Position numbers and translations under genes: made by a program. Positions 1 to 64,000 of a stretch of 64,000 bases of DNA are shown here, in pieces. The notes beneath the pieces are model-generated. The model was not told the origin of the DNA. It made no database searches and saw only the letters and a list, made by a program, of their open reading frames with translations. Position 1 is the stretch's first letter, and each line of letters opens with the position of its first letter. The DNA comes from Acidisoma cellulosilyticum (lineage in GTDB: Bacteria > Pseudomonadota > Alphaproteobacteria > Acetobacterales > Acetobacteraceae): the NCBI RefSeq assembly GCF_020621385.1, contig NZ_JAESVA010000004.1:124001-188000 (forward strand), read 5' to 3'.

Positions 1-743
1 ATATCGGCGAAGGCGATGCGATGCGGGCGGAACCCGGCCGCCGCGTAGCTGACATAGCCGTAGATGAGCGGCGCGCAGGCGATACGCGCCTCTGGCGCCG
101 CCATGGCTTCGAAAACCGCGATCGGGTCCCAGTCGAAACAGGCGGGATCGATCAGGTCTGCCAGCGCGGCCAGTTGGTCATAGGCGACGGCCGCCAAACT
201 GGGTGCGAAGAGCGGCGCCGAACCGTCCACCACCGGTGGCGCGCCGAGATTGCCGGTGAGCGTATAGAGGCTCATGAGCGTATGCGGGGACCGCAGCGGG
301 CAAAGCACCGCGCCCTGCCGGGCGAGGGTCAACACGTCATCCCAGTGCGAGAGGGGGGCAGACAAAAGATCTGGCCGCCAGGCCTGCACTTGTGTTGCCG
401 CGTCAATCGGGAAGGCCCATTGCCGACCGGCATAGGTATAGCTTGGATAGGAGGCGCCGACGCTACCGGCGGCCAGCGCCTGGGCTTCCGCCTGCCGCCC
501 CGGCATGTCGAGCGGCAAAAGGCAGTTCTCGGCCGTGATCTGTCCGACATGCGGATGATCGATCACGATCAGGTCATAGCGCGCGGCCAATTCCTCCACC
601 GGATAGGATTCGAAATCCTGCAGGGAGCGCTTGTCCCAGTCGATCTGTACGCCCGTCCGCTGCTGCCACAGGCGGGCGCAGGTGACCAGCGGATCATAGC
701 CGCGCGGATGGCTCCACGTCATGCCACGCAGGATGATGCTCAT
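1..743 (-). CDS. Extracellular solute-binding-protein-like ORF, no signal peptide (3' end off the window)
   Basis: The frame is open from an ATG at 743 to the left edge, so about 247 N-terminal codons are visible and the C-terminus is missing. The protein opens MSIILRGMTWSHPRGYDPL and resembles family-1 solute-binding proteins of sugar ABC systems (W-x-H-P-R-G-Y start, Asp-rich hinge segments such as YDLIVIDHPHVG). Unlike a normal binding protein it has no hydrophobic signal sequence; residue 1 leads straight into the first beta strand. Its ATG overlaps the TGA of the CoA-transferase gene (ATGA, 740-743), so the two are probably translationally coupled. Family assignment is moderately sure. 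A periplasmic role is doubtful from the visible N-terminus; a cytoplasmic ligand-binding role is possible. Confidence 0.7.
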   Translation of the reverse strand, partial: MSIILRGMTWSHPRGYDPLVTCARLWQQRTGVQIDWDKRSLQDFESYPVEELAARYDLIVIDHPHVGQITAENCLLPLDMPGRQAEAQALAAGSVGASYPSYTYAGRQWAFPIDAATQVQAWRPDLLSAPLSHWDDVLTLARQGAVLCPLRSPHTLMSLYTLTGNLGAPPVVDGSAPLFAPSLAAVAYDQLAALADLIDPACFDWDPIAVFEAMAAPEARIACAPLIYGYVSYAAAGFRPHRIAFAD

Positions 744-1903
744 TGGCCGAGTTCCGCACGGATGGCTGCGCTATGTTCCCCGATGCGCGGTGCCGCGCGC
801 GAAAGCGGCGGCCGTGCGCCATTGACGCGCAGCGGCGAACGGGTCGTGAGGATTTCCACGCCGTCCGAGCGTGACACGCGCTGCAGCATGTCGAGCGCCG
901 TGAAGCCGTCGCTTTCCAGAAGCTCCGGCCATTGCAGCACGCGGGCGCACCAGACATCGGCGGGTTCGAGGATCGCCAGCCAATGCTCGGTCGTATTCCG
1001 TGCCAAGGCCTCGGCGATGATGGCCTTGATCTCATCCCGCGCTGTGAACCAGCTTGGCGGATCGTCGCGGTAAGGTGCCAGCGCATCAAGGCGGAGAAGA
1101 TCGGCGAGTTTCGGGATGGGCGTCATGGCGATGGCGAGATAGCCGTCCGCCGTCGGGTAGACGCCGTAGGGTGCGGCAAGATAGGCATGGGCGCTGCGGA
1201 AGGCCGAGCGCTTCGGCGGCCGGCGGCCGTCATTGAGATGCGTGCTCAAGACTTCGAACTGGAAATCGACCAGGGCTTCCAGCAGGCTGGTCTCCACATG
1301 GCTGCCGCGGCCCGTGGTGCCGCGACGCACGAGGGCAGCGAGCAGGCCTTGCGCCAAGGCCGCGCCCGCCAGCATATCGGCGATGGCGAGCCCGAAGGGT
1401 ACCGGCCCCTGGGTCTCATCGCCATTCAGCCACATGACGCCGGACCGCGCTTGCGCCAGCAAATCCTGTCCCGGACGCTTCACCCAGGGACCGTCGTCAC
1501 CATAGCCCGTGATGCTGCCATAGACGATGCGCGGATTGAGCGCCGAGACCGCCGCATAGTCCAAGCCCAACCGCTCGATAACGCCGGGTCGGAAATTCTG
1601 GATCACGATATCGGCGCGCAGCAGAAGCTGCCTGAGCGTCGCCAGATCATCTGCGTTCTTGAGGTCGATCGCGAAGCTTTCCTTGTTGCGGTTGATGGCA
1701 TGGAAAATCGTGGAATCGCCGCCGATCTCGGTATCGCTGAGATAAAGGCGGCGAGAGAGGTCACCGCCGTCCGGCCGTTCGATCTTGATGACGCGGGCGC
1801 CGAGATCCATGAGGCGCAGCGAGGCATAGGGGCCGGACAGGAACTGGCTCATATCGACCACCAGTAGGCCGTCAAGGGGAAGGGCAGTATCGTCAGCCAT
1901 CAT
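740..1903 (-). CDS. CaiB/BaiF family CoA-transferase
   Basis: 387 residues, close to the usual length of class III CoA-transferases, which move CoA between carboxylic acids through an aspartyl-CoA intermediate. The N-terminal Rossmann-like segment has the family pattern LDGLLVVDMSQFLSGPYAS and GARVIKIERPDGGD. The probable catalytic aspartate is D176 in GLAIADMLAG (171-180). Two ATGs in tandem (1903, 1900) are possible starts. The gene begins directly after the TGA of the Gfo/Idh gene (1904-1906) and overlaps the next gene by 4 bases. In this operon it may activate a sugar-derived acid, but the substrate cannot be read from the sequence. Confidence 0.92.
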   Translation of the reverse strand: MMADDTALPLDGLLVVDMSQFLSGPYASLRLMDLGARVIKIERPDGGDLSRRLYLSDTEIGGDSTIFHAINRNKESFAIDLKNADDLATLRQLLLRADIVIQNFRPGVIERLGLDYAAVSALNPRIVYGSITGYGDDGPWVKRPGQDLLAQARSGVMWLNGDETQGPVPFGLAIADMLAGAALAQGLLAALVRRGTTGRGSHVETSLLEALVDFQFEVLSTHLNDGRRPPKRSAFRSAHAYLAAPYGVYPTADGYLAIAMTPIPKLADLLRLDALAPYRDDPPSWFTARDEIKAIIAEALARNTTEHWLAILEPADVWCARVLQWPELLESDGFTALDMLQRVSRSDGVEILTTRSPLRVNGARPPLSRAAPRIGEHSAAIRAELGQ

Positions 1904-3016
1904 TCAGGCGCCCGTATGGTGAGAGATATCGACATCGACAGGCACGGGCGTCGCGGCGCCGGCGCTGGAACGGAAACAGGCTTCGACCAGCGCCATGCTG
2001 TGCCAGGCGTCCTGGACGGAGGTGAGGAGGGTGTCATCCTCACCCGCCGCGACCCGCTGCAGATTGGACATGGTGCCGATGAAGGCATCGGGGAACCAGG
2101 TGCCGATCAACGGCACCTGACACCAATCGCTGCCTTGCCGCGTTATCCAGACCGCGTCCGGCATGCCGGTGGGGTAATTCAGCAAGGCGCCGAGCGTGAT
2201 GACGGCAGCCCCCTCCTCACCTTCCAGCTTGATGGTGGCGTCCTGAAAGCGCGGGCCGAAATCATGATGATGATTGATGGAGAGCAGGCAGCGCACATCG
2301 GCGTCGAAGTCGAGAATGGCGGAGGTGCGGGTCTGCGCGAGCTTGGTCTGCGGATGGCCGAGCGTGCGCGCCATGACGCTGCGCGGATTGCCCAGGAAGC
2401 CGCGGATGAGATCGAGATAATGGATGGAATGAACGGCGATCTCGACACGCGGCATGCCGTTCAGGAAGGGAAAGAGATGCCAGGGCGTGAGCACGGTGAT
2501 ATGCACGTCGATATCGATGATGCGGCCGAAAAACCCGCGTGCGGCGGCATCGGCCACCGCCAGCATCATGGGCGCGAAGCGGAGCTGGAAATTGACGGCG
2601 GCGACAAGCTTGCGGTCTTGGACCAGCCGAAGAATGGCCGTCGCTTCCGCCAGATCGCGGCCCATCGGCTTTTGCAGCAGGACGCCGGCGCCTTCCGGCA
2701 GCGCGCGGAGCACATCGAGATGCGCAGCGGGCGGAATCGCAAGATCGAAGACCGCGCCCGGGACCGCGACCGCCTGGGCCAGACTGTCGAAGACGGGCAG
2801 GGACCAGGTGGCGGCAAGCCGTGCCGCCCGGCCGCGATCAAGATCATAGATCCCGGCGACCGGAAAGCCGGCCTTCCGGTAGGCGGGAAGGTGGGCGTCA
2901 TTCACGATGCCGCCGGCGCCGATAATGACGATCGGGCGGCAAACGGCAGGCTTCGGCCAGGCCTGGCGCAGTGAATCGGCTGAAATATGGGACGAAACCG
3001 TCCGGCTAGTGCTCAC
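1904..3016 (-). CDS. Gfo/Idh/MocA family NAD(P)-dependent oxidoreductase
   Basis: 370 residues. The Rossmann nucleotide-binding turn is IGAGGIVNDAH (GAGGI at 33-37), and the family EKP motif appears as QKP (115-117), with Lys116 the expected catalytic residue. The C-terminal half is the usual alpha/beta substrate-binding domain. The start is a GTG at 3016 with a G-rich Shine-Dalgarno (GGGGGAA) just upstream. It is third in the leftward catabolic operon after the lactonase and mutarotase, so it probably oxidises a cyclic sugar, sugar acid or polyol. A second member of the family lies at the right end of the window and shares a similar C-terminal W-F-P pattern. Confidence 0.9.
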   Translation of the reverse strand: MSTSRTVSSHISADSLRQAWPKPAVCRPIVIIGAGGIVNDAHLPAYRKAGFPVAGIYDLDRGRAARLAATWSLPVFDSLAQAVAVPGAVFDLAIPPAAHLDVLRALPEGAGVLLQKPMGRDLAEATAILRLVQDRKLVAAVNFQLRFAPMMLAVADAAARGFFGRIIDIDVHITVLTPWHLFPFLNGMPRVEIAVHSIHYLDLIRGFLGNPRSVMARTLGHPQTKLAQTRTSAILDFDADVRCLLSINHHHDFGPRFQDATIKLEGEEGAAVITLGALLNYPTGMPDAVWITRQGSDWCQVPLIGTWFPDAFIGTMSNLQRVAAGEDDTLLTSVQDAWHSMALVEACFRSSAGAATPVPVDVDISHHTGA

Positions 3017-3103
3017 ATTTCCCCCGAAGGACCGCTTATCGTTCTTATGTGAAGGAGAATTTCACTAATGATCGATAAATGCAAGCCATTCGGGCGCAGC
3101 CCG

Positions 3104-3436
3104 TCAATCGAGGTGGAAGACCTCTTCCAGCCTCGCCCACCATTCATCCGGGCCGCGACTGGCCAGCGGCGCCTGGCAGGGCATGCAGATGTCCCACCAT
3201 TTTTGTGTCATCGGGTCGGCGGCCATCGCCGCCATATCGGACGCAAAATCCTCGCCCTCATATTCCCAATAGCCGAAGAGGATGTTTTCAGGCTCGCGCA
3301 GAAAGATCGTGTAGTTGCGGATATGGCTGGCGGAGATCTGGCGCAGAATATCGGGCCAGACGGCCGCATGCAGGCGCTTGTATTCGGCGATATGCTCGGG
3401 CTTCAGACCGATGCAAAATCCCATGCGTTGGGTCAT
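3104..3436 (-). CDS. L-rhamnose mutarotase family protein
   Basis: 110 residues from ATG 3436, which has a good ribosome-binding site (AGAAGGT). A longer frame back to 3529 only reads into the upstream gene. The sequence matches the RhaM/DUF718 dimeric alpha-beta barrel: MGFCIGLKPEHIAEYKRLHA, then WPDI, NYTIFLRE, FGYWEYEG and KWWDICMPCQ. His23 sits where the RhaM catalytic histidine lies. These enzymes interconvert alpha and beta anomers of 6-deoxy-sugars such as rhamnose or fucose. It lies 14 bases after the amidohydrolase, which supports a non-phosphorylating deoxy-sugar pathway. The exact sugar is inferred only from neighbours. Confidence 0.88.
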   Translation of the reverse strand: MTQRMGFCIGLKPEHIAEYKRLHAAVWPDILRQISASHIRNYTIFLREPENILFGYWEYEGEDFASDMAAMAADPMTQKWWDICMPCQAPLASRGPDEWWARLEEVFHLD

Positions 3437-3450
3437 TTTGACCTTCTTGT

Positions 3451-4296
3451 TTAAAAATCCTGATTGGAGAGGCGGTAGATCCGCTTCGCATTGCCGCTGA
3501 GCAATCGTGATGTCTCGCTGTCGCTGCAACCGGACAGAATCTCATGCGTGGCCTGGACCCAGCGGCCGAGATCGCCCGTGAGCGTGCAAACCGGCCAGTC
3601 GCTGCCCCAGACCACGCGGTCCCAGCCGAAACAGGCGATGCAATGCTCCACGAAAGGCCGTAGATCGGCGGTCGTCCATTGCTGCCCGGCATAGGCGACG
3701 ACCCCGGAAATCTTGCAGGCGAGATTGGGCAGCTCGGCCAGACGACGGATATCCTCGGCCCAGGGGGAGAGGGCCTGCGCTTCCACCGCCGGCACGCCGC
3801 AATGATCGAGGACGAAGCGGGTATCCGGGCAGGCGCGCACGAGGTCCGCCGCGATCGGCAATTGGCGGGCGAGCACGCAGAGATCGAAGCTCAGATCATA
3901 CTGCGCCAGACGCCGGAGATTCTCGGCGAAGAGCGGTGCTTGGCTGAGTTCATCGGGTGAGGTGTGCAGAATGCGCCGGATGCCACGGATAAAGGGCGTC
4001 GCGGCCATGCGCTCAAGCTGCGCCGCGAAATGCGGATCTTCCGGCCTTGCGGAAGCGATGGCGCCGATCACCGGCCGACCCAGACCCTGCACGAAGGCGG
4101 TTTCCGCCTCGCTCTGCTCCGGCGAAACATCGACCTCCATATGCAGGGCCGCGACAATGCCCAGCGGCTGTGCCTGGGACCAGTATTCGTCGAGGCTAAA
4201 GCTGCGGTTGAGGGCAGGGACGTCGCCCAGCCAAGGGTAGCTCAACCGGCTCTGATCGATCAGATGCAGATGGGTGTCGATGATTGGCTGGGGCAT
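3451..4296 (-). CDS. COG3618 amidohydrolase (sugar lactonase-like)
   Basis: 281 residues. The metal-binding HxH after strand 1 is visible as IIDTHLHL (His9, His11); later come FVLDHCGVP and the C-terminal VVWGSDWPV with the conserved Asp. This is the amidohydrolase-2 group that includes L-fuconolactonase, L-rhamnono-lactonase, galactarolactone isomerase and 2-pyrone-4,6-dicarboxylate lactonase. Together with the mutarotase and the divergent enolase-superfamily dehydratase, a sugar-acid lactone is the most likely substrate. The gene starts 6 bases after the IclR stop, with its ribosome-binding site inside the end of that gene, so the regulator and enzymes form one transcript. Confidence 0.87.
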   Translation of the reverse strand: MPQPIIDTHLHLIDQSRLSYPWLGDVPALNRSFSLDEYWSQAQPLGIVAALHMEVDVSPEQSEAETAFVQGLGRPVIGAIASARPEDPHFAAQLERMAATPFIRGIRRILHTSPDELSQAPLFAENLRRLAQYDLSFDLCVLARQLPIAADLVRACPDTRFVLDHCGVPAVEAQALSPWAEDIRRLAELPNLACKISGVVAYAGQQWTTADLRPFVEHCIACFGWDRVVWGSDWPVCTLTGDLGRWVQATHEILSGCSDSETSRLLSGNAKRIYRLSNQDF

Positions 4297-4302
4297 GCGC
4301 GC

Positions 4303-5076
4303 CTATTCTCCCGTGGTCGGCATGATGCGGGAGGCGGTGATGCGCAGCAAGGCCAGCGCTTCATCCGCGCCCGGCGCCATAGTGGTGTCCGCCCGTTCCA
4401 GATAAGGGCAAGTGAGGGCAGCCATGATGCTGCCATTGGGCCCGAAGATGGGCACGGAGAGGTTGAACACGCTGCCTGTCTGTTGGCTGCGCATCATCTC
4501 GAATCCCTGGGCGCGGACCGCTGCCAGCCGATCCTCGACATCCGAGGGAACCCGCTCATGCGGCATCAGGGCGTGTTCCTCCATCATCACCGCGCGGTCG
4601 CGCGGGGTCGCGAAGGCCAGCAGGATATGGCCGGACCCTGTATTGAACAGCCCGACATGGGAGCCGACGCGGATGGCGAAGCCCCAATAGCCGGGCGAAT
4701 CAACCTGGGCGATGACGACGACATGACCGCGGTCATAGATCGCCAGATGGCAGGCCTGCTGGGCGCGGCGCGCGAAGGCGCGTAGTTCCGGCATGGCCAG
4801 CGGCACAAGGCGCCGGATGGGCGCGTGCTGATGCACCAGCGTAAAGAGTTTCAGCGTCAGTTCGTAGCGATCTGTGCTGGTGCGCGTGATGTAGTCGCGC
4901 CGGGTCAACCGGTCCAGCATGCGGTAGATTTCATTCGGCGTGCGGTCCAGCGCCTTGGCGATTTCGGCCTGAGACAGCCCTTCCTCGGTCGCCGCCAGAA
5001 GTTCGAGAATATCCAGGCCTTTGTCGAGCGCGGGCGCGCGGTAGCGGTCGGCGTCGTCGGTCAAGCCATTATCCAT
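4303..5076 (-). CDS. IclR family transcriptional regulator
   Basis: 257 residues from ATG 5076, chosen because GGGAGT lies 8 bases upstream and the family homology begins at about residue 15 (ALDKGLDILELLA); upstream codons to 5172 do not look protein-like. The winged helix covers about residues 15-75 (LSQAEIAKALDRTPNEIYRMLDRL). The effector domain follows, with CHLAIYDRGHVVVIAQVDSPG and a GSGHILLAFA segment. It is the first gene of the leftward operon and diverges from the ABC transporter at 5218, so it probably controls both directions, with a sugar acid as ligand. The ligand is inferred. Confidence 0.92.
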   Translation of the reverse strand: MDNGLTDDADRYRAPALDKGLDILELLAATEEGLSQAEIAKALDRTPNEIYRMLDRLTRRDYITRTSTDRYELTLKLFTLVHQHAPIRRLVPLAMPELRAFARRAQQACHLAIYDRGHVVVIAQVDSPGYWGFAIRVGSHVGLFNTGSGHILLAFATPRDRAVMMEEHALMPHERVPSDVEDRLAAVRAQGFEMMRSQQTGSVFNLSVPIFGPNGSIMAALTCPYLERADTTMAPGADEALALLRITASRIMPTTGE

Positions 5077-5217
5077 GAAATTACTCCCTAGGCCGAGCAG
5101 GATCGTTGACCGGCCGCCCAGACCGTGCTTACCTGCGAATGTAGTATTCAAATATAAGAATGCCAACACCACTCGTGGTCAAAGAAGCGGTGGGGCGAAA
5201 AAAGGAGGATAGACAGG
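5077..5217. promoter_or_regulatory. Divergent promoter region between the IclR gene and the sugar ABC operon
   Basis: A 141-base region between two divergent starts. Its most AT-rich part (about 5137-5162) holds overlapping half-sites: GAAT-N5-ATTC (5137-5149) and ATTC-N8-GAAT (5146-5161). These are plausible IclR-type operators but the arms are only four bases long, so this is weak. The right end carries a strong Shine-Dalgarno, AAAGGAGG, for the binding-protein gene. Confidence 0.4.
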
Positions 5218-6549
5218 ATGAAAGCTGGGCGCACGCTCAAGACGCTCCTTCTGGCTTGTGTGGCAACGGTGGGCCTGACGGTCGCCGGCCAGGCGGCGGA
5301 ACAGGATTGGGGCAGCTTTCCTGGCTATACCTTGAAAGTAAAGCTGGTCGGCGGCACGCAATACGAAAAGCTCTATACGCGCATTCCCGAATGGGAAAAG
5401 GCGACGGGCGCCAAGGTGCAGATCGTCTCGTCCGAGAATTATTTCGATCTGGATCGTGAGATTAAGCAGGATATCGCATCGGGATCGGTCAATTGGTGCG
5501 TGGGTTCCAATCACACCAGTTTTGCGCCGCAATACGGCAAGTTCTATATCGACCTGAAGCCCTATATTTCCGAAGACATCCTCTCCGAATACGTGCCGAG
5601 CGCCATCCGGAATTCGACCGTGAACGGTCAACTGGTGCAGCTGCCGCGCGTCACCGATATTTCGAACATCTATTACAATGAGCTGGTCTACGACAATCCG
5701 GATGTGAAGGCCCGCTATAAGGCGAAGTTCGGCAAGGATCTGGCGCCGCCGACGACCTTCGATGAGTATAAGCAGCAGGCGATCTTCCTGTCCGCGCCGC
5801 CCAATCTTTACGGCACGGCCTTTCCTGGCAAGGATGAAGGGCTGACTGGCCGCTTCATGGAAATTCTCCGGGCCAATGGCGGCGATATGTTCGACGCGCA
5901 GATGAACCCGACTTTCAATTCCAAGGCCGGCGTCGATGCGCTGCAATTCTTCGTCGATCTGTACAAGGCGAAGGCCGTGCCGGCCGGCACGATCAACTAT
6001 ACCTGGGATGATATCGGGCAGAGCTTCGCCGCCGGCACCCTGGCGCTGGATATCGATTGGCCGGGCTTCGCGGCCTTCTTCAACAACCCCAAGACCTCGA
6101 AGATCGCAGGGCATGTCGGACTTGCACTGGCACCGATCGGTGAGGCCGGCAAGCGCGGCGGCTGGTCCGGCTCGCATTCCTTCTCCGTGACCGCCGCCTG
6201 CGACAACAAGAAGGCCGCCGTAAGCTTCGTCGAATTCATGACCGACTATGATTCGGAGATGATGGAGGCGCGGGCGGGCAATCTGCCGACACGCACCAAA
6301 GTCTTCGCGGATGTCGAGGCCGAGTTCAAGCAGCAGCATAACGACTATATGGCGAATATGTTCTCGATCTGGCAGGCATCCCTGGCGGATGCGCGCACGC
6401 CGCCGCTGATCCCGGAATGGATCGATGTCTCCAACGTCATCTGGCCGGCCATTCAATCGGCCGTCCTGGGTCAGAAGACTGCGCAACAGGCGCTGGATGA
6501 TGCCGCCGCCAAGGCCAAGCAGATCGTGCAGGACCAGAGCGACAACTAG
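5218..6549 (+). CDS. Extracellular solute-binding protein, sugar (CUT1) ABC transporter
   Basis: 443 residues, normal length for family-1 binding proteins. A clear Sec signal peptide (basic MKAGRTLK, hydrophobic core, cleavage near QAA/E at about residue 29) sends it to the periplasm. The mature part carries typical features: YEKLYTRIPEWEKATGAKV, ILRANGGDMFD and FAAGTLALDIDWPG. The start ATG has a near-perfect ribosome-binding site. Two permease genes follow. Transport of an oligosaccharide or sugar acid is likely from the family and from the catabolic neighbours; the ligand is unknown. Confidence 0.93.
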   Translation: MKAGRTLKTLLLACVATVGLTVAGQAAEQDWGSFPGYTLKVKLVGGTQYEKLYTRIPEWEKATGAKVQIVSSENYFDLDREIKQDIASGSVNWCVGSNHTSFAPQYGKFYIDLKPYISEDILSEYVPSAIRNSTVNGQLVQLPRVTDISNIYYNELVYDNPDVKARYKAKFGKDLAPPTTFDEYKQQAIFLSAPPNLYGTAFPGKDEGLTGRFMEILRANGGDMFDAQMNPTFNSKAGVDALQFFVDLYKAKAVPAGTINYTWDDIGQSFAAGTLALDIDWPGFAAFFNNPKTSKIAGHVGLALAPIGEAGKRGGWSGSHSFSVTAACDNKKAAVSFVEFMTDYDSEMMEARAGNLPTRTKVFADVEAEFKQQHNDYMANMFSIWQASLADARTPPLIPEWIDVSNVIWPAIQSAVLGQKTAQQALDDAAAKAKQIVQDQSDN

Positions 6550-6583
6550 CGTGAGTTTTCAGGCCGATAATAGAAGCAGGGTG

Positions 6584-7558
6584 ATGGCGGAAACGATCGA
6601 AGACGGAATCAGCCTGGAGGGTAGGATATCCTATCCGGTGCGGGAGAGCCGCCTGCGGCGGTTCTTCCGTCTCGGCCATGCTGCGCCCTATATTCTTGTC
6701 CTGCCGTCACTGTTCATCGTGACCTTTGTGGTGGCAATCCCGCTGGTCATATCGTTGTGGTCGAGCTTCACGCCCTATAATCTGGTGAGGCCTTGGACGC
6801 TTTATCACTATATCGGTTTCCGCAATTACCTGCGGCTGTTCAATAGTTCCGATTTCTGGTGGGCATTCGGCCGTACCGTCGTCTTTCTGACGGTCGCGCT
6901 CAATCTCGAAATGCTGCTCGGCCTTGGCCTTGCTCTGCTTGTCAACAAGATCACCGCGGGCAAACGCGCTGTCCGCACCATCATGATGTTTCCCATGATG
7001 TTCTCGCCGATCCTGGTCGGCTTTCAGTTCAAATACATCTTCAACGACAATGTCGGGCTGATCAATAATGCGCTGACCTCGCTCGGGTTCATGCATTATC
7101 CGATCGCCTGGCTGGTCAACGCCATTCTGGCACCGCTGACGATCCTGATCGCCGAGACCTGGATGTCGACCTCGGTCTTCGCGATCCTGCTGCTCGCCGG
7201 TCTGCTCGCTTTGCCGAGCGAACCGCTGGAAGCCGCCAAGGTCGATGGTTGCAATGCCTGGCAGGCCTTTCGCCATATCACTTTGCCCTTCCTGATGCCC
7301 TTCATCTATATCGCCATGACCATCCGATCACTGGATGTCGCGCGCGCCTATGATATGGTCAAGATCATGACGGATGGCGGCCCGGCGCAGCGCACGGAAC
7401 TGCTTTGGACGCTGATTGCCCGCACCGGTTACGAGGATGCGCGCATGGGCATGGCCAATGCCATGGGCTATGTCTCGATCCTGCTGTCCATTGCCGTCAC
7501 CGTCTATTTCTATCGCAAGCTGATGGCGGCCCGCAGCTATATGGGGGGTGCGGAATGA
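6584..7558 (+). CDS. Sugar ABC transporter permease (CUT1, MalF-like)
   Basis: 324 residues from ATG 6584; an in-frame GTG at 6551 right after the binding-protein stop would add 11 residues, and neither has a strong ribosome-binding site. The protein has a short cytoplasmic N-terminus, then about six membrane segments beginning YILVLPSLFIVTFVV. The cytoplasmic EAA loop is visible as EAAKVDGCNAWQAFRHITLP, which docks to the ATPase. Its last codons overlap the next permease by ATGA (7555-7558). Confidence 0.92.
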   Translation: MAETIEDGISLEGRISYPVRESRLRRFFRLGHAAPYILVLPSLFIVTFVVAIPLVISLWSSFTPYNLVRPWTLYHYIGFRNYLRLFNSSDFWWAFGRTVVFLTVALNLEMLLGLGLALLVNKITAGKRAVRTIMMFPMMFSPILVGFQFKYIFNDNVGLINNALTSLGFMHYPIAWLVNAILAPLTILIAETWMSTSVFAILLLAGLLALPSEPLEAAKVDGCNAWQAFRHITLPFLMPFIYIAMTIRSLDVARAYDMVKIMTDGGPAQRTELLWTLIARTGYEDARMGMANAMGYVSILLSIAVTVYFYRKLMAARSYMGGAE

Positions 7559-8442
7559 GCGCCGCGGTATTGTCCAACCACCCGATCAAGGCGCGGTCGG
7601 TTCGCCGGCAGGTCTGGGCCGTGCGCATCGGCCTGTTCTGCGCCATGGCGGCCCTCTGTGTGCCCGGCCTTTGGGTCATGCTGACGGCCTTCCGTCCGAA
7701 TATCGAGGTGATGGCGAAGCCGCCGGTCTGGATTCCCCATGTCCTGACCCTGGCCAATTTCCTCGGCATTTTCGGCCTATTGCCTGATCATGCGCCGGGT
7801 ATTCCGGTGACGGCCTATTTCATTAATTCCGTGGTCATCTCGGTCACCAGCACCGTCGTTGCGGTCGCGGTCGGCATGATGGGCGGCTATGCCTTCGCGC
7901 GCTATCGCTTTCGCGGCAAGGCCGGCCTGTTTCTTGGCCTCATGCTGTCGCGCACCGTGCCCGGTATCTCGCTGTCTTTGCCGCTGTTCATGCTATGGAG
8001 CCGCATCGGGCTGCTGGATACGCGGCTTGGCCTCATCATCGTCTATCTGGCGATGAATATCCCCTTCACGGTCTGGCTGACCGATGGTTTCTTTCGCCAA
8101 ATTCCGGCCGATCTGACGGAAGCCGCGATGATCGACGGCAGCACGCGCTGGCAGGCTTTCTGGCGGATCGAATTTCCGCTCGCGCGGTCAGGCCTTGCCT
8201 CCGCCGGCATCTTCGCCTTCCTGACCTCCTGGAACGAATATGCCTTGGCCGCACAACTGACGCGTACCACGGCGTCCAAAACCATGCCGGTCGGGTTGAT
8301 GGATTTCACGGCGCAATTCACCGTGGATTGGACAGGCATGTGCGCCATGGCGGTGCTGATCATCATTCCGGCCCTGATCCTGACCTTCATCGTGCAGAAG
8401 CACCTGATCGCGGGCCTCACCTTCGGCGGCGTCAAAGGCTAG
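7555..8442 (+). CDS. Sugar ABC transporter permease (CUT1, MalG-like)
   Basis: 295 residues from ATG 7555, overlapping the previous stop by four bases. About six membrane helices are present, with the first at residues 24-44. The EAA loop reads EAAMIDGSTRWQAFWRIEFP. It pairs with the preceding permease to form the channel. No ATP-binding subunit follows; the next gene is an enolase-superfamily enzyme. The ATPase must therefore come from elsewhere, as with MsmK-like ATPases shared by several CUT1 importers. Confidence 0.92.
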   Translation: MSAAVLSNHPIKARSVRRQVWAVRIGLFCAMAALCVPGLWVMLTAFRPNIEVMAKPPVWIPHVLTLANFLGIFGLLPDHAPGIPVTAYFINSVVISVTSTVVAVAVGMMGGYAFARYRFRGKAGLFLGLMLSRTVPGISLSLPLFMLWSRIGLLDTRLGLIIVYLAMNIPFTVWLTDGFFRQIPADLTEAAMIDGSTRWQAFWRIEFPLARSGLASAGIFAFLTSWNEYALAAQLTRTTASKTMPVGLMDFTAQFTVDWTGMCAMAVLIIIPALILTFIVQKHLIAGLTFGGVKG

Positions 8443-8446
8443 AGCT

Positions 8447-9553
8447 ATGGCAAAGATCACCCGTGTCGAAGCCGTGATGGTGGATCTGGTGCCGCAGGTG
8501 CGGCGGGTCGATGCCATTCAGTCCTTCGTCAGTCAGGAGACGCCGATTATCCGCATCTATGATGCGGATGGCGCGATCGGCACCGGCTATAGCTATACGA
8601 TCGGCACCGGCGGTCCTTCGGTCATGGCTTTGATCGCGCATACGCTGGGCCCGGCGCTGATCGGCCGGGACGCGGCCATGGTCGAGCAGATCTGGCGCGA
8701 CCTGCTGTTCCTGACCCATGCGACGACGGTGGGCGCCATTACGGCGATCGCCATGGCGGCGATCGACACCGCATTATGGGATCTGCGCTGCCGCAAGGCC
8801 GGGCTGCCGCTGCATGTGATGGCGGGTGGCGCGCAGGACCGCGTGCGGCTATACACCACCGAAGGCGGCTGGCTGCATCTGGACAAGGCGGCTTTGGTCG
8901 AGGATGCGATCCGCCAGAAGGCGGCGGGCTTCGGCGGCGCCAAGCTGAAGGTCGGCCGGCCGGTGCATGAGGATGTCGCGCGCATCACCGCCGTGCGCGA
9001 CGCCGTGGGACCGGATTTCGAAATCTTCACCGACGCCAACCAGGCTTTCGCCGTTGACGAGGCCATTCGCCGGGCGCGGCATTATGAGCCGCTCGACATC
9101 GGCTGGCTGGAGGAGCCGCTGCCGGCCGATGACGTGGACGGCCATCAGCGCCTGTCGCGTTCGACCAGCCTGCCGATCGCCGTCGGCGAAAGTCTGTACA
9201 GCCATCTGCATTTTCGGGATTATCTGCAGCGCGGCGCCTGTTCCGTGGTGCAGGTCGATGTCGGGCGTATCGGCGGCATCACGCCTTGGCTCAAGGTCGC
9301 GCATCTGGCTGAATGCTTCAATGTCGCCGTCTGCCCGCATTTCCTGATGGAAATCCATGTCGCGCTCTGCGCGGCGGTGCCCAATGCGCGCTGGGTGGAA
9401 TATATCCCGCAGCTTGATCGTCTGACGACCCAGGGCATGATGATCGAAGACGGCTACGCCATACCGAGCACAGAACCCGGATTGGGCATTGCCTGGGACT
9501 GGGCCGCGATCGATGCCTTGGCAGCGCCGGGCTCCCACGTCACGTTGAGTTGA
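8447..9553 (+). CDS. Mandelate racemase/muconate lactonizing enzyme family sugar-acid dehydratase
   Basis: 368 residues. The enolase-superfamily catalytic set is complete: KxK at K166/K168 (GAKLKVG), metal ligands D196 (TDANQ), E222 (LEEP) and E248 (VGES) spaced 26 and 26, and the D271/H298 dyad (DVGRIGG, CPHFL). That set is the mandelate-racemase subgroup, whose bacterial members mostly dehydrate aldonic or aldaric acids such as fuconate, rhamnonate or galactonate. It lies 4 bases after the second permease, so the imported compound or its lactone product is probably its substrate. The substrate assignment is inferred. Confidence 0.92.
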   Translation: MAKITRVEAVMVDLVPQVRRVDAIQSFVSQETPIIRIYDADGAIGTGYSYTIGTGGPSVMALIAHTLGPALIGRDAAMVEQIWRDLLFLTHATTVGAITAIAMAAIDTALWDLRCRKAGLPLHVMAGGAQDRVRLYTTEGGWLHLDKAALVEDAIRQKAAGFGGAKLKVGRPVHEDVARITAVRDAVGPDFEIFTDANQAFAVDEAIRRARHYEPLDIGWLEEPLPADDVDGHQRLSRSTSLPIAVGESLYSHLHFRDYLQRGACSVVQVDVGRIGGITPWLKVAHLAECFNVAVCPHFLMEIHVALCAAVPNARWVEYIPQLDRLTTQGMMIEDGYAIPSTEPGLGIAWDWAAIDALAAPGSHVTLS

Positions 9554-9637
9554 CACGGCAAAAATCGCGATTACGGTCATCCTCAGGGAAGCAGGCAGGC
9601 TGAACCGGGAGAAACCCGGCTGCCCGGAGGAACCATA

Positions 9638-10948
9638 ATGAACGCGATTGAGCCCGCTGGGGCGATGAACGCCGCGCAGCAAGAAACGATGCTGAATACG
9701 GCGGTGGCGAAATGCTGGAAGCGGCTGATGCCGTTCATGTTCATTTTTTACTTCGTCGCTTTCATCGATCGCGTGAATGTCGGCTTCGCCAAGGACGCCA
9801 TGTCGATCGACCTGAAGATGCCGACCGCGGCCTATGCGCTCGGCGCCGGTATTTTCTTCGCGGGCTATGCGATAGCAGGCGTTCCGGCCAATATTTTATT
9901 GAACAGGATCGGCGCCAAGGTTTGGCTGAGTGCGATGGCGATCATCTGGGGGCTGCTATCGGCATCCACCGGTTTCGTCACGAGCCCCACGCAATTCGTG
10001 GTGTTGCGCTTCGTCCTGGGCGTTGCCGAGGCCGGCTTCTACCCAGGTATCCTGCTGCTGGCCTCGATCTTCTTCCCCGATGAAACCCGTGCATCCGTGA
10101 TCGCCATCTTTGTCCTGGGCGTGCCCTTGTCGCTGACGCTCGGTTCCCCGATTTCCGGGGCGCTTCTGCAGCTGCACGGCTTCATGGGGCAGCCAGGCTG
10201 GTTTTGGATGTTCCTGCTGGAAGGGGTGCCGGCGGTTATTCTTGGCCTGTTCGGGCTCTACTATCTCGATGACAATCCAAGCTTGGCCCGCTTCCTGACT
10301 GCGGAGGAGAAAGCTGCCCTGGTCAAGCAGCTGGCGAGCGAGGCCCAAAAAACGCAGGCGCGCGATATCGGGGCCGCCCTGGTCAGTCTGCGCGTCTGGC
10401 ATCTGGCGGCGATTTACGGGACCATACAAATCGCGGTCTACGGGCTGATATTCTTTCTGCCCTCCCAGGTCGCGAAGCTGATGGGCGCAACCCTGGGCTT
10501 TAAAGTGTCCCTGGTCGCGGCCATTCCCTGGGCCGTGTCGGCGGTCGGCGTCTATCTCATTCCCCGGCTTGCCGATCGCTATCCGACGATGCGCGTCCAG
10601 ATCTCGGTCATCTGCATGATCCTGTCGGCGATCGGCATTTTCATATCGGCTTTCGCCTCCCCTGTTCTGGCGATCGCGGCCCTCAGTGTCTCGGCCGTGG
10701 GTTTTCTGGCGGTGCAACCGGTGTTCTGGACCTTCCCAACTCGCTTTCTGTCAGGGTCGGCGCTGGCTGCCGGTATCGGCTTTTGCACCACCATCGGCGC
10801 CGTTTGCAGCTTTCTGGCGCCGATCATCCGCGTCCAGGCGGATCAGGCCTTCCACTCCCCGCATGCGGGTCTGATGGTGATGTCCCTGTTCTCGATATTG
10901 TCCGCCGTCCTGATCTTTCTGCTCAGAGCCCGCGTGTCCGAAGCCTAG
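9638..10948 (+). CDS. MFS transporter, anion:cation symporter (ACS) family
   Basis: 436 residues with about 12 membrane helices and the ACS signature near the N-terminus: FIDRVNVGFAKDAM after helix 1, then GAGIFFAGYAIAGVPANILL and GVAEAGFYPGILLL. This family includes tartrate, glucarate, phthalate and 4-hydroxyphenylacetate importers. A central loop (about residues 210-235) is rich in Lys, Glu and Gln. The ATG follows CCGGAGGAACC, a strong ribosome-binding site. It lies 84 bases after the dehydratase and may bring in a sugar acid for the same pathway. Confidence 0.9.
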   Translation: MNAIEPAGAMNAAQQETMLNTAVAKCWKRLMPFMFIFYFVAFIDRVNVGFAKDAMSIDLKMPTAAYALGAGIFFAGYAIAGVPANILLNRIGAKVWLSAMAIIWGLLSASTGFVTSPTQFVVLRFVLGVAEAGFYPGILLLASIFFPDETRASVIAIFVLGVPLSLTLGSPISGALLQLHGFMGQPGWFWMFLLEGVPAVILGLFGLYYLDDNPSLARFLTAEEKAALVKQLASEAQKTQARDIGAALVSLRVWHLAAIYGTIQIAVYGLIFFLPSQVAKLMGATLGFKVSLVAAIPWAVSAVGVYLIPRLADRYPTMRVQISVICMILSAIGIFISAFASPVLAIAALSVSAVGFLAVQPVFWTFPTRFLSGSALAAGIGFCTTIGAVCSFLAPIIRVQADQAFHSPHAGLMVMSLFSILSAVLIFLLRARVSEA

Positions 10949-10960
10949 CCGGTCCCAGTC

Positions 10961-10990
10961 CCGGATATCTGCCGCATGGCAGATATCCGG
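10961..10990 (+). terminator. Perfect 13-bp hairpin after the ACS transporter
   Basis: CCGGATATCTGCC (10961-10973) and its exact complement (10978-10990) enclose the loop GCAT, 12 bases after the MFS stop. The stem is long and perfect but only a short A-rich stretch follows, with no T-run, so it may be a terminator, an mRNA stabiliser or a protein-binding palindrome. Confidence 0.55.
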
Positions 10991-11005
10991 CAGAAAAGCT
11001 GCCAT

Positions 11006-11024
11006 TATGCCGCAGTGCGGCATA
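11006..11024. promoter_or_regulatory. Inverted repeat just upstream of the DHA2 transporter
   Basis: TATGCCGC-AGT-GCGGCATA (11006-11024) is a perfect 8-bp dyad ending 10 bases before the start codon of the next gene and touching its ribosome-binding site (GGGATAG). It could be an operator or an RNA hairpin that limits translation. No local regulator gene is adjacent. Confidence 0.4.
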
Positions 11025-11034
11025 GGGATAGCCG

Positions 11035-12420
11035 ATGTCCGCAATCCCAGCCGATATGCCGCTGTCGACGCAAGACGGTCTGCCGAAATCCATCCGGCTG
11101 AGAGCGATGACCGCCGTGGCCATGGCGGTTCTCCTCTCCGTGCTTGACTATACGGTCGTCAATATCGCCATGCCGGATATTGCGCGCGACGTGCATGTGA
11201 CCGCATCGGCGGCGATTTGGGTCGTCAACGCCTATCAGCTGGCCAGTCTCATCGCGCTACTGCCGGTCGCCTCGCTCGGCGAGAAATTCGGTCATGCCCG
11301 CATGTGCCGGATCGGGCTGGTGACCTTCGTGGGGGCTTCGCTGCTCTGCGCGGCCTCGCAGACATTGCCGGAGCTTGCGGCCGCCCGCGCCATCCAGGGC
11401 CTGGGTGGCGCCTGTATTCTCGGCGTCAATGCCGCCCTGATCCGCTATATCTATCCCGCGAAAATTCTCGGCCGCGGCATTGCGCTGAACGGGCTGGTGA
11501 TCGCGCTGGGCGTGGCACTCGGGCCTTCCGTGGCGGCAGCCGTGCTGTCCTTCGCCAGCTGGAAATGGCTGTTTCTGATCAACCTGCCTTTGGGCGCCGT
11601 CGCGATGTATTTCGCGGTCTCGGCCTTGCCGAAGACCCCGCGAACGCCGGTAAAGTTCGATGCGCTGAGCGCGGTCTTACTGGCCTTGGGCCTGGGCGGC
11701 ATCGTCACCGGCGGCGACAATTTCGCGCAAGGCGGCAGTGCTGGGGTCGGTATCGCGCTGCTGGCCATCGGGCTGATCTGCATGGCCGTGCTGGTGCGCC
11801 TGCAACTGTCGCAACCGCATCCGCTGCTGCCGGTCGATCTACTGGCGCGGGCGGGATTTTCGATTGCCTTCACGACCGGCTTTCTGGCCTTCGTCGCGTC
11901 GAATTTCTTCATCATCTCGATGCCCTTCAACCTGACCAATGTGCTGCATCGTGGCCCGGTGGAGACAGGGCTTGTCATCACCGCCTGGCCGGTCGCGATC
12001 GTAGTGACCGCGCCTTTCGTCGGCCGTCTGGCGGATCGTTATCCGGCGGCCTTTCTGACCTCCATCGGCATGCTGATCACCGGGATCGGCTTTTTGCTGC
12101 TGCGCCTGCTGCCCGCCCATCCGACCGATATCGACATCGCCTGGCGCATTGCTGTCGCCGGCTGCGGCTTTTCGATGATTCAGCCGCCGAACAACAAGGC
12201 CATGCTGACGACGGCGCCGAAGCACCGGCTGGCCGGGGCGAGCGGCATGATCTCGGTCTCGCGGCTGCTCGGCCAGACCATCGGCGGCATGCTGGTGGCG
12301 CTGACGCTCGGCTTCGCGCAGCCGGCGCCGACCAAGACCTGCCTGACCTTCGCCTTTCTGGCGGCGATCCTGGGCGCGATGCTGAGCTTTTCGCGGGTGC
12401 TGGCCAAGAAAAGCGATTAA
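11035..12420 (+). CDS. MFS transporter, DHA2 (drug:H+ antiporter) type
   Basis: 461 residues with about 14 predicted helices. Motif C-like and motif A features of drug exporters are visible: SVLDYTVVNIAMPDIARD in helix 1, GEKFGHARMCRIGL in the helix 2-3 loop, and ARAIQGLGGACILGVNAAL. It starts at ATG 11035 behind GGGATAG. It probably exports toxic small molecules or metabolites. The unusually compact hairpin spacer separates it from the preceding importer, so it may form its own transcription unit. Confidence 0.9.
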   Translation: MSAIPADMPLSTQDGLPKSIRLRAMTAVAMAVLLSVLDYTVVNIAMPDIARDVHVTASAAIWVVNAYQLASLIALLPVASLGEKFGHARMCRIGLVTFVGASLLCAASQTLPELAAARAIQGLGGACILGVNAALIRYIYPAKILGRGIALNGLVIALGVALGPSVAAAVLSFASWKWLFLINLPLGAVAMYFAVSALPKTPRTPVKFDALSAVLLALGLGGIVTGGDNFAQGGSAGVGIALLAIGLICMAVLVRLQLSQPHPLLPVDLLARAGFSIAFTTGFLAFVASNFFIISMPFNLTNVLHRGPVETGLVITAWPVAIVVTAPFVGRLADRYPAAFLTSIGMLITGIGFLLLRLLPAHPTDIDIAWRIAVAGCGFSMIQPPNNKAMLTTAPKHRLAGASGMISVSRLLGQTIGGMLVALTLGFAQPAPTKTCLTFAFLAAILGAMLSFSRVLAKKSD

Positions 12421-12659
12421 CAGTGGCTACAGCAGCCAGTCGGTCGAAACGGTTCTGGTTTTTGGCGGAATTCAGCCCAAATCCGCGCGAAAGCCGAGCC
12501 TGACCGGTTTCCCTGGCTTACGCTCCCCTATCGGCTAAGAGACAAACCAGCCAGACGGACCGACGCGGTTGGCATGAGTCTTGATAGGTTTCGGGCCATG
12601 ACCGCTTCAGCCCGACTTTGTCTGCCCCGCCCCCTTGGCCTGTTCGGCGCACCTGCCGC
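12421..12659. other. Intergenic leader of the peptide ABC/amidase operon
   Basis: No coding signal is visible in these 239 bases. The stretch should hold the promoter of the ten-kilobase operon that follows, but I see no confident -35/-10 pair. A sigma-54-like TGGCAT with TTGAT ten bases on (12570-12585) lacks the invariant GC. Confidence 0.4.
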
Positions 12660-13685
12660 GTGATCCGGTTTCTACGCATTGCCGGCAAACGGCTGCTGGG
12701 CGCGGTGCCCAGCCTGATCGGCGTCATCATCGTGACCTTCCTGCTGTCCCACGCGCTGCCGGGCGATCCGGCGGTGCTGTTCGCCGGGCCGGCGGCGGAT
12801 GCGGCTTCCGTCGCGCAGGTGCGGGCGCATCTTGGCTTGGATCACAGCCTGCCGCAGCAATTCCTGACCTATATCTGGCAATTGGCCCATGGCGACCTCG
12901 GCCAGTCCTTGACCACCGGCCAGCCGGTCATGACCGATCTGGTGCAGCGCCTGCCGGCTTCGCTGGAACTGACCCTGGTCGCGCTGATCTTCGCGATCGG
13001 CGTTGCGGTGCCCCTGGGCATCTGGGCGGCGACACGGCCCAATAGCTGGATCGATCATCTGTGTCGCGGCACGGTGACGGTGGCGGCGGCCTTCCCGACC
13101 TTCTTCATCGCCCTGCTGCTGGTCTATGTCTTCTATTTCCTGATCCCGTTGGCGCCGGAACCGGTGGGGCGTTTGAACGACGTCTATTTCGATGCGCCGA
13201 CCACTATCACGGGCTTTTACCTGATCGATTCCTTGCTGGAAGGCGATTGGCAGACCTTTGGGGGCGCGCTGGCGCAGATCATTCTGCCGGCCATTTCCCT
13301 TGGGCTTTTCGCGCTGGCGCCGATCGCGCGTATCACCCGCGCCGCCATGCTGCAGACCTTGGCGAGCGACCATGTCCGCACCGCGCGCGCCCTTGGCCTG
13401 TCCCGCCACCGTATCCTGATCACCTATGCCCTGCGGAACGCCATGCTGCCGGTGGTCAATGTGCTCGGCATGGTCTTTTCCTTCGTCCTCGGCTCCAACG
13501 TTCTCATCGAGGACGTCTATGGCTGGCCGGGGGTCGGCGCCTATGCGGTGAAGGCCGTCATCTCCTCCGATTACGCCGCCGTGCAGGGCTTCATCCTGAT
13601 GATGGCGGTTCTTTATATCCTGCTCAATCTGGTGGTCGATCTGCTCAGCATGATGGTCGATCCCCGTGTGCGGTTCGAGGGTTGA
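12660..13685 (+). CDS. Peptide-type ABC transporter permease (DppB/OppB-like)
   Basis: 341 residues from GTG 12660, chosen because the family normally begins with the pattern (V/M)IRFLRIAGKRLLGAVPSLIG; a TTG at 12618 would add 14 uncharacteristic residues. No clear ribosome-binding site precedes it. Helix 1 (VPSLIGVIIVTFLLSHALPGDP) and the C-terminal GSNVLIEDVYGWPGVGAYAVKA are diagnostic of the DppB family. The EAA-like loop around RTARALGLSRHRILITYALRNAMLP contacts the ATPase. It is the first gene of an operon that continues to 22163. Confidence 0.93.
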   Translation: MIRFLRIAGKRLLGAVPSLIGVIIVTFLLSHALPGDPAVLFAGPAADAASVAQVRAHLGLDHSLPQQFLTYIWQLAHGDLGQSLTTGQPVMTDLVQRLPASLELTLVALIFAIGVAVPLGIWAATRPNSWIDHLCRGTVTVAAAFPTFFIALLLVYVFYFLIPLAPEPVGRLNDVYFDAPTTITGFYLIDSLLEGDWQTFGGALAQIILPAISLGLFALAPIARITRAAMLQTLASDHVRTARALGLSRHRILITYALRNAMLPVVNVLGMVFSFVLGSNVLIEDVYGWPGVGAYAVKAVISSDYAAVQGFILMMAVLYILLNLVVDLLSMMVDPRVRFEG

Positions 13686-13688
13686 GCG

Positions 13689-14540
13689 ATGAGTGACACC
13701 AGCCTGATCAGCCGCACGCGCTATGCCCTGGCTGAAAACCGGATGACGCTTCTGGCGGCAATCCTGTTCGCGCTGCTTATTTTCTGCGCGATCTTCGGGT
13801 CGCTGCTCGCCCCCTACAGCCCCTTAATGACCAATGAGGGCGCGCGCATGCAGCCGCCGTCCTGGCTGCATCTGTTCGGCACGGATTCTCTTGGCCGGGA
13901 TATCTTCAGCCGCGTGCTGATCGCGACGCGCCTGGACCTTGGCATGGCGATCTCGGCTGTCGTCATCTCCTTCGTCGTCGGCACCGCACTCGGCGCCATG
14001 GCCGGCTATTGGGGCGGCTGGGTGGATGCGATTTTCGGCCGGGTGATGGATACCATCATGGCCTTTCCGCTGTTCGTGCTCGCCATGGGCATTGTCGCGG
14101 CGCTGGGCAATAACGTCACCAATATCATCATCGCGACGGCGGTGATCAATCTTCCCTTCTATGGCCGCTTCGCGCGGGCGGAGGTCAATGTCCGCCGTGA
14201 TCTGGCCTATGTCGAGGCCGCGCGCATGGGCGGCAATGGCGCCATTCGCATCCTGTGGGGCCATATCGTGCGGAATATCCTGCCGGTGATGCTGGTGCAG
14301 GCCTCGCTCAATATGGGCTGGGCGATCCTGAACGCGGCCGGCCTGTCCTTCATCGGCCTGGGCGTGCGCCCGCCGACGCCGGAATGGGGCATCATGGTTT
14401 CGGAAGGGGCGAGTTACATCTTCTCGGGCGAATGGTGGACCTTCGTCTTCCCCGGCGGCGCGCTGGTGATCGCTGTCTTCTGCTTCAACCTGCTGGGCGA
14501 CGGGCTGCGGGATATCGTCGATCCGAGGCGCCGCACATGA
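13689..14540 (+). CDS. Peptide-type ABC transporter permease (DppC/OppC-like)
   Basis: 283 residues, starting 3 bases after the DppB-like stop. It has the OppC N-terminal domain followed by HLFGTDSLGRDIFSRVL, a diagnostic DppC motif, and about six helices. The coupling loop is YVEAARMGGNGAIRILWGHI. The TGA overlaps the next ATG (ATGA, 14537-14540). With DppB it makes the membrane pore for a peptide-, nickel- or glycoside-type substrate. Confidence 0.94.
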   Translation: MSDTSLISRTRYALAENRMTLLAAILFALLIFCAIFGSLLAPYSPLMTNEGARMQPPSWLHLFGTDSLGRDIFSRVLIATRLDLGMAISAVVISFVVGTALGAMAGYWGGWVDAIFGRVMDTIMAFPLFVLAMGIVAALGNNVTNIIIATAVINLPFYGRFARAEVNVRRDLAYVEAARMGGNGAIRILWGHIVRNILPVMLVQASLNMGWAILNAAGLSFIGLGVRPPTPEWGIMVSEGASYIFSGEWWTFVFPGGALVIAVFCFNLLGDGLRDIVDPRRRT

Positions 14541-15523
14541 GCGCGGCTGTCATGACTGAGAGCGTGCCGCTGCTGACGGTCGAAGACCTTGTGCTCGATT
14601 TCCGCACGCGCAGCGGCATGGTGCATGTGCTGGATGGTATCTCGCTCACGCTCGATCGCGGCGAGATTTTGGGTATCGTCGGCGAAAGCGGGTCCGGCAA
14701 ATCCGTGCTGGCTTACGCGATGATGGGTCTGCTGGATCCGGCGGCGCAGATTCCGCGCGGCGGCATTCGCTTCGCGGGCCGGGATATGCTGACGGAGAGC
14801 GAGCGGTCGCTGGCTGAGACGCGCGGCCGCGAGATTGCGATGATCTTCCAAAGCCCGCGCACGGCGCTGAACCCCATCCGCCGCGTCGGCGCACAGGTGC
14901 AGGACGTGCTGCTGCGGCACGCCAATGTCTCGAAAAAGGAAGCCCGCAAGCGGGCGATCGCGGCCTTGGCCCGTGTGCGGATACCCGATCCCGAACGGCG
15001 CTTCGACGCCTATCCGTTCGAACTTTCGGGCGGCCTCTGCCAGCGCGTGATGATTGCCATGGCCATGGCCTGCAATCCCTATCTGCTGATCGCGGATGAG
15101 CCGACGACGGGGCTGGACGTGACGACCCAGGCGGTGGTCATGGATCTGATCCGCGAGCAGGTGCGGAGCTCGAATGCATCCGTCGTGCTCATCACCCATG
15201 ATCTCGCTTTGGCCGGCGAATATTGCGACCGTATCGCGGTGATGCATGCCGGGCATATCGTGGAAATCGGCGGCACAGAGGCGATGCTATCCGCGCCGAA
15301 ACACCCTTACACGGCGCGGCTGATCGGGGCGACGCCCGGCGGGCATGAGAGTATCCGCGACCTCGCCTCCATTCCGGGCTCGCTGCCCGATCTGCGGCGC
15401 GATCTGCCGCCCTGCCGCTTCATCGACCGTTGCGAGCGCCGCCTGGACTGTTGCGCGACCGACGCTTTGCCTTCGGTCAATCTGGGAGCGGATCACATCG
15501 TGCGCTGCTGGAACCCGCTATGA
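14537..15523 (+). CDS. ABC transporter ATP-binding protein (DppD/OppD-like)
   Basis: 328 residues from the overlapping ATG 14537. Walker A is GESGSGKS, the signature is LSGGLCQRVMIAMAMA (a variant with Leu-Cys where most OppD have Met-Arg or Gln-Arg) and Walker B is LLIADEPTTGLDV, followed by the H-loop LITHDL. The C-terminal oligopeptide domain carries CRFIDRC and further cysteines (CCATD), as in OppD proteins that bind an iron-sulfur cluster there. Overlap ATGA joins it to the second ATPase. Confidence 0.94.
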   Translation: MSAAVMTESVPLLTVEDLVLDFRTRSGMVHVLDGISLTLDRGEILGIVGESGSGKSVLAYAMMGLLDPAAQIPRGGIRFAGRDMLTESERSLAETRGREIAMIFQSPRTALNPIRRVGAQVQDVLLRHANVSKKEARKRAIAALARVRIPDPERRFDAYPFELSGGLCQRVMIAMAMACNPYLLIADEPTTGLDVTTQAVVMDLIREQVRSSNASVVLITHDLALAGEYCDRIAVMHAGHIVEIGGTEAMLSAPKHPYTARLIGATPGGHESIRDLASIPGSLPDLRRDLPPCRFIDRCERRLDCCATDALPSVNLGADHIVRCWNPL

Positions 15524-16494
15524 CGACCGCCATTATGGAGGCCGTGCGCCTCGTCAAACGCTACCCGACCGGCGGCGGCATGCTGCATGCCGTGGATGCG
15601 GTCGATCTCGCCATTCAGCCCGGTGAGAGCGTGGGTCTGGTGGGTGAGAGTGGCTGCGGCAAATCGACCTTGGTGCGACTGCTCGGCCGGCTGATCGAAC
15701 CGACCGAGGGTGCGATCGTTTTCGAGGGCCAGGATATCGCGCCCTTGCCGCTGCGCCGCTTCGTGCATGACAAGGCGCGCGGCCGCATTCAGGTCGTGTT
15801 TCAGGACCCGACCGAAAGCTTGAACCCTTCGCTGACGGTCTTCGATACCGTGGCAGACCCGATCCGGCGCCTGGGCAATCCTGGCGGCCGTCAATCGCTG
15901 GCGGCACAGGTGCGCAAGGCGATCGCCTTGGTCGGCCTGCCGCCAGAGATGGAAACGCGCCTGCCGCATCAGCTGTCCGGCGGCCAGCGCGCGCGTGTGG
16001 GCATTGCGCGGGCGATCGCGCTGCGTCCCTCGCTGCTCATTCTGGATGAGCCGACATCGGCGCTGGATGTTTCGGTCCAGGCCGTCATCCTGCGCCTGCT
16101 CGCTGATCTGCGCTCCGAACTCGGGATGAGCTATCTGTTCGTCTCGCATGACCTGAACGTCGTGCGTCTGCTGTGTAGCCGCATCGTCGTCATGTATCTG
16201 GGCAAGGTGGTGGAGGAGGGGCCGACGGAAGCGATGTTCCGGCAGCCGCGCCACCCCTATACGCGGGCGCTGCTGGCTTCCATCCCTGACCCCGCGCGGC
16301 GCGGACATACGCCCTGGCGGCTGGAAGGCTCGGCCAGCAGCCCGATTGATCCGTCACCCACCGTCTGCCGCTTCTATGGGCGTTGCCCGCGCCAGGAAGA
16401 CCGTTGCGCCGAGACCATGCCCGAATTGCGTGCTGTCGGATCGGACGGCGTGCATCGCGCCGCCTGTCATTTCGCCGAGGAGATTTCCGCATGA
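15520..16494 (+). CDS. ABC transporter ATP-binding protein (DppF/OppF-like)
   Basis: 324 residues from ATG 15520. Walker A is GESGCGKST, signature LSGGQRARVGIARAIA, Walker B LLILDEPTSALDVS and H-loop LFVSHDLNV. The C-terminal oligopeptide extension has C-x-F-Y-G-R-C-P and two later cysteines. It forms a heterodimer with the preceding ATPase. Its TGA is embedded in the ATG of the first amidase, so transport and hydrolysis genes are translated in series. Confidence 0.94.
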   Translation: MTTAIMEAVRLVKRYPTGGGMLHAVDAVDLAIQPGESVGLVGESGCGKSTLVRLLGRLIEPTEGAIVFEGQDIAPLPLRRFVHDKARGRIQVVFQDPTESLNPSLTVFDTVADPIRRLGNPGGRQSLAAQVRKAIALVGLPPEMETRLPHQLSGGQRARVGIARAIALRPSLLILDEPTSALDVSVQAVILRLLADLRSELGMSYLFVSHDLNVVRLLCSRIVVMYLGKVVEEGPTEAMFRQPRHPYTRALLASIPDPARRGHTPWRLEGSASSPIDPSPTVCRFYGRCPRQEDRCAETMPELRAVGSDGVHRAACHFAEEISA

Positions 16495-17948
16495 GCGCGT
16501 CCAATGACATCGCCCGCATGGATGCGGGCAGCCTTGCCGCCAAAATCCGGGCGCGGGAGATTTCCGCCGCCGAGGTGACGGAGGTCGCCTTGCAGCGCAT
16601 GGAGGTGCTGGAGCCGCATATCCATGCCTATTGTACGCCGACGCCGGAACTGGCCCGCGCCACGGCCGCCGATATCGATACGCGCATCGCGCGGGGGGAG
16701 GCCGTGGGGCCGCTGGCCGGCGTGCCGATCGGCATCAAGGATCTGGTCGCGACGGCCGGTATTCGCACCGTCATGGGGTCCAATATCTATCGCGATTTCG
16801 TGCCGGACGAGGATGATGTGGTGGTGGAGCGGCTGAAGGATGCCGGTGCCATCATCTTGGGCAAGACCAATGTGCCGGAATTCGGCTATAGCGGCGTCGG
16901 TCATAACCCGGTCTTTCCGACCACGCGCAACCCCTGGAACCTGGCGATGACGCCCGGCGGGTCAAGCGCCGGGTCGGGCGCATCCGTTGCTTCCTTCATC
17001 TCGCCTTTTGCCATCGGCAGTGACGGCGGCGGATCGATCCGCATTCCCGCAGCCCATTCGGGCCTGGTGGGTATCAAGGCCAGCATGGGCCGCGTGCCGC
17101 TTTATCCCGGCTGCAAGGACGAGCGCTACCCTGGCGTGTCCAGCTGGGAAAGCCTGGAACATATTGGGCCGATGAGCCGTACGGTCGCGGATTCCGCGCT
17201 GATGCTGAGCGTGATCGCAGGGCCCGACCCGCGCGACCGGCTGTCCATCCCCAGCGGTGACGTCGATTGGCTTGCGGCATCGAAGCCCGCCGATATGCGG
17301 GGCATGCGCATCGCCTATAGCGCCGATTGGGGTTATGCGGCGGTGGACCCCGAAGTCCGCCGCGTGGTGGGCGAGGCGGTGCGCGTGTTCGAAACCGATC
17401 TCGGCTGTATTGTGGAAGAGGCGCATCCCGGCTGGGAAGATCCGGCCGAGCAGTTCTGGAGCCTGGTCGCCATGGAGAGTGATCTGGTCGGCATGCGCGC
17501 CATGGTGGAAGGGCGGCGGGGCGAGATTTCGCCTTTCCTGCTCGCTTTGCTTGACCGGAAATGGACGGCCGAGGATTTCACCAATGCCAATATGGCCCGC
17601 AAGATGGTCATGAACCGCATGTGGCGCTTCATGCAGAAATACGATTTCCTTCTCACGCCGACGCTCGCCGTGCCGCCTTTCCCCGTTCATATGCAGGGGC
17701 CGGAGATTATCGAGGGCCGCATGGTGCGACCAGCCGACTGGCTGTGCTTCACCTTCCCGATGAATATGACCGGTCAACCGGCAGCCTCTGTCCCGGCCGG
17801 CTTCACCACGGACGGTCTGCCGGTCGGCCTGCAGATCGTCGGGCGGCATCTGGCGGATGCGAGCGTGATTGCGGCTGCTGCGGCTTTTGAGGCTGCTCGG
17901 CCCTGGGCTGGGCGTGAGCCTTCTCTGCTCGCGGAGCTTGGACTTTGA
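16491..17948 (+). CDS. Amidase-signature hydrolase 1
   Basis: 485 residues from ATG 16491. The Ser-cisSer-Lys triad of the amidase signature family is complete: K83 (GIKDL), S158 (GGSSAGSG) and nucleophile S182 (GGGSIR), with the usual 24-residue gap between serines. It has no signal peptide, so it acts in the cytoplasm. Family members hydrolyse aliphatic or aromatic amides, and GatA-like relatives act on glutamine; the missing GatB/GatC neighbours argue against a tRNA amidotransferase role. In this operon it probably hydrolyses the imported compound. Confidence 0.93.
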   Translation: MSASNDIARMDAGSLAAKIRAREISAAEVTEVALQRMEVLEPHIHAYCTPTPELARATAADIDTRIARGEAVGPLAGVPIGIKDLVATAGIRTVMGSNIYRDFVPDEDDVVVERLKDAGAIILGKTNVPEFGYSGVGHNPVFPTTRNPWNLAMTPGGSSAGSGASVASFISPFAIGSDGGGSIRIPAAHSGLVGIKASMGRVPLYPGCKDERYPGVSSWESLEHIGPMSRTVADSALMLSVIAGPDPRDRLSIPSGDVDWLAASKPADMRGMRIAYSADWGYAAVDPEVRRVVGEAVRVFETDLGCIVEEAHPGWEDPAEQFWSLVAMESDLVGMRAMVEGRRGEISPFLLALLDRKWTAEDFTNANMARKMVMNRMWRFMQKYDFLLTPTLAVPPFPVHMQGPEIIEGRMVRPADWLCFTFPMNMTGQPAASVPAGFTTDGLPVGLQIVGRHLADASVIAAAAAFEAARPWAGREPSLLAELGL

Positions 17949-19366
17949 GCCTTTGGGATAAAAAGACCGGCAGCCTGGATTTCGCGACGCTGCGCCAAGC
18001 CTATACGCAAGGACTGACGCCGACCGAGGTTGTGCAGGCGATCTTCGCCCGGATCGACGCGCGCGGTGAAGACCCGGCCTGGATTCTTCAACTCCCGCGC
18101 GCGGCGGTGCTGGCAAGGGCTGCCGAACTGGAACAGGCCGGTTCGCAGGATTTGCCGCTGTGGGGATTGCCGCTGTCGGTGAAGGACAATTTCGACATAG
18201 CGGGCTACCCGACCGCCGAGGCCTGCCGCGCCTTCAGCCGCATGGCGACCAAGACCGATCCTGTGGTGCAGCATCTGGTCGATGCCGGCGCCATCATCAT
18301 CGGCAAGACCAATATGGATCAGTTCGGCGTCGGTATTAACGGCACCCGCACCGATTACGGCATTCCCCGCAATACCTTCGACCCTGCCTTTATCTCCGGC
18401 GGTTCGACCTCGGGCGGCGGCGCGACGCTGGCCGCTGGCCTGGTCAGCATGGCGCTGGGCGGTGACGCCGCAGGGTCCGGCCGGGTGCCGGCGGCACTGA
18501 ACAATACCGTCGGGATCAAACCCACGCCGGGATTGATCCCGCTCGGCGGCGGGTCCCGCGCGGGGATGAGTGCGAGCCATAATGTCATGACCATGACGGT
18601 CGCCGATGGCGTCATCGCGACGCGGGTGATGATCGGTTATGACGCGGAAGACCCGCTGTCCCGGCCTGAGGCCGAGGATTTTCACCTCAAGCTGTCCGCG
18701 CTGCCGCGCGCATTCCGCTTCGGTGTTCCGTCCAAGGCGACCCGCATCTTTGCGGGTGACGCGGAAGCAGAGCGGCTGTTTGACGAGTCCATCGCGCGTT
18801 TGGAAAGAATGGGCGGCAAGGCCGTCGAACTGGATTTTGCGCCCTTCTACGCGGCCGCGAAGATGCTGTACGAGGACGCCTTCATCGCGCGGCGCTATGC
18901 CAATCTGCAGAGCTTTTTCGACGCGCATGAGGATCAGATCTATCCCGCGACGCGCGAGATCATCGGCTGGGGCCGCAGCTATTCCGGTGCGGATGTCTTC
19001 GTCGCCCAGCAGACCCTGGCGCGTCACCGGCAGGTGATCCGCCATATGACGAAGGGACTAGACATCATCGTCACCCCGACGACGCCCACGACCTTCACGG
19101 TGGAGGAAATGCTGGCCGATAATATTCGCCGCAACGCGATGCTCGGCACCTATACGAACTTCGTGAACCTGCTCGATATGTGCGCTGTCACCGTGCCGAT
19201 GGGCTTTCGCGCCGATGGCCAGCCACTTGGCATCAGCTTCGTCGGCCGCGCGCTGGAAGACAGTCTTGCTTCCAGCTTCGCGCACGCATTTCACGCCGCG
19301 CTCGGCGGCAAGCTCGGCGCCACGGAAACGCCAATCCCCTCGCCCTTGGAAGGAGCCTTTGCATGA
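17945..19366 (+). CDS. Amidase-signature hydrolase 2 (allophanate-hydrolase-like)
   Basis: 473 residues. The start is a TTG at 17945 that overlaps the previous TGA (TTGA); no ATG lies nearby in frame and homology begins within a few residues. The triad is K80 (SVKDNFDIAG), S154 (SGGSTSGGGA) and S178 (GDAAGSGRVPAA). The order and wording of these motifs resemble the amidase domain of allophanate hydrolase AtzF/DUR2 more than GatA, but the C-terminal allophanate-hydrolase domain is absent. Hydrolysis of a urea-like or carbamoyl amide is a reasonable guess. It ends inside the start of the binding-protein gene. Confidence 0.9.
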   Translation: MSLWDKKTGSLDFATLRQAYTQGLTPTEVVQAIFARIDARGEDPAWILQLPRAAVLARAAELEQAGSQDLPLWGLPLSVKDNFDIAGYPTAEACRAFSRMATKTDPVVQHLVDAGAIIIGKTNMDQFGVGINGTRTDYGIPRNTFDPAFISGGSTSGGGATLAAGLVSMALGGDAAGSGRVPAALNNTVGIKPTPGLIPLGGGSRAGMSASHNVMTMTVADGVIATRVMIGYDAEDPLSRPEAEDFHLKLSALPRAFRFGVPSKATRIFAGDAEAERLFDESIARLERMGGKAVELDFAPFYAAAKMLYEDAFIARRYANLQSFFDAHEDQIYPATREIIGWGRSYSGADVFVAQQTLARHRQVIRHMTKGLDIIVTPTTPTTFTVEEMLADNIRRNAMLGTYTNFVNLLDMCAVTVPMGFRADGQPLGISFVGRALEDSLASSFAHAFHAALGGKLGATETPIPSPLEGAFA

Positions 19367-20979
19367 CTTCGATCAGTCGACGCGGCCTGCTGGCCGGTTC
19401 GATCCTGTCGCCCGTGCTTCTCGCGGTCGGCAGTTCTGCGGCTTTCGCCAAGACCCCGCCGGACGTGATGGTGGTGGTCGGCGAACAAGGCACCAATTCG
19501 CTCGACACCATGGTGCCGGTCGCGAACGATTACAGCCGCATGGTCAATTGGCAGGTCTATGACCGGCTGGTTACCCATGGGGAAAAGACCCTGCCGAACG
19601 GCACGGTGAGCTATGACGTGACGAAGGTGGAGCCGGAGCTGGCCGAAAGCTGGGAGATCAGCGCTGACGGCAAGACCTTCATCTTTCATCTGCGCAAGGA
19701 CGCTGTCTTCCATGACGGCACGCCGGTGACGGCGGATGACGTGAAATGGTCCTTCGATCGCGCGGTGTCAGTCGGTGGCTTTGCGGCGGTGCAGATGGGC
19801 GCCGGTGCCATGACCAAGCCCGAGCAGTTCTCCGTCGTCGATCCGCATACCTTCAAGATCACCTTCGACAAGGCGAACAAGCTTAGCCTGCCGGATCTGG
19901 TGGTGCCAATTCCTTGCGTGGTCAATTCCACACTCGCCAAGAAGCACGCGACGGCGTCAGACCCCTGGGCGCTTGACTGGGTGCAGCATAATGATGCTGG
20001 CGGCGGCGCCTTCAAGGTGGCGAGCTGGAAGCCGGGCACCGAGATCGTGTTCACGCGCTTCGAGGATTGGAAATCCGGGCCGCTGCCGAAGCTGAAGCGC
20101 GTCATCTACCGCGAGATCGCGTCCCCCGGCACGCGCCGCGCGCTGCTGGAAAAGGGCGACGTCGATATCTCGGTCGGCCTGCCGCCCAAGGATTACGCGG
20201 AACTCGCCAAGGCCGGCAAGGTGGAGGTTATCGGCACGCCGATCCAGAACGATCTTCTGTATATCGACATGAACGTGAAGATGAAGCCCTTCGACAATCC
20301 CCTGGTGCGCCAGGCGATGGCCTGGGCGGTGCCCTATCAATCGATCATGGATGCGGCGCTGTACGATCGCGGCGTGCCGATGTTCGGCGGCGACCCGACC
20401 AAGCCCTATCCGGCGGAATGGCCGATCGTGTCCCATTACAAGACCGATCTGGACAAGGCGAAGAAGCTGCTGGCCCAGGCCGGCTTCCCGAATGGCTTCT
20501 CGACAACCTTGTCTTACGATCTCAGCCAGGCGACGACGCGTGAGCCGATCGCGCTACTGTTCCAGGAGAATCTCGCCAAGATCGGCGTCAAGGTGACCCT
20601 CGATAAGGTGCCGGGGGCGAATTGGTTCGCGCAGATGGCATCGAAGTCGATGCCCTTCGTGATTACTGAATTCTATGGCTGGCTGGTGCCGCCGGAGTAT
20701 TTCTATTACTGGAACTTCTACGGCAAGAATAACGCTGTCTTCAACACGGCGAATTACGGCAATCCGAAACTCGATGCGCTGATCGAGGATGCGCGGTTCC
20801 AGAATGACCCGACCATCTACGAAGCCGATCTGGTCAAGATGAACGACATCGTCATGAGCGACCTGCCGCGCATTCCGCTGGCCCGTCTGTTCTTCGACGT
20901 CGCCATGCAGAAGAACGTGAAGGGTTACGAATACTGGTTCCACACGCATCTTGATTACCGGAAGATGTACAAGTCTTGA
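19363..20979 (+). CDS. Peptide-type ABC transporter substrate-binding protein (SBP_bac_5), Tat-like signal
   Basis: 538 residues from ATG 19363, preceded by AGGAG at 19351. The N-terminus SISRRGLLAGSILSPVLL carries a twin-arginine motif and a hydrophobic core ending near AFA/KT, so export of a folded protein by Tat is likely. The mature part follows the family-5 pattern: PELAESWEISADGKTFIFHL, FHDGTPVTADDVKWSFDR and the later IDMNVKMKPFDNPLVRQAM. It is the ligand receptor of this transporter, placed between amidase genes 2 and 3. The ligand is unknown. Confidence 0.94.
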   Translation: MTSISRRGLLAGSILSPVLLAVGSSAAFAKTPPDVMVVVGEQGTNSLDTMVPVANDYSRMVNWQVYDRLVTHGEKTLPNGTVSYDVTKVEPELAESWEISADGKTFIFHLRKDAVFHDGTPVTADDVKWSFDRAVSVGGFAAVQMGAGAMTKPEQFSVVDPHTFKITFDKANKLSLPDLVVPIPCVVNSTLAKKHATASDPWALDWVQHNDAGGGAFKVASWKPGTEIVFTRFEDWKSGPLPKLKRVIYREIASPGTRRALLEKGDVDISVGLPPKDYAELAKAGKVEVIGTPIQNDLLYIDMNVKMKPFDNPLVRQAMAWAVPYQSIMDAALYDRGVPMFGGDPTKPYPAEWPIVSHYKTDLDKAKKLLAQAGFPNGFSTTLSYDLSQATTREPIALLFQENLAKIGVKVTLDKVPGANWFAQMASKSMPFVITEFYGWLVPPEYFYYWNFYGKNNAVFNTANYGNPKLDALIEDARFQNDPTIYEADLVKMNDIVMSDLPRIPLARLFFDVAMQKNVKGYEYWFHTHLDYRKMYKS

Positions 20980-22163
20980 GCCATCCTCTGCGCGCGCCGA
21001 ATGATGCATTCGGCGCTTTCGTGCCTGGGCCCCCGGTCTTCGCGACCGGGGCCGCCACCGGCCCGCTCGCCGGTCTTGGCTTCGCCGCCAAGGACCTTTT
21101 CGACGTCGCCGGTCTCGTCACCGGTTGCGGCAATCCGGACTGGGCGGCGAGCCATCCGCCCGCCCGCGCCCATGCTTTCGCCGTGCAGCGACTGCTGGAT
21201 GCCGGTGCCACGCTCGTCGGCCGCACCATCACGGATGAGATTTCGCTGGGGCTATTGGGGCGCAACCAGTTCCACGGCACGCCGATCAACCCGCGCGCGC
21301 CCGACCGGTTGCCCGGCGGCTCCTCCAGCGGGTCAGCCGCCGCTGTCGCGGGTGGGCTGGCGGATCTGGCCCTCGGCACTGATTCCGGCGGCTCCGTCCG
21401 TGTGCCGTCCAGCTTTAGCGGTCTTTACGGCATGCGGCCGACCCATGGGCGCATTTCCGTCACCGGGCTGATGACGCAATCGCCCAGCTTCGACACGGTC
21501 GGGCTTTTCGCGCGCGACCCGGCATTGCTGGAAACCGCCTATGGGTTGGTGTTGGATGACAAGGCGATACCCGGCACCATCGAGCGCGTGATGATCGCGA
21601 CGGATGCTTTCACCATCGCCGATGCGCCGGTGCGGGAGGCTTTGCAGCCGGCGTTGGCCAAGCTGCGGGCAATGCTGCCGGCCGAGGATATCACCTTATC
21701 CGAGGAGGGTCTGCCGCGCTGGGCTGAGCGTCAGCGCCGGTTGCAGCAGGCGGAATTTTCCGCGACTTTCCGCGACTGGATCGACGCTTACAATCCGCGT
21801 TTCTCCTTCGAAGTCGGGCGTGGGCTGGCGCTGGCGGCCTTGACGGCCGAGATGGACTTGGGCGCTGAGCGCGCATTCCGTACGAATGTCAGGACAGAGA
21901 TCACGGATCGGCTGGCCGGTCGTGCGCTGATCTGTCTGCCGACGACGCCTATTCTGCCGCCCTTGCGGGGCATTCCGCTCTCCGCCATGGGTGAGGCTGG
22001 ACGGCGCATTACGGAACTGACCGGCATTGCCGGGCTGACCGGCCTGCCGCAGATCAGCCTGCCGCTGGGCGAGGCGGGCGGCTTGCCTGTCGGCCTGTCG
22101 CTGATCGGTTGGCCGGGCGCGGATGAGGTGCTGCTGCGGATGGCGCGGGAATGGGCGGCTTAA
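20976..22163 (+). CDS. Amidase-signature hydrolase 3 (short form)
   Basis: 395 residues, shorter than the other two, and it reaches the first catalytic motif much sooner: K39 (AAKDLFDVAG), S116 (GGSSSGSA) and S140 (DSGGSVRVPSS). Short amidases of this type include plant AMI1-like indole-acetamide hydrolases. The start is a TTG at 20976 overlapping the binding-protein TGA, the second such junction in the operon. Its end overlaps the convergent ferredoxin gene by four bases. Three distinct amidases in one operon imply a substrate with more than one amide bond or a mixture of amides. Confidence 0.9.
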   Translation: MSHPLRAPNDAFGAFVPGPPVFATGAATGPLAGLGFAAKDLFDVAGLVTGCGNPDWAASHPPARAHAFAVQRLLDAGATLVGRTITDEISLGLLGRNQFHGTPINPRAPDRLPGGSSSGSAAAVAGGLADLALGTDSGGSVRVPSSFSGLYGMRPTHGRISVTGLMTQSPSFDTVGLFARDPALLETAYGLVLDDKAIPGTIERVMIATDAFTIADAPVREALQPALAKLRAMLPAEDITLSEEGLPRWAERQRRLQQAEFSATFRDWIDAYNPRFSFEVGRGLALAALTAEMDLGAERAFRTNVRTEITDRLAGRALICLPTTPILPPLRGIPLSAMGEAGRRITELTGIAGLTGLPQISLPLGEAGGLPVGLSLIGWPGADEVLLRMAREWAA

Positions 22164-22483
22164 TCAGCCGCCTTTTCCGCATGGCCCATCAACTGGGTCA
22201 GGGCTTCGTCGGTTCCGGTGCCCTTGGGGATCGTCAGAATCCGCTCCGGCCTATGAGCGTTGAGAGCGGCCACCGCCTTCTTCGGGCAAAGCCCCAGGCA
22301 TCGTGTTTCGACGATGCGCACCTGCCGACCTTGCCCTTGGGCCTTAAGCTCCGTCCTCAGCGCCTCACGCAAAGTCTGTTTGCGGTCGGGTCCGAAACCG
22401 GCCTTCATTTTGCCAGCGCATTTGCCGCAGAGCAGAATGACGCTCGTCCAAGGTGTCGGACGGGATTGGATGATTTTAGACAA
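22160..22483 (-). CDS. Thioredoxin-like (2Fe-2S) ferredoxin-type protein
   Basis: 107 residues. Four cysteines are arranged as LLCGKCAGK and, 40 residues on, RCLGLCPKKAV, the pattern of thioredoxin-fold [2Fe-2S] ferredoxins. It lacks an ATG; TTG at 22483 is the only usable start before the first cysteine and lies within the last codons of the receiver gene (8-base overlap). It is the last gene of the leftward kinase/receiver operon, which is an unusual neighbour for a ferredoxin. Electron transfer or cluster-based sensing are both possible. Confidence 0.78.
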   Translation of the reverse strand: MSKIIQSRPTPWTSVILLCGKCAGKMKAGFGPDRKQTLREALRTELKAQGQGRQVRIVETRCLGLCPKKAVAALNAHRPERILTIPKGTGTDEALTQLMGHAEKAAD

Positions 22484-22880
22484 TTTTATTCAGGTCCTTG
22501 GGCGAAGCTGCGCCGTCCAAAAGCGCCGCGAGCAATGCGATGAGTTGCTCCGGCCGGAAGGGCTTGCTGCAAACGGGCCAGGACGGGCGTTCGGGCGGTA
22601 CGGCCCCGGCGCCATACCCAGACAGAAGCAGGAAAGGGATGCCGCGCTGCGACAATGTCTCGGCAACCGGATAGACTTTGATACCCGCGACGTTCACGTC
22701 CAAGACCGCGATATCGAACGGAAGCGTCCGCACGGCCTCCAGCGCATCGGGAACCCGATCATAGGGACCGACGACCGTGCCGCCTGCGTCCGTCAGGGCA
22801 TCCTCGATCAGCAGCGACACCAGCATCTCGTCCTCAACGACAAGCACGCGCCGCCCCTGTAAAGCGCATCCGTCGGACAT
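22476..22880 (-). CDS. Stand-alone response-regulator receiver protein
   Basis: 134 residues made of a single receiver domain. The acidic pair E16/D17 (VVEDE), phospho-acceptor D61 (IAVLDVNV) and Lys106 (CSKPF) are in place. There is no output domain. The start ATG abuts the TAA of the large kinase gene, so the pair is probably co-translated and the kinase is the natural phosphodonor. Small receivers next to HWE/HisKA_2 kinases often act as phosphate sinks or link to the general stress response; which applies here is not visible. Confidence 0.9.
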   Translation of the reverse strand: MSDGCALQGRRVLVVEDEMLVSLLIEDALTDAGGTVVGPYDRVPDALEAVRTLPFDIAVLDVNVAGIKVYPVAETLSQRGIPFLLLSGYGAGAVPPERPSWPVCSKPFRPEQLIALLAALLDGAASPKDLNKIV

Positions 22881-25800
22881 TTATGACGCGCCTTGCTGAG
22901 GGGGCGGCTCAATCAACGGCATCGGTGCCCTTAGCTTCGCCGAGACGCCGGTCGGCAGGAATTCGATGGAAACCTCCGCCGACATGTCTTGCCGCAGGCC
23001 ACGTTCGATCAAGGTCATGCCGAAACCCCGGCGCGTCGGCGGTATCACCGTCGGGCCGTTCTGCTCAATCCAGGTCAAGACCAGATAATCGCCTTGCTCA
23101 CTCTCCTCGATGGCCCAGGCGATTCGCACCAGCCCTTCGGGCAAGGACAAGGCCCCATGCTTGACCGCATTGGTTGTCAGTTCATGAATTGCCATGCCGA
23201 GCGACAGCGCGGCGCGGGGTGCCAGCAGGATGTTTTCACCATCGAGCAGGATATTCGATCGATTGGGTGACAGGAAAGGCTGCAATTCCTCGCTGAGCAG
23301 AGCTTCGAGCGAGATTCTTTGCCAGCCTTCCTCGCTGAGGAGCGCATAGGCGGCAGACAGGGCATGCACGCGCCCCATATAGCTGCGCTCGAACTCCGCC
23401 AGCGTGTCAGAGCGCTTGATCGTCTGCGTCGCGATCGAGATGACGACGGTCAGCATATTCTTGACGCGGTGATTAAGCTCATCGACCAGCAGGCGCTGAT
23501 GCTGTTCCGCCTGCACGACGCTTGTTACATCGACAAAAGTGACGATTGTGCCGTCGACCCGACTGTCCGGTGTCCGATAGGGCAAAATGCGCATGAGATA
23601 ATGCGTGGCGTCGTCATCGCGCACGATACGCCGTTCCAGCGGCTCCAGGGTCTGCAGCACAAGGCGGCAATCCTCGCGCAGATTGGCATAGCGCAACCGG
23701 CTGACGATATCGGTCAAGGGACGACCCTGATCGCTCGGGATCAGGTTATAGAAACCCGCGATTGCAGGCGTGAAGCTGCGGATGACCAGATAGGGGTCAA
23801 GGAAGATCGTCGCGACCTGGGTGCTTTCGAACAGGTTCTTCAGGTCGCTGTTCTTGTGGTCGAGTTCATCGACCTTGCCGGCGAGCTGGTTATTGACCGT
23901 CTGCAACTCCTCATTGATGGACTGGATTTCCTCTTTCGAGGTTTCCAGCTCCTCATTGGTGGATTGCAATTCTTCATTGACGGAGTGCAGTTCCTCATTG
24001 GCGCTGCGAAGCTCCTCCAGCGCGGTGTCATGCTCTTCGGTGATGGATTGCAACTGCTCGCGCGTGTCGCGCAGCTCGGTTTCCAATTGGCGATCACTGC
24101 CGAGATCAGACAGGACCCAGCCGGAGGGGTCGGTATCGTCATGACGGGCCTGAGCGGTTTCGATGAAGACGACGAGGAAGAATGGTTCCAGACCTTGTTC
24201 ACGTCTCGGTTCCACGACCAGGCTGATAATATGGGTTCGGCCGTCGGCTGCTTCGACGACGATGCCGGATCTTTCGACGCTGCGGCCGATTTCGATCGCT
24301 TGTCTCAACAAGGCTCGCAAGGGGGCACGCAAGCCCGGACGGGCCATGACCAGAATATTCTGGCTGGGTACGCCGGACGGAAAATCCAGATATCGCGTCA
24401 GGTTGGGCGAGAAGTGAAGGGCCTCGGCGTCGGCCGTGACAATGACGAAGGGGGGGGCGAAGCGCTCCATCACACGCGTGCTGGCCCAGGTGCCGAGGCG
24501 CGAGAGAATGGACCGGGAGGAGACATGGCTTGCCTTGCCACCATCCTTCTGCGGCGGAAAGATCCGCAGGCTGTCGCGGCCGGTCATGCGCAAGGCGGGG
24601 CTGGGAACGTCACGTTTCTGGAACACGCGATGCGCGCGGTCCAAGGTCGTGAACAAATTCTCATGCCGATTGACGGTCTCGGAACTGCCGAGCAGAAGGA
24701 TGCCGTTGGGAACGAGAGAGTAGTGAAAGGCGGGGATGACGACGCCTTGTAGTTCCAGATCCAGATAGATCAGCAGATTGCGGCAGGAGAGTAGATTGAT
24801 CCGCGAGAAGGGCGGGTCCCGCGTCAGGCTATGGGCCGAGAAGGTGCAAAGCTCGCGGACGGATTTGGCGATCGTGTAGCTGCCGTCGATGCCGTGAACG
24901 AAATAACGCGACAGTCTTTCCGGCGACATGCCGAGGAGCAAGCTATCCGGGTAGCGACCCATGCGCGCCGTCGCGATGGCGGGTTCATCGATGTCGGTCG
25001 CGAAAACCAGAACCTTGGGAGCGTTATCTGGGATCCTGTCCAGATGTTCGCGCATCAGGATAGCGAGGGAATAGGCTTCCTCACCGGTGGCGCAGCCCGG
25101 AATCCAGATCCGGATTGTGTCATTCGCGCCCTTGCCCTCGAACAGAAGCGGAATGACGGTCGTCTTCAGGAAGTCGAAGGTTGCTTCATCACGAAAGAAG
25201 CTTGTCACGCCAATCAGCAGATCGCGGAACAGCATGACGACCTCCTGGCGGTCGGTCTTCAAACGCTCCATAAAATCTTGGATCGAGGTGAGACCCAATA
25301 CCTGCATCCGCCGCTGCACGCGCCGCAGGAAGGTCTTATCCTTATAGCCGCTGAAATCATGGCCGATGCTGCGCTGCAAGATCGCGCAAATTTCGAGCCT
25401 CGCCGCATCCACCTGGTCGGGCGGCAAAGCCGCGATGCTATCGGGTTTTCGTCTTGCAAGCTGGACCGCCATGATGCGGCCCGGCATCGCCTCCACCGGC
25501 GCGATCACGTCGACCGCGCCGGTCGCGATTGCAGCGAGGGGCATGCCGTCATGCTGGGGGCCGGTGCCATCGGTGCCCTGAACGAGCGTCAGGCCGCCTT
25601 GTTCCTTGATCGCCTTCAGGCCGAGCGCGCCGTCGCTGCCGGTTCCGGACAAAATGACGCCGACCGCATCCTCCTTCAGCCCTTCCGCGAGCGAGCCGAG
25701 CAGCAGGCTGATCGGGCTGAACTCACGCAGTTCCTCGGTCTCAGGGCGGTGAAGCTGCAGGCGGCCGCCGCGATAGATCACGACAACCCCCGGCGGGGGA

Positions 25801-26042
25801 ACATAGACGCAATTCGGTTCCAGGCGGCATTCGTCCTTGGCCTCGATCACCGGCATGGCGGTCCATCGCCCGATAATGTCCGGCAGGATGCTTTTTCGGT
25901 CCGACGGCAGATGCAGCATGACGACCAGGGCGAAGCCGCTATCCGGGGGCATATGTTCGAAAAAGCCCTGGAAGGCCTGGATGCCGCCGGCGGAGGCGCC
26001 AATGACGATAACCGGCGTCGGCTTTGAGGGGTCTTTCGTCAT
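22881..26042 (-). CDS. CheB-CheR-PAS-HWE/HisKA_2 hybrid sensor kinase
   Basis: 1053 residues from ATG 26042 (a GTG at 26057 would add five). Domains in order: CheB methylesterase with S17 (GASAGG), H44 and D137 (GTGSDG), about 10-190; CheR methyltransferase with GCATGEEAYS, about 205-475; a region with a long Glu/Leu-rich coiled coil (repeats of NEEL, about 640-720); a PAS domain (ATIFLDPYLVIRSFTPA); and a C-terminal kinase with LNHRVKNML, the HWE/HisKA_2 phospho-acceptor pattern, and the ATP-binding IHELTTNAVKHGALS. No receptor or transmembrane segment is present. CheB/CheR domains of this fusion class lie away from chemotaxis genes; the output partner is the adjacent receiver. Confidence 0.93.
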   Translation of the reverse strand: MTKDPSKPTPVIVIGASAGGIQAFQGFFEHMPPDSGFALVVMLHLPSDRKSILPDIIGRWTAMPVIEAKDECRLEPNCVYVPPPGVVVIYRGGRLQLHRPETEELREFSPISLLLGSLAEGLKEDAVGVILSGTGSDGALGLKAIKEQGGLTLVQGTDGTGPQHDGMPLAAIATGAVDVIAPVEAMPGRIMAVQLARRKPDSIAALPPDQVDAARLEICAILQRSIGHDFSGYKDKTFLRRVQRRMQVLGLTSIQDFMERLKTDRQEVVMLFRDLLIGVTSFFRDEATFDFLKTTVIPLLFEGKGANDTIRIWIPGCATGEEAYSLAILMREHLDRIPDNAPKVLVFATDIDEPAIATARMGRYPDSLLLGMSPERLSRYFVHGIDGSYTIAKSVRELCTFSAHSLTRDPPFSRINLLSCRNLLIYLDLELQGVVIPAFHYSLVPNGILLLGSSETVNRHENLFTTLDRAHRVFQKRDVPSPALRMTGRDSLRIFPPQKDGGKASHVSSRSILSRLGTWASTRVMERFAPPFVIVTADAEALHFSPNLTRYLDFPSGVPSQNILVMARPGLRAPLRALLRQAIEIGRSVERSGIVVEAADGRTHIISLVVEPRREQGLEPFFLVVFIETAQARHDDTDPSGWVLSDLGSDRQLETELRDTREQLQSITEEHDTALEELRSANEELHSVNEELQSTNEELETSKEEIQSINEELQTVNNQLAGKVDELDHKNSDLKNLFESTQVATIFLDPYLVIRSFTPAIAGFYNLIPSDQGRPLTDIVSRLRYANLREDCRLVLQTLEPLERRIVRDDDATHYLMRILPYRTPDSRVDGTIVTFVDVTSVVQAEQHQRLLVDELNHRVKNMLTVVISIATQTIKRSDTLAEFERSYMGRVHALSAAYALLSEEGWQRISLEALLSEELQPFLSPNRSNILLDGENILLAPRAALSLGMAIHELTTNAVKHGALSLPEGLVRIAWAIEESEQGDYLVLTWIEQNGPTVIPPTRRGFGMTLIERGLRQDMSAEVSIEFLPTGVSAKLRAPMPLIEPPPQQGAS

Positions 26043-26522
26043 CTTTGACGCGTCCACCGACGGCTGGAAGTCCCTCTCGCAGGCCCGTGATCCGCGCGCG
26101 GGCTAAGTCTGGACGCACAGTCGGGCTGAGCGACCTGGGTCAGGCAGGCGAGGCCGATGATCGGCTCGGGGGCGCTTGGCAAGTTGGGCGGTACTTTCGG
26201 TAGCATCCACCAGCTTTGTACCGGCGGCTGCCACCTGTCAAAATCTCTGGCCCAGCGACCGCAATACTGCCCGCCGCGCCAGGTGAGCCCTAACCTATGA
26301 TATAGATCAATAAGTTGCGCGGCCACCGCACGATGCATGACCGCATGATCGGGGAAATTCAGGACATCAGTTGCGCGCGGATGCGGTCCGATCCCGTAAT
26401 TGTTTTTATCAAGATATCGATAATGGTTTTGTTTGCCTTAATAGCAATGCGGCCTGGCCGGCCGGGACTTCCGCCATCCCGACCGACGCGATGATTGCGC
26501 GCCGGTCCTTGGCCGGTGTCGC
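26043..26522. other. Intergenic region upstream of the sensor kinase, no gene seen
   Basis: 480 bases without a convincing gene; the open frames here have no homology, codon bias or ribosome-binding site. The part at 26390-26450 is AT-rich and holds TTATC-N8-GAATA-like symmetry (TTATC 26406-26410, GATAA 26419-26423), so the kinase-operon promoter probably lies to its left. Confidence 0.45.
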
Positions 26523-28334
26523 TTAACCGAATGTGAACGAAAAAGCCTGGGCACCCGGTTCCAGGAACTGGATCTGGAAGCTGCGGTCGCGGATCGCGCC
26601 ATCCTGCCGGATGAGCTGATAGAGGCGCTGGTCGGTGATCGTGCCATTGCCCTGGGCATCGATATCGGCCCCGTGATCGCCGAGCGGCGGCTGCCCGTCG
26701 ATCAGCACCCTAAAGCGCAAGGGCTTGCCGTCGCTGGCCGGCCCCAGCACCAGATGCAGGTCGCGGGCGTGGAAGCGGAAGGTGATGCTGCCCGAAGCCT
26801 GATTGAGCGTGGCGCTGTCACCCTGCACGGTCCAATCCCCGGTCAGGCCCCATTGATTGAGGGCAAGCTGATCGGGCGTCGTATAGACATGGCTTTGGCC
26901 ACCGACCGCGCCGCCGGGCGAGACGAAATTGGCCGCGCGCGTGAAGCCGATATAGGTCTCAGGCGATTGCATATCGGTCTCGTCAGCTGCCGCCTCAGCG
27001 CCATGACCGTCGACCGAGACGATGCCCTGCGGCAAATTCTGGTTGCCGGCCTCGGTCAGCAATTGCTGGATGACACGCTCGGAATGGGCGTCGTCCCCCT
27101 CCCCGAAATGGTGGTAGCGGATGCGCCCCTGGGCATCGATGAAATACTGCGCCGGCCAGTATTCGTTATTGAAGGCGCGCCAGATCGCGTAGTTGTTGTC
27201 GATGGCGACGGGGTAATTGACCTTGAGGTCTTTGATCGCTTGCTGGACATTGCCGATATCGCGCTCGAAGGCGAATTCGGGCGAATGCACGCCGATAACG
27301 ACCAGTCCATGGTCTTTGTATTTCGCGGCCCAGGCTTCGACATAGGGCAAAGTGCGCAGGCAGTTGATGCAGGAATAGGTCCAGAAGTCGATCAGCACGA
27401 CCTTGCCGCGCAGCCCTTCCGCCGTCAGCGGCGGGGAGTTCAGCCATTGCACGGCACCCGTCAGCGGCGGCAGGTTGCCTTCCACCGGCAGCGCATCGGC
27501 GGCGGGTTTGGCCGCCATCATCATCATGGCACCTGCGGCCGCATTATTCGCCTGCATGGTCATGGTCGGCGCTGGCGCGGCCGGTGTCGTCGGCGGCTGG
27601 CCCGCAGCCTTGACCTCGGCCTTGTTGAGCAAAGCTTGTTCGATATTCGTGGTGCTGGCGGAGGCGACCTGCGTCAGCAGCCCGCGGTCCAAGCCGAGGC
27701 TGATGACGACCACACCGGCCAGAACCGCAACGCCCAGACCACGGCGGACCCATTCGCCGGCGCCGAGCGAGCGCTTCATCACTGTAAAGACCCGGCCGCC
27801 GATGAGAAGGGCGACAGCCAGGGATGTCGCGGCCCCGGCGGCATAAGCGAGAAGGAGGAGGGAGGTCCCGATATTGGCGCCCTGCAGCGCGGCGCCGGTC
27901 AGAACGAGGCCGAGGATGGGCCCGGCGCAGGGCGCCCAAAGCAGCCCGGTCGCGATGCCGAGCAGGAAGGAGGCCGCGAAGGGCGACTTGGCCTCTCCAC
28001 TATCGGCGGATTGCGAGAGCCTTGACCCGAGGGCGACCAGCGGTCGCGTCAGCCGGTCGGCCAGATGCGGGAACAGTAGCGTGACACCGAATAGCGCGAG
28101 GAGGATGATGGCAGCGACGCGGCCGTAATGATTGGCATCCACCGCCCAGCCGCCACCGACGGCCGCCAAGGTCGCGACGGCCGCAAAGGTGATCGCCATG
28201 CCGAGCAGCAGCGGCAATCCGCTGGTGACGAAGGGCCGGTCAGCGCGGGCGAAGACGAAAGGCAAGACGGGCAGAATGCAGGGGCTGAGAATGGTCAGCA
28301 CGCCGCCGAGATAGGAAACCAGAAACAGGATCAT
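26523..28334 (-). CDS. DipZ-type thiol-disulfide protein (CcdA domain + thioredoxin-like domain)
   Basis: 603 residues from ATG 28334, chosen for the GAGG upstream and because CcdA homology starts at residue 3. The first ~220 residues form a membrane CcdA/DsbD-beta module with the two reactive cysteines C19 (LSPCILPVLP) and C136 (WAPCAGP). A low-complexity Ala/Pro/Met linker follows (about 245-280). Then comes a periplasmic TlpA-like thioredoxin domain with C322-I-N-C325 (WTYSCINC) and a C-terminal carbohydrate-binding-like domain. Electrons from cytoplasmic thioredoxin would be passed to periplasmic partners. The gene stands alone. Confidence 0.93.
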   Translation of the reverse strand: MILFLVSYLGGVLTILSPCILPVLPFVFARADRPFVTSGLPLLLGMAITFAAVATLAAVGGGWAVDANHYGRVAAIILLALFGVTLLFPHLADRLTRPLVALGSRLSQSADSGEAKSPFAASFLLGIATGLLWAPCAGPILGLVLTGAALQGANIGTSLLLLAYAAGAATSLAVALLIGGRVFTVMKRSLGAGEWVRRGLGVAVLAGVVVISLGLDRGLLTQVASASTTNIEQALLNKAEVKAAGQPPTTPAAPAPTMTMQANNAAAGAMMMMAAKPAADALPVEGNLPPLTGAVQWLNSPPLTAEGLRGKVVLIDFWTYSCINCLRTLPYVEAWAAKYKDHGLVVIGVHSPEFAFERDIGNVQQAIKDLKVNYPVAIDNNYAIWRAFNNEYWPAQYFIDAQGRIRYHHFGEGDDAHSERVIQQLLTEAGNQNLPQGIVSVDGHGAEAAADETDMQSPETYIGFTRAANFVSPGGAVGGQSHVYTTPDQLALNQWGLTGDWTVQGDSATLNQASGSITFRFHARDLHLVLGPASDGKPLRFRVLIDGQPPLGDHGADIDAQGNGTITDQRLYQLIRQDGAIRDRSFQIQFLEPGAQAFSFTFG

Positions 28335-28483
28335 GCCACTTGCCTCGCAGCCGGATGTCCCGGGCAAGCCAGCCTTGGCGGCAAGCCCGGTCGGTGATGA
28401 CCTCACCCAATTCTGGTTACGCCCGAGAGCGTTATGGCGTTACGGGAATAGCGAACATAACGCCGATTTAATAAGGCCCTGGA

Positions 28484-29503
28484 TCAGATGGCGCTGACGT
28501 CGATCACGGCCTGCGCGAAGGCTTGTGGTGCTTCTTGCGGCAGATTATGGCCGATACCGCCTTTGATCAGCCGATGCTCATACTTGCCCACGAAGCGGCC
28601 GGCGTAGCTGGCAGGATCCGGATGCGGGGCGCCGTTCGCATCCCCTTCCAGGGTGATCGTCGGCACGCGGATGACCGGCGCCTGCGCCAGGCGCTTTTCG
28701 AGGGCGTCATAGCGATGCTCCCCCTGCGCGAGGCCCAGCCGCCAGCGATAGTTATGAATGGTGATGCTGACCTGATCCGGATTGTCCAGCGCCTGGGCAC
28801 TGCGATCGAAAGTTGCGTCGTCGAAATGCCATTGCGGGGAGGCGGTCTGCCAGATGAGTTTCGCGAAATCCTTGCGGTAGGCCTCGTAGCCCGCGCGGCC
28901 ACGGCTGGTCGCGAAATAGAACTGATACCACCAGTCATGCTCGGCTTTGGGCGGCAGCGGCAATTGTCCGGCCTCTTGATTGCCGATCAGATAGCCGCTG
29001 ACGGAGACGAGCGCTTTGCAGCGTTCTGGCCAAAGGGCAGCGAGGATATCGGCCGTGCGCGCGCCCCAGTCGAACCCGGCGATACTGGCCTGACGGATGC
29101 CGAGCTTATCCATCAGCGCGATGACATCGACGGCGAAGGCCGATTGCTGGCCGTTGCGCACCGTCTCCCGCGAGAGGAAGCGCGTCGTGCCATAGCCGCG
29201 CAGGTAAGGCACGATCACCCGAAATCCTGCGGTGGCGAGAAGCGGGGCGACGTCGACAAAGCTATGAATATCATAGGGCCAGCCGTGCAGCAGGATGACC
29301 ACCGGCGCATTGGGCGCACCAAGTTCCGCGTAGCCGACGCTGAGCAGCCCAGCATCGATCTGCTTCAGCGGGTTGGGGAAGCTGGTGGCGCCGGGCAAGG
29401 TGGCAGGCTGCGCAATCGCGCGGCCGGTGAGGCCGAGCTGGGTGGCAAGCCCCGCGACGGCGGCCGCACCCAGCAGGCGGCGGCGGTTGAGGATATCGGT
29501 CAT
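28484..29503 (-). CDS. Exported alpha/beta hydrolase, epoxide-hydrolase/dehalogenase type
   Basis: 339 residues from ATG 29503 with AGGAGC upstream. A twin-arginine-like signal (NRRRLLGAAAVAGLATQLG) with cleavage near AIAQ suggests a Tat-exported periplasmic enzyme. The fold motifs are HGWP (oxyanion hole, 73-76), nucleophile D145 in GFDWGA, an acid in LEGDANG and the histidine in GGIGHNLPQE. An Asp nucleophile is typical of epoxide hydrolases and haloalkane dehalogenases rather than esterases. It diverges from a winged-helix regulator at 29657, the probable controller. Confidence 0.9.
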   Translation of the reverse strand: MTDILNRRRLLGAAAVAGLATQLGLTGRAIAQPATLPGATSFPNPLKQIDAGLLSVGYAELGAPNAPVVILLHGWPYDIHSFVDVAPLLATAGFRVIVPYLRGYGTTRFLSRETVRNGQQSAFAVDVIALMDKLGIRQASIAGFDWGARTADILAALWPERCKALVSVSGYLIGNQEAGQLPLPPKAEHDWWYQFYFATSRGRAGYEAYRKDFAKLIWQTASPQWHFDDATFDRSAQALDNPDQVSITIHNYRWRLGLAQGEHRYDALEKRLAQAPVIRVPTITLEGDANGAPHPDPASYAGRFVGKYEHRLIKGGIGHNLPQEAPQAFAQAVIDVSAI

Positions 29504-29577
29504 GGGAAGCTCCTGTCTCTCGGTTGCGATGACGGGAGATTGCGCCAACCGGCCGCGATCCGCTTTGAGACAGCGTG

Positions 29578-29647
29578 CAGGCAACCTTCAGATTGCCATG
29601 ATTTTTGAGGGAGGATCGGGCCGTGCTAGGGAGGTTGCCTGCAACCT
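29578..29647. promoter_or_regulatory. Repeated GCAACCT half-sites between hydrolase and regulator
   Basis: CAGGCAACCT (29578-29587) is repeated in inverted form at 29632-29641, and AGGTTGC-CT-GCAACCT forms a compact dyad at 29632-29647, ten bases before the regulator's ATG. Three copies of one half-site in a divergent intergenic region suggest an operator, probably for the adjacent winged-helix protein. Confidence 0.5.
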
Positions 29648-29656
29648 GGCGCCCTC

Positions 29657-31219
29657 ATGATCTACCAATTCGGGACAATCACCCTCGACAGCGCCCGGCG
29701 TGAGCTGCGCCAGGCCGGCGCGCTTGTCGCGGTCGAGCCCCAGGTTTTCGATGTGCTGACCTTCCTGATCGCGGCGCGAGACCGCGTCGTCAGCCGCGAC
29801 GATCTGCTGGCCGCCGTCTGGCAAGGGCGCATCGTGTCGGAGGCGACGCTCAGCAGCCGGTTGAACGCCGCACGCTCGGCGATCGGCGATACCGGCGCCG
29901 AGCAGCAATGGATCCGCACGCTGCCACGCAAGGGTATCCGCTTCGTGGGCGACGTGCGGGAGATGGCGGCAGAGCCCGCGCCCGATCCGCCATTGGCTGA
30001 GGCGGTGGGCTGGACCGCGCCGCGCCTGCCCTCCGTCGCTGTGCTGCCCTTCGCCAATATGAGCGGTGACGCAGAGCAGGATTATTTCGCGGACGGCATC
30101 ACCGAGGAGATCATCACGGCGCTGTCCCGCAGCAGCGGCTTGTTCGTCATCGCCCGCAACTCCTCCTTCACCTACAAAGGCAAGGCCGTCGATCTGCGGC
30201 AGGTCGGGCGGGACCTGGGCGTAGGCTATCTGCTGGAGGGCAGCGTCCGTCTGAGCCGCGACCGTTTGCGGATCACCGGTCAGCTGGTCGATGCCGTATC
30301 GGGCGCCGCCCTGTGGTCAGACCGCTTCGATGGCGATTTGCAGGACGTTTTCGCCTTGCAGGAGCGGGTGTCCGAGAGTGTCGCAGCGGCGATAGAGCCG
30401 ACCTTGCAATCCGCCGAAATCGGCCGGCTGCAGCGCGCGCCGCCGCGCCAGTGGGACGCCTATGACCTGCTGCTGCGCGCCTATGCGCTGCTCGGGGATT
30501 TCACGGCCGAGAGCATGACGGCGGCCTTGGCCTGTCTCGACCAGGCGATGGCGATCGATCCAAGCTACCCTGCGGCCATGGCGGCCGCGTCCTATGCGCG
30601 GGCGCAATGCCATTTTCAGGGCTGGTTGCGGCAGGATGAGGTTGCACGCGCGGAGGCCGTTAGCCTCGCCTGGCGTGCCGTGGAACTGGCGCCGAATGAC
30701 GCGCAAGTGCTGTGGATGGCGGCCTTCGCGGTATGGAACATGGCGCAGACAGGGAAGGAGCGAGCGCGGGCGCTGTTTCGTCGGTCCCTGCTCATCAATC
30801 CCAATTCCGCCATGGCTTTGACGCTGGCCGGCTGGATCGAGACCATGTGCGGCAATGGGGAGGAAGGCCGCGCGATGGTCATCCGGGCACAGCGGCTCAA
30901 TCCGCGCGATCCGCGCGGCTGGCTGATGGCGGGTGTCATGGCGATCGCGGCGGTGATCGCGGCGGATTATCCCGAGGCGCTGATATGGGCCGAGCGTGCG
31001 CTGGCGCAGAACAGACGGTTTGCCGTGGCGCTACGCGTGGTCGCGGTGTCTCTCGTGAAGCTCGGCGAGGTCGAGCGGGCGAAGCTGGTCGTGCAGGAAC
31101 TGCTCGCGATCGAACCCGATCTGACGGTCTCGGCTTTCTTCGACCGGATTCCAGTGCCGCTCGACAGCATGGCGAAGACCTATGCGGAGGCCCTGCATAT
31201 TGCGGGATTGCCCGCTTGA
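29657..31219 (+). CDS. Winged-helix regulator with TolB-like and TPR domains (CadC/adenylate-cyclase-like family)
   Basis: 520 residues. The N-terminal OmpR/PhoB-type winged helix (about 1-95) is clear from RELRQAGALVAVEPQVFDVL and VSEATLSSRLNAARSAIGD. Next, residues 125-250 match the TolB N-terminal-like/FlgO domain (SVAVLPFANMSGDAEQDYFADGI). The rest is TPR-like alpha repeats (for example ALACLDQAMAIDPSYPAAMAAAS). There is no transmembrane helix or cyclase catalytic domain. Such proteins sense unknown signals and bind DNA directly. The divergent hydrolase is its likely target. Confidence 0.9.
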   Translation: MIYQFGTITLDSARRELRQAGALVAVEPQVFDVLTFLIAARDRVVSRDDLLAAVWQGRIVSEATLSSRLNAARSAIGDTGAEQQWIRTLPRKGIRFVGDVREMAAEPAPDPPLAEAVGWTAPRLPSVAVLPFANMSGDAEQDYFADGITEEIITALSRSSGLFVIARNSSFTYKGKAVDLRQVGRDLGVGYLLEGSVRLSRDRLRITGQLVDAVSGAALWSDRFDGDLQDVFALQERVSESVAAAIEPTLQSAEIGRLQRAPPRQWDAYDLLLRAYALLGDFTAESMTAALACLDQAMAIDPSYPAAMAAASYARAQCHFQGWLRQDEVARAEAVSLAWRAVELAPNDAQVLWMAAFAVWNMAQTGKERARALFRRSLLINPNSAMALTLAGWIETMCGNGEEGRAMVIRAQRLNPRDPRGWLMAGVMAIAAVIAADYPEALIWAERALAQNRRFAVALRVVAVSLVKLGEVERAKLVVQELLAIEPDLTVSAFFDRIPVPLDSMAKTYAEALHIAGLPA

Positions 31220-31245
31220 TTTGGCAAGAATGGCGAGGGGCAGAC

Positions 31246-31761
31246 ATGGCCGAGAGCGATGACCATATGAATAAATTGAGTGAGACGGCGGGTGAGGTAC
31301 CGCCCTTGGCTTTCTCCGCGCTGCTGCTGGCAAGTTTTCACCGCCTGCTGGGTCGTTCGCTGGTGTCAGAGGATCTCAGCGTGATCGCGGCGGCGCATTG
31401 GCTATACGCGGATGCGCCCTTCTGCGTGCTGGCGCATAATACCGCACCGGATCCTTGCTTCATCTACGCCAACAAAGCGGCTCAAGCTTGTTTCGAGTAT
31501 GGATGGGACAAATTCACGACCCTGCCGTCGCGGCTTTCGGCCGAGGCACCGGATCGGGCTGAACGGCAGTCGCTGCTGGACCGCGTGACGCGTGACGGTT
31601 TCGCCACCGGCTATGCCGGCACGCGCATCAGCGGTTCCGGTCGGCGCTTCCGCATCGAGGAGGGCATCGTCTGGCAGATCAAGGATGACGAGGGCCATCT
31701 GCGCGGACAGGGGGCCATGTTCCCGCATTGGCAGGACTTGCCCCCGGACAAGGCAGAATAG
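31246..31761 (+). CDS. MEKHLA/PAS-domain protein
   Basis: 171 residues from ATG 31246 (GAGGGGC upstream); ATG 31267 is an alternative. It consists almost wholly of a MEKHLA domain, a PAS relative: ALLLASFHRLLGRSLV, then FCVLAHNTAPDPCFIYANKAAQ, LPSRLSAE and RFRIEEGIVWQI. No DNA-binding or enzyme domain is attached. It follows the winged-helix regulator by 26 bases and ends 8 bases before the convergent LacI-type gene. A small-ligand or redox-sensing role is possible. Confidence 0.82.
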   Translation: MAESDDHMNKLSETAGEVPPLAFSALLLASFHRLLGRSLVSEDLSVIAAAHWLYADAPFCVLAHNTAPDPCFIYANKAAQACFEYGWDKFTTLPSRLSAEAPDRAERQSLLDRVTRDGFATGYAGTRISGSGRRFRIEEGIVWQIKDDEGHLRGQGAMFPHWQDLPPDKAE

Positions 31762-31769
31762 GATAGTAA

Positions 31770-32795
31770 TCATGCGCCCGGCGGCAGGTTGAACGGTGTG
31801 ATGACCTGCACGGGAGAGAGGGTGCCGCCCGGCACTTCCTTCAAGGCGCCATGCGCCTGCATGATGTGGCGGCAGGCTTTACGCATATCCTGGTTCAGAT
31901 CGTGATGGAGAACGGCGCTGATCTGCCTTTCCCGCAGCAGCGTCGCATTCTCGACATCCAGATCATGAGCCACGAAGGCGACGCAACTGCGCTGGGCCTC
32001 CGCGAAGGCTTCCAGCACCGCGCGATTGCCGCCGCCGATGGAATAGGCGCCCGCAATCCGGCTGTCGGCGAGCAAGGCGTGGCGGGCGAGGGCGACCGTT
32101 TCCTGATCCCTGCCGAAGCCTTCGCTGATTTCGACAATGCCGATATCAGGGTGAAAGCGGCGGAGCGCGTGGCGGAAACCGGCCTCGCGCTCCTCCTCAC
32201 CGCGAAACCGGTTGCTGCTGAGCGTCACCAGCACCTGCCCGGCGCTGGGCTTGAGCCAGGCGCCGATGAGATAGGCGGCGGTTTCCCCCGCCGCGCGGTT
32301 GTCGATGCCGACATAGGCATGACGACGGGAATGCGGCAGGTCCGTCACCATGGTGACGACGGGGATGCCCGCGTCGGTCAGGCGATCTATCGCGGCTGCA
32401 ACCTCAGGCACATCCGCGGCCTTGAGGATGACGCCATGGCTGCCGCGACGACGGATGCTGTCCAGCGCTTGTACCAGCGCCTCCGTCGGGATCATTTCCC
32501 ACAAATGAAAGCGCGCGCGGAAAACCGCCGGCTGCAGTGTCGGCAATTCCACCTCCAGCGCCGCGCGCACCTTGGCCGAAAAGCGCGCCGGGGTTTCCAT
32601 CACCAGGTCGATGGTGAATTTGCGGCCCGACAGCGCGCGCTGACGGCTTTGATTCTCCAGATCCCGAATAGCTTCCTCGACCCGCAGGCGCGTCAACGCG
32701 CGCACGCCGGGGCGGTCATTCAGCACGCGATCGACCGTCGCGACGCTGAGGCCGGACTGGCCGGCGATTTCCTTGACGAGAAAGGTGCGGGACAT
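31770..32795 (-). CDS. LacI family transcriptional regulator
   Basis: 341 residues from ATG 32795; the frame extends upstream to 33062 only as an overlap with the divergent gene. The helix-turn-helix lies at residues 4-25 (VKEIAGQSGLSVATVDRVLN), with Asp in place of the usual Ser in the recognition helix. A periplasmic-binding-like effector domain follows (HAYVGIDNRAAGETAAYLIG, GVILKAADVPEV). It diverges from the dioxygenase gene at 32924 and probably controls it. Confidence 0.93.
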   Translation of the reverse strand: MSRTFLVKEIAGQSGLSVATVDRVLNDRPGVRALTRLRVEEAIRDLENQSRQRALSGRKFTIDLVMETPARFSAKVRAALEVELPTLQPAVFRARFHLWEMIPTEALVQALDSIRRRGSHGVILKAADVPEVAAAIDRLTDAGIPVVTMVTDLPHSRRHAYVGIDNRAAGETAAYLIGAWLKPSAGQVLVTLSSNRFRGEEEREAGFRHALRRFHPDIGIVEISEGFGRDQETVALARHALLADSRIAGAYSIGGGNRAVLEAFAEAQRSCVAFVAHDLDVENATLLRERQISAVLHHDLNQDMRKACRHIMQAHGALKEVPGGTLSPVQVITPFNLPPGA

Positions 32796-32839
32796 GCGGG
32801 CATTCTGCCGCAAGGGCGCATGAAACGCCAAGCAGATTT

Positions 32840-32861
32840 GATGGATTTCTGATGGATTCCT
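32840..32861. promoter_or_regulatory. Tandem direct repeat in the LacI/dioxygenase intergenic region
   Basis: GATGGATTTCT (32840-32850) is followed immediately by GATGGATTCCT (32851-32861), two 11-base repeats with one mismatch. The spacing is close to one helical turn. It lies between the two divergent starts, 63 bases before the dioxygenase ATG, and could be a regulator-binding or promoter element. Confidence 0.4.
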
Positions 32862-32923
32862 GAGCGCCTTGATACGGCAGATATGCTTATGGTCCAGCCC
32901 AGACTTCACCTGGGAGAAACGCC

Positions 32924-34117
32924 ATGAAGAGCGACAACCTGACCAAGCTGCGCGCCGACCGCATCTACCTGTCCCCCGAACGCGTCTGGCTGGAGGAATT
33001 CGCCAGAATCTCGGAGACCGAGACGCGGCTGGAGGATTATCCGCTCGCGGCCGAGGTCGCATCGCGCGTCCTGATCTATGATTGCGATCAGGTCCGCCGG
33101 ACGGCCGCGACGGATGAGGGCCGCCGCGCGGTTCTGGCCGAATGGGCGGAAGCCCTGCTGAGCGGACCCGGCATCATCGTGCTGCGCCGCGCCTTTGCCG
33201 ATACCGCGCCGATCGATGCGGCGAGCGATGTGTTCCGCGCCATCATCGCCGAACAGCACGAGAATAACACCGGCGGCGGTGACCATTTCGCGAAGCCCGG
33301 CGCCAATGACCGCATCTGGAATGCGCTCGAAAAACTCTGCCTGCGCGCACCGGATGTCTTCGCCGGCTATTACGGCAATGAGATTCTGGCGATGGTGAGC
33401 GAGGCTTGGCTTGGCCCCGCTTATCAATTCACGTCACAGGTGAATGTGGTCAATCCGGGCGGGGAGGCGCAATCCGCGCATCGGGACTATCACCTTGGCT
33501 TCATGACGCCCGCGCAGATGGCGCAATACCCGGCCCATGTGCATCGGCTGTCGCCGGCGCTGACGCTGCAAGGTGCGGTCGCGCATTGCGATATGCCGGT
33601 GGAAACTGGGCCGACGCTGTATCTGCCTTATTCGCAGTCCTATGAGCCCGGCTATCTCGCCATCACCACGCCGGAATTCCGGGCCTATTTCGAGCAGCAT
33701 CACGTGCAGCTGCCGCTGGAAAAGGGCGACGCCGCCTTTTTTAACCCGGCCTTGTTCCACGCCGCCGGCACCAACCGCTCGAAGGATATTCGGCGGATGG
33801 CGAATCTGCTGCAGGTATCGTCGGCTTTCGGCCGTGCGATGGAGAGTATGGATCGCACGCGGATGAGCACAGTGCTGTACCCGGTGCTGCAGGATATGCG
33901 TGGGAGCGGTCAAATCACCGAAGCGCAGGCGCTGGATGCGATCGCAGCCTGCGCGGAAGGCTATCCTTTCCCGACCAATCTCGATCGCGATCCGCCGGTC
34001 GGTGGCCTCGCGCCCAAGAGCCAGCATACGTTGATGCGCGAGGCGTTTTTGGCCGGTGAGCCGGATGGGGCATTTTCTGCGGGTCTGAAGGCGCAGGCGG
34101 AAAAGCGGCTGACATGA
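32924..34117 (+). CDS. Phytanoyl-CoA dioxygenase family Fe(II)/2-oxoglutarate enzyme
   Basis: 397 residues with a good ribosome-binding site (GGGAGAAA). The facial triad is H186 and D188 (SAHRDYH) plus H279 (PALFHAAG), with R285 six residues on as the expected 2-oxoglutarate anchor. Other family patterns are GPTLYLPYSQ and LEKGDAAFFNP. The group is diverse: it hydroxylates fatty acyl chains, amino acids, ectoine or small metabolites. Control by a LacI-type regulator hints at a sugar-like or polyol substrate. No partner gene follows. Confidence 0.9.
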   Translation: MKSDNLTKLRADRIYLSPERVWLEEFARISETETRLEDYPLAAEVASRVLIYDCDQVRRTAATDEGRRAVLAEWAEALLSGPGIIVLRRAFADTAPIDAASDVFRAIIAEQHENNTGGGDHFAKPGANDRIWNALEKLCLRAPDVFAGYYGNEILAMVSEAWLGPAYQFTSQVNVVNPGGEAQSAHRDYHLGFMTPAQMAQYPAHVHRLSPALTLQGAVAHCDMPVETGPTLYLPYSQSYEPGYLAITTPEFRAYFEQHHVQLPLEKGDAAFFNPALFHAAGTNRSKDIRRMANLLQVSSAFGRAMESMDRTRMSTVLYPVLQDMRGSGQITEAQALDAIAACAEGYPFPTNLDRDPPVGGLAPKSQHTLMREAFLAGEPDGAFSAGLKAQAEKRLT

Positions 34118-34143
34118 TGCTGGGCTAACGGCGGAGGTTAGAT

Positions 34144-34162
34144 CCCCGGGACAAGCCCGGGG
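34144..34162 (+). terminator. Terminator-like palindrome after the dioxygenase
   Basis: CCCCGGG-ACAAG-CCCGGGG (34144-34162) lies 26 bases after the stop codon. The same wording (CCCGGG with an AAG loop) recurs in intergenic regions of many alphaproteobacteria, so it may be a dispersed repeat that also ends transcription. There is no T-run. Confidence 0.5.
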
Positions 34163-34228
34163 ACGACGCATCAATCAGAGTATCGTCCGCGCATATGTTG
34201 CGCGGATCTACCTGCGGCGGTGGAGACA

Positions 34229-34447
34229 TCAGCCGCCGTTGGCTTCCGCCGCTTTCTTCTTGTCATGCTTGTTCATCTCATGGCCCACAACGCAGCCGGC
34301 GGCGGCACCCATGACCGCATGATGATGCGCGACATGGCCCGCGACGGCACCGACCGCCGCACCGGAGACACAGCCGGCAGCCTGCGCCGAGGTTGCGATC
34401 ACGAGAGTGGCAGCCGTCGTGCCAAGGAGAGCGAGAATATTTTTCAT
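34229..34447 (-). CDS. Small secreted glycine-rich protein
   Basis: 72 residues from ATG 34447 (a GTG codon precedes it). A signal peptide is clear (MKNILALLGTTAATLVIATSAQAA). The mature part is a short Gly/Ala zipper-like segment (GAAVGAVAGHVAHHHAVMGAAAG) with three consecutive histidines, two cysteines about 30 residues apart and a Lys-rich tail. It resembles small glycine-zipper envelope proteins. Function unknown; no operon partner. Confidence 0.72.
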   Translation of the reverse strand: MKNILALLGTTAATLVIATSAQAAGCVSGAAVGAVAGHVAHHHAVMGAAAGCVVGHEMNKHDKKKAAEANGG

Positions 34448-34521
34448 CACGTCTAGCTGGTGAGCCGTGGCGCCGAGACAATAGCGGCAGCGCGCCGTGC
34501 GACATCACCGCTGCGTGCGGG

Positions 34522-35334
34522 TTAAGGAAAGGATGGCTCCTGCAGCGACAATTGCGCGGCCGCAGCGCGCAACCTGGCCAGAAAGATCGCATGTTGATCG
34601 GGCGCCGTATCGACGGGCGCGACAAGGCAAAGCGTCATCCGGCAAAGGCCATCTGTGTCGCGGATAGGGGCAGCGAAACAGCGCGTGAAGTGATCCGCGA
34701 GGCCAGTGGTTTCGCACCATCCCTGCGCCGTGCAAGTCATGACATCGGCGATGAAATCCTCCCGGTTCAGAAGGCGGCCGTCCGGAAGCCGAAAATCCTC
34801 GTCCGGCACGAAAGCGCGGATCGCTTCCGCTGTCATATGGCCGAGGAGAAGCCGGCCCGAGGCTGTCCAGGGGATTGGTACCTCAACACCCACGTCACTC
34901 GTGATCCGATGGAGCGCCGCGCCGCTGCGACTGTCGAGCACGACATATTTGCTTCCGCGCAATGCGCAGACCTGCGCCGTGACCTGTGTCTCTGCGGCGA
35001 GCGCCGTCATGGCAGCGACCGCGCGCCGGTAGACCGTATTGACGTCGGCGAAGGCCGCCCCGAACAATTGCATGCTGCGGCCGAAATAGACGCGACCGTC
35101 ATTGCCGACATAGTCGAGCAGTTCGGCGGTGACGAGCCGGTTGACGATTTCATAGGTGGTGGAGCGCGGCGCCCCGATGAGCCGCGCCAGATCTCCCGGC
35201 TTGGCGGGTGCGCGCAGCCGCAGCAGCCCTTCCAGCAGGTCGATCACACGGTCGATGCCCTTCTGGCGGTCCGGTGTGGCCGCTTTCAGATCAGATGACA
35301 AATTGGTGGCGACCTTTACGGAAAGCGCTTGCAC
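34522..35334 (-). CDS. IclR family transcriptional regulator
   Basis: 270 residues if started at GTG 35334; a TTG at 35301 with AAAGGT upstream is an alternative that removes 11 non-conserved residues. The winged helix spans about 22-80 (GIDRVIDLLEGLLRL, GDLARLIGAPRSTTYEIVNRL) and the effector domain follows (YVVLDSRSGAALHRI, GRLLLGHMTAEAI, GWCETTGL). It diverges from the ribose-type ABC operon and most likely regulates it. Confidence 0.92.
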   Translation of the reverse strand: MQALSVKVATNLSSDLKAATPDRQKGIDRVIDLLEGLLRLRAPAKPGDLARLIGAPRSTTYEIVNRLVTAELLDYVGNDGRVYFGRSMQLFGAAFADVNTVYRRAVAAMTALAAETQVTAQVCALRGSKYVVLDSRSGAALHRITSDVGVEVPIPWTASGRLLLGHMTAEAIRAFVPDEDFRLPDGRLLNREDFIADVMTCTAQGWCETTGLADHFTRCFAAPIRDTDGLCRMTLCLVAPVDTAPDQHAIFLARLRAAAAQLSLQEPSFP

Positions 35335-35474
35335 GAGAGCAGAGGCATGAACTAGCGTGAGTTTGTCCGAAATACGGAACGTTTGTCCAGTATATCAGAC
35401 AAAAAATTTGACGGAAAACATAGTCAAGGTAAGCCGGGATGACCGGCTCCCAGCGTCGAAACAGGAGTTGGATC
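35335..35474. promoter_or_regulatory. Divergent control region with candidate IclR operators
   Basis: The octamer GTTTGTCC occurs at 35361-35368 and again exactly 20 bases on at 35381-35388. The second copy pairs with a downstream inverted half-site as TTTGTC-N10-GACAAA (35382-35403). A third dyad, TCCG-N5-CGGA, overlaps the first copy (35366-35378). The arrangement suggests two adjacent operator sites for the neighbouring IclR protein. ACAGGAG at the right end is the ribosome-binding site for the binding protein. Confidence 0.55.
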
Positions 35475-36530
35475 ATGCGTAGGAATTGGCAAAGCCTTGT
35501 CGCGAAAATGGTCTTCTCCGGCTGTGTGACAGCCATGATGGCGGCGCCCGTGGCGGCCCAGGCTCAGTCCCATTGCGTCACCGGCACGCGGAAACCGCCG
35601 TTTTCCATCGGCTGGGCCAATATCTATTCCGTGCCGACCTGGATGAAGCAGACGACCGACACCATCAACAGCGAAGCGGCCGAGTTGAAGAAGCAAGGCC
35701 TCGTCAGCAAGCTGATGATCACCGATGCGCAGGGCAGCGCCAATACGCAGATCCAGCAGATCCAGTCGATGATCGACGCGAATATGGACGCGATCCTGGT
35801 CGATGCCGGATCGGCGACGGCGCTGGACCGTGTCATTTCCGCCGCCTGCGCCAAGGGCATTGCGGTGATCAGCTTCGACAGCCTGGTCGACAGCGATGAT
35901 CTGACGGCCAAGATCATCATCGATTCCAAGGAATGGGGCCGTGACGCCGCAACTTGGATGGCCAAGACCTTGGACGGCAAGGGCAATATTCTTGTCCTGA
36001 ACGGTCCGGCCGGCGTTTCGGTGAGCGAGGATCGTCGCGCGGGCGCGATGGAGGTGCTGAAGCAATATCCGGGCATCAAAATCCTGGCGGAGACGAATAC
36101 CCCCTATAATTCCGCGCCGGCGCAGGAAGCGGTGACCAATCTTCTGTTCAGCCAGCCGAAGATCGACGGCGTGCTGTCGCTGGGCGGCGCGCTATCCGCC
36201 GGCGCCTTGCTGGCCTTCGAGCGTCAGGGTCGCGCGCCGGTGCCGATGACCGGTGAAAACTATCGTCAGTTCCTGGAGCTTTGGAAAAAGACCGGCATCA
36301 AGGGTTGGGCCGCGATGCAGCCGAACTGGCTGGGCGCGATGGCGGCTTATGTCGCGGTGCAGGCGCTGGACGGCAAGCCGGTTCCGGTTCATGTCAATGT
36401 GCCGCTGCCGGTGATTACGGATGCGACGCTGCCCAGCTACCTTGCCCGCGCGAAAGACTTCCCGACCGACGGCTATATCTATTCGCCCTATAGCCAGGCG
36501 CTGTTCGCAAGCTATCTTGCGCAGAAATAG
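35475..36530 (+). CDS. Periplasmic sugar-binding protein of a ribose-type ABC transporter
   Basis: 351 residues from ATG 35475 (ACAGGAG upstream; an earlier start at 35439 lacks one). A Sec signal peptide ends near AAQAQS at about residue 31. The mature sequence follows the Peripla_BP_4 pattern: repeated beta-alpha units such as ITDAQGSANTQIQQIQSMI, DAILVDAGSATALDRVISAA and GIAVISFDSLV. It is the ligand receptor for the ATPase and permeases that follow. The ligand is probably a sugar or a sugar-like amine. Confidence 0.93.
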   Translation: MRRNWQSLVAKMVFSGCVTAMMAAPVAAQAQSHCVTGTRKPPFSIGWANIYSVPTWMKQTTDTINSEAAELKKQGLVSKLMITDAQGSANTQIQQIQSMIDANMDAILVDAGSATALDRVISAACAKGIAVISFDSLVDSDDLTAKIIIDSKEWGRDAATWMAKTLDGKGNILVLNGPAGVSVSEDRRAGAMEVLKQYPGIKILAETNTPYNSAPAQEAVTNLLFSQPKIDGVLSLGGALSAGALLAFERQGRAPVPMTGENYRQFLELWKKTGIKGWAAMQPNWLGAMAAYVAVQALDGKPVPVHVNVPLPVITDATLPSYLARAKDFPTDGYIYSPYSQALFASYLAQK

Positions 36531-36542
36531 TCCCGCGCGCTT

Positions 36543-38045
36543 ATGACCAGCGTGAGCCTTGCAGCGCGGGATGTGTCGAAAGCCTTTTTCGGCAATCCCG
36601 TGCTGCGCGGTGTTTCGATCGAATTACGTCCCGGCCGCGTCCATGCCCTGATGGGCGAGAATGGCGCCGGAAAATCGACGTTGATCAATATCCTGTCCGG
36701 CAGTCTCTCGCCCGATAGCGGCAGCCTGGACGTCGGCGGTCGGACTGCTTCGTCACTGTCGCCGGCAGAAGCGCGACAGGCCGGGATCGCCGTCGTGCAT
36801 CAGGAACTCAGCCTCGTCGCGCATCTGTCGATCGCCGAGAATATCGGCCTCGGCGCCTATGCAAGTCGAGGCGGGCGCATCGATTATAGCGCCCTGGCCG
36901 TGCGGGCGGCTGAACTCTGCGCGCTGGTCGGGTTGAGCGGTGATCTGTCGCGCCCGATACGCGACCTGCCGCTGGGCGAGCGGCAATTGGTCGAGATCGC
37001 CAAGGCGCTCTATCGCAATCCGAAAGTCCTGATCCTGGATGAGCCGACATCCTCGCTCTCCGCGCGGGAGACGGAGCGTCTGATGGCGCTGCTGCGGCGC
37101 CTGAAGGCGAACGGCGTTGCACTGCTTTATATCTCCCATCGCCTGGGCGAGGTCATGGATCTTTGCGATCACGTCACGGTGCTGAAGGATGGCGTCTGTA
37201 CCGCCGATCAGCCGATGGCGGGCATGACGCCCGATGAATTTGTGCGATTGATGGTCGGCCGCGATGCCGGCGATCTGTTTCCGGCGTTCGAGAGTGCGGC
37301 CAGGGCCGAGACGGTGATCGACGTTGCCGGTCTCTCAGCCGGGATGGTGCAGGATGCGGCGCTGACGCTGCGCCGCGGGGAAATCCTCGGGCTCGGCGGT
37401 CTGGTCGGTCAGGGGCAGGAGGATCTGCTGCTCGCGCTATACGGGGCGATGCCCGCGCGGGCCAGGACAGCCACCATGCTGGGCGCTGCCGGTCTTGTGC
37501 ATTCCGTGACCGCCGCCAATCGCCGCGGCATTGCCTATGTCCCCGCCGACCGCAAGCGCGAAGGGCTGCTGCTGACGCATTCCATCCGCTTCAATATGCT
37601 GCTGCCGGATTTCGGTCGTGCCGTCAGCCTTGCCCTGCGCCGGACGAGCACAGAGCGTAAGTTGACGGATGGATTGGCGCGCCTGCTGACGGTGAAGGGG
37701 GATCTGTCCCGTCCTGTGCAGGCGCTGTCGGGTGGCAATCAGCAAAAGGTCGCCTTGGCGAAATGGATGCCGCAGAACCCGAAGATTCTGCTGTTGAATG
37801 ACCCGACCCGTGGCGTGGATGTGCAGACGAAGCGGGAAATCTATCTCATGCTGCGGCGCTTCGCCCAGGAAGGCCAGGCTATCATTCTGCTCAGCTCCGA
37901 TACGCCGGAACTGGTGCATCTCTGCGACCGCGTGCTGGTGATGCGCGAAGGCAATCTTGTGGCCGAGCTGCCCCATGGGCAGGTGACGGAGGAGAGTATC
38001 GTCGCGGCCGCGATGGGCGTTTCGCCCGCGCGGGAGGCCGCATGA
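36543..38045 (+). CDS. Ribose-type ABC transporter ATP-binding protein (RbsA/MglA-like)
   Basis: 500 residues with two fused ATPase domains. The first has Walker A GENGAGKST, signature PLGERQLVEIAKAL and Walker B VLILDEPTSSLS. The second has a degenerate Walker A region (GGLVGQGQEDLL), as is normal in this family, with signature LSGGNQQKVALAKWM and LLLNDPTRGVDVQTK, where Asn replaces the usual acidic residue ahead of Asp. ATGA overlap with the permease. Confidence 0.94.
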   Translation: MTSVSLAARDVSKAFFGNPVLRGVSIELRPGRVHALMGENGAGKSTLINILSGSLSPDSGSLDVGGRTASSLSPAEARQAGIAVVHQELSLVAHLSIAENIGLGAYASRGGRIDYSALAVRAAELCALVGLSGDLSRPIRDLPLGERQLVEIAKALYRNPKVLILDEPTSSLSARETERLMALLRRLKANGVALLYISHRLGEVMDLCDHVTVLKDGVCTADQPMAGMTPDEFVRLMVGRDAGDLFPAFESAARAETVIDVAGLSAGMVQDAALTLRRGEILGLGGLVGQGQEDLLLALYGAMPARARTATMLGAAGLVHSVTAANRRGIAYVPADRKREGLLLTHSIRFNMLLPDFGRAVSLALRRTSTERKLTDGLARLLTVKGDLSRPVQALSGGNQQKVALAKWMPQNPKILLLNDPTRGVDVQTKREIYLMLRRFAQEGQAIILLSSDTPELVHLCDRVLVMREGNLVAELPHGQVTEESIVAAAMGVSPAREAA

Positions 38046-38989
38046 TGCCGAGCCTGTATTGGCAAATTCAGTGGCGGCGGAACCGCAGGCTGACACCGCT
38101 TTACGGCGTCGTGCTGCTGCTGCTTGTGGTCTACGGCTGGCTGTTTCCGGGCCTGTTCAGCCGCGCGGGCCTGGCGCATTTTACCCAGAGCTGGTTTCCG
38201 CTGGCCCTGGTCGCCATGGCGCAGGCGATCCTGATGCTGACGGGCGGCATCAGTCTTGCCGTGGGATCGCTGGTCAGCCTCGGCGCCGTTGTCGCGGCAA
38301 CGACCATGGGCGCGACCGGCAGCCTTGTTTCCATGCTTCTTGTGCTGGCAGCCGGCCTGGCGACGGGTGCGGCCTCCGGCGCCATCGTGGCCTTGCTACG
38401 CCTGCCCGCCATCATCGTGACGCTGGCCGGGTCCTTCATCATCGGCGGTCTGGCCTTGATCATTCTGCCACGCCCCGGCGGCATGATCCTGCCTTGGCTG
38501 TCGGCTGTGCTTGCCGGCAATAACCCGACCGTGCTGCTGGGTCTTTTGATCCTTCTTGTCCTCGGCTGGAAATTCTACCTCGCGACCCCTGGCGGGATCG
38601 CGCTTTACGCGGCGGGCGAGAATCCGGTCGCGGCCTATCGGTCCGGCATCGCGGTGGAGGCGACGGTGATCGCGGCCTTCGCCATCAGCGGCATGCTGTG
38701 CACGCTCGCCGGGCTTTTCGTCGCCGCACAGACGGGGTCCGGCGATCCCGTGATCGGCACCACCTTCACGCTTAATTCCATCGCGGCCGTGGTGCTGGGC
38801 GGTGTCGGCTTTCTGGGCGGCGAAGGCACGATGCGCGGCGCCCTGGCGGGCAGCCTGCTGCTGACCGTCATGATCAATGTCATGTTCTTCCTCGGCATGC
38901 CGCCTGTCGCGCAATATATCGCGCAAGGCATCATCATCGTCGTGGCGGTCGCCTTGCCGCATCTGCTGGGGCGGAGGCTGGCACCGTGA
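38042..38989 (+). CDS. Ribose-type ABC transporter permease 1
   Basis: 315 residues from ATG 38042. About eight to ten membrane helices; the family motif GGISLAVGSLVSLGA after helix 2 and the C-terminal AAVVLGGVGFLGGEGTMRGALAG are characteristic of RbsC-like permeases. It is one of two different permeases in the operon, so the channel is probably a heterodimer. It ends in a GTGA overlap with the second permease. Confidence 0.93.
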   Translation: MMPSLYWQIQWRRNRRLTPLYGVVLLLLVVYGWLFPGLFSRAGLAHFTQSWFPLALVAMAQAILMLTGGISLAVGSLVSLGAVVAATTMGATGSLVSMLLVLAAGLATGAASGAIVALLRLPAIIVTLAGSFIIGGLALIILPRPGGMILPWLSAVLAGNNPTVLLGLLILLVLGWKFYLATPGGIALYAAGENPVAAYRSGIAVEATVIAAFAISGMLCTLAGLFVAAQTGSGDPVIGTTFTLNSIAAVVLGGVGFLGGEGTMRGALAGSLLLTVMINVMFFLGMPPVAQYIAQGIIIVVAVALPHLLGRRLAP

Positions 38990-39921
38990 AGGCGCTGCTG
39001 CGCAGCCGGCCGCTGCTGACGACCCTTGTGGTGCTGGTCGTGTGGATCGTCGCGGGCTTTGCCAGCCCCGGCTTCGGCAGCTGGCCGCATCTGCGCTATA
39101 TGCTGGAACTTGCCTCCGTCATCGGTCTGGTCGGTGCCGGGCAGACGGTGGTGGTGATCGCGGGCGGGATCGATCTCTCCGTCGCCGCGATCGTGACGCT
39201 GTCGACGATCGCGCTGCCACTTCTGTCCTGGAGTTTTGACACGACCGGCGCCATCGCCGTGCTCGGCGTGCTGGCGCTGTCGACCTTGGTCGGGCTGGTG
39301 AACGGTATCGGCATCGCCTGGTTGCGCGTTCACCCCATGATCATGACGCTGGCCATGGCGACCTTCCTGCAAGGGCTGCTGATCCTGATGGCCGGCGGCA
39401 GTGCGGTGACCTTGGACAACCCGATCGTCGCCTGGCTGGGCTCGGCGAGGCCCTTCGGCTTCTCGGCCTGCATCATGCTGTGGATCGTGATGTCTGGCCT
39501 CGTGCTGGTGCTGCTGCACGCGACGCCGCTTGGCGCGCGCTTCTTCGCGCTCGGCGCCAATCCCCTGGCCGCGCGGCTGTCCGGCGTCAATATCCGCGCC
39601 ACGACGCTGTGCGCCTATGGCATCAGCGGGTTGATGTGCGGGTTGGCGGGACTGCTGGCGCTTGGCATGAACGGGCAGGGCTATGTCGGCATCGGCGATC
39701 CTTATCTGCTCGCCTCCATCGCCGCCGTGGTGCTGGGCGGCACCTCCATCCTTGGCGGTCGCGGCACCTATGGCGGCACGCTGCCGGGGGCGGTGCTGCT
39801 GGTGACGATTACCGCGCTGATCACGGTCGTGAATGCCTCCCCCGGCCTGCGCGATGTGCTGTTCGGCACGCTGGTACTGGGACTGCTGCTACTATCGGGC
39901 CGCGAAGCCAAGCGGCGCTGA
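38986..39921 (+). CDS. Ribose-type ABC transporter permease 2
   Basis: 311 residues, starting with GTG 38986 overlapping the preceding TGA. RbsC-like motifs are AGGIDLSVAAIVTLS, NGIGIAWLRVHPMIMTLAMA and AAVVLGGTSILGGRGTYGGTLPG. About eight to ten helices. Together with permease 1 and the fused ATPase it completes the importer; catabolic genes follow in the same direction. Confidence 0.93.
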   Translation: MKALLRSRPLLTTLVVLVVWIVAGFASPGFGSWPHLRYMLELASVIGLVGAGQTVVVIAGGIDLSVAAIVTLSTIALPLLSWSFDTTGAIAVLGVLALSTLVGLVNGIGIAWLRVHPMIMTLAMATFLQGLLILMAGGSAVTLDNPIVAWLGSARPFGFSACIMLWIVMSGLVLVLLHATPLGARFFALGANPLAARLSGVNIRATTLCAYGISGLMCGLAGLLALGMNGQGYVGIGDPYLLASIAAVVLGGTSILGGRGTYGGTLPGAVLLVTITALITVVNASPGLRDVLFGTLVLGLLLLSGREAKRR

Positions 39922-39940
39922 GGATTGTGCGGAGATGGTG

Positions 39941-41137
39941 ATGACGCAGCCCTTAACGTCGATCTGGACCTATCCTTGGGATGTGCAGGACCTGGGGCTG
40001 GATAGCGTCACCACGGAGCTGCGGGAGCGGGCGGGGCTGAACCGTATCAGCCTGGCCAGTGCCTATCACGCCGGGCGCTTTTTGCAGCCGCGCAGCCCGC
40101 GTCGGGCGAGTTTTTCGCCCGAGGACGGCACCATCTATTTCCGCCCGGACGCCGCGCGCTGGGCAAAATCCCGGCTACAGCCGCAGGTCGCGTCGCTGGT
40201 CGCTGAAGGCGACGTGCTGCGCGATCTGGTGGCGGCAAAGGACAGGACAGGTTTGAGCGTCGCGGCCTGGACGGTCTGCCTGCATAATAGCCGGCTCGGC
40301 ACCGCCTATCCCGATGTGGCGACCGAGAGCGTCTTCGGGGAGCGCTATCCCTATGCGCTCTGCCCCTCGCACCCCGACGCGCGCAATTACGTCTGCACGC
40401 TGGTGGAGGATCTGACCCATGGCTGCCGGGTCGATGCGGTGGAGTTGGAGACGATCGGCTTCATGGGCTATGCGCATGGGCTGCATCACGAGAAGGACGG
40501 GGTCGGGCTGACGGCAGAGGATGATCTGCTGCTGTCGCTTTGTTTCTGTTCCCATTGCCGCGCTGGCGCGGCCAAGGCGGGTGTCGATGTCGAAGGTGCT
40601 GCTGCCACTGCGCGCGACTGGCTGACCGAGAGTTTCGGCCGTGCGGTGCCGGCGCCGCGCTTGCCTGCATTGATGACCGAGGGTCTGGCAGCCTTCGCGC
40701 CCTGGCCCGCGCTGCACGCCTATCTTCTGTGGCGAAAGGCGCCGGTGATGAGCCTGATCGCCGAGATTCGCGCCCGCGCGCATCCGGATAGCGCTGTCTA
40801 TGTCATTGACTTGGCGGCCGGCTGGCTGGGCGGGGTCGACCAGGCCGGGCTGCGGGATGTCTGCGACGGTCTGATCCTCTGCGCCTATGATATCGGCCCG
40901 GCCGAAATCGCCCGCCAGACCGCGGCAGCGCGGCGCGCGCTGGGGTCAGACCGCTATCTCGGCACCGGTCTGCGGGTTTTCTACCCGGAAGTGGCCGGGC
41001 CCGAGGTGCTTGCGGCGCGTGTCGCGGCGGCCGCCGAAGCTGGGGCGCAGGGGGTGAATTTCTACAATTATGGGCTGATCCCGGCGCCCAGGCTGGACTG
41101 GATCAAGACGGCCGGAGCGGCGTTGCGGGCGCCTTAG
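39941..41137 (+). CDS. Uncharacterised TIM-barrel-like protein, possibly glycoside-hydrolase-related
   Basis: 398 residues from ATG 39941 (GGAG six bases upstream; ATG 39935 is also in frame). I do not recognise a named family. The opening SIWTYPWDVQDLGLDSVTTEL, alternation of hydrophobic strands with helices, the acidic strand end DAVELETIGF and the late strands VYVIDLAAGW, DGLILCAYDIG and GVNFYNYGLIP look like a (beta/alpha)8 barrel of the kind found in glycoside hydrolases. A cysteine pair C-F-C-S-H-C lies mid-protein and could bind metal. No signal peptide, so it would act on an imported glycoside. It follows permease 2 by 19 bases. Confidence 0.7.
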   Translation: MTQPLTSIWTYPWDVQDLGLDSVTTELRERAGLNRISLASAYHAGRFLQPRSPRRASFSPEDGTIYFRPDAARWAKSRLQPQVASLVAEGDVLRDLVAAKDRTGLSVAAWTVCLHNSRLGTAYPDVATESVFGERYPYALCPSHPDARNYVCTLVEDLTHGCRVDAVELETIGFMGYAHGLHHEKDGVGLTAEDDLLLSLCFCSHCRAGAAKAGVDVEGAAATARDWLTESFGRAVPAPRLPALMTEGLAAFAPWPALHAYLLWRKAPVMSLIAEIRARAHPDSAVYVIDLAAGWLGGVDQAGLRDVCDGLILCAYDIGPAEIARQTAAARRALGSDRYLGTGLRVFYPEVAGPEVLAARVAAAAEAGAQGVNFYNYGLIPAPRLDWIKTAGAALRAP

Positions 41138-41193
41138 CCACGGAGGCTTTTCCTGCTAGGAATGGGCATCGGACGAATGAGCGAGGCAAGGTC

Positions 41194-41433
41194 ATGGCGA
41201 AAATCCACTATAAGATCGTGCAGCATGATGGCGGCTGGGCCTACAAGCTTGGCGACGGCTTCTCGGAGCCTTTTCGGACGAAGGACGCGGCGATCGCTGC
41301 CGCGCATCGTGTCGCGGCGGAGCAGCATATTCCGGGCGACAGCGCCCTGATCTCCTATCAGGATGAAAACGGCGTCTGGCATGAGGAGATGTCCCAGGGG
41401 GACGATCGCCCGGACGCTGACGTTATCGTTTAA
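41194..41433 (+). CDS. DUF2188 family small protein
   Basis: 79 residues with a good ribosome-binding site (GCGAGG). The pattern of a short three-stranded module, HYKIVQHDGGWAYKLGDGFSEPFRTKDAAIAAAHRVA, matches DUF2188 proteins, whose role is unknown. The C-terminus is acidic. It lies between the TIM-barrel-like protein and the amidohydrolase, with 56 and 56 base gaps, so membership in the operon is likely but not certain. Confidence 0.78.
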   Translation: MAKIHYKIVQHDGGWAYKLGDGFSEPFRTKDAAIAAAHRVAAEQHIPGDSALISYQDENGVWHEEMSQGDDRPDADVIV

Positions 41434-41454
41434 GCCATCGAGAAGGACCGGGAT

Positions 41455-41490
41455 ATGTCTGCGCAACCCGATTGGTCTGGCCTGTCGTGA
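41455..41490 (+). CDS. 11-codon mini-ORF coupled to the amidohydrolase
   Basis: ATG 41455 has a better ribosome-binding site (GAAGGACCGGGAT) than the gene it precedes. It encodes MSAQPDWSGLS and stops at TGA 41488-41490, whose final A is the first base of the amidohydrolase ATG (TGATG). It could be a leader peptide that sets translation of the downstream gene by re-initiation. It is too short for protein evidence. Confidence 0.4.
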   Translation: MSAQPDWSGLS

Positions 41491-42626
41491 TGATGGCGGA
41501 TCTTGTGCTGAAGGGTGGACGGGTCATCGATCCGTCCCAGGATCTGGACCGCGTCACCGACGTCGCCTTTAAGGACGGCGGGGTTGCGGCCGTCGGCGAC
41601 GGCCTCACCGGCCAGACCATGCGCGATGTTTCGGGCTTCATCGTCTCGCCCGGACTGATCGATCTGCATACCCATGTCTATTGGGGCGGCACATCGCTGG
41701 GCGTGGATGCGGAGGATTACGCGCGGCTGAGCGGTGTCACGACCTGCATCGATACCGGCTCGGCCGGGCCCGGTAATTTTGCGGGCTTCCGCAAGCATGT
41801 GATCGAACGCAGCGCGGTGCGTATTTTCGCCTATCTTCATGTCTCCTTCGCCGGCATCTTTGGCTTTTCCAACCGTGTGATGGTGGGCGAAAGTCATGAC
41901 ATCCGGCTGATGGCGGCGCGTGACGCGCTAGAAGTGGCGGAAGCCAACCGCGATATCATCATCGGCATCAAGGTGCGTATCGGACGGGTGGCGAGCGGGC
42001 CGAGCGGCATTGCGCCGCTGGATATCGCCTTGCAGGTCGCCGACGAAGCCGGTCTGCCGATGATGGTGCATATCGATGAACCGCCGCCGAGTTATGAGGC
42101 CGTCGTGGAGCGGCTGCGGCCGGGTGACGTGCTGACGCATTGCTATCGGCCTTTCCCGAATGCGCCGGTCGATGGACGCGGGCGCGTGCGTCCGGAAGTG
42201 CTGGCAGCGCGCGAGCGCGGCGTGATTTTCGATATTGGTCACGGCAAGGGCTCCTTCTCCTGGAAGACGGCGCGCGCCATGATGGCGGGCGGCTTTCCGC
42301 CCGATGTCATTTCGTCGGATGTGCATAAGCTTTGCATCGACGGTCCGGCCTATGATCAGGTTACGACGATGTCGAAATTCCTTTGCCTGGGCATGAGCTT
42401 GAATGACATCATTGCCAAATCGACGGTCGCGCCGGCGCGGGCCTTGCAGCGGCCGGAGCTTGGCAGCCTGAAACCCGGCAGCGTCGGCGACGCGACCATT
42501 CTCTCGGTTCGGGACGGCGAATTTCCGCTGGAAGATGTGTTGGGCCAATACGTGACCGGCAAGCAGAAGATCTTCTCCGAAGGCGTGGTGATCGGCGGAC
42601 GCTGGTGGCATCCGACGGCAGGCTGA
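41490..42626 (+). CDS. Amidohydrolase/deacetylase family metallohydrolase
   Basis: 378 residues from ATG 41490 (ATG 41493 is a second choice). The subtype-I binuclear amidohydrolase ligands are visible: H60 and H62 (LIDLHTHVYWGG), probable carbamylated K161 (GIKVRIG), H194 (MMVHIDEPP), H217 (VLTHCY) and D277 (ISSDVHK). This is the dihydroorotase-like branch that includes N-acyl-D-amino-acid deacylases and the EF_0837 amidohydrolase/deacetylase family. Next to a D-threonine-aldolase-type enzyme, hydrolysis of an acetyl or cyclic amide derivative is likely. The substrate is inferred. Confidence 0.9.
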   Translation: MMADLVLKGGRVIDPSQDLDRVTDVAFKDGGVAAVGDGLTGQTMRDVSGFIVSPGLIDLHTHVYWGGTSLGVDAEDYARLSGVTTCIDTGSAGPGNFAGFRKHVIERSAVRIFAYLHVSFAGIFGFSNRVMVGESHDIRLMAARDALEVAEANRDIIIGIKVRIGRVASGPSGIAPLDIALQVADEAGLPMMVHIDEPPPSYEAVVERLRPGDVLTHCYRPFPNAPVDGRGRVRPEVLAARERGVIFDIGHGKGSFSWKTARAMMAGGFPPDVISSDVHKLCIDGPAYDQVTTMSKFLCLGMSLNDIIAKSTVAPARALQRPELGSLKPGSVGDATILSVRDGEFPLEDVLGQYVTGKQKIFSEGVVIGGRWWHPTAG

Positions 42627-42637
42627 GACTGGAATTG

Positions 42638-43786
42638 ATGAGCATGAACGCGCTTTTGCCCCTGCCACGCAGCCTTCGTCGTCCGGCGGAGCCGGGAATG
42701 CCGATTGCCGAGGTGGAGACGCCGACTTTGCTGGTCGACCTGCCTGCGCTCGACCGCAATATCGCGCTTTTGGCGTCCTATGTGCAAAACCGGGCGCCGG
42801 GCGTGCGGTTGCGCCCGCATGCGAAGACGCATAAATCGCCGGACGTCGCGCGGCGGCAGATCGCGGCCGGCGCCATCGGCGTCTGCTGTCAGACGGTCGG
42901 CGAGGCCGAGGCCATGGCGGCCGCCGGTGTTGCGGATATTCTGCTCAGCAACCAGATCGCCGATGCCGGCAAGGCCAGACGGCTGGCGGCGATTGCCGGC
43001 CAGTCCCGGCTTTCGGTCTGTGTCGATGATCCGTCACAGGTGGCGCTGCTGTCTGACGCGGCGATGGCCGCAGGTGTCACCATCCACGTGCTGGTGGAGC
43101 TTGACGTGGGCGGCGCCCGCTGCGGGGTTCTGTCCGCCGACGCGGCTGTCGCTTTGGCCAGGTTGATTGTCGGTTCACCTGGCTTGGTCTTCGACGGTCT
43201 GCAAGCCTATCACGGTCGTGCGCAGCATCTGCGCAAGCCCAGCGAGCGTCAGGCCGCGATTGCCGAGGCAACGCGACTGGCGGCGGCGGCGGCGGGCCAG
43301 ATCCGCGATGCCGGCATCGCTTGCCCGACGATCACCGGGGCAGGGACGGGGACCTTCGCATTCGAGGCCGCCAGCGCCCTTTATACCGAGCTGCAATGCG
43401 GGTCCTATGTGTTCATGGATGCCGATTATGCCCGCAATGAGCGTGACGATGGGGCGGATGTGCCGCATTTCGAGCAGGCGCTGACGATCTTGACGACGGT
43501 CATCAGCACGCCGTTGCCCGATCGTGCCGTTTGCGATGCCGGGTTGAAGGCGATGAGCCTGGATAGCGGCCCGCCGTCATTGCAGCTTTATCCGGGGCTG
43601 GACTATGCCGGTGCATCCGACGAGCATAGCAAGCTGACCATGCATTCGCCCTTCGCTTTGCAAGTCGGGCAGAAAATTCATCTGGTGCCGGGCCATTGCG
43701 ACCCGACGGTTGCGATGCATGACTGGATCATCGTCCATGACGGCAGTACGGTGACGGCGGTCTGGCCGGTCGCGCGCGGTTGGTAG
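42638..43786 (+). CDS. D-threonine aldolase / D-serine dehydratase-like PLP enzyme
   Basis: 382 residues from ATG 42638. It has an alanine-racemase-type N-terminal barrel with the PLP lysine K63 in RPHAKTHKS, then QTVGEAEAMAAAGVADILLSNQI, and the C-terminal D-threonine-aldolase-like domain with the metal motif LVPGHCDPT (H353, D355). This family cleaves D-3-hydroxy-amino acids to glycine and an aldehyde or dehydrates D-serine. Eleven bases separate it from the amidohydrolase. The pair suggests sequential deacylation and retro-aldol cleavage. Confidence 0.9.
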   Translation: MSMNALLPLPRSLRRPAEPGMPIAEVETPTLLVDLPALDRNIALLASYVQNRAPGVRLRPHAKTHKSPDVARRQIAAGAIGVCCQTVGEAEAMAAAGVADILLSNQIADAGKARRLAAIAGQSRLSVCVDDPSQVALLSDAAMAAGVTIHVLVELDVGGARCGVLSADAAVALARLIVGSPGLVFDGLQAYHGRAQHLRKPSERQAAIAEATRLAAAAAGQIRDAGIACPTITGAGTGTFAFEAASALYTELQCGSYVFMDADYARNERDDGADVPHFEQALTILTTVISTPLPDRAVCDAGLKAMSLDSGPPSLQLYPGLDYAGASDEHSKLTMHSPFALQVGQKIHLVPGHCDPTVAMHDWIIVHDGSTVTAVWPVARGW

Positions 43787-43790
43787 AGGA

Positions 43791-45119
43791 TCAGGCGGCT
43801 TTCTTCTGGCGGGCTCGGAACAAGGCGTAATCGATGCGGTCGCGGACGCGGAAATACTCGCCGATGGCGGGTAGCATCCACGGATTGCCGGTATAGAAGG
43901 GTCGCGTCTTGAAGGGGCGCGCTTCGAAGGCGGAGGGGCTTGCCCGGCCCAGCATGCGGAGCGCGGTGCGATGGCCGAGCCAGGAGGCCAAGGCGACGCC
44001 CGAGCCGCAATAGCCCATGGCGTAATCGACACCGTCCTGCTGGCCGGCATGGGGCAAAAAGTCGAAGGTAAAAGCGACGAAACCGCCCCAGCAATGGCTG
44101 ATTTTGACATCGTCCAATTGCGGGAAAATGCCCAGCATCATGCGGCGCAGGCGGCGCGCGGTTTCATTGACATCGATCGGCTGGAAGGTCGCTCTGCCAC
44201 CATAGATCAGACGTTTTCCGTCCGGCGACGGCCGGAAATAGCTGAGAATGCGTTTGGTGTCGTTGACGGTGGCGCCAGTCGGGAACAGGCTTGCCATGCG
44301 CGCTTCGCCCAGCTCCTCCGTCGCGATGATGGAGCTTTGCATCGGCACCACGCGGCGGCGATACCAGCCGAGTGCGGGGGAGGTATAGCCGTTGGTCGCC
44401 ATCAGCACGCGGCGCGCGGTGATAGGGCCGCGCGCGGTTTGCAGCCGGAAGTGTTCACCGGCGCGCGTGACGTCGGTGACGCGGCATTGTTCGACGAACT
44501 GGACGCCGAGGCGCGATGCGTTCTGGACGAGGCCGCGATGATATTTCGCGGGATGGACCGAGGCGCATTGTTCATGCAACCGGCCGCCCTGGTAATGATC
44601 GGTAGCGATATAGCGACCCTGATCGGCTTTCGGCACCATGCGCATGGGCAGGCCGCGCCGCTGATACTGCGGCAGGCTGCGTGACAGGGCCTCATAATGC
44701 TTGGCCGTATAGGCGCCCATGAAATGATCGCCGATGCGGAAATCGCAATCGATCGCGAAGCGATCCATCTGGCTGGCCATGAAAGGCACCAGCCCGCGCG
44801 CTTCCCGGCTCATGCTTTCCGCCAGTTCGGTGCCGATCGACTTGGCGAGATCTTCGGGCGTTTCATGCAATGAACCGGTGATCATGCCGCCATTGCGGGT
44901 GCTGGCGCCATGGCCGAGGCGTTCTGCCTCGATGACCAGAACGGTCAGTCCGGCCTCGGCAAATTCCAGTGCGGCGGAAAGGCCGGTGAAGCCGCTGCCG
45001 ATGATCGCGACATCAAATAAGGTTTCGTCCTGCGGCCAATTCGGGGGAGCAGAGACAAGCTCATCCCACCAATAAGGCCTGCCATCGGCGCGATAAGTCT
45101 CAGCGAATATTTCGGCCAT
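43791..45119 (-). CDS. FAD-dependent amine/amino-acid oxidoreductase (DadA/PuuB-like)
   Basis: 442 residues from ATG 45119 (AAGG upstream); an extension to GTG 45158 has no support. The FAD-binding Rossmann turn is IIGSGFTGLSAA (41-46 for GxGxxG), followed by IEAERLGHGASTRNGGMI, a pattern shared with gamma-glutamylputrescine oxidase and sarcosine-like oxidases. The C-terminal GYCGSGVALASWLG is the second FAD motif. It is transcribed against the preceding genes and ends 4 bases from the aldolase stop. It would oxidise an amine or D-amino acid released by the pathway. Confidence 0.9.
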   Translation of the reverse strand: MAEIFAETYRADGRPYWWDELVSAPPNWPQDETLFDVAIIGSGFTGLSAALEFAEAGLTVLVIEAERLGHGASTRNGGMITGSLHETPEDLAKSIGTELAESMSREARGLVPFMASQMDRFAIDCDFRIGDHFMGAYTAKHYEALSRSLPQYQRRGLPMRMVPKADQGRYIATDHYQGGRLHEQCASVHPAKYHRGLVQNASRLGVQFVEQCRVTDVTRAGEHFRLQTARGPITARRVLMATNGYTSPALGWYRRRVVPMQSSIIATEELGEARMASLFPTGATVNDTKRILSYFRPSPDGKRLIYGGRATFQPIDVNETARRLRRMMLGIFPQLDDVKISHCWGGFVAFTFDFLPHAGQQDGVDYAMGYCGSGVALASWLGHRTALRMLGRASPSAFEARPFKTRPFYTGNPWMLPAIGEYFRVRDRIDYALFRARQKKAA

Positions 45120-45193
45120 CGGCTTAACCTTCAAAGGCGTCGCCGGTAGCGCTATCACCCGAAAAGGGTAATGGCCTGCCTAGCTTCCGAGGG

Positions 45194-45218
45194 AGACTGA
45201 TCACAAACCTATCAGTCT
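45194..45218. promoter_or_regulatory. Inverted repeat upstream of the FAD oxidoreductase
   Basis: AGACTGAT-N9-ATCAGTCT is a perfect 8-bp dyad, 75 bases upstream of the oxidoreductase start and 35 bases past the emrB-like stop. There is no T-run on either side, so an operator is more likely than a terminator. Its regulator is not known. Confidence 0.45.
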
Positions 45219-45252
45219 GTCCAGAAACGCGCCGATGAAGCAGTTGTCTAGA

Positions 45253-46806
45253 TCAATGCGACGCGGGCGCGGATTTCGCCGGGCCGACCTTACGCAGCAA
45301 GGGTGCCAGCAGCGTCGCCAGGATGAAAGCCAGCATGATGGCGCGGAAGGCATCGGCGAAAGCCATTGTCCGCGCCTCGCGATAGGCGAGGTTCCATAAC
45401 TGCTCCAGAGCGGCGCTATGGGCAATGACAGGACCGGCGGGTAGAGCTGCGTAGCGCTGCGTCATGGATTGCATGAACTGATCCATCGGCAGGTTCGCCG
45501 GCGTCAGATGGCTCGCGATCCGTTCGAAATGCAGATTGGTTTTGTCGTTGAGGATCGCGGCGCTGACGGCGATGCCGACGGCGCCGCCCAGATTGCGCAT
45601 CATATTGAACAGGCCGCTCGCATATTGCAGCCTGGCGGGCGGCAGACTGCCGAGGCCGAGCGTGACGGTAGGCGCGACCGCGAAGACCTGCGGGAAACCG
45701 CGCAGTATTTGCGGGATCAAAAGCTCGGCCGCGCCCCAGTCATGCGTGATGAAGCTGAAGCTCCACATGGACAGGCCGAAACAGGCAAGCCCCGCCGTCA
45801 GCAGCCAGCGCGTATCGAAACGGCGGGCGAGGATGATATAGGCCGGTGTGCCGATCAGGGAGGCGATGCCGGTGGAGAAGACAGCAAGGCCGGTCTGCCA
45901 GGCGCTGAAGCCGCGGACGTAGTCGAGGAAGAGCGGCGTCAGATAGATGGTCGTGAAGATGCCGATGCCGGTCACGAAGGAGAGCAGGCAACCGAGCGCG
46001 AAATTACGGTTGCCGAGCGCGCGCAGGTCCATCACCGGGCGGGGAAAGGTCAGACTGCGGAGGACGAACAATGTCAGCGAAATGCCGGCGATCCAGGCGG
46101 TGGTGGTGATGGTTTCGTCGCTGAACCAGTTCCAGCGCGTCCCTTCCTCCAGCGTATATTCCAGCGTGCCGAGGCCGACCGCCATCAGGACGATGCCGAG
46201 ATAATCCGCGCCGCGCAGCAGCGAAAGATTGGGCTTGTCGATGCGGACCAAGGCCGGCACCAGGAAGGTGATGGCCAGGCCCGGCAAAAGGTTGATGTAG
46301 AAAAGCCAATGCCAGTTCAACGCATCGGTGATCCAGCCGCCGATGACGGGGCCGAGCGTTGGCGCGACGGCCGCGATGGTGCCGACGACCGCCGCCGAAT
46401 AGACCCGCCGCGAGCCCTGAAAGTAATGGAAGGAGGAGGTGAAGACGGTCGGGATCATCGACGCACCGAGCGCGCCCTGCAGACCACGAAACAGGATCAT
46501 GCTGTCGATATTCCAGGCGAGGCCGCAGAGCATGCTGGAGAGGGTGAAACCGGCGGCCGAGATGGTGAAAAGCCAGCGTGTCGAGAAGACGCGCGTCAGC
46601 CAGCCGGATAGCGGGATTATGATGATCTCGGCGATCAGATAGGCCGTCTGCACCCAGCTGATCTCATCCTGTGCCGCCGACAGACCGCCGCCGATATCCT
46701 GGATAGAGGAGGCGACGATCTGGATGTCCAGCAGTGCGATGAACATGCCGCAGCACATGACGGCGAAAGGCAGGATCGACGGATGCTTGTGCGGGGTGTC
46801 GGTCAC
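45253..46806 (-). CDS. emrB: EmrB/QacA-type MFS multidrug exporter
   Basis: 517 residues with about 14 helices. The start is a GTG (46806) overlapping the stop of the membrane-fusion gene (GTGA). Family motifs are ALLDIQIVASSIQDIGGG, QTAYLIAEIIIIPLSGWLTRVFSTRWLF, RGLQGALGASMIPTVFTSS and GPVIGGWI. It forms a tripartite efflux system with the EmrA-like adaptor and an outer-membrane channel that is not in this window. Confidence 0.94.
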   Translation of the reverse strand: MTDTPHKHPSILPFAVMCCGMFIALLDIQIVASSIQDIGGGLSAAQDEISWVQTAYLIAEIIIIPLSGWLTRVFSTRWLFTISAAGFTLSSMLCGLAWNIDSMILFRGLQGALGASMIPTVFTSSFHYFQGSRRVYSAAVVGTIAAVAPTLGPVIGGWITDALNWHWLFYINLLPGLAITFLVPALVRIDKPNLSLLRGADYLGIVLMAVGLGTLEYTLEEGTRWNWFSDETITTTAWIAGISLTLFVLRSLTFPRPVMDLRALGNRNFALGCLLSFVTGIGIFTTIYLTPLFLDYVRGFSAWQTGLAVFSTGIASLIGTPAYIILARRFDTRWLLTAGLACFGLSMWSFSFITHDWGAAELLIPQILRGFPQVFAVAPTVTLGLGSLPPARLQYASGLFNMMRNLGGAVGIAVSAAILNDKTNLHFERIASHLTPANLPMDQFMQSMTQRYAALPAGPVIAHSAALEQLWNLAYREARTMAFADAFRAIMLAFILATLLAPLLRKVGPAKSAPASH

Positions 46807-47921
46807 GGCTTGGTCTTGTCGCGGCGGATATCGACATGGGCGAAAGTGGAGAGGCCGGGACGGAGCATGGCAAGCGCGCTGTCATTGCCGTCCAGCACCA
46901 GGCGGACTGGCACGCGCTGGACGATTTTAGTGAAATTCCCGGTCGCGTTCTCGGCCGGAATGACGCTGAACACGGCGCCCGTTCCCGGCGCCACGCTCGC
47001 GACATGGGCGTGGAAGATATGGCCCGGCAGCACATCGGCGGTGATCGTCGCCGCGTCGCCTTCGACCATATGGGTCAGCTGATCTTCCTTGAAATTGGCA
47101 TCGACCCAAAGACCGCTGGAAGGGATGACCGAGATCAGGTAAGCGCCGGCCGGGACGTAACTGCCCTGCTGCGCCGCACGATTGCCGATATAGCCGTCGA
47201 TCGGCGCGCGGATTTGCGTATAGTCGAGATTGAGCGAGGCCTGCCGCATCGCGGCCTGCGCCTGGGCCAGATTGGCCTCTGCCCCCGTGATTTCTGCGCT
47301 GAGGACCTTAAGCTGCTCGCGTCCGGCTTCCAGCGCCGCCGTCGCGGCCGCCAGATTGGCGGTCGTCTGCTGCGCGAGGGAGCTCGCTCGCTGCGCATCT
47401 TGCCGCGACCCGGCGCTGGTGGCGGCCAGGCGCCGGTAGCGGTCGGCGTCATCTGTCGCGAAGCTCAGTTGGGCGGAAGTGGCGGAGAGCTCGGCTGCCT
47501 CCTGGCGGATGGTCGATTGCTGCAACTCGTAGCGCGCCTGCAATTCATCGAGGGCAGCCTGCCGGCCCGCGACCACCGCCCGCGCATTGTCGGCGGCCGC
47601 CTGATAGTCGCGCGGGTCGAGTTCGATCATCAATTGCCCGGCGCGGACGAACTGGTTGTCGGCGACCAGGATGCGGCCGATGAAGCCGCTGACATGCGGG
47701 GCGATTGTCGTGACATTGCCGCCGACATAGGAATCATCGGTGCTTTCGATAAAGCGCCCGTTGGTCCACCAGTCTTGCCCATACCAGGCGCCGCCGGCGA
47801 TGACGGCGATCGCCACACCGACGGATGCGAGTTTCTTGAGGCTTATCCGTTTACGGGCGCGCGTCGTTCCGTCAACGGAAGGGGGGAAGCCAGCGTCGCG
47901 ATCTGACATTGTGTCTGACAT
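46803..47921 (-). CDS. emrA: EmrA/HlyD-type membrane-fusion protein
   Basis: 372 residues. A single N-terminal membrane anchor lies at about 31-47, then a periplasmic lipoyl-hairpin-barrel arrangement: IESTDDSYVGGNVTTIAPHVSG, a long Gln/Ala-rich coiled coil (about 105-215), and LDYTQIRAPIDGYIGNRAAQQG returning to the lipoyl half-domain. It bridges the EmrB-like pump to an outer-membrane protein. It is 15 bases after the HxlR gene, in the same operon. Confidence 0.94.
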   Translation of the reverse strand: MSDTMSDRDAGFPPSVDGTTRARKRISLKKLASVGVAIAVIAGGAWYGQDWWTNGRFIESTDDSYVGGNVTTIAPHVSGFIGRILVADNQFVRAGQLMIELDPRDYQAAADNARAVVAGRQAALDELQARYELQQSTIRQEAAELSATSAQLSFATDDADRYRRLAATSAGSRQDAQRASSLAQQTTANLAAATAALEAGREQLKVLSAEITGAEANLAQAQAAMRQASLNLDYTQIRAPIDGYIGNRAAQQGSYVPAGAYLISVIPSSGLWVDANFKEDQLTHMVEGDAATITADVLPGHIFHAHVASVAPGTGAVFSVIPAENATGNFTKIVQRVPVRLVLDGNDSALAMLRPGLSTFAHVDIRRDKTKP

Positions 47922-47936
47922 GGGATGATCCTTGGA

Positions 47937-48461
47937 TCAGGCGTCTGACAGGAGAGCGGCGGCGACCTTGGCCCGCAGTGCCGCGCGTCTCTCATGCCGT
48001 TCACGAAAGCCGTCGCTGGCGCCGGGGCCGGGCGCCGTGCGGAAGGCCGGCGCCTCGATCCGGCGCAGGCTGGCGGCATCGACCATGACCGGATCGGCGA
48101 TCGCGCCGGTCTCGGCATCGACGATGACGAGGCTGGCACCGTCCGGCGCGAAATGGCGATTGCCCCAGGCGAGCAGCGCCCAGAGGACGGGCCGAAAATC
48201 CCGCCCTTGCTCCGTCAGCACATATTCATCGCGTGGCGGGCGCTCGCTATAGCGCCGCTTTTCCAACATGCCGGATTCGACCAGGGCGGCGAGCCGGCGG
48301 GTGAGGATATTCGGCGCGATATCGAGGTTCTTCTGGAATTGCTCGAAGCGTGTGGAGCCGAGCAGGGCGTCACGCAGAATGAGGATGCTCCACCATTCGC
48401 CGACCCGTTCCAGGCTGCGGGCGATGGGACATTCCAGGTTTTCGAAGCTTTTGCGGCGCAT
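47937..48461 (-). CDS. HxlR family transcriptional regulator
   Basis: 174 residues. The HxlR winged helix covers about 8-105, with the conserved cysteine C11 (LECPIARSLERVGEWW), RFEQFQKNLDIAPNILTRRL and the wing VLTEQGRDFRPVLWALLAWG. The cysteine near the N-terminus is the usual thiol or electrophile sensor. A 70-residue Arg/Ala-rich tail is longer than in typical members. It is the first gene of the efflux operon, with an inverted repeat just upstream that is probably its own operator. Confidence 0.93.
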   Translation of the reverse strand: MRRKSFENLECPIARSLERVGEWWSILILRDALLGSTRFEQFQKNLDIAPNILTRRLAALVESGMLEKRRYSERPPRDEYVLTEQGRDFRPVLWALLAWGNRHFAPDGASLVIVDAETGAIADPVMVDAASLRRIEAPAFRTAPGPGASDGFRERHERRAALRAKVAAALLSDA

Positions 48462-48475
48462 GGATCAGGGACCAG

Positions 48476-48514
48476 TCACTATCACGACGATAGTGATGGC
48501 CCATGACACTATCA
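48476..48514. promoter_or_regulatory. Probable HxlR operator
   Basis: TCACTATC-N5-GATAGTGA (48476-48496) is a perfect 8-bp dyad 15 bases upstream of the HxlR start, and the half-site CACTATCA recurs at 48507-48514. The repeat sits where repression of the efflux operon would be expected. Confidence 0.65.
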
Positions 48515-48545
48515 TAATGCAAGTGACTGTCGTGCATGGCGGCTA

Positions 48546-48697
48546 AGCGACGTCCGGCCGTCGCTTGCGGCCCTAATAACGCAATGAATCGTGCATTTTT
48601 TTGATAACGAAAAAAATCCTCACTTGAGTCGTAATTTGAAATTGATCACGATGTCGATAGGTGGCAATATCATATTAAGATAATATGGAATCGTGCA
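48546..48697 (+). promoter_or_regulatory. AT-rich promoter region of the porin gene
   Basis: 152 bases, strikingly AT-rich for this genome, with A and T tracts at 48596-48617. A dyad CATATT-N5-AATATG (48671-48687) lies 11 bases before the start. A high-expression promoter is likely, as expected for a porin. I cannot place -35/-10 boxes with confidence. Confidence 0.5.
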
Positions 48698-49981
48698 ATG
48701 CGTTATGAGATAGGTTCATTCTCCCACAGGAAATCCGCACGACGGTTTCTGCTGGCCGGCTTTGCCGCCAGTGCGGCCGCTATCGGCCTGGCCGGCAATG
48801 CGCAGGCCCAATCGACAAATCCCGACTTCACCAAAACGCTGGCGCCCGGTTCCATCGTGGTGCGGCTTGATGGCCGCGTCTCGGCCTGGGCCGGCGTCGA
48901 CGGGTTCACAGGGCAGAGCTATAACGGCACGAAATATTCCGGCTTCAGCACGGCGGGTTATCTCCGCCTTTATCCGGGCTTCGACGGTGTCGCCGCCAAC
49001 GGGTTGCAATATGGTGCCCAGGCTGAAATCCGTGAAAACACGGAAACCAGTGCTGCCGCCGGCGCCAGCTCCGAGACGCTCTATGTCCTCCGCGACTTCG
49101 GCTATCTCGGTCTGCCGCAGCTTGGCCTCGTTCGCTTCGGCCAGCAGGAAGGCGCGCTGTATCTGAACGACGCCGGTCGCTTCGAGAGCGGCAAGGAAGC
49201 CTTCGATTCCGGCGGCTGGAATGGCGACGTGCAGAACTTCTTCGTCAATACCTCCGCCCGGCCGATCTATCCCTGGACCTGGAGCAATAGCACCCGCACC
49301 ACGGACAAGATCGACTACATCACGCCGTCCTTCAGCGGTCTGAGCTTCTCGGTTAGTTTCGAGCCCAATCAAACGGGCGAGAATTATGCGCCCGCCGTGA
49401 CATCGACCACGACCGCGACCGACCTGCGCCGCAATACCGTGGAAATCGGCACGACCTACAAGGCCAAGTTTGACGGCGTCGGCCTCATCGTCGACGGCGG
49501 CTACATGAATGCGGGCGCCGTGGGCTACACCGGCACCGCCAAGGCGGGCCTCCCCTACCAGGGCATGAGCGTCGGCAGCGCCGGCGCGACCTTGAGCTAT
49601 GCCGGCTTCACCGTGGGCGGCAACACCAAGTTCGGCAACATGAACGGTCAGTTCGAGCCGAACTATGCCGGTGGCGCGAACGCGGTCGGCTGGCTCGCCG
49701 GCGGCCTCTACACCGCAGGTCAGCTGACGGTCGGCGCCAGCTACTTCAACTATAAAAGCCAGGGCGACTACTCCAGCCCTAAGACCGAAGGCCAGCGCGA
49801 TGAAACCGGTCTTGCCGCCGGTGCGACCTATGTGCTGGTTCCGGGCGTGAAGCTGTTCGCTTCCTACCTGTACGGCACACGCTGGCAGGGCGGCTACAAC
49901 TTCCTCTCCGGCGCCGCCGGTTCCGCCAACAACAAGGTGCAGGCTCAGGTCTTCGCCCTCGGCACCTGGCTCTACTGGTAA
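48698..49981 (+). CDS. Outer-membrane porin
   Basis: 427 residues. A rather long signal peptide (17 polar residues, then LLAGFAASAAAIGLAGNAQA, cleavage near residue 37) precedes a mature chain rich in Gly, Tyr, Asn and Thr with alternating beta strands (SIVVRLDGRVSAW, YGAQAEIRENTE, FRFGQQEG-like loop) and the C-terminal aromatic residue of an outer-membrane barrel (LGTWLYW). It matches alphaproteobacterial general porins. It is followed by a strong hairpin. Confidence 0.93.
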   Translation: MRYEIGSFSHRKSARRFLLAGFAASAAAIGLAGNAQAQSTNPDFTKTLAPGSIVVRLDGRVSAWAGVDGFTGQSYNGTKYSGFSTAGYLRLYPGFDGVAANGLQYGAQAEIRENTETSAAAGASSETLYVLRDFGYLGLPQLGLVRFGQQEGALYLNDAGRFESGKEAFDSGGWNGDVQNFFVNTSARPIYPWTWSNSTRTTDKIDYITPSFSGLSFSVSFEPNQTGENYAPAVTSTTTATDLRRNTVEIGTTYKAKFDGVGLIVDGGYMNAGAVGYTGTAKAGLPYQGMSVGSAGATLSYAGFTVGGNTKFGNMNGQFEPNYAGGANAVGWLAGGLYTAGQLTVGASYFNYKSQGDYSSPKTEGQRDETGLAAGATYVLVPGVKLFASYLYGTRWQGGYNFLSGAAGSANNKVQAQVFALGTWLYW

Positions 49982-49997
49982 GGCCTCAGTCGCGCTA

Positions 49998-50028
49998 TCA
50001 GGGCAGGATGCGTGGCATCCTGCCCTGA
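49998..50028 (+). terminator. 14-bp hairpin after the porin, overlapping the next ribosome-binding site
   Basis: TCAGGGCAGGATGC (49998-50011) and its exact complement (50015-50028) enclose a GTG loop, 16 bases after the porin stop. It is one of the strongest stems in the window. The right arm ends in CCCTGA and the TGAGG that follows (50026-50030) is the Shine-Dalgarno of the next gene, so read-through RNA would hide it. Confidence 0.65.
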
Positions 50029-50038
50029 GGAAAAATCC

Positions 50039-50428
50039 GTGAGTGTCAGCCGGCGTGTCGTGCTCGGCTTCGTGTTCCTATGGTTCTTCGTCGGCGGCAT
50101 CGCCCATTTCGTCTTCACGGAGACCGAGGCGGGGATCATCCCGCCTTGGCTGCCGGATCACCGGACCCTGGTTCTGATCAGTGGCGTCTTCGAGCTATTG
50201 GGGGCGGCCGGGATCCTGCTGCGGCCGACGCGCAACGCGGCCGGGTGGGGATTGGTGATCCTGACCGTCGCGGTGACGCCGGCGAATATCTTCATGCTGC
50301 AGCAAGCGGCGGACTATCCCGCGATTCCCTATTGGGCACTGGTGCTGCGCCTGCCGGTGCAAGTTCTGCTGATCCTGGCCATCTGGTGGTCGACCCGTCC
50401 TGTCCCGCTGCGGCGCGGGCGGCGCTAG
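50039..50428 (+). CDS. DoxX-like small membrane protein
   Basis: 129 residues from GTG 50039, with TGAGGA eight bases upstream; a GTG at 50012 is inside the hairpin. Four membrane segments are visible (VVLGFVFLWFFVGGIAHFV, VLISGVFELLGAAGILL, AGWGLVILTVAVTPANIFML, WALVLRLPVQVLLILAIWW). The pattern fits DoxX/DUF4345-type proteins of unknown function. The Arg-rich C-terminus is cytoplasmic. The nearest gene in the same direction is 127 bases away. Confidence 0.82.
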   Translation: MSVSRRVVLGFVFLWFFVGGIAHFVFTETEAGIIPPWLPDHRTLVLISGVFELLGAAGILLRPTRNAAGWGLVILTVAVTPANIFMLQQAADYPAIPYWALVLRLPVQVLLILAIWWSTRPVPLRRGRR

Positions 50429-50555
50429 CCGTCCGCGTGCCCATGCCTATCCTGCAGGCCAGAAGCCGCCACCGGCACCGCCCCAAATCCATAATGCGAT
50501 GCTTATATACCTATCTGAATCTGAGCGGCCGACGCGGCCCGGATAGGAGTTGCCG

Positions 50556-51566
50556 ATGACCACACTCTCGATCCTCGATCTTGTTCGCGTGCGGGAGAAC
50601 GGCACGCCGCGCCTGGCGCTGGATCATGCGCGGGATTTGGCAGCCCATGCCGAAAACTGGGGCTACGAGCGCTTCTGGGTCGCCGAGCATCACAATATGC
50701 AGGGTGTGGCGAGTGCCGCGACCTCCGTCGTCATCGGGCATATCGCGGCTGGCACCAAGCATATCCGTGTCGGTGCGGGCGGCATCATGCTGCCGAACCA
50801 TGCGCCGATGGTGATCGCCGAGCAGTTCGGCACGCTGGCGCATCTTTTCCCCGGCCGTATCGACCTCGGTCTGGGTCGCGCGCCGGGCACGGATCAGACG
50901 ACCGCCTATGCGCTGCGCCGGTCCTTCAACAATGCCGACAACTTCCCGCAGGATGTGCTGGAATTGCAGGCCTATCTGGCCCCAGCGACAGACGGTCGGC
51001 GCATTCAGGCCGTGCCGGCGACGGGCACCGAGGTGCCGCTATGGATTCTCGGCTCCAGCACATTCGGCGCGCAACTGGCGGCCGAGCTTGGCCTGCCCTT
51101 CGGCTTCGCCTCCCATTTCGCGCCGGATATGCTGATGTCCGCGCTCGACATCTACCGCGCGCGCTTCAAACCCTCCGCCCAGCTCGCCAAGCCCCATGCC
51201 ATGGTCGGCGTCAATGTGATTGCGGCCGAGACGGACGGGGAGGCGACCTATCTGGCCACCACCCAGCAAATGTCCTTCACCAATATCTTTCGGGGCGCGC
51301 GCGGGCTGAGCCAGCCGCCGATTGCGGATATCGAAAGCTATTGGTCGCCGATGGAAAAGGCGCAGGCGATGCGCATGCTTCAGCTCAGCATTATCGGGTC
51401 GCCCGAGACGGTGAAGCAGGGGCTGGACTGGTTGATCCGCGAGACCAAGGCGGACGAGCTCATGATCGTCTCGGATGTCTATGACCATGACCTGCGGCTG
51501 AGGTCCTTCCGCCTGATCGCCGAGGCGATGGGCGTTTCGCCGACGGTCGCCGTCGCTGCCGATTAG
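50556..51566 (+). CDS. LLM class flavin-dependent oxidoreductase
   Basis: 336 residues from ATG 50556 behind GGATAGGAG. The luciferase-like barrel is clear from [45 protein letters not shown] and [21 protein letters not shown], which match the MsnO8-type group. Such enzymes use reduced FMN to oxidise small organic substrates; the substrate here is unknown. It converges with a DHA2 exporter. Confidence 0.92.
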
Positions 51567-51576
51567 CCGTGCCAGG

Positions 51577-53115
51577 TCAATGTCCGATGGTCGAGCCTTC
51601 GGGCTTGGCCGAGGATCTGAGCGCGATGTCGCGCAATCCGAACACGAACAGGATGGCGATGCTTAACAGAACGGCCGTGACCAGATAGGCGAGGGTGAAG
51701 CCCGAGGACAGGCCATGGCGGATGGCGTCATGCGCTTGAGCAGACAGCCCGTCCAGCGCATGGGTACCTTGGCTGAGCGCCCCGAAATCGATGGCATGGC
51801 GCAGATGGGCCGCGTGTTCCGATTGCCGGAAGCGTAGCGTTAGCAAGGACCCCGCGACCGTGCTGCCGAAAGCGCCGCCGATGGAGCGCAGCAGCAGCAG
51901 CGAACCCGTCGCCGTGCCGATATCGCGCTGTTCGACGGCATTCTGCACGACAACGATCGAGGTCGGCATGCACATGCCTATCCCCGTGCCGAGTATGACG
52001 CTTTCGACCATGATGACGACGGCGCTGGTCTCCACCGTATTAAGGGTCAGGAGCAGGAAGCCGAGGATGGCGCTGCCGAGCCCCCCGAGGAGGATGATCT
52101 TTGATTTGCCGAGGCGCCGGGCCAATAGGCCGGCGAGATAGGCGCCGACCGTGCTGAAGACGAGGAAGGGCATGACCAGCAGGCCGGCGGTTTCCGGCCC
52201 ATAGCCGTGGACGAGCTGGAAATTGATCGGCAGCAGGAAGGTCGCCACGAAAAGCCCGAGCGAGCCGAAAAAGGCGACCGAGACGCCACGCAGGAAAATG
52301 TCATTGGTGAACAATCGCGGCGGCAGCAGCGGGTCGGGCGCCCGCCGCTCCTGCATCACCAGACCGCCGAGCATCAGCAGGCCGAGCAGACCGACCAGGA
52401 CGACCGGTAGTGACAGCCAGGGATAGGCCGTGCCGCCCCAGCTCAACATCAGCAGCAAAGCGGTGACGGCACCGGTCATCAACAGCGCACCGGGGATGTC
52501 GATCCGGCTGGGCCTCGGCACCACGACCAGCAGCCGCAGCGCCCGGTCGCAGAGAAAGATGGCAAGCAGACCGAGCGGCAGATTCATCCAGAAGATCCAG
52601 CGCCAGCTCAACCCTTCCGTGACATAGCCGCCGATGACGGGGCCGGCGATGGAGGCGACCGCCCAGGTGCCGGCCAGATAGCCCTGATAGCGCCCGCGTT
52701 CGCGGGGTGAGACCACATCGGCGATGGAAGCCTGGGCCATGGCGAACAGCCCGGCGCCGCCGATGCCCTGCAAGCCACGGGCGATGATCAGCTCGGGCAG
52801 ATTCTGCGCCAGCGCACAAAGGGCGGAAGCGATCATGAACATGGCGATGGCCGGGTTCATCACCGCGCGGCGGCCGTGGATATCCGACAGTTTGCCGAAG
52901 ATCGGCGTCGCCGCTGTGGAGGTCAGCAGATAGGCGGTGACGATCCAGGCGAGATGATCATAGCTTCGCAGATCATGCGCGATGGCGGGAACCGCAGGGA
53001 TGACGACCGTCTGATCCAGCGCCGCCAGCAGCATGCAGAGCATGATACCGGTGATGACTCGCAGGATTTGAGCATGATTATAGCTCGGCTGCGTCGATTC
53101 TTTTATGGACGTCAT
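51577..53115 (-). CDS. DHA2-family MFS multidrug exporter
   Basis: 512 residues with about 14 helices. Motifs: ALDQTVVIPAVPAIAHDL in helix 1, AYLLTSTAATPIFGKLSDIHGRR in the helix 2-3 loop (motif A), ARGLQGIGGAGLFAMAQAS and GTWAVASIAGPVIGGYV (motif C). No regulator or fusion protein is adjacent. The start ATG at 53115 begins a short cytoplasmic tail before helix 1. Confidence 0.92.
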   Translation of the reverse strand: MTSIKESTQPSYNHAQILRVITGIMLCMLLAALDQTVVIPAVPAIAHDLRSYDHLAWIVTAYLLTSTAATPIFGKLSDIHGRRAVMNPAIAMFMIASALCALAQNLPELIIARGLQGIGGAGLFAMAQASIADVVSPRERGRYQGYLAGTWAVASIAGPVIGGYVTEGLSWRWIFWMNLPLGLLAIFLCDRALRLLVVVPRPSRIDIPGALLMTGAVTALLLMLSWGGTAYPWLSLPVVLVGLLGLLMLGGLVMQERRAPDPLLPPRLFTNDIFLRGVSVAFFGSLGLFVATFLLPINFQLVHGYGPETAGLLVMPFLVFSTVGAYLAGLLARRLGKSKIILLGGLGSAILGFLLLTLNTVETSAVVIMVESVILGTGIGMCMPTSIVVVQNAVEQRDIGTATGSLLLLRSIGGAFGSTVAGSLLTLRFRQSEHAAHLRHAIDFGALSQGTHALDGLSAQAHDAIRHGLSSGFTLAYLVTAVLLSIAILFVFGLRDIALRSSAKPEGSTIGH

Positions 53116-53226
53116 CCGCCAAGGCTAACCGATGACGCAAAAGAAGCTAGGCTAGAGGCCCAGTCCTGGCATTTTTAATAGTGCGTGGCAGCCTTGCAAT
53201 GAAAAGCCTTTGCCGGAATTGGCTGG

Positions 53227-54630
53227 TCAATTGGCCAGGGGCGGTCTGCGCTTATGCCAGTCCGTGACGGATTGGAAGGCATGGCCGGCGCGGCAGAGCA
53301 GATCCTCCGCATTGTGACGGCCGACGAGTTGCAGGCTGAGCGGCAGCCCCGCGGTGTCGATGCCGCTCGGCAGCGTGATGGTGGGACTGCCCGAGAAATC
53401 GAAGGGCGCCGTGAAGCGCAGGATCCGTTCAAGCACCGTCGGGTCCTTGCCGTATTCCCCCATCCGGGTGAGGCTTGGGATCGGCACCGGCATGGTCGGT
53501 ACCAGAATGAGATCGACCGCCTCGAACACGGTCTTGAGAGCGCCCGAGAAAGCCAGCCGTTCATGGTAGATCGCGCCGAGTTCCGGGCCCGTGACGGCAA
53601 GCCCTTGTTCGATCAGTGCCGCCAGGTCCGGCCCATACTGATCCCGATGCTTGGGATAGGTCTCGCGATGGGCGAGGGCGGTTTCGACCGAGCAGAAGGG
53701 AATCCAGCCCTGTATCAGCCTGGTCGTCGGCGGCATTGCGATATCGCGGATGCGCGCGCCGAGGTTGATGAGCACCTGTTCGGCTGCGGCGACAGCGGCG
53801 ACAACCTGCGGATCGATCTCGTCGTTGATGAAGCTTTGGTCGATGCCGATGGTAAGCCCACGAATGCTGTCGCCGATACTGCCGAGATAGTTCGGCACTT
53901 CGTCCGGCAGGGTCGTCGGGTCATGCGCGTCCAGGCCGGCAATGACGCCGAGCAATGCGGCACAATCGGCGGCGCTGCGCGCCATCGGGCCGACATGATC
54001 CAGCGACGCCGCCAGAGGGAAAACGCCGTAGCGGCTGACCCGGCCCCAGGTGGGTTTGATGCCGGTGAGGCCGCAGGTCGCGGAGGGGAAGCGGATCGAT
54101 CCGCCGGTGTCGGAGCCGAGCGCGCCGTAGCAGAGACCGGCGGCCGTCGCGACCCCTGATCCGGTGGAGGAGGAGCCGACCCAGTGGTCCCGGCCCCAGG
54201 GGTTGAGCGGCCCGGGATTATCCGGATGGTGGCTGGTATAGGCGCCTTCCGTCATGCTGAGCTTGCCGAGGATGACGGCACCCGCCTGTTCCAGCCGGTC
54301 CACCACGGTCGCGTTGTGACCGGGAATCCAGTCGCGGAACAGTTTGGTGCCGGCGCCGGTCGGGGCAAAGACCGTATTGCACAGGTCCTTGACGGCGATC
54401 GGCACACCGTGCAGCGGCCCGCGCCATTGGCCGCGGGCGATCTCCGCATCGGCTTGCTCCGCTCGCATGATGGCACGGTCGGCAAGTACGGTCGTGAAGC
54501 TGCGATAGATCGGGTCGAGCGCTGCGATCCTGTCGAGCATCGCCTGCGTGAGCTGGGCAGAGGTCAATGCGCCAAGGCGGATGCGATCCGACACCGAGGT
54601 GAGAGAGGCGAATTCCATCGGCGTGGTCAT
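53227..54630 (-). CDS. Amidase of the nitrile-degradation operon
   Basis: 467 residues. The amidase-signature triad is K81 (AVKDLCNT), S154 (GSSSTGSG) and S178 (DTGGSIRFPS), again 24 residues apart. It lies 42 bases after the nitrile-hydratase activator gene in the same direction, so it should convert the amide made by nitrile hydratase to carboxylic acid and ammonia. No signal peptide; cytoplasmic. It differs clearly from the three amidases at 16491-22163, where the transport system supplies the substrate. Confidence 0.92.
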   Translation of the reverse strand: MTTPMEFASLTSVSDRIRLGALTSAQLTQAMLDRIAALDPIYRSFTTVLADRAIMRAEQADAEIARGQWRGPLHGVPIAVKDLCNTVFAPTGAGTKLFRDWIPGHNATVVDRLEQAGAVILGKLSMTEGAYTSHHPDNPGPLNPWGRDHWVGSSSTGSGVATAAGLCYGALGSDTGGSIRFPSATCGLTGIKPTWGRVSRYGVFPLAASLDHVGPMARSAADCAALLGVIAGLDAHDPTTLPDEVPNYLGSIGDSIRGLTIGIDQSFINDEIDPQVVAAVAAAEQVLINLGARIRDIAMPPTTRLIQGWIPFCSVETALAHRETYPKHRDQYGPDLAALIEQGLAVTGPELGAIYHERLAFSGALKTVFEAVDLILVPTMPVPIPSLTRMGEYGKDPTVLERILRFTAPFDFSGSPTITLPSGIDTAGLPLSLQLVGRHNAEDLLCRAGHAFQSVTDWHKRRPPLAN

Positions 54631-54672
54631 AGGCTTGTCCTTGGTACGGTGCGGCGCGGCCAGCGAAGCCTT

Positions 54673-55029
54673 TCAGGCGATCGCTACAGGCTCGCGCTTG
54701 GCGGCGTGATCGTGATGCGGCGGATGATCGCGCAAATGCTCATGCCGATGATCGAGCTGGTGCAGATCGATCAGGCCCTTCTGCGCCAGCATGCTCTCCA
54801 GCGCTTCCTGCCAGATCTCATAATAATGAATGGTCTCGCCGGGATGGGCTTCGGCCTCATGCTCAGCGATTTCGGCCGAATAGCAGGCGACCCATTCGGG
54901 CCAAGTGAAATGGCCGTCTTCACAGAGCTTCACGGCCATGGCGAAGGCCGCTGCCTCCCACGGGGCCGCGAAGACCGGCCCTTCCGCGTCCTGCGGCAGG
55001 CCGACGGTGCTTTTGAAATCAGGCACCAT
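54673..55029 (-). CDS. Nitrile hydratase activator/accessory protein, His-rich tail
   Basis: 118 residues. The core (GPVFAAPWEAAAFAMAVKL, FTWPEWVACYSAEIA, YYEIWQEALESMLAQKG) matches the P14K/NhlE-type activators, which are related to the N-terminal half of the nitrile hydratase beta subunit and deliver cobalt by subunit exchange. The C-terminal tail from about residue 90 contains nine histidines (HQLDHRHEHLRDHPPHHDH), a likely metal-holding segment. It starts 3 bases after the beta C-half gene. Cobalt transport genes are not seen nearby. Confidence 0.9.
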   Translation of the reverse strand: MVPDFKSTVGLPQDAEGPVFAAPWEAAAFAMAVKLCEDGHFTWPEWVACYSAEIAEHEAEAHPGETIHYYEIWQEALESMLAQKGLIDLHQLDHRHEHLRDHPPHHDHAAKREPVAIA

Positions 55030-55032
55030 GGC

Positions 55033-55395
55033 TCAAACCCCCTCGGGTGCGATGTAATCCTCGAACATCGAGAGATAGACTTTATCGGCCGGATGCGGCG
55101 CATCATCGCCCCATAGCTCACCCGCCTCGAACTCGACATTGTACATGAATTGTCCCTTCTCCCCGAGGTCATGGGCGACCGCATCGGGCAGGACATAGAC
55201 GCCGTAATTCTTGACGATCTTACCAAGCTTGCCGCGCGCATAGGCGGGCAGCCGCGTATGCGTGGTCGGGTTGATATTGACGGCGCGGACCAGATCGCCG
55301 TCCTTGAAGCGGGGCGTCGCATCGGTGGTGCTGTGATAATTGGCGCCCGTCCGGATCAGCTCATCGACACCGTCGAGCGGGAATTTCGAAACCAT
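55033..55395 (-). CDS. Nitrile hydratase beta subunit, C-terminal-half protein
   Basis: 120 residues from ATG 55395. It corresponds to the C-terminal SH3-like domain of nitrile hydratase beta: FKDGDLVRAVNINPTTHTRLPAYARGKLG, then GVYVLPDAVAHDLGEKGQF and NVEFEAGELWG. R54 in AYARGKLG matches the conserved second active-site arginine of beta. Its ATG overlaps the TGA of the N-half gene (TGATG), so it is a separate protein, not the product of a broken frame: the domain is complete and the junction falls at the interdomain linker. Confidence 0.9.
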   Translation of the reverse strand: MVSKFPLDGVDELIRTGANYHSTTDATPRFKDGDLVRAVNINPTTHTRLPAYARGKLGKIVKNYGVYVLPDAVAHDLGEKGQFMYNVEFEAGELWGDDAPHPADKVYLSMFEDYIAPEGV

Positions 55396-55706
55396 CACGC
55401 GGCCTCCTGCGCGAGTTCGGCCATGCGCGCTTCGAGTTCGGCCTTGGTGACGACACCGTGCTCTTCCGCGAAATGCTCCAACGCATGCAGCCAATGCTCG
55501 TAATAGCCCGAGGTCAGGTAATGCACCGGGTCCATCTGTTCGATGGAGTGGCGGAACTTGTCGACATTGAAGAAGCCGCCGGCGAAGGCGAGGATGAACA
55601 TGCCGAACATCCGCTTCTCCCATTCCGCGCGGAAGATGGGTTGCTCGGGGTCGATATTGATTTTGCCGAAACCGTGCCGGCCGCCGAGGTCATGAATGCC
55701 GTTCAT
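55395..55706 (-). CDS. Nitrile hydratase beta subunit, N-terminal-half protein
   Basis: 103 residues from ATG 55706 (GAGAGGA upstream). It matches the helical N-terminal domain of beta: MNGIHDLGGRHGFGK, FRAEWEKRMFGMFILAF, FNVDKFRHSIEQMDP and YYEHWLHALE. R52 is the conserved active-site arginine. The chain ends in Glu/Ala-rich helix and TGA at 55395-55397. Split beta subunits are known from thiocyanate hydrolase and toyocamycin nitrile hydratase. The gene is 12 bases after alpha. Confidence 0.9.
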   Translation of the reverse strand: MNGIHDLGGRHGFGKINIDPEQPIFRAEWEKRMFGMFILAFAGGFFNVDKFRHSIEQMDPVHYLTSGYYEHWLHALEHFAEEHGVVTKAELEARMAELAQEAA

Positions 55707-55718
55707 CGGGCGGTCCTC

Positions 55719-56327
55719 TCAGGCGCTGGGGCTAAGAGGGAAGCCGGTGCCGATCATGGAATCGCGGGTGATAAGGGCGACGAGTTCATCCTCGCTCATG
55801 CCTTCGGTGCCTTCCGGGCGCATGGGTAGCACCATGTAGCGAAGCTCGGCATTGCTGTCCCAGACGCGAACCTGGGTCGTTTCCGGCAGGGTGACGCCGA
55901 ATTCGGCCAGCACGCTGCGGGGATCGATGACGACGCGCGAGCGGTAAGGCGCTTCCTTATACCAGTTGGGCGGCAGTCCCAGCGTCGGCCAGGGATAGCA
56001 GGAGCAGAGGGTGCAGACCGTGACGTTGTGGACCGCATCGGTATTCGCGACGACGACCATTTCCTCGCCCTGCACGCCGGTATAGCCAAGCTCGGCGACG
56101 GCAGCGGTGCCGTCTTCCAGCAGGCGCGTGCGGTAATCGGGATCGGTCCAGGCGCGGGCGACGACGCGGGCGCCGTTCCGCGGGCCGATCTTGTTCTGGT
56201 ACAGATCGACGATCTTATCGACGGCCTTGGCATCGAGCAGGTTTTTCTCGACCAGCAGGCTTTCCATCGCCTTCACGCGGAGGGCGATATCCGTCGTGTA
56301 TCGGCCTTCGTCATGGATGTCGTGCAT
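55719..56327 (-). CDS. nthA: Cobalt-type nitrile hydratase alpha subunit
   Basis: 202 residues. The metal-claw motif is V-C105-T-L-C108-S-C110-Y-P-W-P; threonine after the first cysteine is the mark of cobalt rather than iron enzymes. C108 and C110 are the residues normally oxidised to sulfinic and sulfenic acid. Other family patterns are [21 protein letters not shown] and [21 protein letters not shown]. It hydrates nitriles to amides in the cytoplasm and is first in the leftward operon with split beta, activator and amidase. Confidence 0.95.
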
Positions 56328-56530
56328 CCTGCACTCCTATGGCGGTTTTTTAGGCGGAAGCATTCACGGCATAGCATGCCACGATCCTATTGCTTAAACT
56401 TTGCGCTTCTTGGTGGCTTCGTGCTTGCTTGTGCGGGCCAAGCTTTTTGCCTCAGACGGCCATATTGCGGCCGCTGTGAGCGTAATTTTTTAAGTCACTG
56501 ATATTGTTCACTTCCTGACAGGAGGCTGCC
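56328..56530. promoter_or_regulatory. Divergent promoter region between the nitrile hydratase operon and its AraC regulator
   Basis: 203 bases between two divergent starts. The strand toward the regulator has an AT-rich patch (56482-56508, TAATTTTTTAAGTCAC) and ends in GGAGG at 56521-56525. I see no long perfect palindrome that would name the operator. Confidence 0.45.
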
Positions 56531-57469
56531 ATCGTCAAGATTTGTGAGGATACAGCCTCGGTCCGGCCGGAAGAGCGCTTCGCCTATTGGCAGGATGTCG
56601 TCTGCGGCAAATACTTGACCGCCTCCGCCAGGACCGAGGTGCGGGACCAGTCCTTCGAAGCCCGGCTGGTCAGCCAGGATCTGGGGCCGCTGCGCGTGAG
56701 CGAGCTGCGGGCGCCGCTACATTTCTGGTCGCGCGATGCGGCCGATGTGCGGCGCGACGATCAGGACGTCTATATGCTGAGTCTGCTCAGCCGCGGCCGA
56801 GGTGAACTCAATCAATATGGCAGACGGGCCGTGCAAGGGCCGGGCGATATCGTGCTGTACGACAGTTCGGCCGCCTTTCAATACGATCTGGATGCCGAGA
56901 CGCGGCTGGTCAAAATCCCCAAGGCGCTGTTCGATCAGCGTGTGGGCAAGCCGCGCGATCTGGTCTCGGTCAGTTTCCCCTGCACGGCGCCACTGGCGCC
57001 GATGCTGTCCGCCATGATCACGGAAGCGACAAGGCTGGACCTCAGCGATCTCAGCCAGAATCTGGTCGGCGCGCGGCTGGCGAATTCGATCATCGATGTG
57101 CTGATCGCCATGTGCGATGTCTTCCGTGAAGAACAGAGCGATGTGGCGGCCTCCGCTCGGCTGGACAAGGTGCTGCGCTACGCTCGTGCCAATATCGGCG
57201 ACAGGGATTTGACACCGCAAAGTTTGTCGCAGATCGGCGGTGTCTCCGTCCGCAGCCTCAACCGGATGTTCGGCGCGATGGGCACCACCGCCATGCGCTG
57301 GGTCTGGGCGGAACGATTGAAGGCCAGCCGCGATGCCTTGCGACAGAAGCAGGTCGGCTCCATCACCGAAGCTGCTTTCCTGTTCGGCTTCGCCGATCTC
57401 GGTCATTTCAGCCGAAGCTATAAAGACGCGTTCGGTGAGACGCCGACGGCGACATTGCATCATCAATAA
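56531..57469 (+). CDS. AraC family transcriptional regulator, probable ATC start
   Basis: 312 residues if started at ATC 56531; the nearest standard start is TTG 56615. The first 28 codons clearly belong to the protein: SVRPEERFAYWQDVVCGKYL is the usual beginning of the AraC-binding-like N-terminal domain, and a TGA at 56516 closes the frame upstream. GGAGG lies 5 bases before the ATC, in perfect position. The C-terminal DNA-binding domain has two helix-turn-helices (LTPQSLSQIGGVSVRSLNRMF and SITEAAFLFGFADLGHFSRSYKDAFG). It is divergent from the nitrile hydratase operon and probably its activator. Confidence 0.85.
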   Translation: MVKICEDTASVRPEERFAYWQDVVCGKYLTASARTEVRDQSFEARLVSQDLGPLRVSELRAPLHFWSRDAADVRRDDQDVYMLSLLSRGRGELNQYGRRAVQGPGDIVLYDSSAAFQYDLDAETRLVKIPKALFDQRVGKPRDLVSVSFPCTAPLAPMLSAMITEATRLDLSDLSQNLVGARLANSIIDVLIAMCDVFREEQSDVAASARLDKVLRYARANIGDRDLTPQSLSQIGGVSVRSLNRMFGAMGTTAMRWVWAERLKASRDALRQKQVGSITEAAFLFGFADLGHFSRSYKDAFGETPTATLHHQ

Positions 57470-57474
57470 TAAAA

Positions 57475-57510
57475 GGCAGGCCCCGCACTGTTCTATGTGC
57501 GAAGCCTGCC
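57475..57510. terminator. Hairpin after the AraC regulator
   Basis: GGCAGGC (57475-57481) pairs with GCCTGCC (57504-57510) around an inner GCAC/GTGC stem (57485-57488, 57497-57500). It begins 6 bases past the stop and is preceded by AAAA and followed by TTTG and TTTTA stretches, so it may act on transcripts from both sides. Confidence 0.6.
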
Positions 57511-57586
57511 CTGGACTTTGTCTGATTTTAACTGAAGCGCGCCCGCACTATCGTCATGCTCGGGGACCGGCCATGACAGGGCAAGG

Positions 57587-57629
57587 GATGATTCCAATGA
57601 TCCCTGACAAAATCTAGCTAAACGCTCTA
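57587..57629 (-). repeat. Diverged copy of a dispersed intergenic repeat
   Basis: Read on the minus strand it begins TAGAGCG, then GTCAG, then TGGAATCATC, the same succession of blocks as the copy at 61123-61158. The plus-strand blocks are GATGATTCCA (57587-57596) and CGCTCTA (57623-57629). Confidence 0.5.
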
Positions 57630-57642
57630 GTCGTTGACGGGA

Positions 57643-57903
57643 TCAGTTTTCCGAAGCGGCTTCGTCCCACTGCCCGAAATTGGCCAGCGGCAATGTCTTG
57701 GCAAGCAGCATGGGCTTAGGCGCATTTGCCAGGTTGCTGGGCTGGGCGAAGTTGGATGCCAGCACCGCCGTCGGTGCCGCATTCATCAGGGTTGACATGG
57801 TGGCTGCCTGAGACTGGGGCTGCGGCACCGTATGCGCGGATGCAACCGCACCACCCAGCATCGACAGCGTGAGCGCGGCGCCGAGAATCTTCGTGATGTT
57901 CAT
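57643..57903 (-). CDS. Small secreted protein of unknown function
   Basis: 86 residues from ATG 57903 (AGGAAAGGA upstream). A signal peptide is clear (MNITKILGAALTLSMLGGAVASA). The mature part is Ala-, Pro-, Gln- and Met-rich with low complexity and ends acidic (FGQWDEAASEN). I recognise no family. It is unlinked to the neighbours by operon spacing. Confidence 0.68.
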   Translation of the reverse strand: MNITKILGAALTLSMLGGAVASAHTVPQPQSQAATMSTLMNAAPTAVLASNFAQPSNLANAPKPMLLAKTLPLANFGQWDEAASEN

Positions 57904-58146
57904 AGCAAAAATCCTTTCCTAAACCGGTTGGCTGCAACTGTGCAGCGTTGCGGTGGTCGACGGTGCTGGCGGTCTTGACTGCCTGAACCGCCGTCGATCT
58001 CCTGATTGTATAGACCGCAGGCCCGTCGGCTTTATTCCCAAGCCCATGCGATTTTTTTGCTGGCGCTGTCTCATGGGCAGCGGGTAGGCGCGCTTGGCCC
58101 AGGCGGACGGGTTGCCTTCGTTATGCTTCGTAACCCGAGCCTTGGT
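57904..58146. other. Intergenic region with a leader-like hairpin
   Basis: 243 bases without a gene. TCGAC with GGCGGT (57957-57973) pairs with ACCGCC and GTCGA (57987-57997), an imperfect nested stem in the likely 5' leader of the small secreted protein. Nothing else is evident. Confidence 0.4.
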
Positions 58147-59325
58147 TCAGGGGCGGGTGAGTGGCGCAAAGCGGCCCGTCGGCCGTGGATAGTCCTGGGC
58201 CGGCGCGATCGCCGTGGTGCGGATGCGGTCCTCGCACGCCTTCAGGGCGGTGGCGCCGTCCAGCACGCGCAGCACGGTGCGGTATTGCCGCGCTTCCCCC
58301 TCGCCGAGCCAGATCAGCTCGCCGCGTTCCTCCGCGAAGTTTCGGCCGAGGACATGATTGGTCGCGGGCTCGATCCCGAGCGCGTATGAGCCTGAGCGGA
58401 GGTTCTGCCATTCGAAATGGCAGGGAAATTCCCTCTCGCGCGTCTCGACCTCAAAGCCGAGACCGAGGCGGTCATTCAGCAGCGCGACACGAACCAGCCC
58501 CTCGGCATCGGCCTGCATGGCATGTTGCCAAACCTGTTCGCGGAAACCGGCGCTGGGCGCGCCCATGGTGCGGTAGCCGATGCCTTGGCGCTCGTACTCC
58601 GCTCCGGCATGGGCGGCCCAGAGCGTTTCGCCGATGGGTGCCACATAGCGCGCACCGTCATCGAGCAGCGGATAGCCGAGATTGATGTGATAGAGGTACA
58701 TATGCGGCGTGGGTGAAAAACCCTGATTGACCACGCGATCCTGAATCAGAATCTCGTCCGATCCCATGCGGGCCTCGATCCGGCGGATGAGATGCAGATT
58801 CTCGCCGAACAGCGCCACTTGCTGCACAACGCCTTCGCACCACAGCACGCAGTCATCGCCGTCCCAGCTTTCGCCATAGCCGGTGAGACGGCCGGGCAGC
58901 ATGCTGACGCGACCATGCAACGTCGTGCGCACCTTACGGCGGCCGGGATAGTCGAAGTGATCGGCGCTCGTCTCCTCAGCGCTGAGGATCTGGTCGAGAC
59001 CGCAGGTGACGAGCAGGCCTGAGGCCGCGCGCAGCCAGCCGAGCCCGTCCTCGCCTTCAGGACTGGCCAGATGCGGATGGGGAAAGCCGACCGGGGAATG
59101 CCAGCCGATGGCACGGCCGCGATGCTCGCAATCGCCGATATCGAAGCCGCGGTCGATCATGACCGTGAAGCGCAACCCGGTGCCGGTGCGGAATTCCAGC
59201 AGCCTTACGCCGCGTTCCGCGCCATCCGCGAAACTCAACAGACGGACGCCGGCGAACTGGGAAAGGCTGCCGCAGCGCGCTGCCAAGTCCCGGCGGTCGA
59301 GCCTTTGGCCGAAGAGCGTCACCAT
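58147..59325 (-). CDS. DUF4432 / aldose-1-epimerase-like protein
   Basis: 392 residues. It has the galactose-mutarotase-like beta-sandwich character and the DUF4432 pattern: LRFTVMIDRGFDIGDCEHRGRAIGW, DEILIQDRVVNQGFSPTPHMYLYHINLGYPLL and SGSYALGIEPATNHVLGR. Conserved His and Glu residues of these segments would bind sugar. The start ATG overlaps the creatininase stop (TGATG, 59323-59327). It is the last gene of the leftward sugar cluster and could isomerise or epimerise an intermediate. Confidence 0.88.
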   Translation of the reverse strand: MVTLFGQRLDRRDLAARCGSLSQFAGVRLLSFADGAERGVRLLEFRTGTGLRFTVMIDRGFDIGDCEHRGRAIGWHSPVGFPHPHLASPEGEDGLGWLRAASGLLVTCGLDQILSAEETSADHFDYPGRRKVRTTLHGRVSMLPGRLTGYGESWDGDDCVLWCEGVVQQVALFGENLHLIRRIEARMGSDEILIQDRVVNQGFSPTPHMYLYHINLGYPLLDDGARYVAPIGETLWAAHAGAEYERQGIGYRTMGAPSAGFREQVWQHAMQADAEGLVRVALLNDRLGLGFEVETREREFPCHFEWQNLRSGSYALGIEPATNHVLGRNFAEERGELIWLGEGEARQYRTVLRVLDGATALKACEDRIRTTAIAPAQDYPRPTGRFAPLTRP

Positions 59326-60125
59326 CAGCCTTCGTCTCCGCGCAGCGTCACCCAGTCTGCCCGACGCGCCGCGATCCCCGCCCAGATCGGCTCCATCGCG
59401 GCCATGGGCAGGAAGGCCTGCGGCCCGCGATCCAGGGCAAACCCATGGACAGCGTCGCCGATGGCGGCGATGGAGGCTTCAACGATGGCTTTGCCTTCCG
59501 CGGCGGTCGCTTCGGTGACATCGGGGTTTTGCGCGAAGCGGCCGAGCGGGTCGGTCGTCACCCAGGACGCGCGGTCCATGGCGACGAGATCGGGGCGGAT
59601 ATGGAGGAGCTGCGACAGTTCATAGCGCCCGGCATGGTCGCCCTGATAGCGCCCGGCGACGAGTTCCGGGTCGCTGCGGACGAAATGGGATATCGGATGG
59701 TGGGCGGCGAAAGCCTCGGCCACCATGCGCAGATCGGCCTGATTGGCGTTATGGCCGGAGATGACGACGACAGCCTGGAAGCCGGCATTGTGAAAGGCGC
59801 GGAGTTGATAGAGCAGCGTTTCCAGCATCAGATGCGGTGGCAAGGCCGCCAGCAGCGGATTGACGCCACCCATGACCTTTCGCAGCCAAGGCGCGTGATA
59901 GCCGGTTTCATGGATGTGATAGGCCATGGTGGGGGCGACGATTCCGCCGAAACGCCGGGCGGCTTCCGTCACCAGATAATCGGCCTTGATGGTATCGAGA
60001 CCGAAGGGCGCGACATGGCCGTGCGGCTCGCACAAGCCGAGCGGCAGATAGACGACCGGGCAAGTATCGCGGCGGGCGATGAACTCGGCGGGCTTAAGCT
60101 CAGCCCAAGCGACGATCTCAGTCAT
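59325..60125 (-). CDS. Creatininase family amidohydrolase
   Basis: 266 residues. The metal ligands of the family are in place: E33, H35 and D44 (CEPHGH and GLDTIKADY), then SGHNANQ and AGRYELS with the later acidic ligand. The wider family includes enzymes that open lactams, cyclic ureas and formamides, and sugar-pathway members of unknown substrate. It overlaps its neighbours by one base (downstream) and four bases (upstream), so it is tightly coupled in the carbohydrate operon. Confidence 0.9.
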   Translation of the reverse strand: MTEIVAWAELKPAEFIARRDTCPVVYLPLGLCEPHGHVAPFGLDTIKADYLVTEAARRFGGIVAPTMAYHIHETGYHAPWLRKVMGGVNPLLAALPPHLMLETLLYQLRAFHNAGFQAVVVISGHNANQADLRMVAEAFAAHHPISHFVRSDPELVAGRYQGDHAGRYELSQLLHIRPDLVAMDRASWVTTDPLGRFAQNPDVTEATAAEGKAIVEASIAAIGDAVHGFALDRGPQAFLPMAAMEPIWAGIAARRADWVTLRGDEG

Positions 60126-61111
60126 GGTTTGCCGAAATGCTTCACGTTGGTGAAGTTCTTGATGAAGCGATGACGGGTTGCGAGCAGCCGGAAAGTCTTA
60201 CTGTCCAAGGGCGGCTCATCCAGCGCGGCGATATTCGCTTCGGCGAAGGCGGGCACATGCATGGAGGTGATGGCCGTCGTGATGCCGGGGTCTGCCAGGA
60301 CGAATTTGATGGCGAGTGCCGCGAGGGAACTGGCATGGGCTGGAATGAATCCCTCCAGCGCCGCGACTTTTTCGATGTAGCTGCTGCGCGGCACCGTGCC
60401 GTCGAAATAGTCACGCCGGAAATCGCCCTCCGCGAAGACCGTGTCGGGCGTCAGGAAGCCGGTGAGGCCGCCCTCATCCAGAATGCAGCGCGCGATGACC
60501 GCAACCTTATGCGTCACGCAGAAAGGCACCAGCACTTCCAGCGCCGTGGGGTCGAAGATATTGACGATGGTCTGCACGCTGTCGATGAGACCGCTGGCAA
60601 CGATGGGCAGCACCATGTCGGAGCGATGATCCGGCACCGAAATGCCGATCTGCCTGACCTTGCCTTGGCGTTTCAGGGTCTGCAGCTCCTCCATCCAATC
60701 GCCGTCGATGCCCCAATTGGCCCAATAGGTATGGAGTTGGAGAAGATCGACATGATCCAGCCCCATGGCGCGGAGCGATGCCTCGCAGGAGGCTGTGACC
60801 TGGCCTTTGGGAAAGGCGGCCTCGGCGGGAACCGGCGTTCCCCATTGCGTGATGCCGGCGAGCCCTTCGACCTTGGTCGCGACGAAAGGCTTCTCGCCCT
60901 GCCATTGGCCGAGCGCGACGCCGAGGATGAATTCGGATTCGCCGTAGCCCCGCGCGGTATCGATGAAGGTCACGCCACGATCGAGGGCGAGGTGAAGGGC
61001 GCGGATCGAGTCTGCCTCGCTCTGCGCGCCGAACCAGCCCGCGAAACCCATGGCACCGAAGCCGAGCCGGCTGACCTTCTGGCCACTCCGCGCGAAATCC
61101 GCATATTGCAT
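60122..61111 (-). CDS. Aldo/keto reductase
   Basis: 329 residues. The catalytic Asp/Tyr pair is in FIDTARGYGESE, and the Lys and His follow in TKVEG and LLQLHTYW. The NADPH-binding C-terminal part (ITSMHVPAFAEANIAAL) is typical. It belongs to the branch similar to YghZ/L-fucose-dehydrogenase-like enzymes that act on sugars or their lactones. It is separated from the desaturase by a repeat-bearing gap and overlaps the creatininase gene by four bases. Confidence 0.9.
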   Translation of the reverse strand: MQYADFARSGQKVSRLGFGAMGFAGWFGAQSEADSIRALHLALDRGVTFIDTARGYGESEFILGVALGQWQGEKPFVATKVEGLAGITQWGTPVPAEAAFPKGQVTASCEASLRAMGLDHVDLLQLHTYWANWGIDGDWMEELQTLKRQGKVRQIGISVPDHRSDMVLPIVASGLIDSVQTIVNIFDPTALEVLVPFCVTHKVAVIARCILDEGGLTGFLTPDTVFAEGDFRRDYFDGTVPRSSYIEKVAALEGFIPAHASSLAALAIKFVLADPGITTAITSMHVPAFAEANIAALDEPPLDSKTFRLLATRHRFIKNFTNVKHFGKP

Positions 61112-61122
61112 GGTCGGTCCTT

Positions 61123-61226
61123 AGAGCAGATCCCGGTCAGATGGAATCATCTGCCGGGTAAAGATGCTCGCAAAAACAATAAACTAGAGCGGCGTCTGTG
61201 AGCGTAAGCGAACAGGAAACGCTCTA
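61123..61226. repeat. Dispersed palindromic repeat elements
   Basis: The first element starts TAGAGCAGATCCCGG and folds as CCCGG(T)CAGATG-GAAT-CATCTGCCGGG (61132-61158). The second is bounded by TAGAGCG (61185-61191) and CGCTCTA (61220-61226). A diverged relative lies at 57587-57629. They fill the gap between desaturase and aldo/keto reductase. Confidence 0.6.
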
Positions 61227-62285
61227 CTGCGTGCGGGTTTCGGGCAAGGTGCGGCGCGCGAAATGATAAGGGTCACGCCGCTGCCGCCAGAGGGTCGGGA
61301 TGATTTCGCGGTAAGCTTCCCACAGACCGTTATAGGGACGCGGGCAATCCGCCTTCACGGCTTCATGCAAGGCGGCCAAGGCGTGATAGGGCACCATGGG
61401 AAACATGTGGTGCTCCACATGATAGTTCATGTTCCAATACAGAAACCGGAAGACCGGGTTCATATAGATTGTGCGGCTGTTCAGCCGGTGATCCAGAACG
61501 TCTTCCTGCAGGCCCGCATGTTGCGTGATCCCGAAGACGATCAGCAGCCAGGCGCCGTAGAAGGTCGGCAGGCCGATCACCATGGCCGGCAGGATGGAAT
61601 GCAGTGCCAGGCAGGCGACCACAACAGCCAGCAGAACGGCGATGTAGAGTCGCGCATACAGGAAGACCTTGGGGCGCTCCATCTCGGGGATATAGGTCAT
61701 CTCCGCCGGCGTCAGACGGCCGCGCGCATGCAGGACAATCTGGCGCAGCGAAGCGGGGCCGCTTTTCAACGAAAAGATGTTGAGGATGACATTCATCACC
61801 TGCGCCGGGCGCGGCACCGCGATTTCCGGGTCGCGCCCGACGATGATGGTATCGGTATGATGCCGCGCATGGCTCCACCGCCAGACAGTCGGTTCGCGCA
61901 GCAGCATGAAGCTGGCGATGACATAGACGACGTCATTCATCCAACGCGTTTTGAACGCGGTGCCGTGGCCGCATTCATGCCAGCGGCTGTCGGATGACGA
62001 GCCATAGAGCACGCCGTAAGCGATGACGAAGGGAAGCGCCCACCAGGAACCCCAGAAGACGATCATCCCTGCCGCCGTGCCGGCGAGCAGGGTGAACCAC
62101 AGCAGCGTGTCGCGGATGGCCGGCCCGTCACTGCGGCGCATGAGCGCTTTCAGCTGCGCCCGCGGCAGCGGCGTCGCATACCAGGAGGCGGCGCTGAGCC
62201 CCTTCTCCACGGCGAGACGGGAATCTTCCCCGGTCAGGCTGTAATTCCGCATGCGGGCAGCACTCATAGCGGCTGTGGCACTCAT
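61224..62285 (-). CDS. Membrane fatty-acid desaturase/hydroxylase family protein
   Basis: 353 residues from ATG 62285 (GAGAGGCGAAAG upstream). All three histidine boxes of the diiron membrane desaturases are present: HECGH (103-107), HARHH (139-143) and HVEHH near residue 290. Four membrane segments are predicted, in two pairs. The wording HECGHGTAFK is close to that of alkane-hydroxylase/xylene-type and carotenoid-ketolase-type relatives as well as lipid desaturases. It lies 34 bases after the sugar isomerase gene, an unusual place for such an enzyme. Confidence 0.9.
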   Translation of the reverse strand: MSATAAMSAARMRNYSLTGEDSRLAVEKGLSAASWYATPLPRAQLKALMRRSDGPAIRDTLLWFTLLAGTAAGMIVFWGSWWALPFVIAYGVLYGSSSDSRWHECGHGTAFKTRWMNDVVYVIASFMLLREPTVWRWSHARHHTDTIIVGRDPEIAVPRPAQVMNVILNIFSLKSGPASLRQIVLHARGRLTPAEMTYIPEMERPKVFLYARLYIAVLLAVVVACLALHSILPAMVIGLPTFYGAWLLIVFGITQHAGLQEDVLDHRLNSRTIYMNPVFRFLYWNMNYHVEHHMFPMVPYHALAALHEAVKADCPRPYNGLWEAYREIIPTLWRQRRDPYHFARRTLPETRTQ

Positions 62286-62319
62286 CTTTCGCCTCTCGCG
62301 ATTGTGGCGTGTCGCGTTG

Positions 62320-63225
62320 TCAAACGCCGAGCGCGCGCAGCTTGCCGTCCAGGAACTTCTTGGCCCGCGGCACGTCCGTCTCATCCAGGTGTTCGATGAC
62401 GATCGGGATATTCGGATGCTTCTCGGACAGGCGCTTGAGATAGTAGTCGTAGTTCAGCGCGCCGAGGCCGGGGGCGGGCAGTTCGATCGACCCGACGCCG
62501 CGGAAGGAATGCGCTTCCGAGGCATCGATCTCAGCATGCTTCTCGCTCGTCTCCATCGACCGCTTGACGTCCTTGGCATGGGCGATGCGGACATGGCCGG
62601 CGAGCGTGTCGAAGATCTGCTTCAGCACCGCGTCCATTTTATCGATATTGTGATCCTCGAAGTAATTCGTGGGATCCATGAGCAGGCCGAGGCCGGGGTG
62701 ATCGACTTCGGCGAAGACGCGCACCGTCTCCTCCACCGAGCCGATGACGTTATTGACATAGGTTTCCAGCAGGAAGACTGCGCCATGGTCATAGGCGACC
62801 TGAGAGAGTTCGGCGATGACTTTCCGGCAATCCTCGAACCCTTCTTCCGTCTTGTTCTTGGGGTGATGCACCCAATCGGATTCCGTATTGAAGGTGCCGG
62901 TCTCGGAAATCACATAAGGCGTGCCGAAGTTGCGCGCATTGCGGATGATGGCCTTGAGGTAGTCGAGCCGGCGCTTCCGCTCATCCGGATCGGGATGCAC
63001 GATATTGGTATAGCCCGAGATGGCGCAGATCGGCAGGTTGTAGTCCCGGAACGTTTCCCGGACCAGCTTCGCCTTCTCGACGGTGATCGAATCCGGGGTC
63101 GAGAAATCGATATCCTTGAAGGCAAGGTCGAGCTGCACCGTATTGAAGCCGATCGCCTTTATTTTCCGCGCCTGCTCGGCAAGGGCGTAAGGAAAGTATC
63201 CGCTGAAGATTCCGACCTGTTGCAT
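62320..63225 (-). CDS. Sugar phosphate isomerase/epimerase (TIM barrel)
   Basis: 301 residues of the AP-endonuclease-2-like TIM barrel. Metal-ligand candidates follow the family pattern: an early acidic strand (GFNTVQLDLAF), VFLLETYVNN (Glu), LLMDPTNYF (Asp), VRIAHAKDVK (His) and the last IPIVIEHLDE (Glu). Members include IolE, IolH-like and tagatose/psicose 3-epimerases. It lies 40 bases after a Gfo/Idh/MocA gene, a common pairing in inositol or ketose pathways. Confidence 0.92.
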   Translation of the reverse strand: MQQVGIFSGYFPYALAEQARKIKAIGFNTVQLDLAFKDIDFSTPDSITVEKAKLVRETFRDYNLPICAISGYTNIVHPDPDERKRRLDYLKAIIRNARNFGTPYVISETGTFNTESDWVHHPKNKTEEGFEDCRKVIAELSQVAYDHGAVFLLETYVNNVIGSVEETVRVFAEVDHPGLGLLMDPTNYFEDHNIDKMDAVLKQIFDTLAGHVRIAHAKDVKRSMETSEKHAEIDASEAHSFRGVGSIELPAPGLGALNYDYYLKRLSEKHPNIPIVIEHLDETDVPRAKKFLDGKLRALGV

Positions 63226-63265
63226 CTGTGTTGTTCTCCTCTGTTCTTATTGGTCTTGTCGGCGT

Positions 63266-64000
63266 TCAATAGCCGAATTCGGAAAGCTTAACGGTCCGCT
63301 GGTCCGAGACCGAGCGGTAGGCGGCTTCGATCAGCGCCATGGTGGCGAGATTGTCCTCGGCACTTAGCGCCGGGTGCGTGTCGGTGGCGAGCGCGTATTG
63401 CAATTGCTCCATCACGCCCGCAAAGGCCTGGGGAAACCAGCGCGTCGTCCAGGTCGGTTCGACCCATTTGCCGTCGGTCGTCACTTGCGAGGAATAGCGG
63501 AAGGTGGAGGGCGAGCCGTTCGGATAGTCCGGCCAGCCGATGCTGCCCTGAGCAATGCCTGCCGTGCCTTCGACCCGCCATTTGATGTAGATATCGCCCT
63601 CATACCCCTTGGCCCGGGGCCCGGCCCAGACATCTTCCAGCGAAAGCGCGATGACCCCGGAACGGAAGGTGAGGGTGGAGATGCAGATACCGTCCTGATG
63701 CGCGAATTCGGTGCGCGGATCGGGGCGCACGGTCGTCGAAATCGCTTCGACCTCGCCGAATAGATGGCGCAGCACATCGAGATGATGGATCGACATATTG
63801 AGCAGCGTCAGCCGCCCGTAGTCGCGCAGGAAGGGCTGCCAATGCGGAATGGCGCGCATATCGATGCTGGCCATGACGGGCGTGCCGAGGGCGCCGCGAT
63901 CCAGCACCTGTTTCAGCACGCGCATGGATTGATCGAAGCGCATGTTCTGATTGACCGACAGGATCTTGCCCGCGGCCTTGGCTTCCGCGACCAGCGCCTC
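63266..64000 (-). CDS. Gfo/Idh/MocA family oxidoreductase (5' end off the window)
   Basis: The reading frame is open to the right edge, so only the last 244 residues are visible and the N-terminal Rossmann domain is outside. The visible part opens EALVAEAKAAGKILSVNQN, which follows the usual EKP helix, then TPVMASIDMRAIPHWQPFLRDYGRLTLLNMSIHHLDVLRHLF, typical of the C-terminal substrate domain, with H-x-x-D. It resembles the Gfo/Idh protein at 1904 in its end region. Together with the isomerase it probably handles a sugar or cyclitol. Confidence 0.88.
   Translation of the reverse strand, partial: EALVAEAKAAGKILSVNQNMRFDQSMRVLKQVLDRGALGTPVMASIDMRAIPHWQPFLRDYGRLTLLNMSIHHLDVLRHLFGEVEAISTTVRPDPRTEFAHQDGICISTLTFRSGVIALSLEDVWAGPRAKGYEGDIYIKWRVEGTAGIAQGSIGWPDYPNGSPSTFRYSSQVTTDGKWVEPTWTTRWFPQAFAGVMEQLQYALATDTHPALSAEDNLATMALIEAAYRSVSDQRTVKLSEFGY

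Follow-up and report, generated by a model that had tools for sequence, protein, structure and literature searches.

A predicted three-subunit cobalt nitrile hydratase with a genetically split beta subunit in Acidisoma cellulosilyticum

In Pseudomonas putida, the genes of the cobalt-type nitrile hydratase (NHase) follow the order alpha, beta, activator. The structures of this alpha-beta-P14K system (3qxe and mutants) have a beta subunit made of one chain of 219 residues. The toyocamycin NHase belongs to a biosynthetic setting. According to the accessible part of PMC8574189, it assembles as an (alpha beta gamma)2 hexamer and, compared by description, shares its three subunits with the enzyme reported here. 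In Streptomyces canus, AnhD, AnhE and AnhA hydrate acetamiprid and both beta pieces are required; the beta subunit of this nitrile-active enzyme is split at the border of the N- and C-terminal domains, the gene order is beta-N, beta-C, alpha, and no activator gene is reported in the accessible part of the publication, on whose description our comparison is based (PMC7329996). The NHase encoded on a Microvirga flocculans plasmid is also nitrile-active and has beta genes on both sides of alpha (PMC11573777, accessible part). The thiocyanate hydrolase (SCNase) of Thiobacillus thioparus (2dd4) likewise has a split beta and a cobalt claw, and six gene orders listed in the accessible part of a review (PMC7193024) include SCNase alpha, beta, gamma, activator. 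In the PDB chain names, the designations alpha and beta go to the split halves of SCNase and gamma to its homologue of NHase alpha, so this order differs from alpha, beta-N, beta-C, activator. No description of the latter order was found in the searched literature, which was accessible in part and left most subscription journals outside its scope (PMC10098168, PMC8278588, PMC3323583, PMC4709657, PMC4009401, PMC13243292, PMC13390472). Three-part enzymes were known before; what is new here is the gene arrangement alpha, beta-N, beta-C, activator, and its interest lies not in new chemistry but in a recurrent switching between split and fused beta and in a testable effect of splitting on maturation.

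This arrangement is encoded in the window analysed here, a stretch of 64,000 nucleotides of the A. cellulosilyticum genome. Indeed, five consecutive genes lie on the minus strand, in the order alpha, beta-N, beta-C, accessory protein, amidase: (i) a cobalt-binding NHase alpha subunit of 202 residues (55719..56327; PF02979, 300 bits), in which the expected cobalt claw VCTLCSC is present, (ii) beta-N, the N-terminal half of an NHase beta subunit (55395..55706; 103 residues; PF21006, 135 bits), (iii) beta-C, composed of a linker segment and the C-terminal SH3-like half (55033..55395; 120 residues counted from the ATG, the listed open reading frame having one additional GTG codon upstream; PF02211, 100 bits), (iv) a P14K-like accessory (activator) protein of 118 residues with a His-rich tail, homologous to beta-N (54673..55029; TIGR03889, 80.5 bits, above the cut-off of 46), and (v) an amidase signature family protein of 467 residues (53227..54630; PF01425, 341 bits). 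The original prediction that the enzyme sits with a His-rich activator and an amidase is borne out by the last two matches. The next gene on the same strand codes for a DHA2-like MFS transporter (51577..53115; PF07690, 198 bits), whose connection to the enzyme is uncertain. On the plus strand, a divergent FeaR-like regulator of the AraC family is encoded (56615..57469; PF14525 and PF12833; NF007243, 104 bits, below the cut-off of 199). Its frame is open upstream as far as an ATC at 56531 preceded by AGGAGG, and it may start either at this non-standard codon or at the TTG downstream at 56615; within the region 56520-56620, Acidisoma silvae reads GTG in place of the ATC. A promoter scan gave one site against 1.2 expected, which is chance level, and five terminator-like sites were found against 2.6 expected.

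The alpha subunit, with its CTLCSC claw, scored 310.8 bits against the NHase profile TIGR01323 (cut-off 249.85) and 192.1 bits against the SCNase gamma profile TIGR03887 (cut-off 291.45). The two beta halves scored 128 and 122 bits against TIGR03888, each below the cut-off of 152.2; beta is not a single chain here, and the failure to reach this cut-off reflects the split, as in the published three-subunit NHases. Among PDB entries, the P. putida NHase is the best-scoring relative of both beta halves and, behind 4ob1, the second-best relative of alpha; like the window enzyme, it has the motif CYPW after the claw, both active-site arginines and the linker segment, and it differs by its single beta chain. 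The locus most probably encodes a cobalt nitrile hydratase of three chains (alpha, beta-N and beta-C), for whose maturation the accessory protein would serve; an amidase gene follows.

The opposite assignment, a thiocyanate hydrolase whose split beta was inherited from the SCNase family, shares with our data the three subunits, the cobalt claw and the fold of each half. The accessory gene does not discriminate between the two, because SCNase genes adjoin an activator gene as well (PMC7193024, accessible part). Our trees took in no named SCNase row, and among 398 genomes of the phylum none had an SCNase gamma above cut-off, which leaves this assignment some room. However, it is improbable given the profile scores of alpha (192 bits where 291 are needed for SCNase), the adjoining amidase gene and the identity of the halves in Foldseek alignments, which is 20-22% to SCNase chains and 41-50% to the P. 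putida NHase. The residue after the claw points the same way. The window alpha reads CYPW, like ordinary cobalt NHases, whereas wild-type SCNase appears to have an arginine at this place, judging from the PtNHase chain 3vyh, which reads CYPR, and from the scores of 3vyg, which outscores 2dd4 against the window alpha and falls below it against a CYPR alpha. CYPR versus CYPW is no clean substrate rule, since two loci with the gene order of the nitrile-active M. flocculans enzyme (L046 and L124) read CYPR, and a literature search on the meaning of this residue gave nothing useful. Furthermore, the neighbourhoods of the related loci of Agrobacterium vitis and Rhizobium (split beta) and of Pantoea (fused beta) contain a phenylacetaldoxime dehydratase and an amidase, which indicates nitrile metabolism; the beta genes of A. 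vitis and Rhizobium are absent from the record annotations and their split status was read from the sequence. CbtA/CbtB or a cobalt transporter adjoins three split-beta plasmid loci, and a CbtA gene is present elsewhere in the genome of the window. The suggestion of a three-subunit enzyme active on nitriles rather than thiocyanate is favoured by the evidence; the nitrile-active three-subunit enzymes already published went unnamed when it was made.

The cobalt nitrile hydratase reading is also consistent with the active-site residues. According to the accessible part of PMC7587978, which names beta-Arg157, two active-site arginines bind the oxidised cysteines. Arginine counts were made on 111 beta domains, the two permuted loci being left out. 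All 111 beta-N domains have R52, which had been proposed as the first of these arginines. The second had been placed at R54 of beta-C; it is instead R48, the arginine of the motif HTR, conserved in 111 of 111 beta-C domains. By hand count on alignments, R48 corresponds to R149 in P. putida and, by way of that residue, to R157 of the Pseudonocardia chain (PtNHase). R54 aligns with R163 and is an arginine in 100 of 111. The two beta domains together therefore carry the equivalents of R52 and R157 found in cobalt-type NHases, and arginine mutants at both positions have solved structures (9d65, 9d6j, 9d6k, 9d6m). As to the fold, the AlphaFold model of beta-C (pLDDT 86.5) superposes with TM-scores of 0.82-0.85 on its 14 best-ranked chains, all of them beta chains of cobalt-type NHases, and the view of this half as a complete domain holds. 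It holds less well for beta-N alone, whose model (pLDDT 81, with low-confidence stretches at residues 1-3 and 9-11) gives TM-scores of 0.54-0.64 to 26 NHase beta chains; as this model is less confident and scores lower than that of beta-C, beta-N probably relies on its partners for its final shape.

The two halves are joined, as first noticed, by a TGATG overlap (55393-55397, minus strand), in which the stop codon of beta-N and the start codon of beta-C have base 55395 in common. An AGGAGG ribosome-binding site (55403-55408, minus strand) lies inside the 3' end of beta-N, 7 nucleotides before the ATG of beta-C. The predicted total length of about 220 residues agrees with the 223 (103 + 120) counted here and with the 219 of the P. 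putida chain, and the Pfam profiles divide between the two proteins: NHase_beta_N covers positions 1-100 of 115 on beta-N and NHase_beta_C positions 5-97 of 98 on beta-C. The same split is found in A. silvae (L003), whose alpha matches that of the window at 92%, and in 30 other alpha-tree rows. Comparison of the window with A. silvae gave dN/dS ratios of 0.034 (beta-N), 0.055 (beta-C), 0.076 (alpha), 0.041 (accessory gene) and 0.097 (amidase gene), values that indicate purifying selection on both beta halves. The encoding of beta as two proteins is therefore not a sequencing slip but a real trait of the lineage, common to many loci. That the split could come from a sequencing error or a decayed gene is barely credible: nothing in the window speaks for it, although one locus, L078, exemplifies a broken beta-C, and against it stand the low dN/dS of both halves and the recurrence of the split in A. 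silvae, on plasmids whose records are marked complete and in metagenome-assembled genomes (MAGs) of other families.

A programmed -1 frameshift, which would join the frames into a normal fused beta beside a short beta-N, deserves attention since beta-C is in the -1 frame at TGATG/TAATG and ATGA junctions and since its frame is open upstream in the window. It is nonetheless very improbable. Indeed, no X_XXY_YYZ heptamer occurs within the last 60-odd nucleotides, the AUG and the Shine-Dalgarno spacing suit initiation, and the junction varies among loci, which is compatible with initiation but not with a fixed frameshift. Among the 32 alpha-first split junctions, 20 have a TGATG/TAATG overlap and six an ATGA; in the others, the start lies at +5 (four), -5 (one) or +23 (one) from the first stop base, the last being L121, whose record annotates a later start. 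In 25 of the 32 junctions, a Shine-Dalgarno core precedes the beta-C start by 4-15 nucleotides, whereas 12-mers taken from the beta-N coding sequence contain one at a rate of 0.098.

Related-locus, genome and plasmid searches gave 128 loci with an alpha gene, window included. Nine rows (seven repeats or near-copies and two fragments), a second, fragmentary alpha of L010 and two rows identical to a third were removed, leaving 117. In this sample, which was picked by similarity to the window proteins and whose counts are not natural frequencies, alpha is followed by a split beta in 32 cases and by a fused beta in 42, a split beta precedes alpha in 28 and a fused beta in 11, two loci are permuted (beta-C, alpha, beta-N) and two are untypable. 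The alpha-first split loci have the same gene order as the alpha-first fused operons; their named hosts are Alphaproteobacteria and one cyanobacterium, and they occur also on plasmids with records marked complete (Aminobacter MSH1 pUSP2, A. vitis, Rhizobium, Gloeocapsopsis), as well as in MAGs from other families. Only two of the alpha-first split records annotate the halves, and both label them simply 'SH3-like domain-containing protein'; with such generic names and scores below the NCBI beta-subunit cut-off, annotation can miss this group of enzymes.

The beta tree comprises 113 rows and excludes the linker columns, its direction being unfixed by an outgroup. In it, 30 of the 32 alpha-first split rows lie together in a part that also contains the fused rows L069 (Citrobacter) and L122 (Pantoea). 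The two remaining rows lie elsewhere: L080 groups with the fused L096 and has a differing overlap and frame, its start lying 5 nucleotides before the stop codon, and L078 is placed among fused rows, its split being counted with caution as its beta-C frame appears broken downstream of the ATGA start. Four split-label changes were counted on the beta tree, all of them forced by starred branches, and nine on the alpha tree, four of them forced; the two trees differ in detail. These reconstructions indicate repeated switching between split and fused beta within the alpha-first lineage. Since the linker is retained in beta-C, fission is favoured as the origin of the split, and the nesting of the fused rows makes a later re-fusion in Enterobacterales likely, though not firmly established. 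A single clade of all 32 alpha-first splits was also tried and is rejected (AU test, p 0.0172 on the alpha tree and p 0.0004 on the beta tree); for the 30 rows without L078 and L080, a single clade is borderline (p 0.0355). Two loci have unusual contents. L078 has two consecutive beta-N copies after alpha. L075 has, in one operon, a fused beta, alpha, then a split beta-N/beta-C and an accessory gene, with identities between fused and split copies of 67% (N) and 86% (C), and could perhaps be a frozen intermediate of fusion or fission.

The beta-first split loci form a distinct group. Indeed, 27 beta-first rows and the two permuted rows constitute one clade of the beta tree (support 100/100), outside of which falls L031, a beta-first row on a long branch. 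Of the 28 beta-first split loci, 25 read CYPR after the claw, whereas all 32 alpha-first ones read YPW or FPW, and no accessory gene was found within 1.8 kb of alpha in the 28 beta-first loci, many of which are only about 3.5 kb long, so that a more distant gene would have escaped notice. The barrel domain match starts -3 to 12 nucleotides from the end of the beta-N stop in the 12 beta-first junctions measured, and at 42-60 nucleotides in alpha-first splits measured likewise (106 in L078, whose frame is broken); the segment linking the two domains of a fused beta is thus retained by the alpha-first beta-C and absent from the beta-first one. The window enzyme, with its order alpha, beta-N, beta-C, activator, differs from the S. 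canus type in gene order and activator content. It differs from that of M. flocculans by gene order, the three subunits being shared; the order of the latter is matched by L046 and L124 (Rhizobium ruizarguesonis plasmid), which group with the beta-first split clade, and, from annotation only, by L141 (Microvirga terrae plasmid). The name thiocyanate hydrolase-like was considered for the beta-first clade and dropped, given the 398 genomes mentioned above and four scanned alphas (L002, L120, L123, L031), none of which passes the SCNase cut-off and two of which pass the NHase cut-off. L002 is a second split set in the genome of the window (alpha at 749079-749615), with the order beta-N, beta-C, alpha and the motif CYPR; its alpha is below both cut-offs. 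Two differently split enzymes thus coexist in this genome.

The accessory gene is present in 31 of the 32 alpha-first split loci; in L010, none was found in the available stretch, and some of these enzymes may therefore do without the accessory protein. An arginine in the R52 column occurs in two of 71 accessory proteins, and that of the window has no R52 equivalent. A homologue of beta-N without this arginine would suit the role of holding apo-alpha and giving way afterwards. In the maturation scheme that we propose, alpha bears the cobalt claw, and the helical beta-N and the SH3-like barrel beta-C would stand in for the single beta chain, R52 and R48 each binding oxidised claw cysteines. The ribosome would terminate beta-N and restart on beta-C, and this translational coupling would yield the halves at near 1:1. 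The accessory protein would hold apo-alpha for cobalt loading before being displaced by beta-N, the halves would dock onto alpha to give (alpha, beta-N, beta-C)2, and the enzyme would convert nitriles into amides that the amidase would hydrolyse. The broader idea, that beta splitting is recurrent and reversible and that, where the activator is kept, free beta-N competes with it for cobalt-loaded alpha, beta-C capping the complex last, is put forward tentatively; if true, the classical swap of whole subunits would become a domain-by-domain exchange. A rather unlikely alternative is that beta-N is itself the main maturation chaperone, with the accessory protein secondary. AnhD is reported to do both jobs in S. 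canus (PMC7329996, accessible part), beta-N and the accessory protein are homologous, and L010 shows no accessory gene in its available stretch, but retention of the accessory gene in 31 of 32 loci and its dN/dS of 0.041, a sign of purifying selection, argue against a secondary role. Similar split and fused operons (Agrobacterium/Rhizobium versus Pantoea/Citrobacter plasmids) allow direct tests of what splitting does and of what the beta-N-like activator contributes.

In five alpha-first split loci (L015, at 5271-5987, L081, L083, L084 and L085), the accessory protein carries an additional, fused beta-C-like domain, in which the R157 equivalent is a histidine in all five; the alphas of these loci read CFPW. 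These fused proteins look like beta-shaped chaperones without that catalytic arginine. A close split-beta relative, L066, is encoded with CbtA/CbtB on plasmid pUSP2 of Aminobacter sp. MSH1 (alpha 79.5%). This plasmid is typed as conjugative and the strain comes from dichlobenil-treated soil; the L066 enzyme is a candidate for the hydration of this nitrile herbicide.
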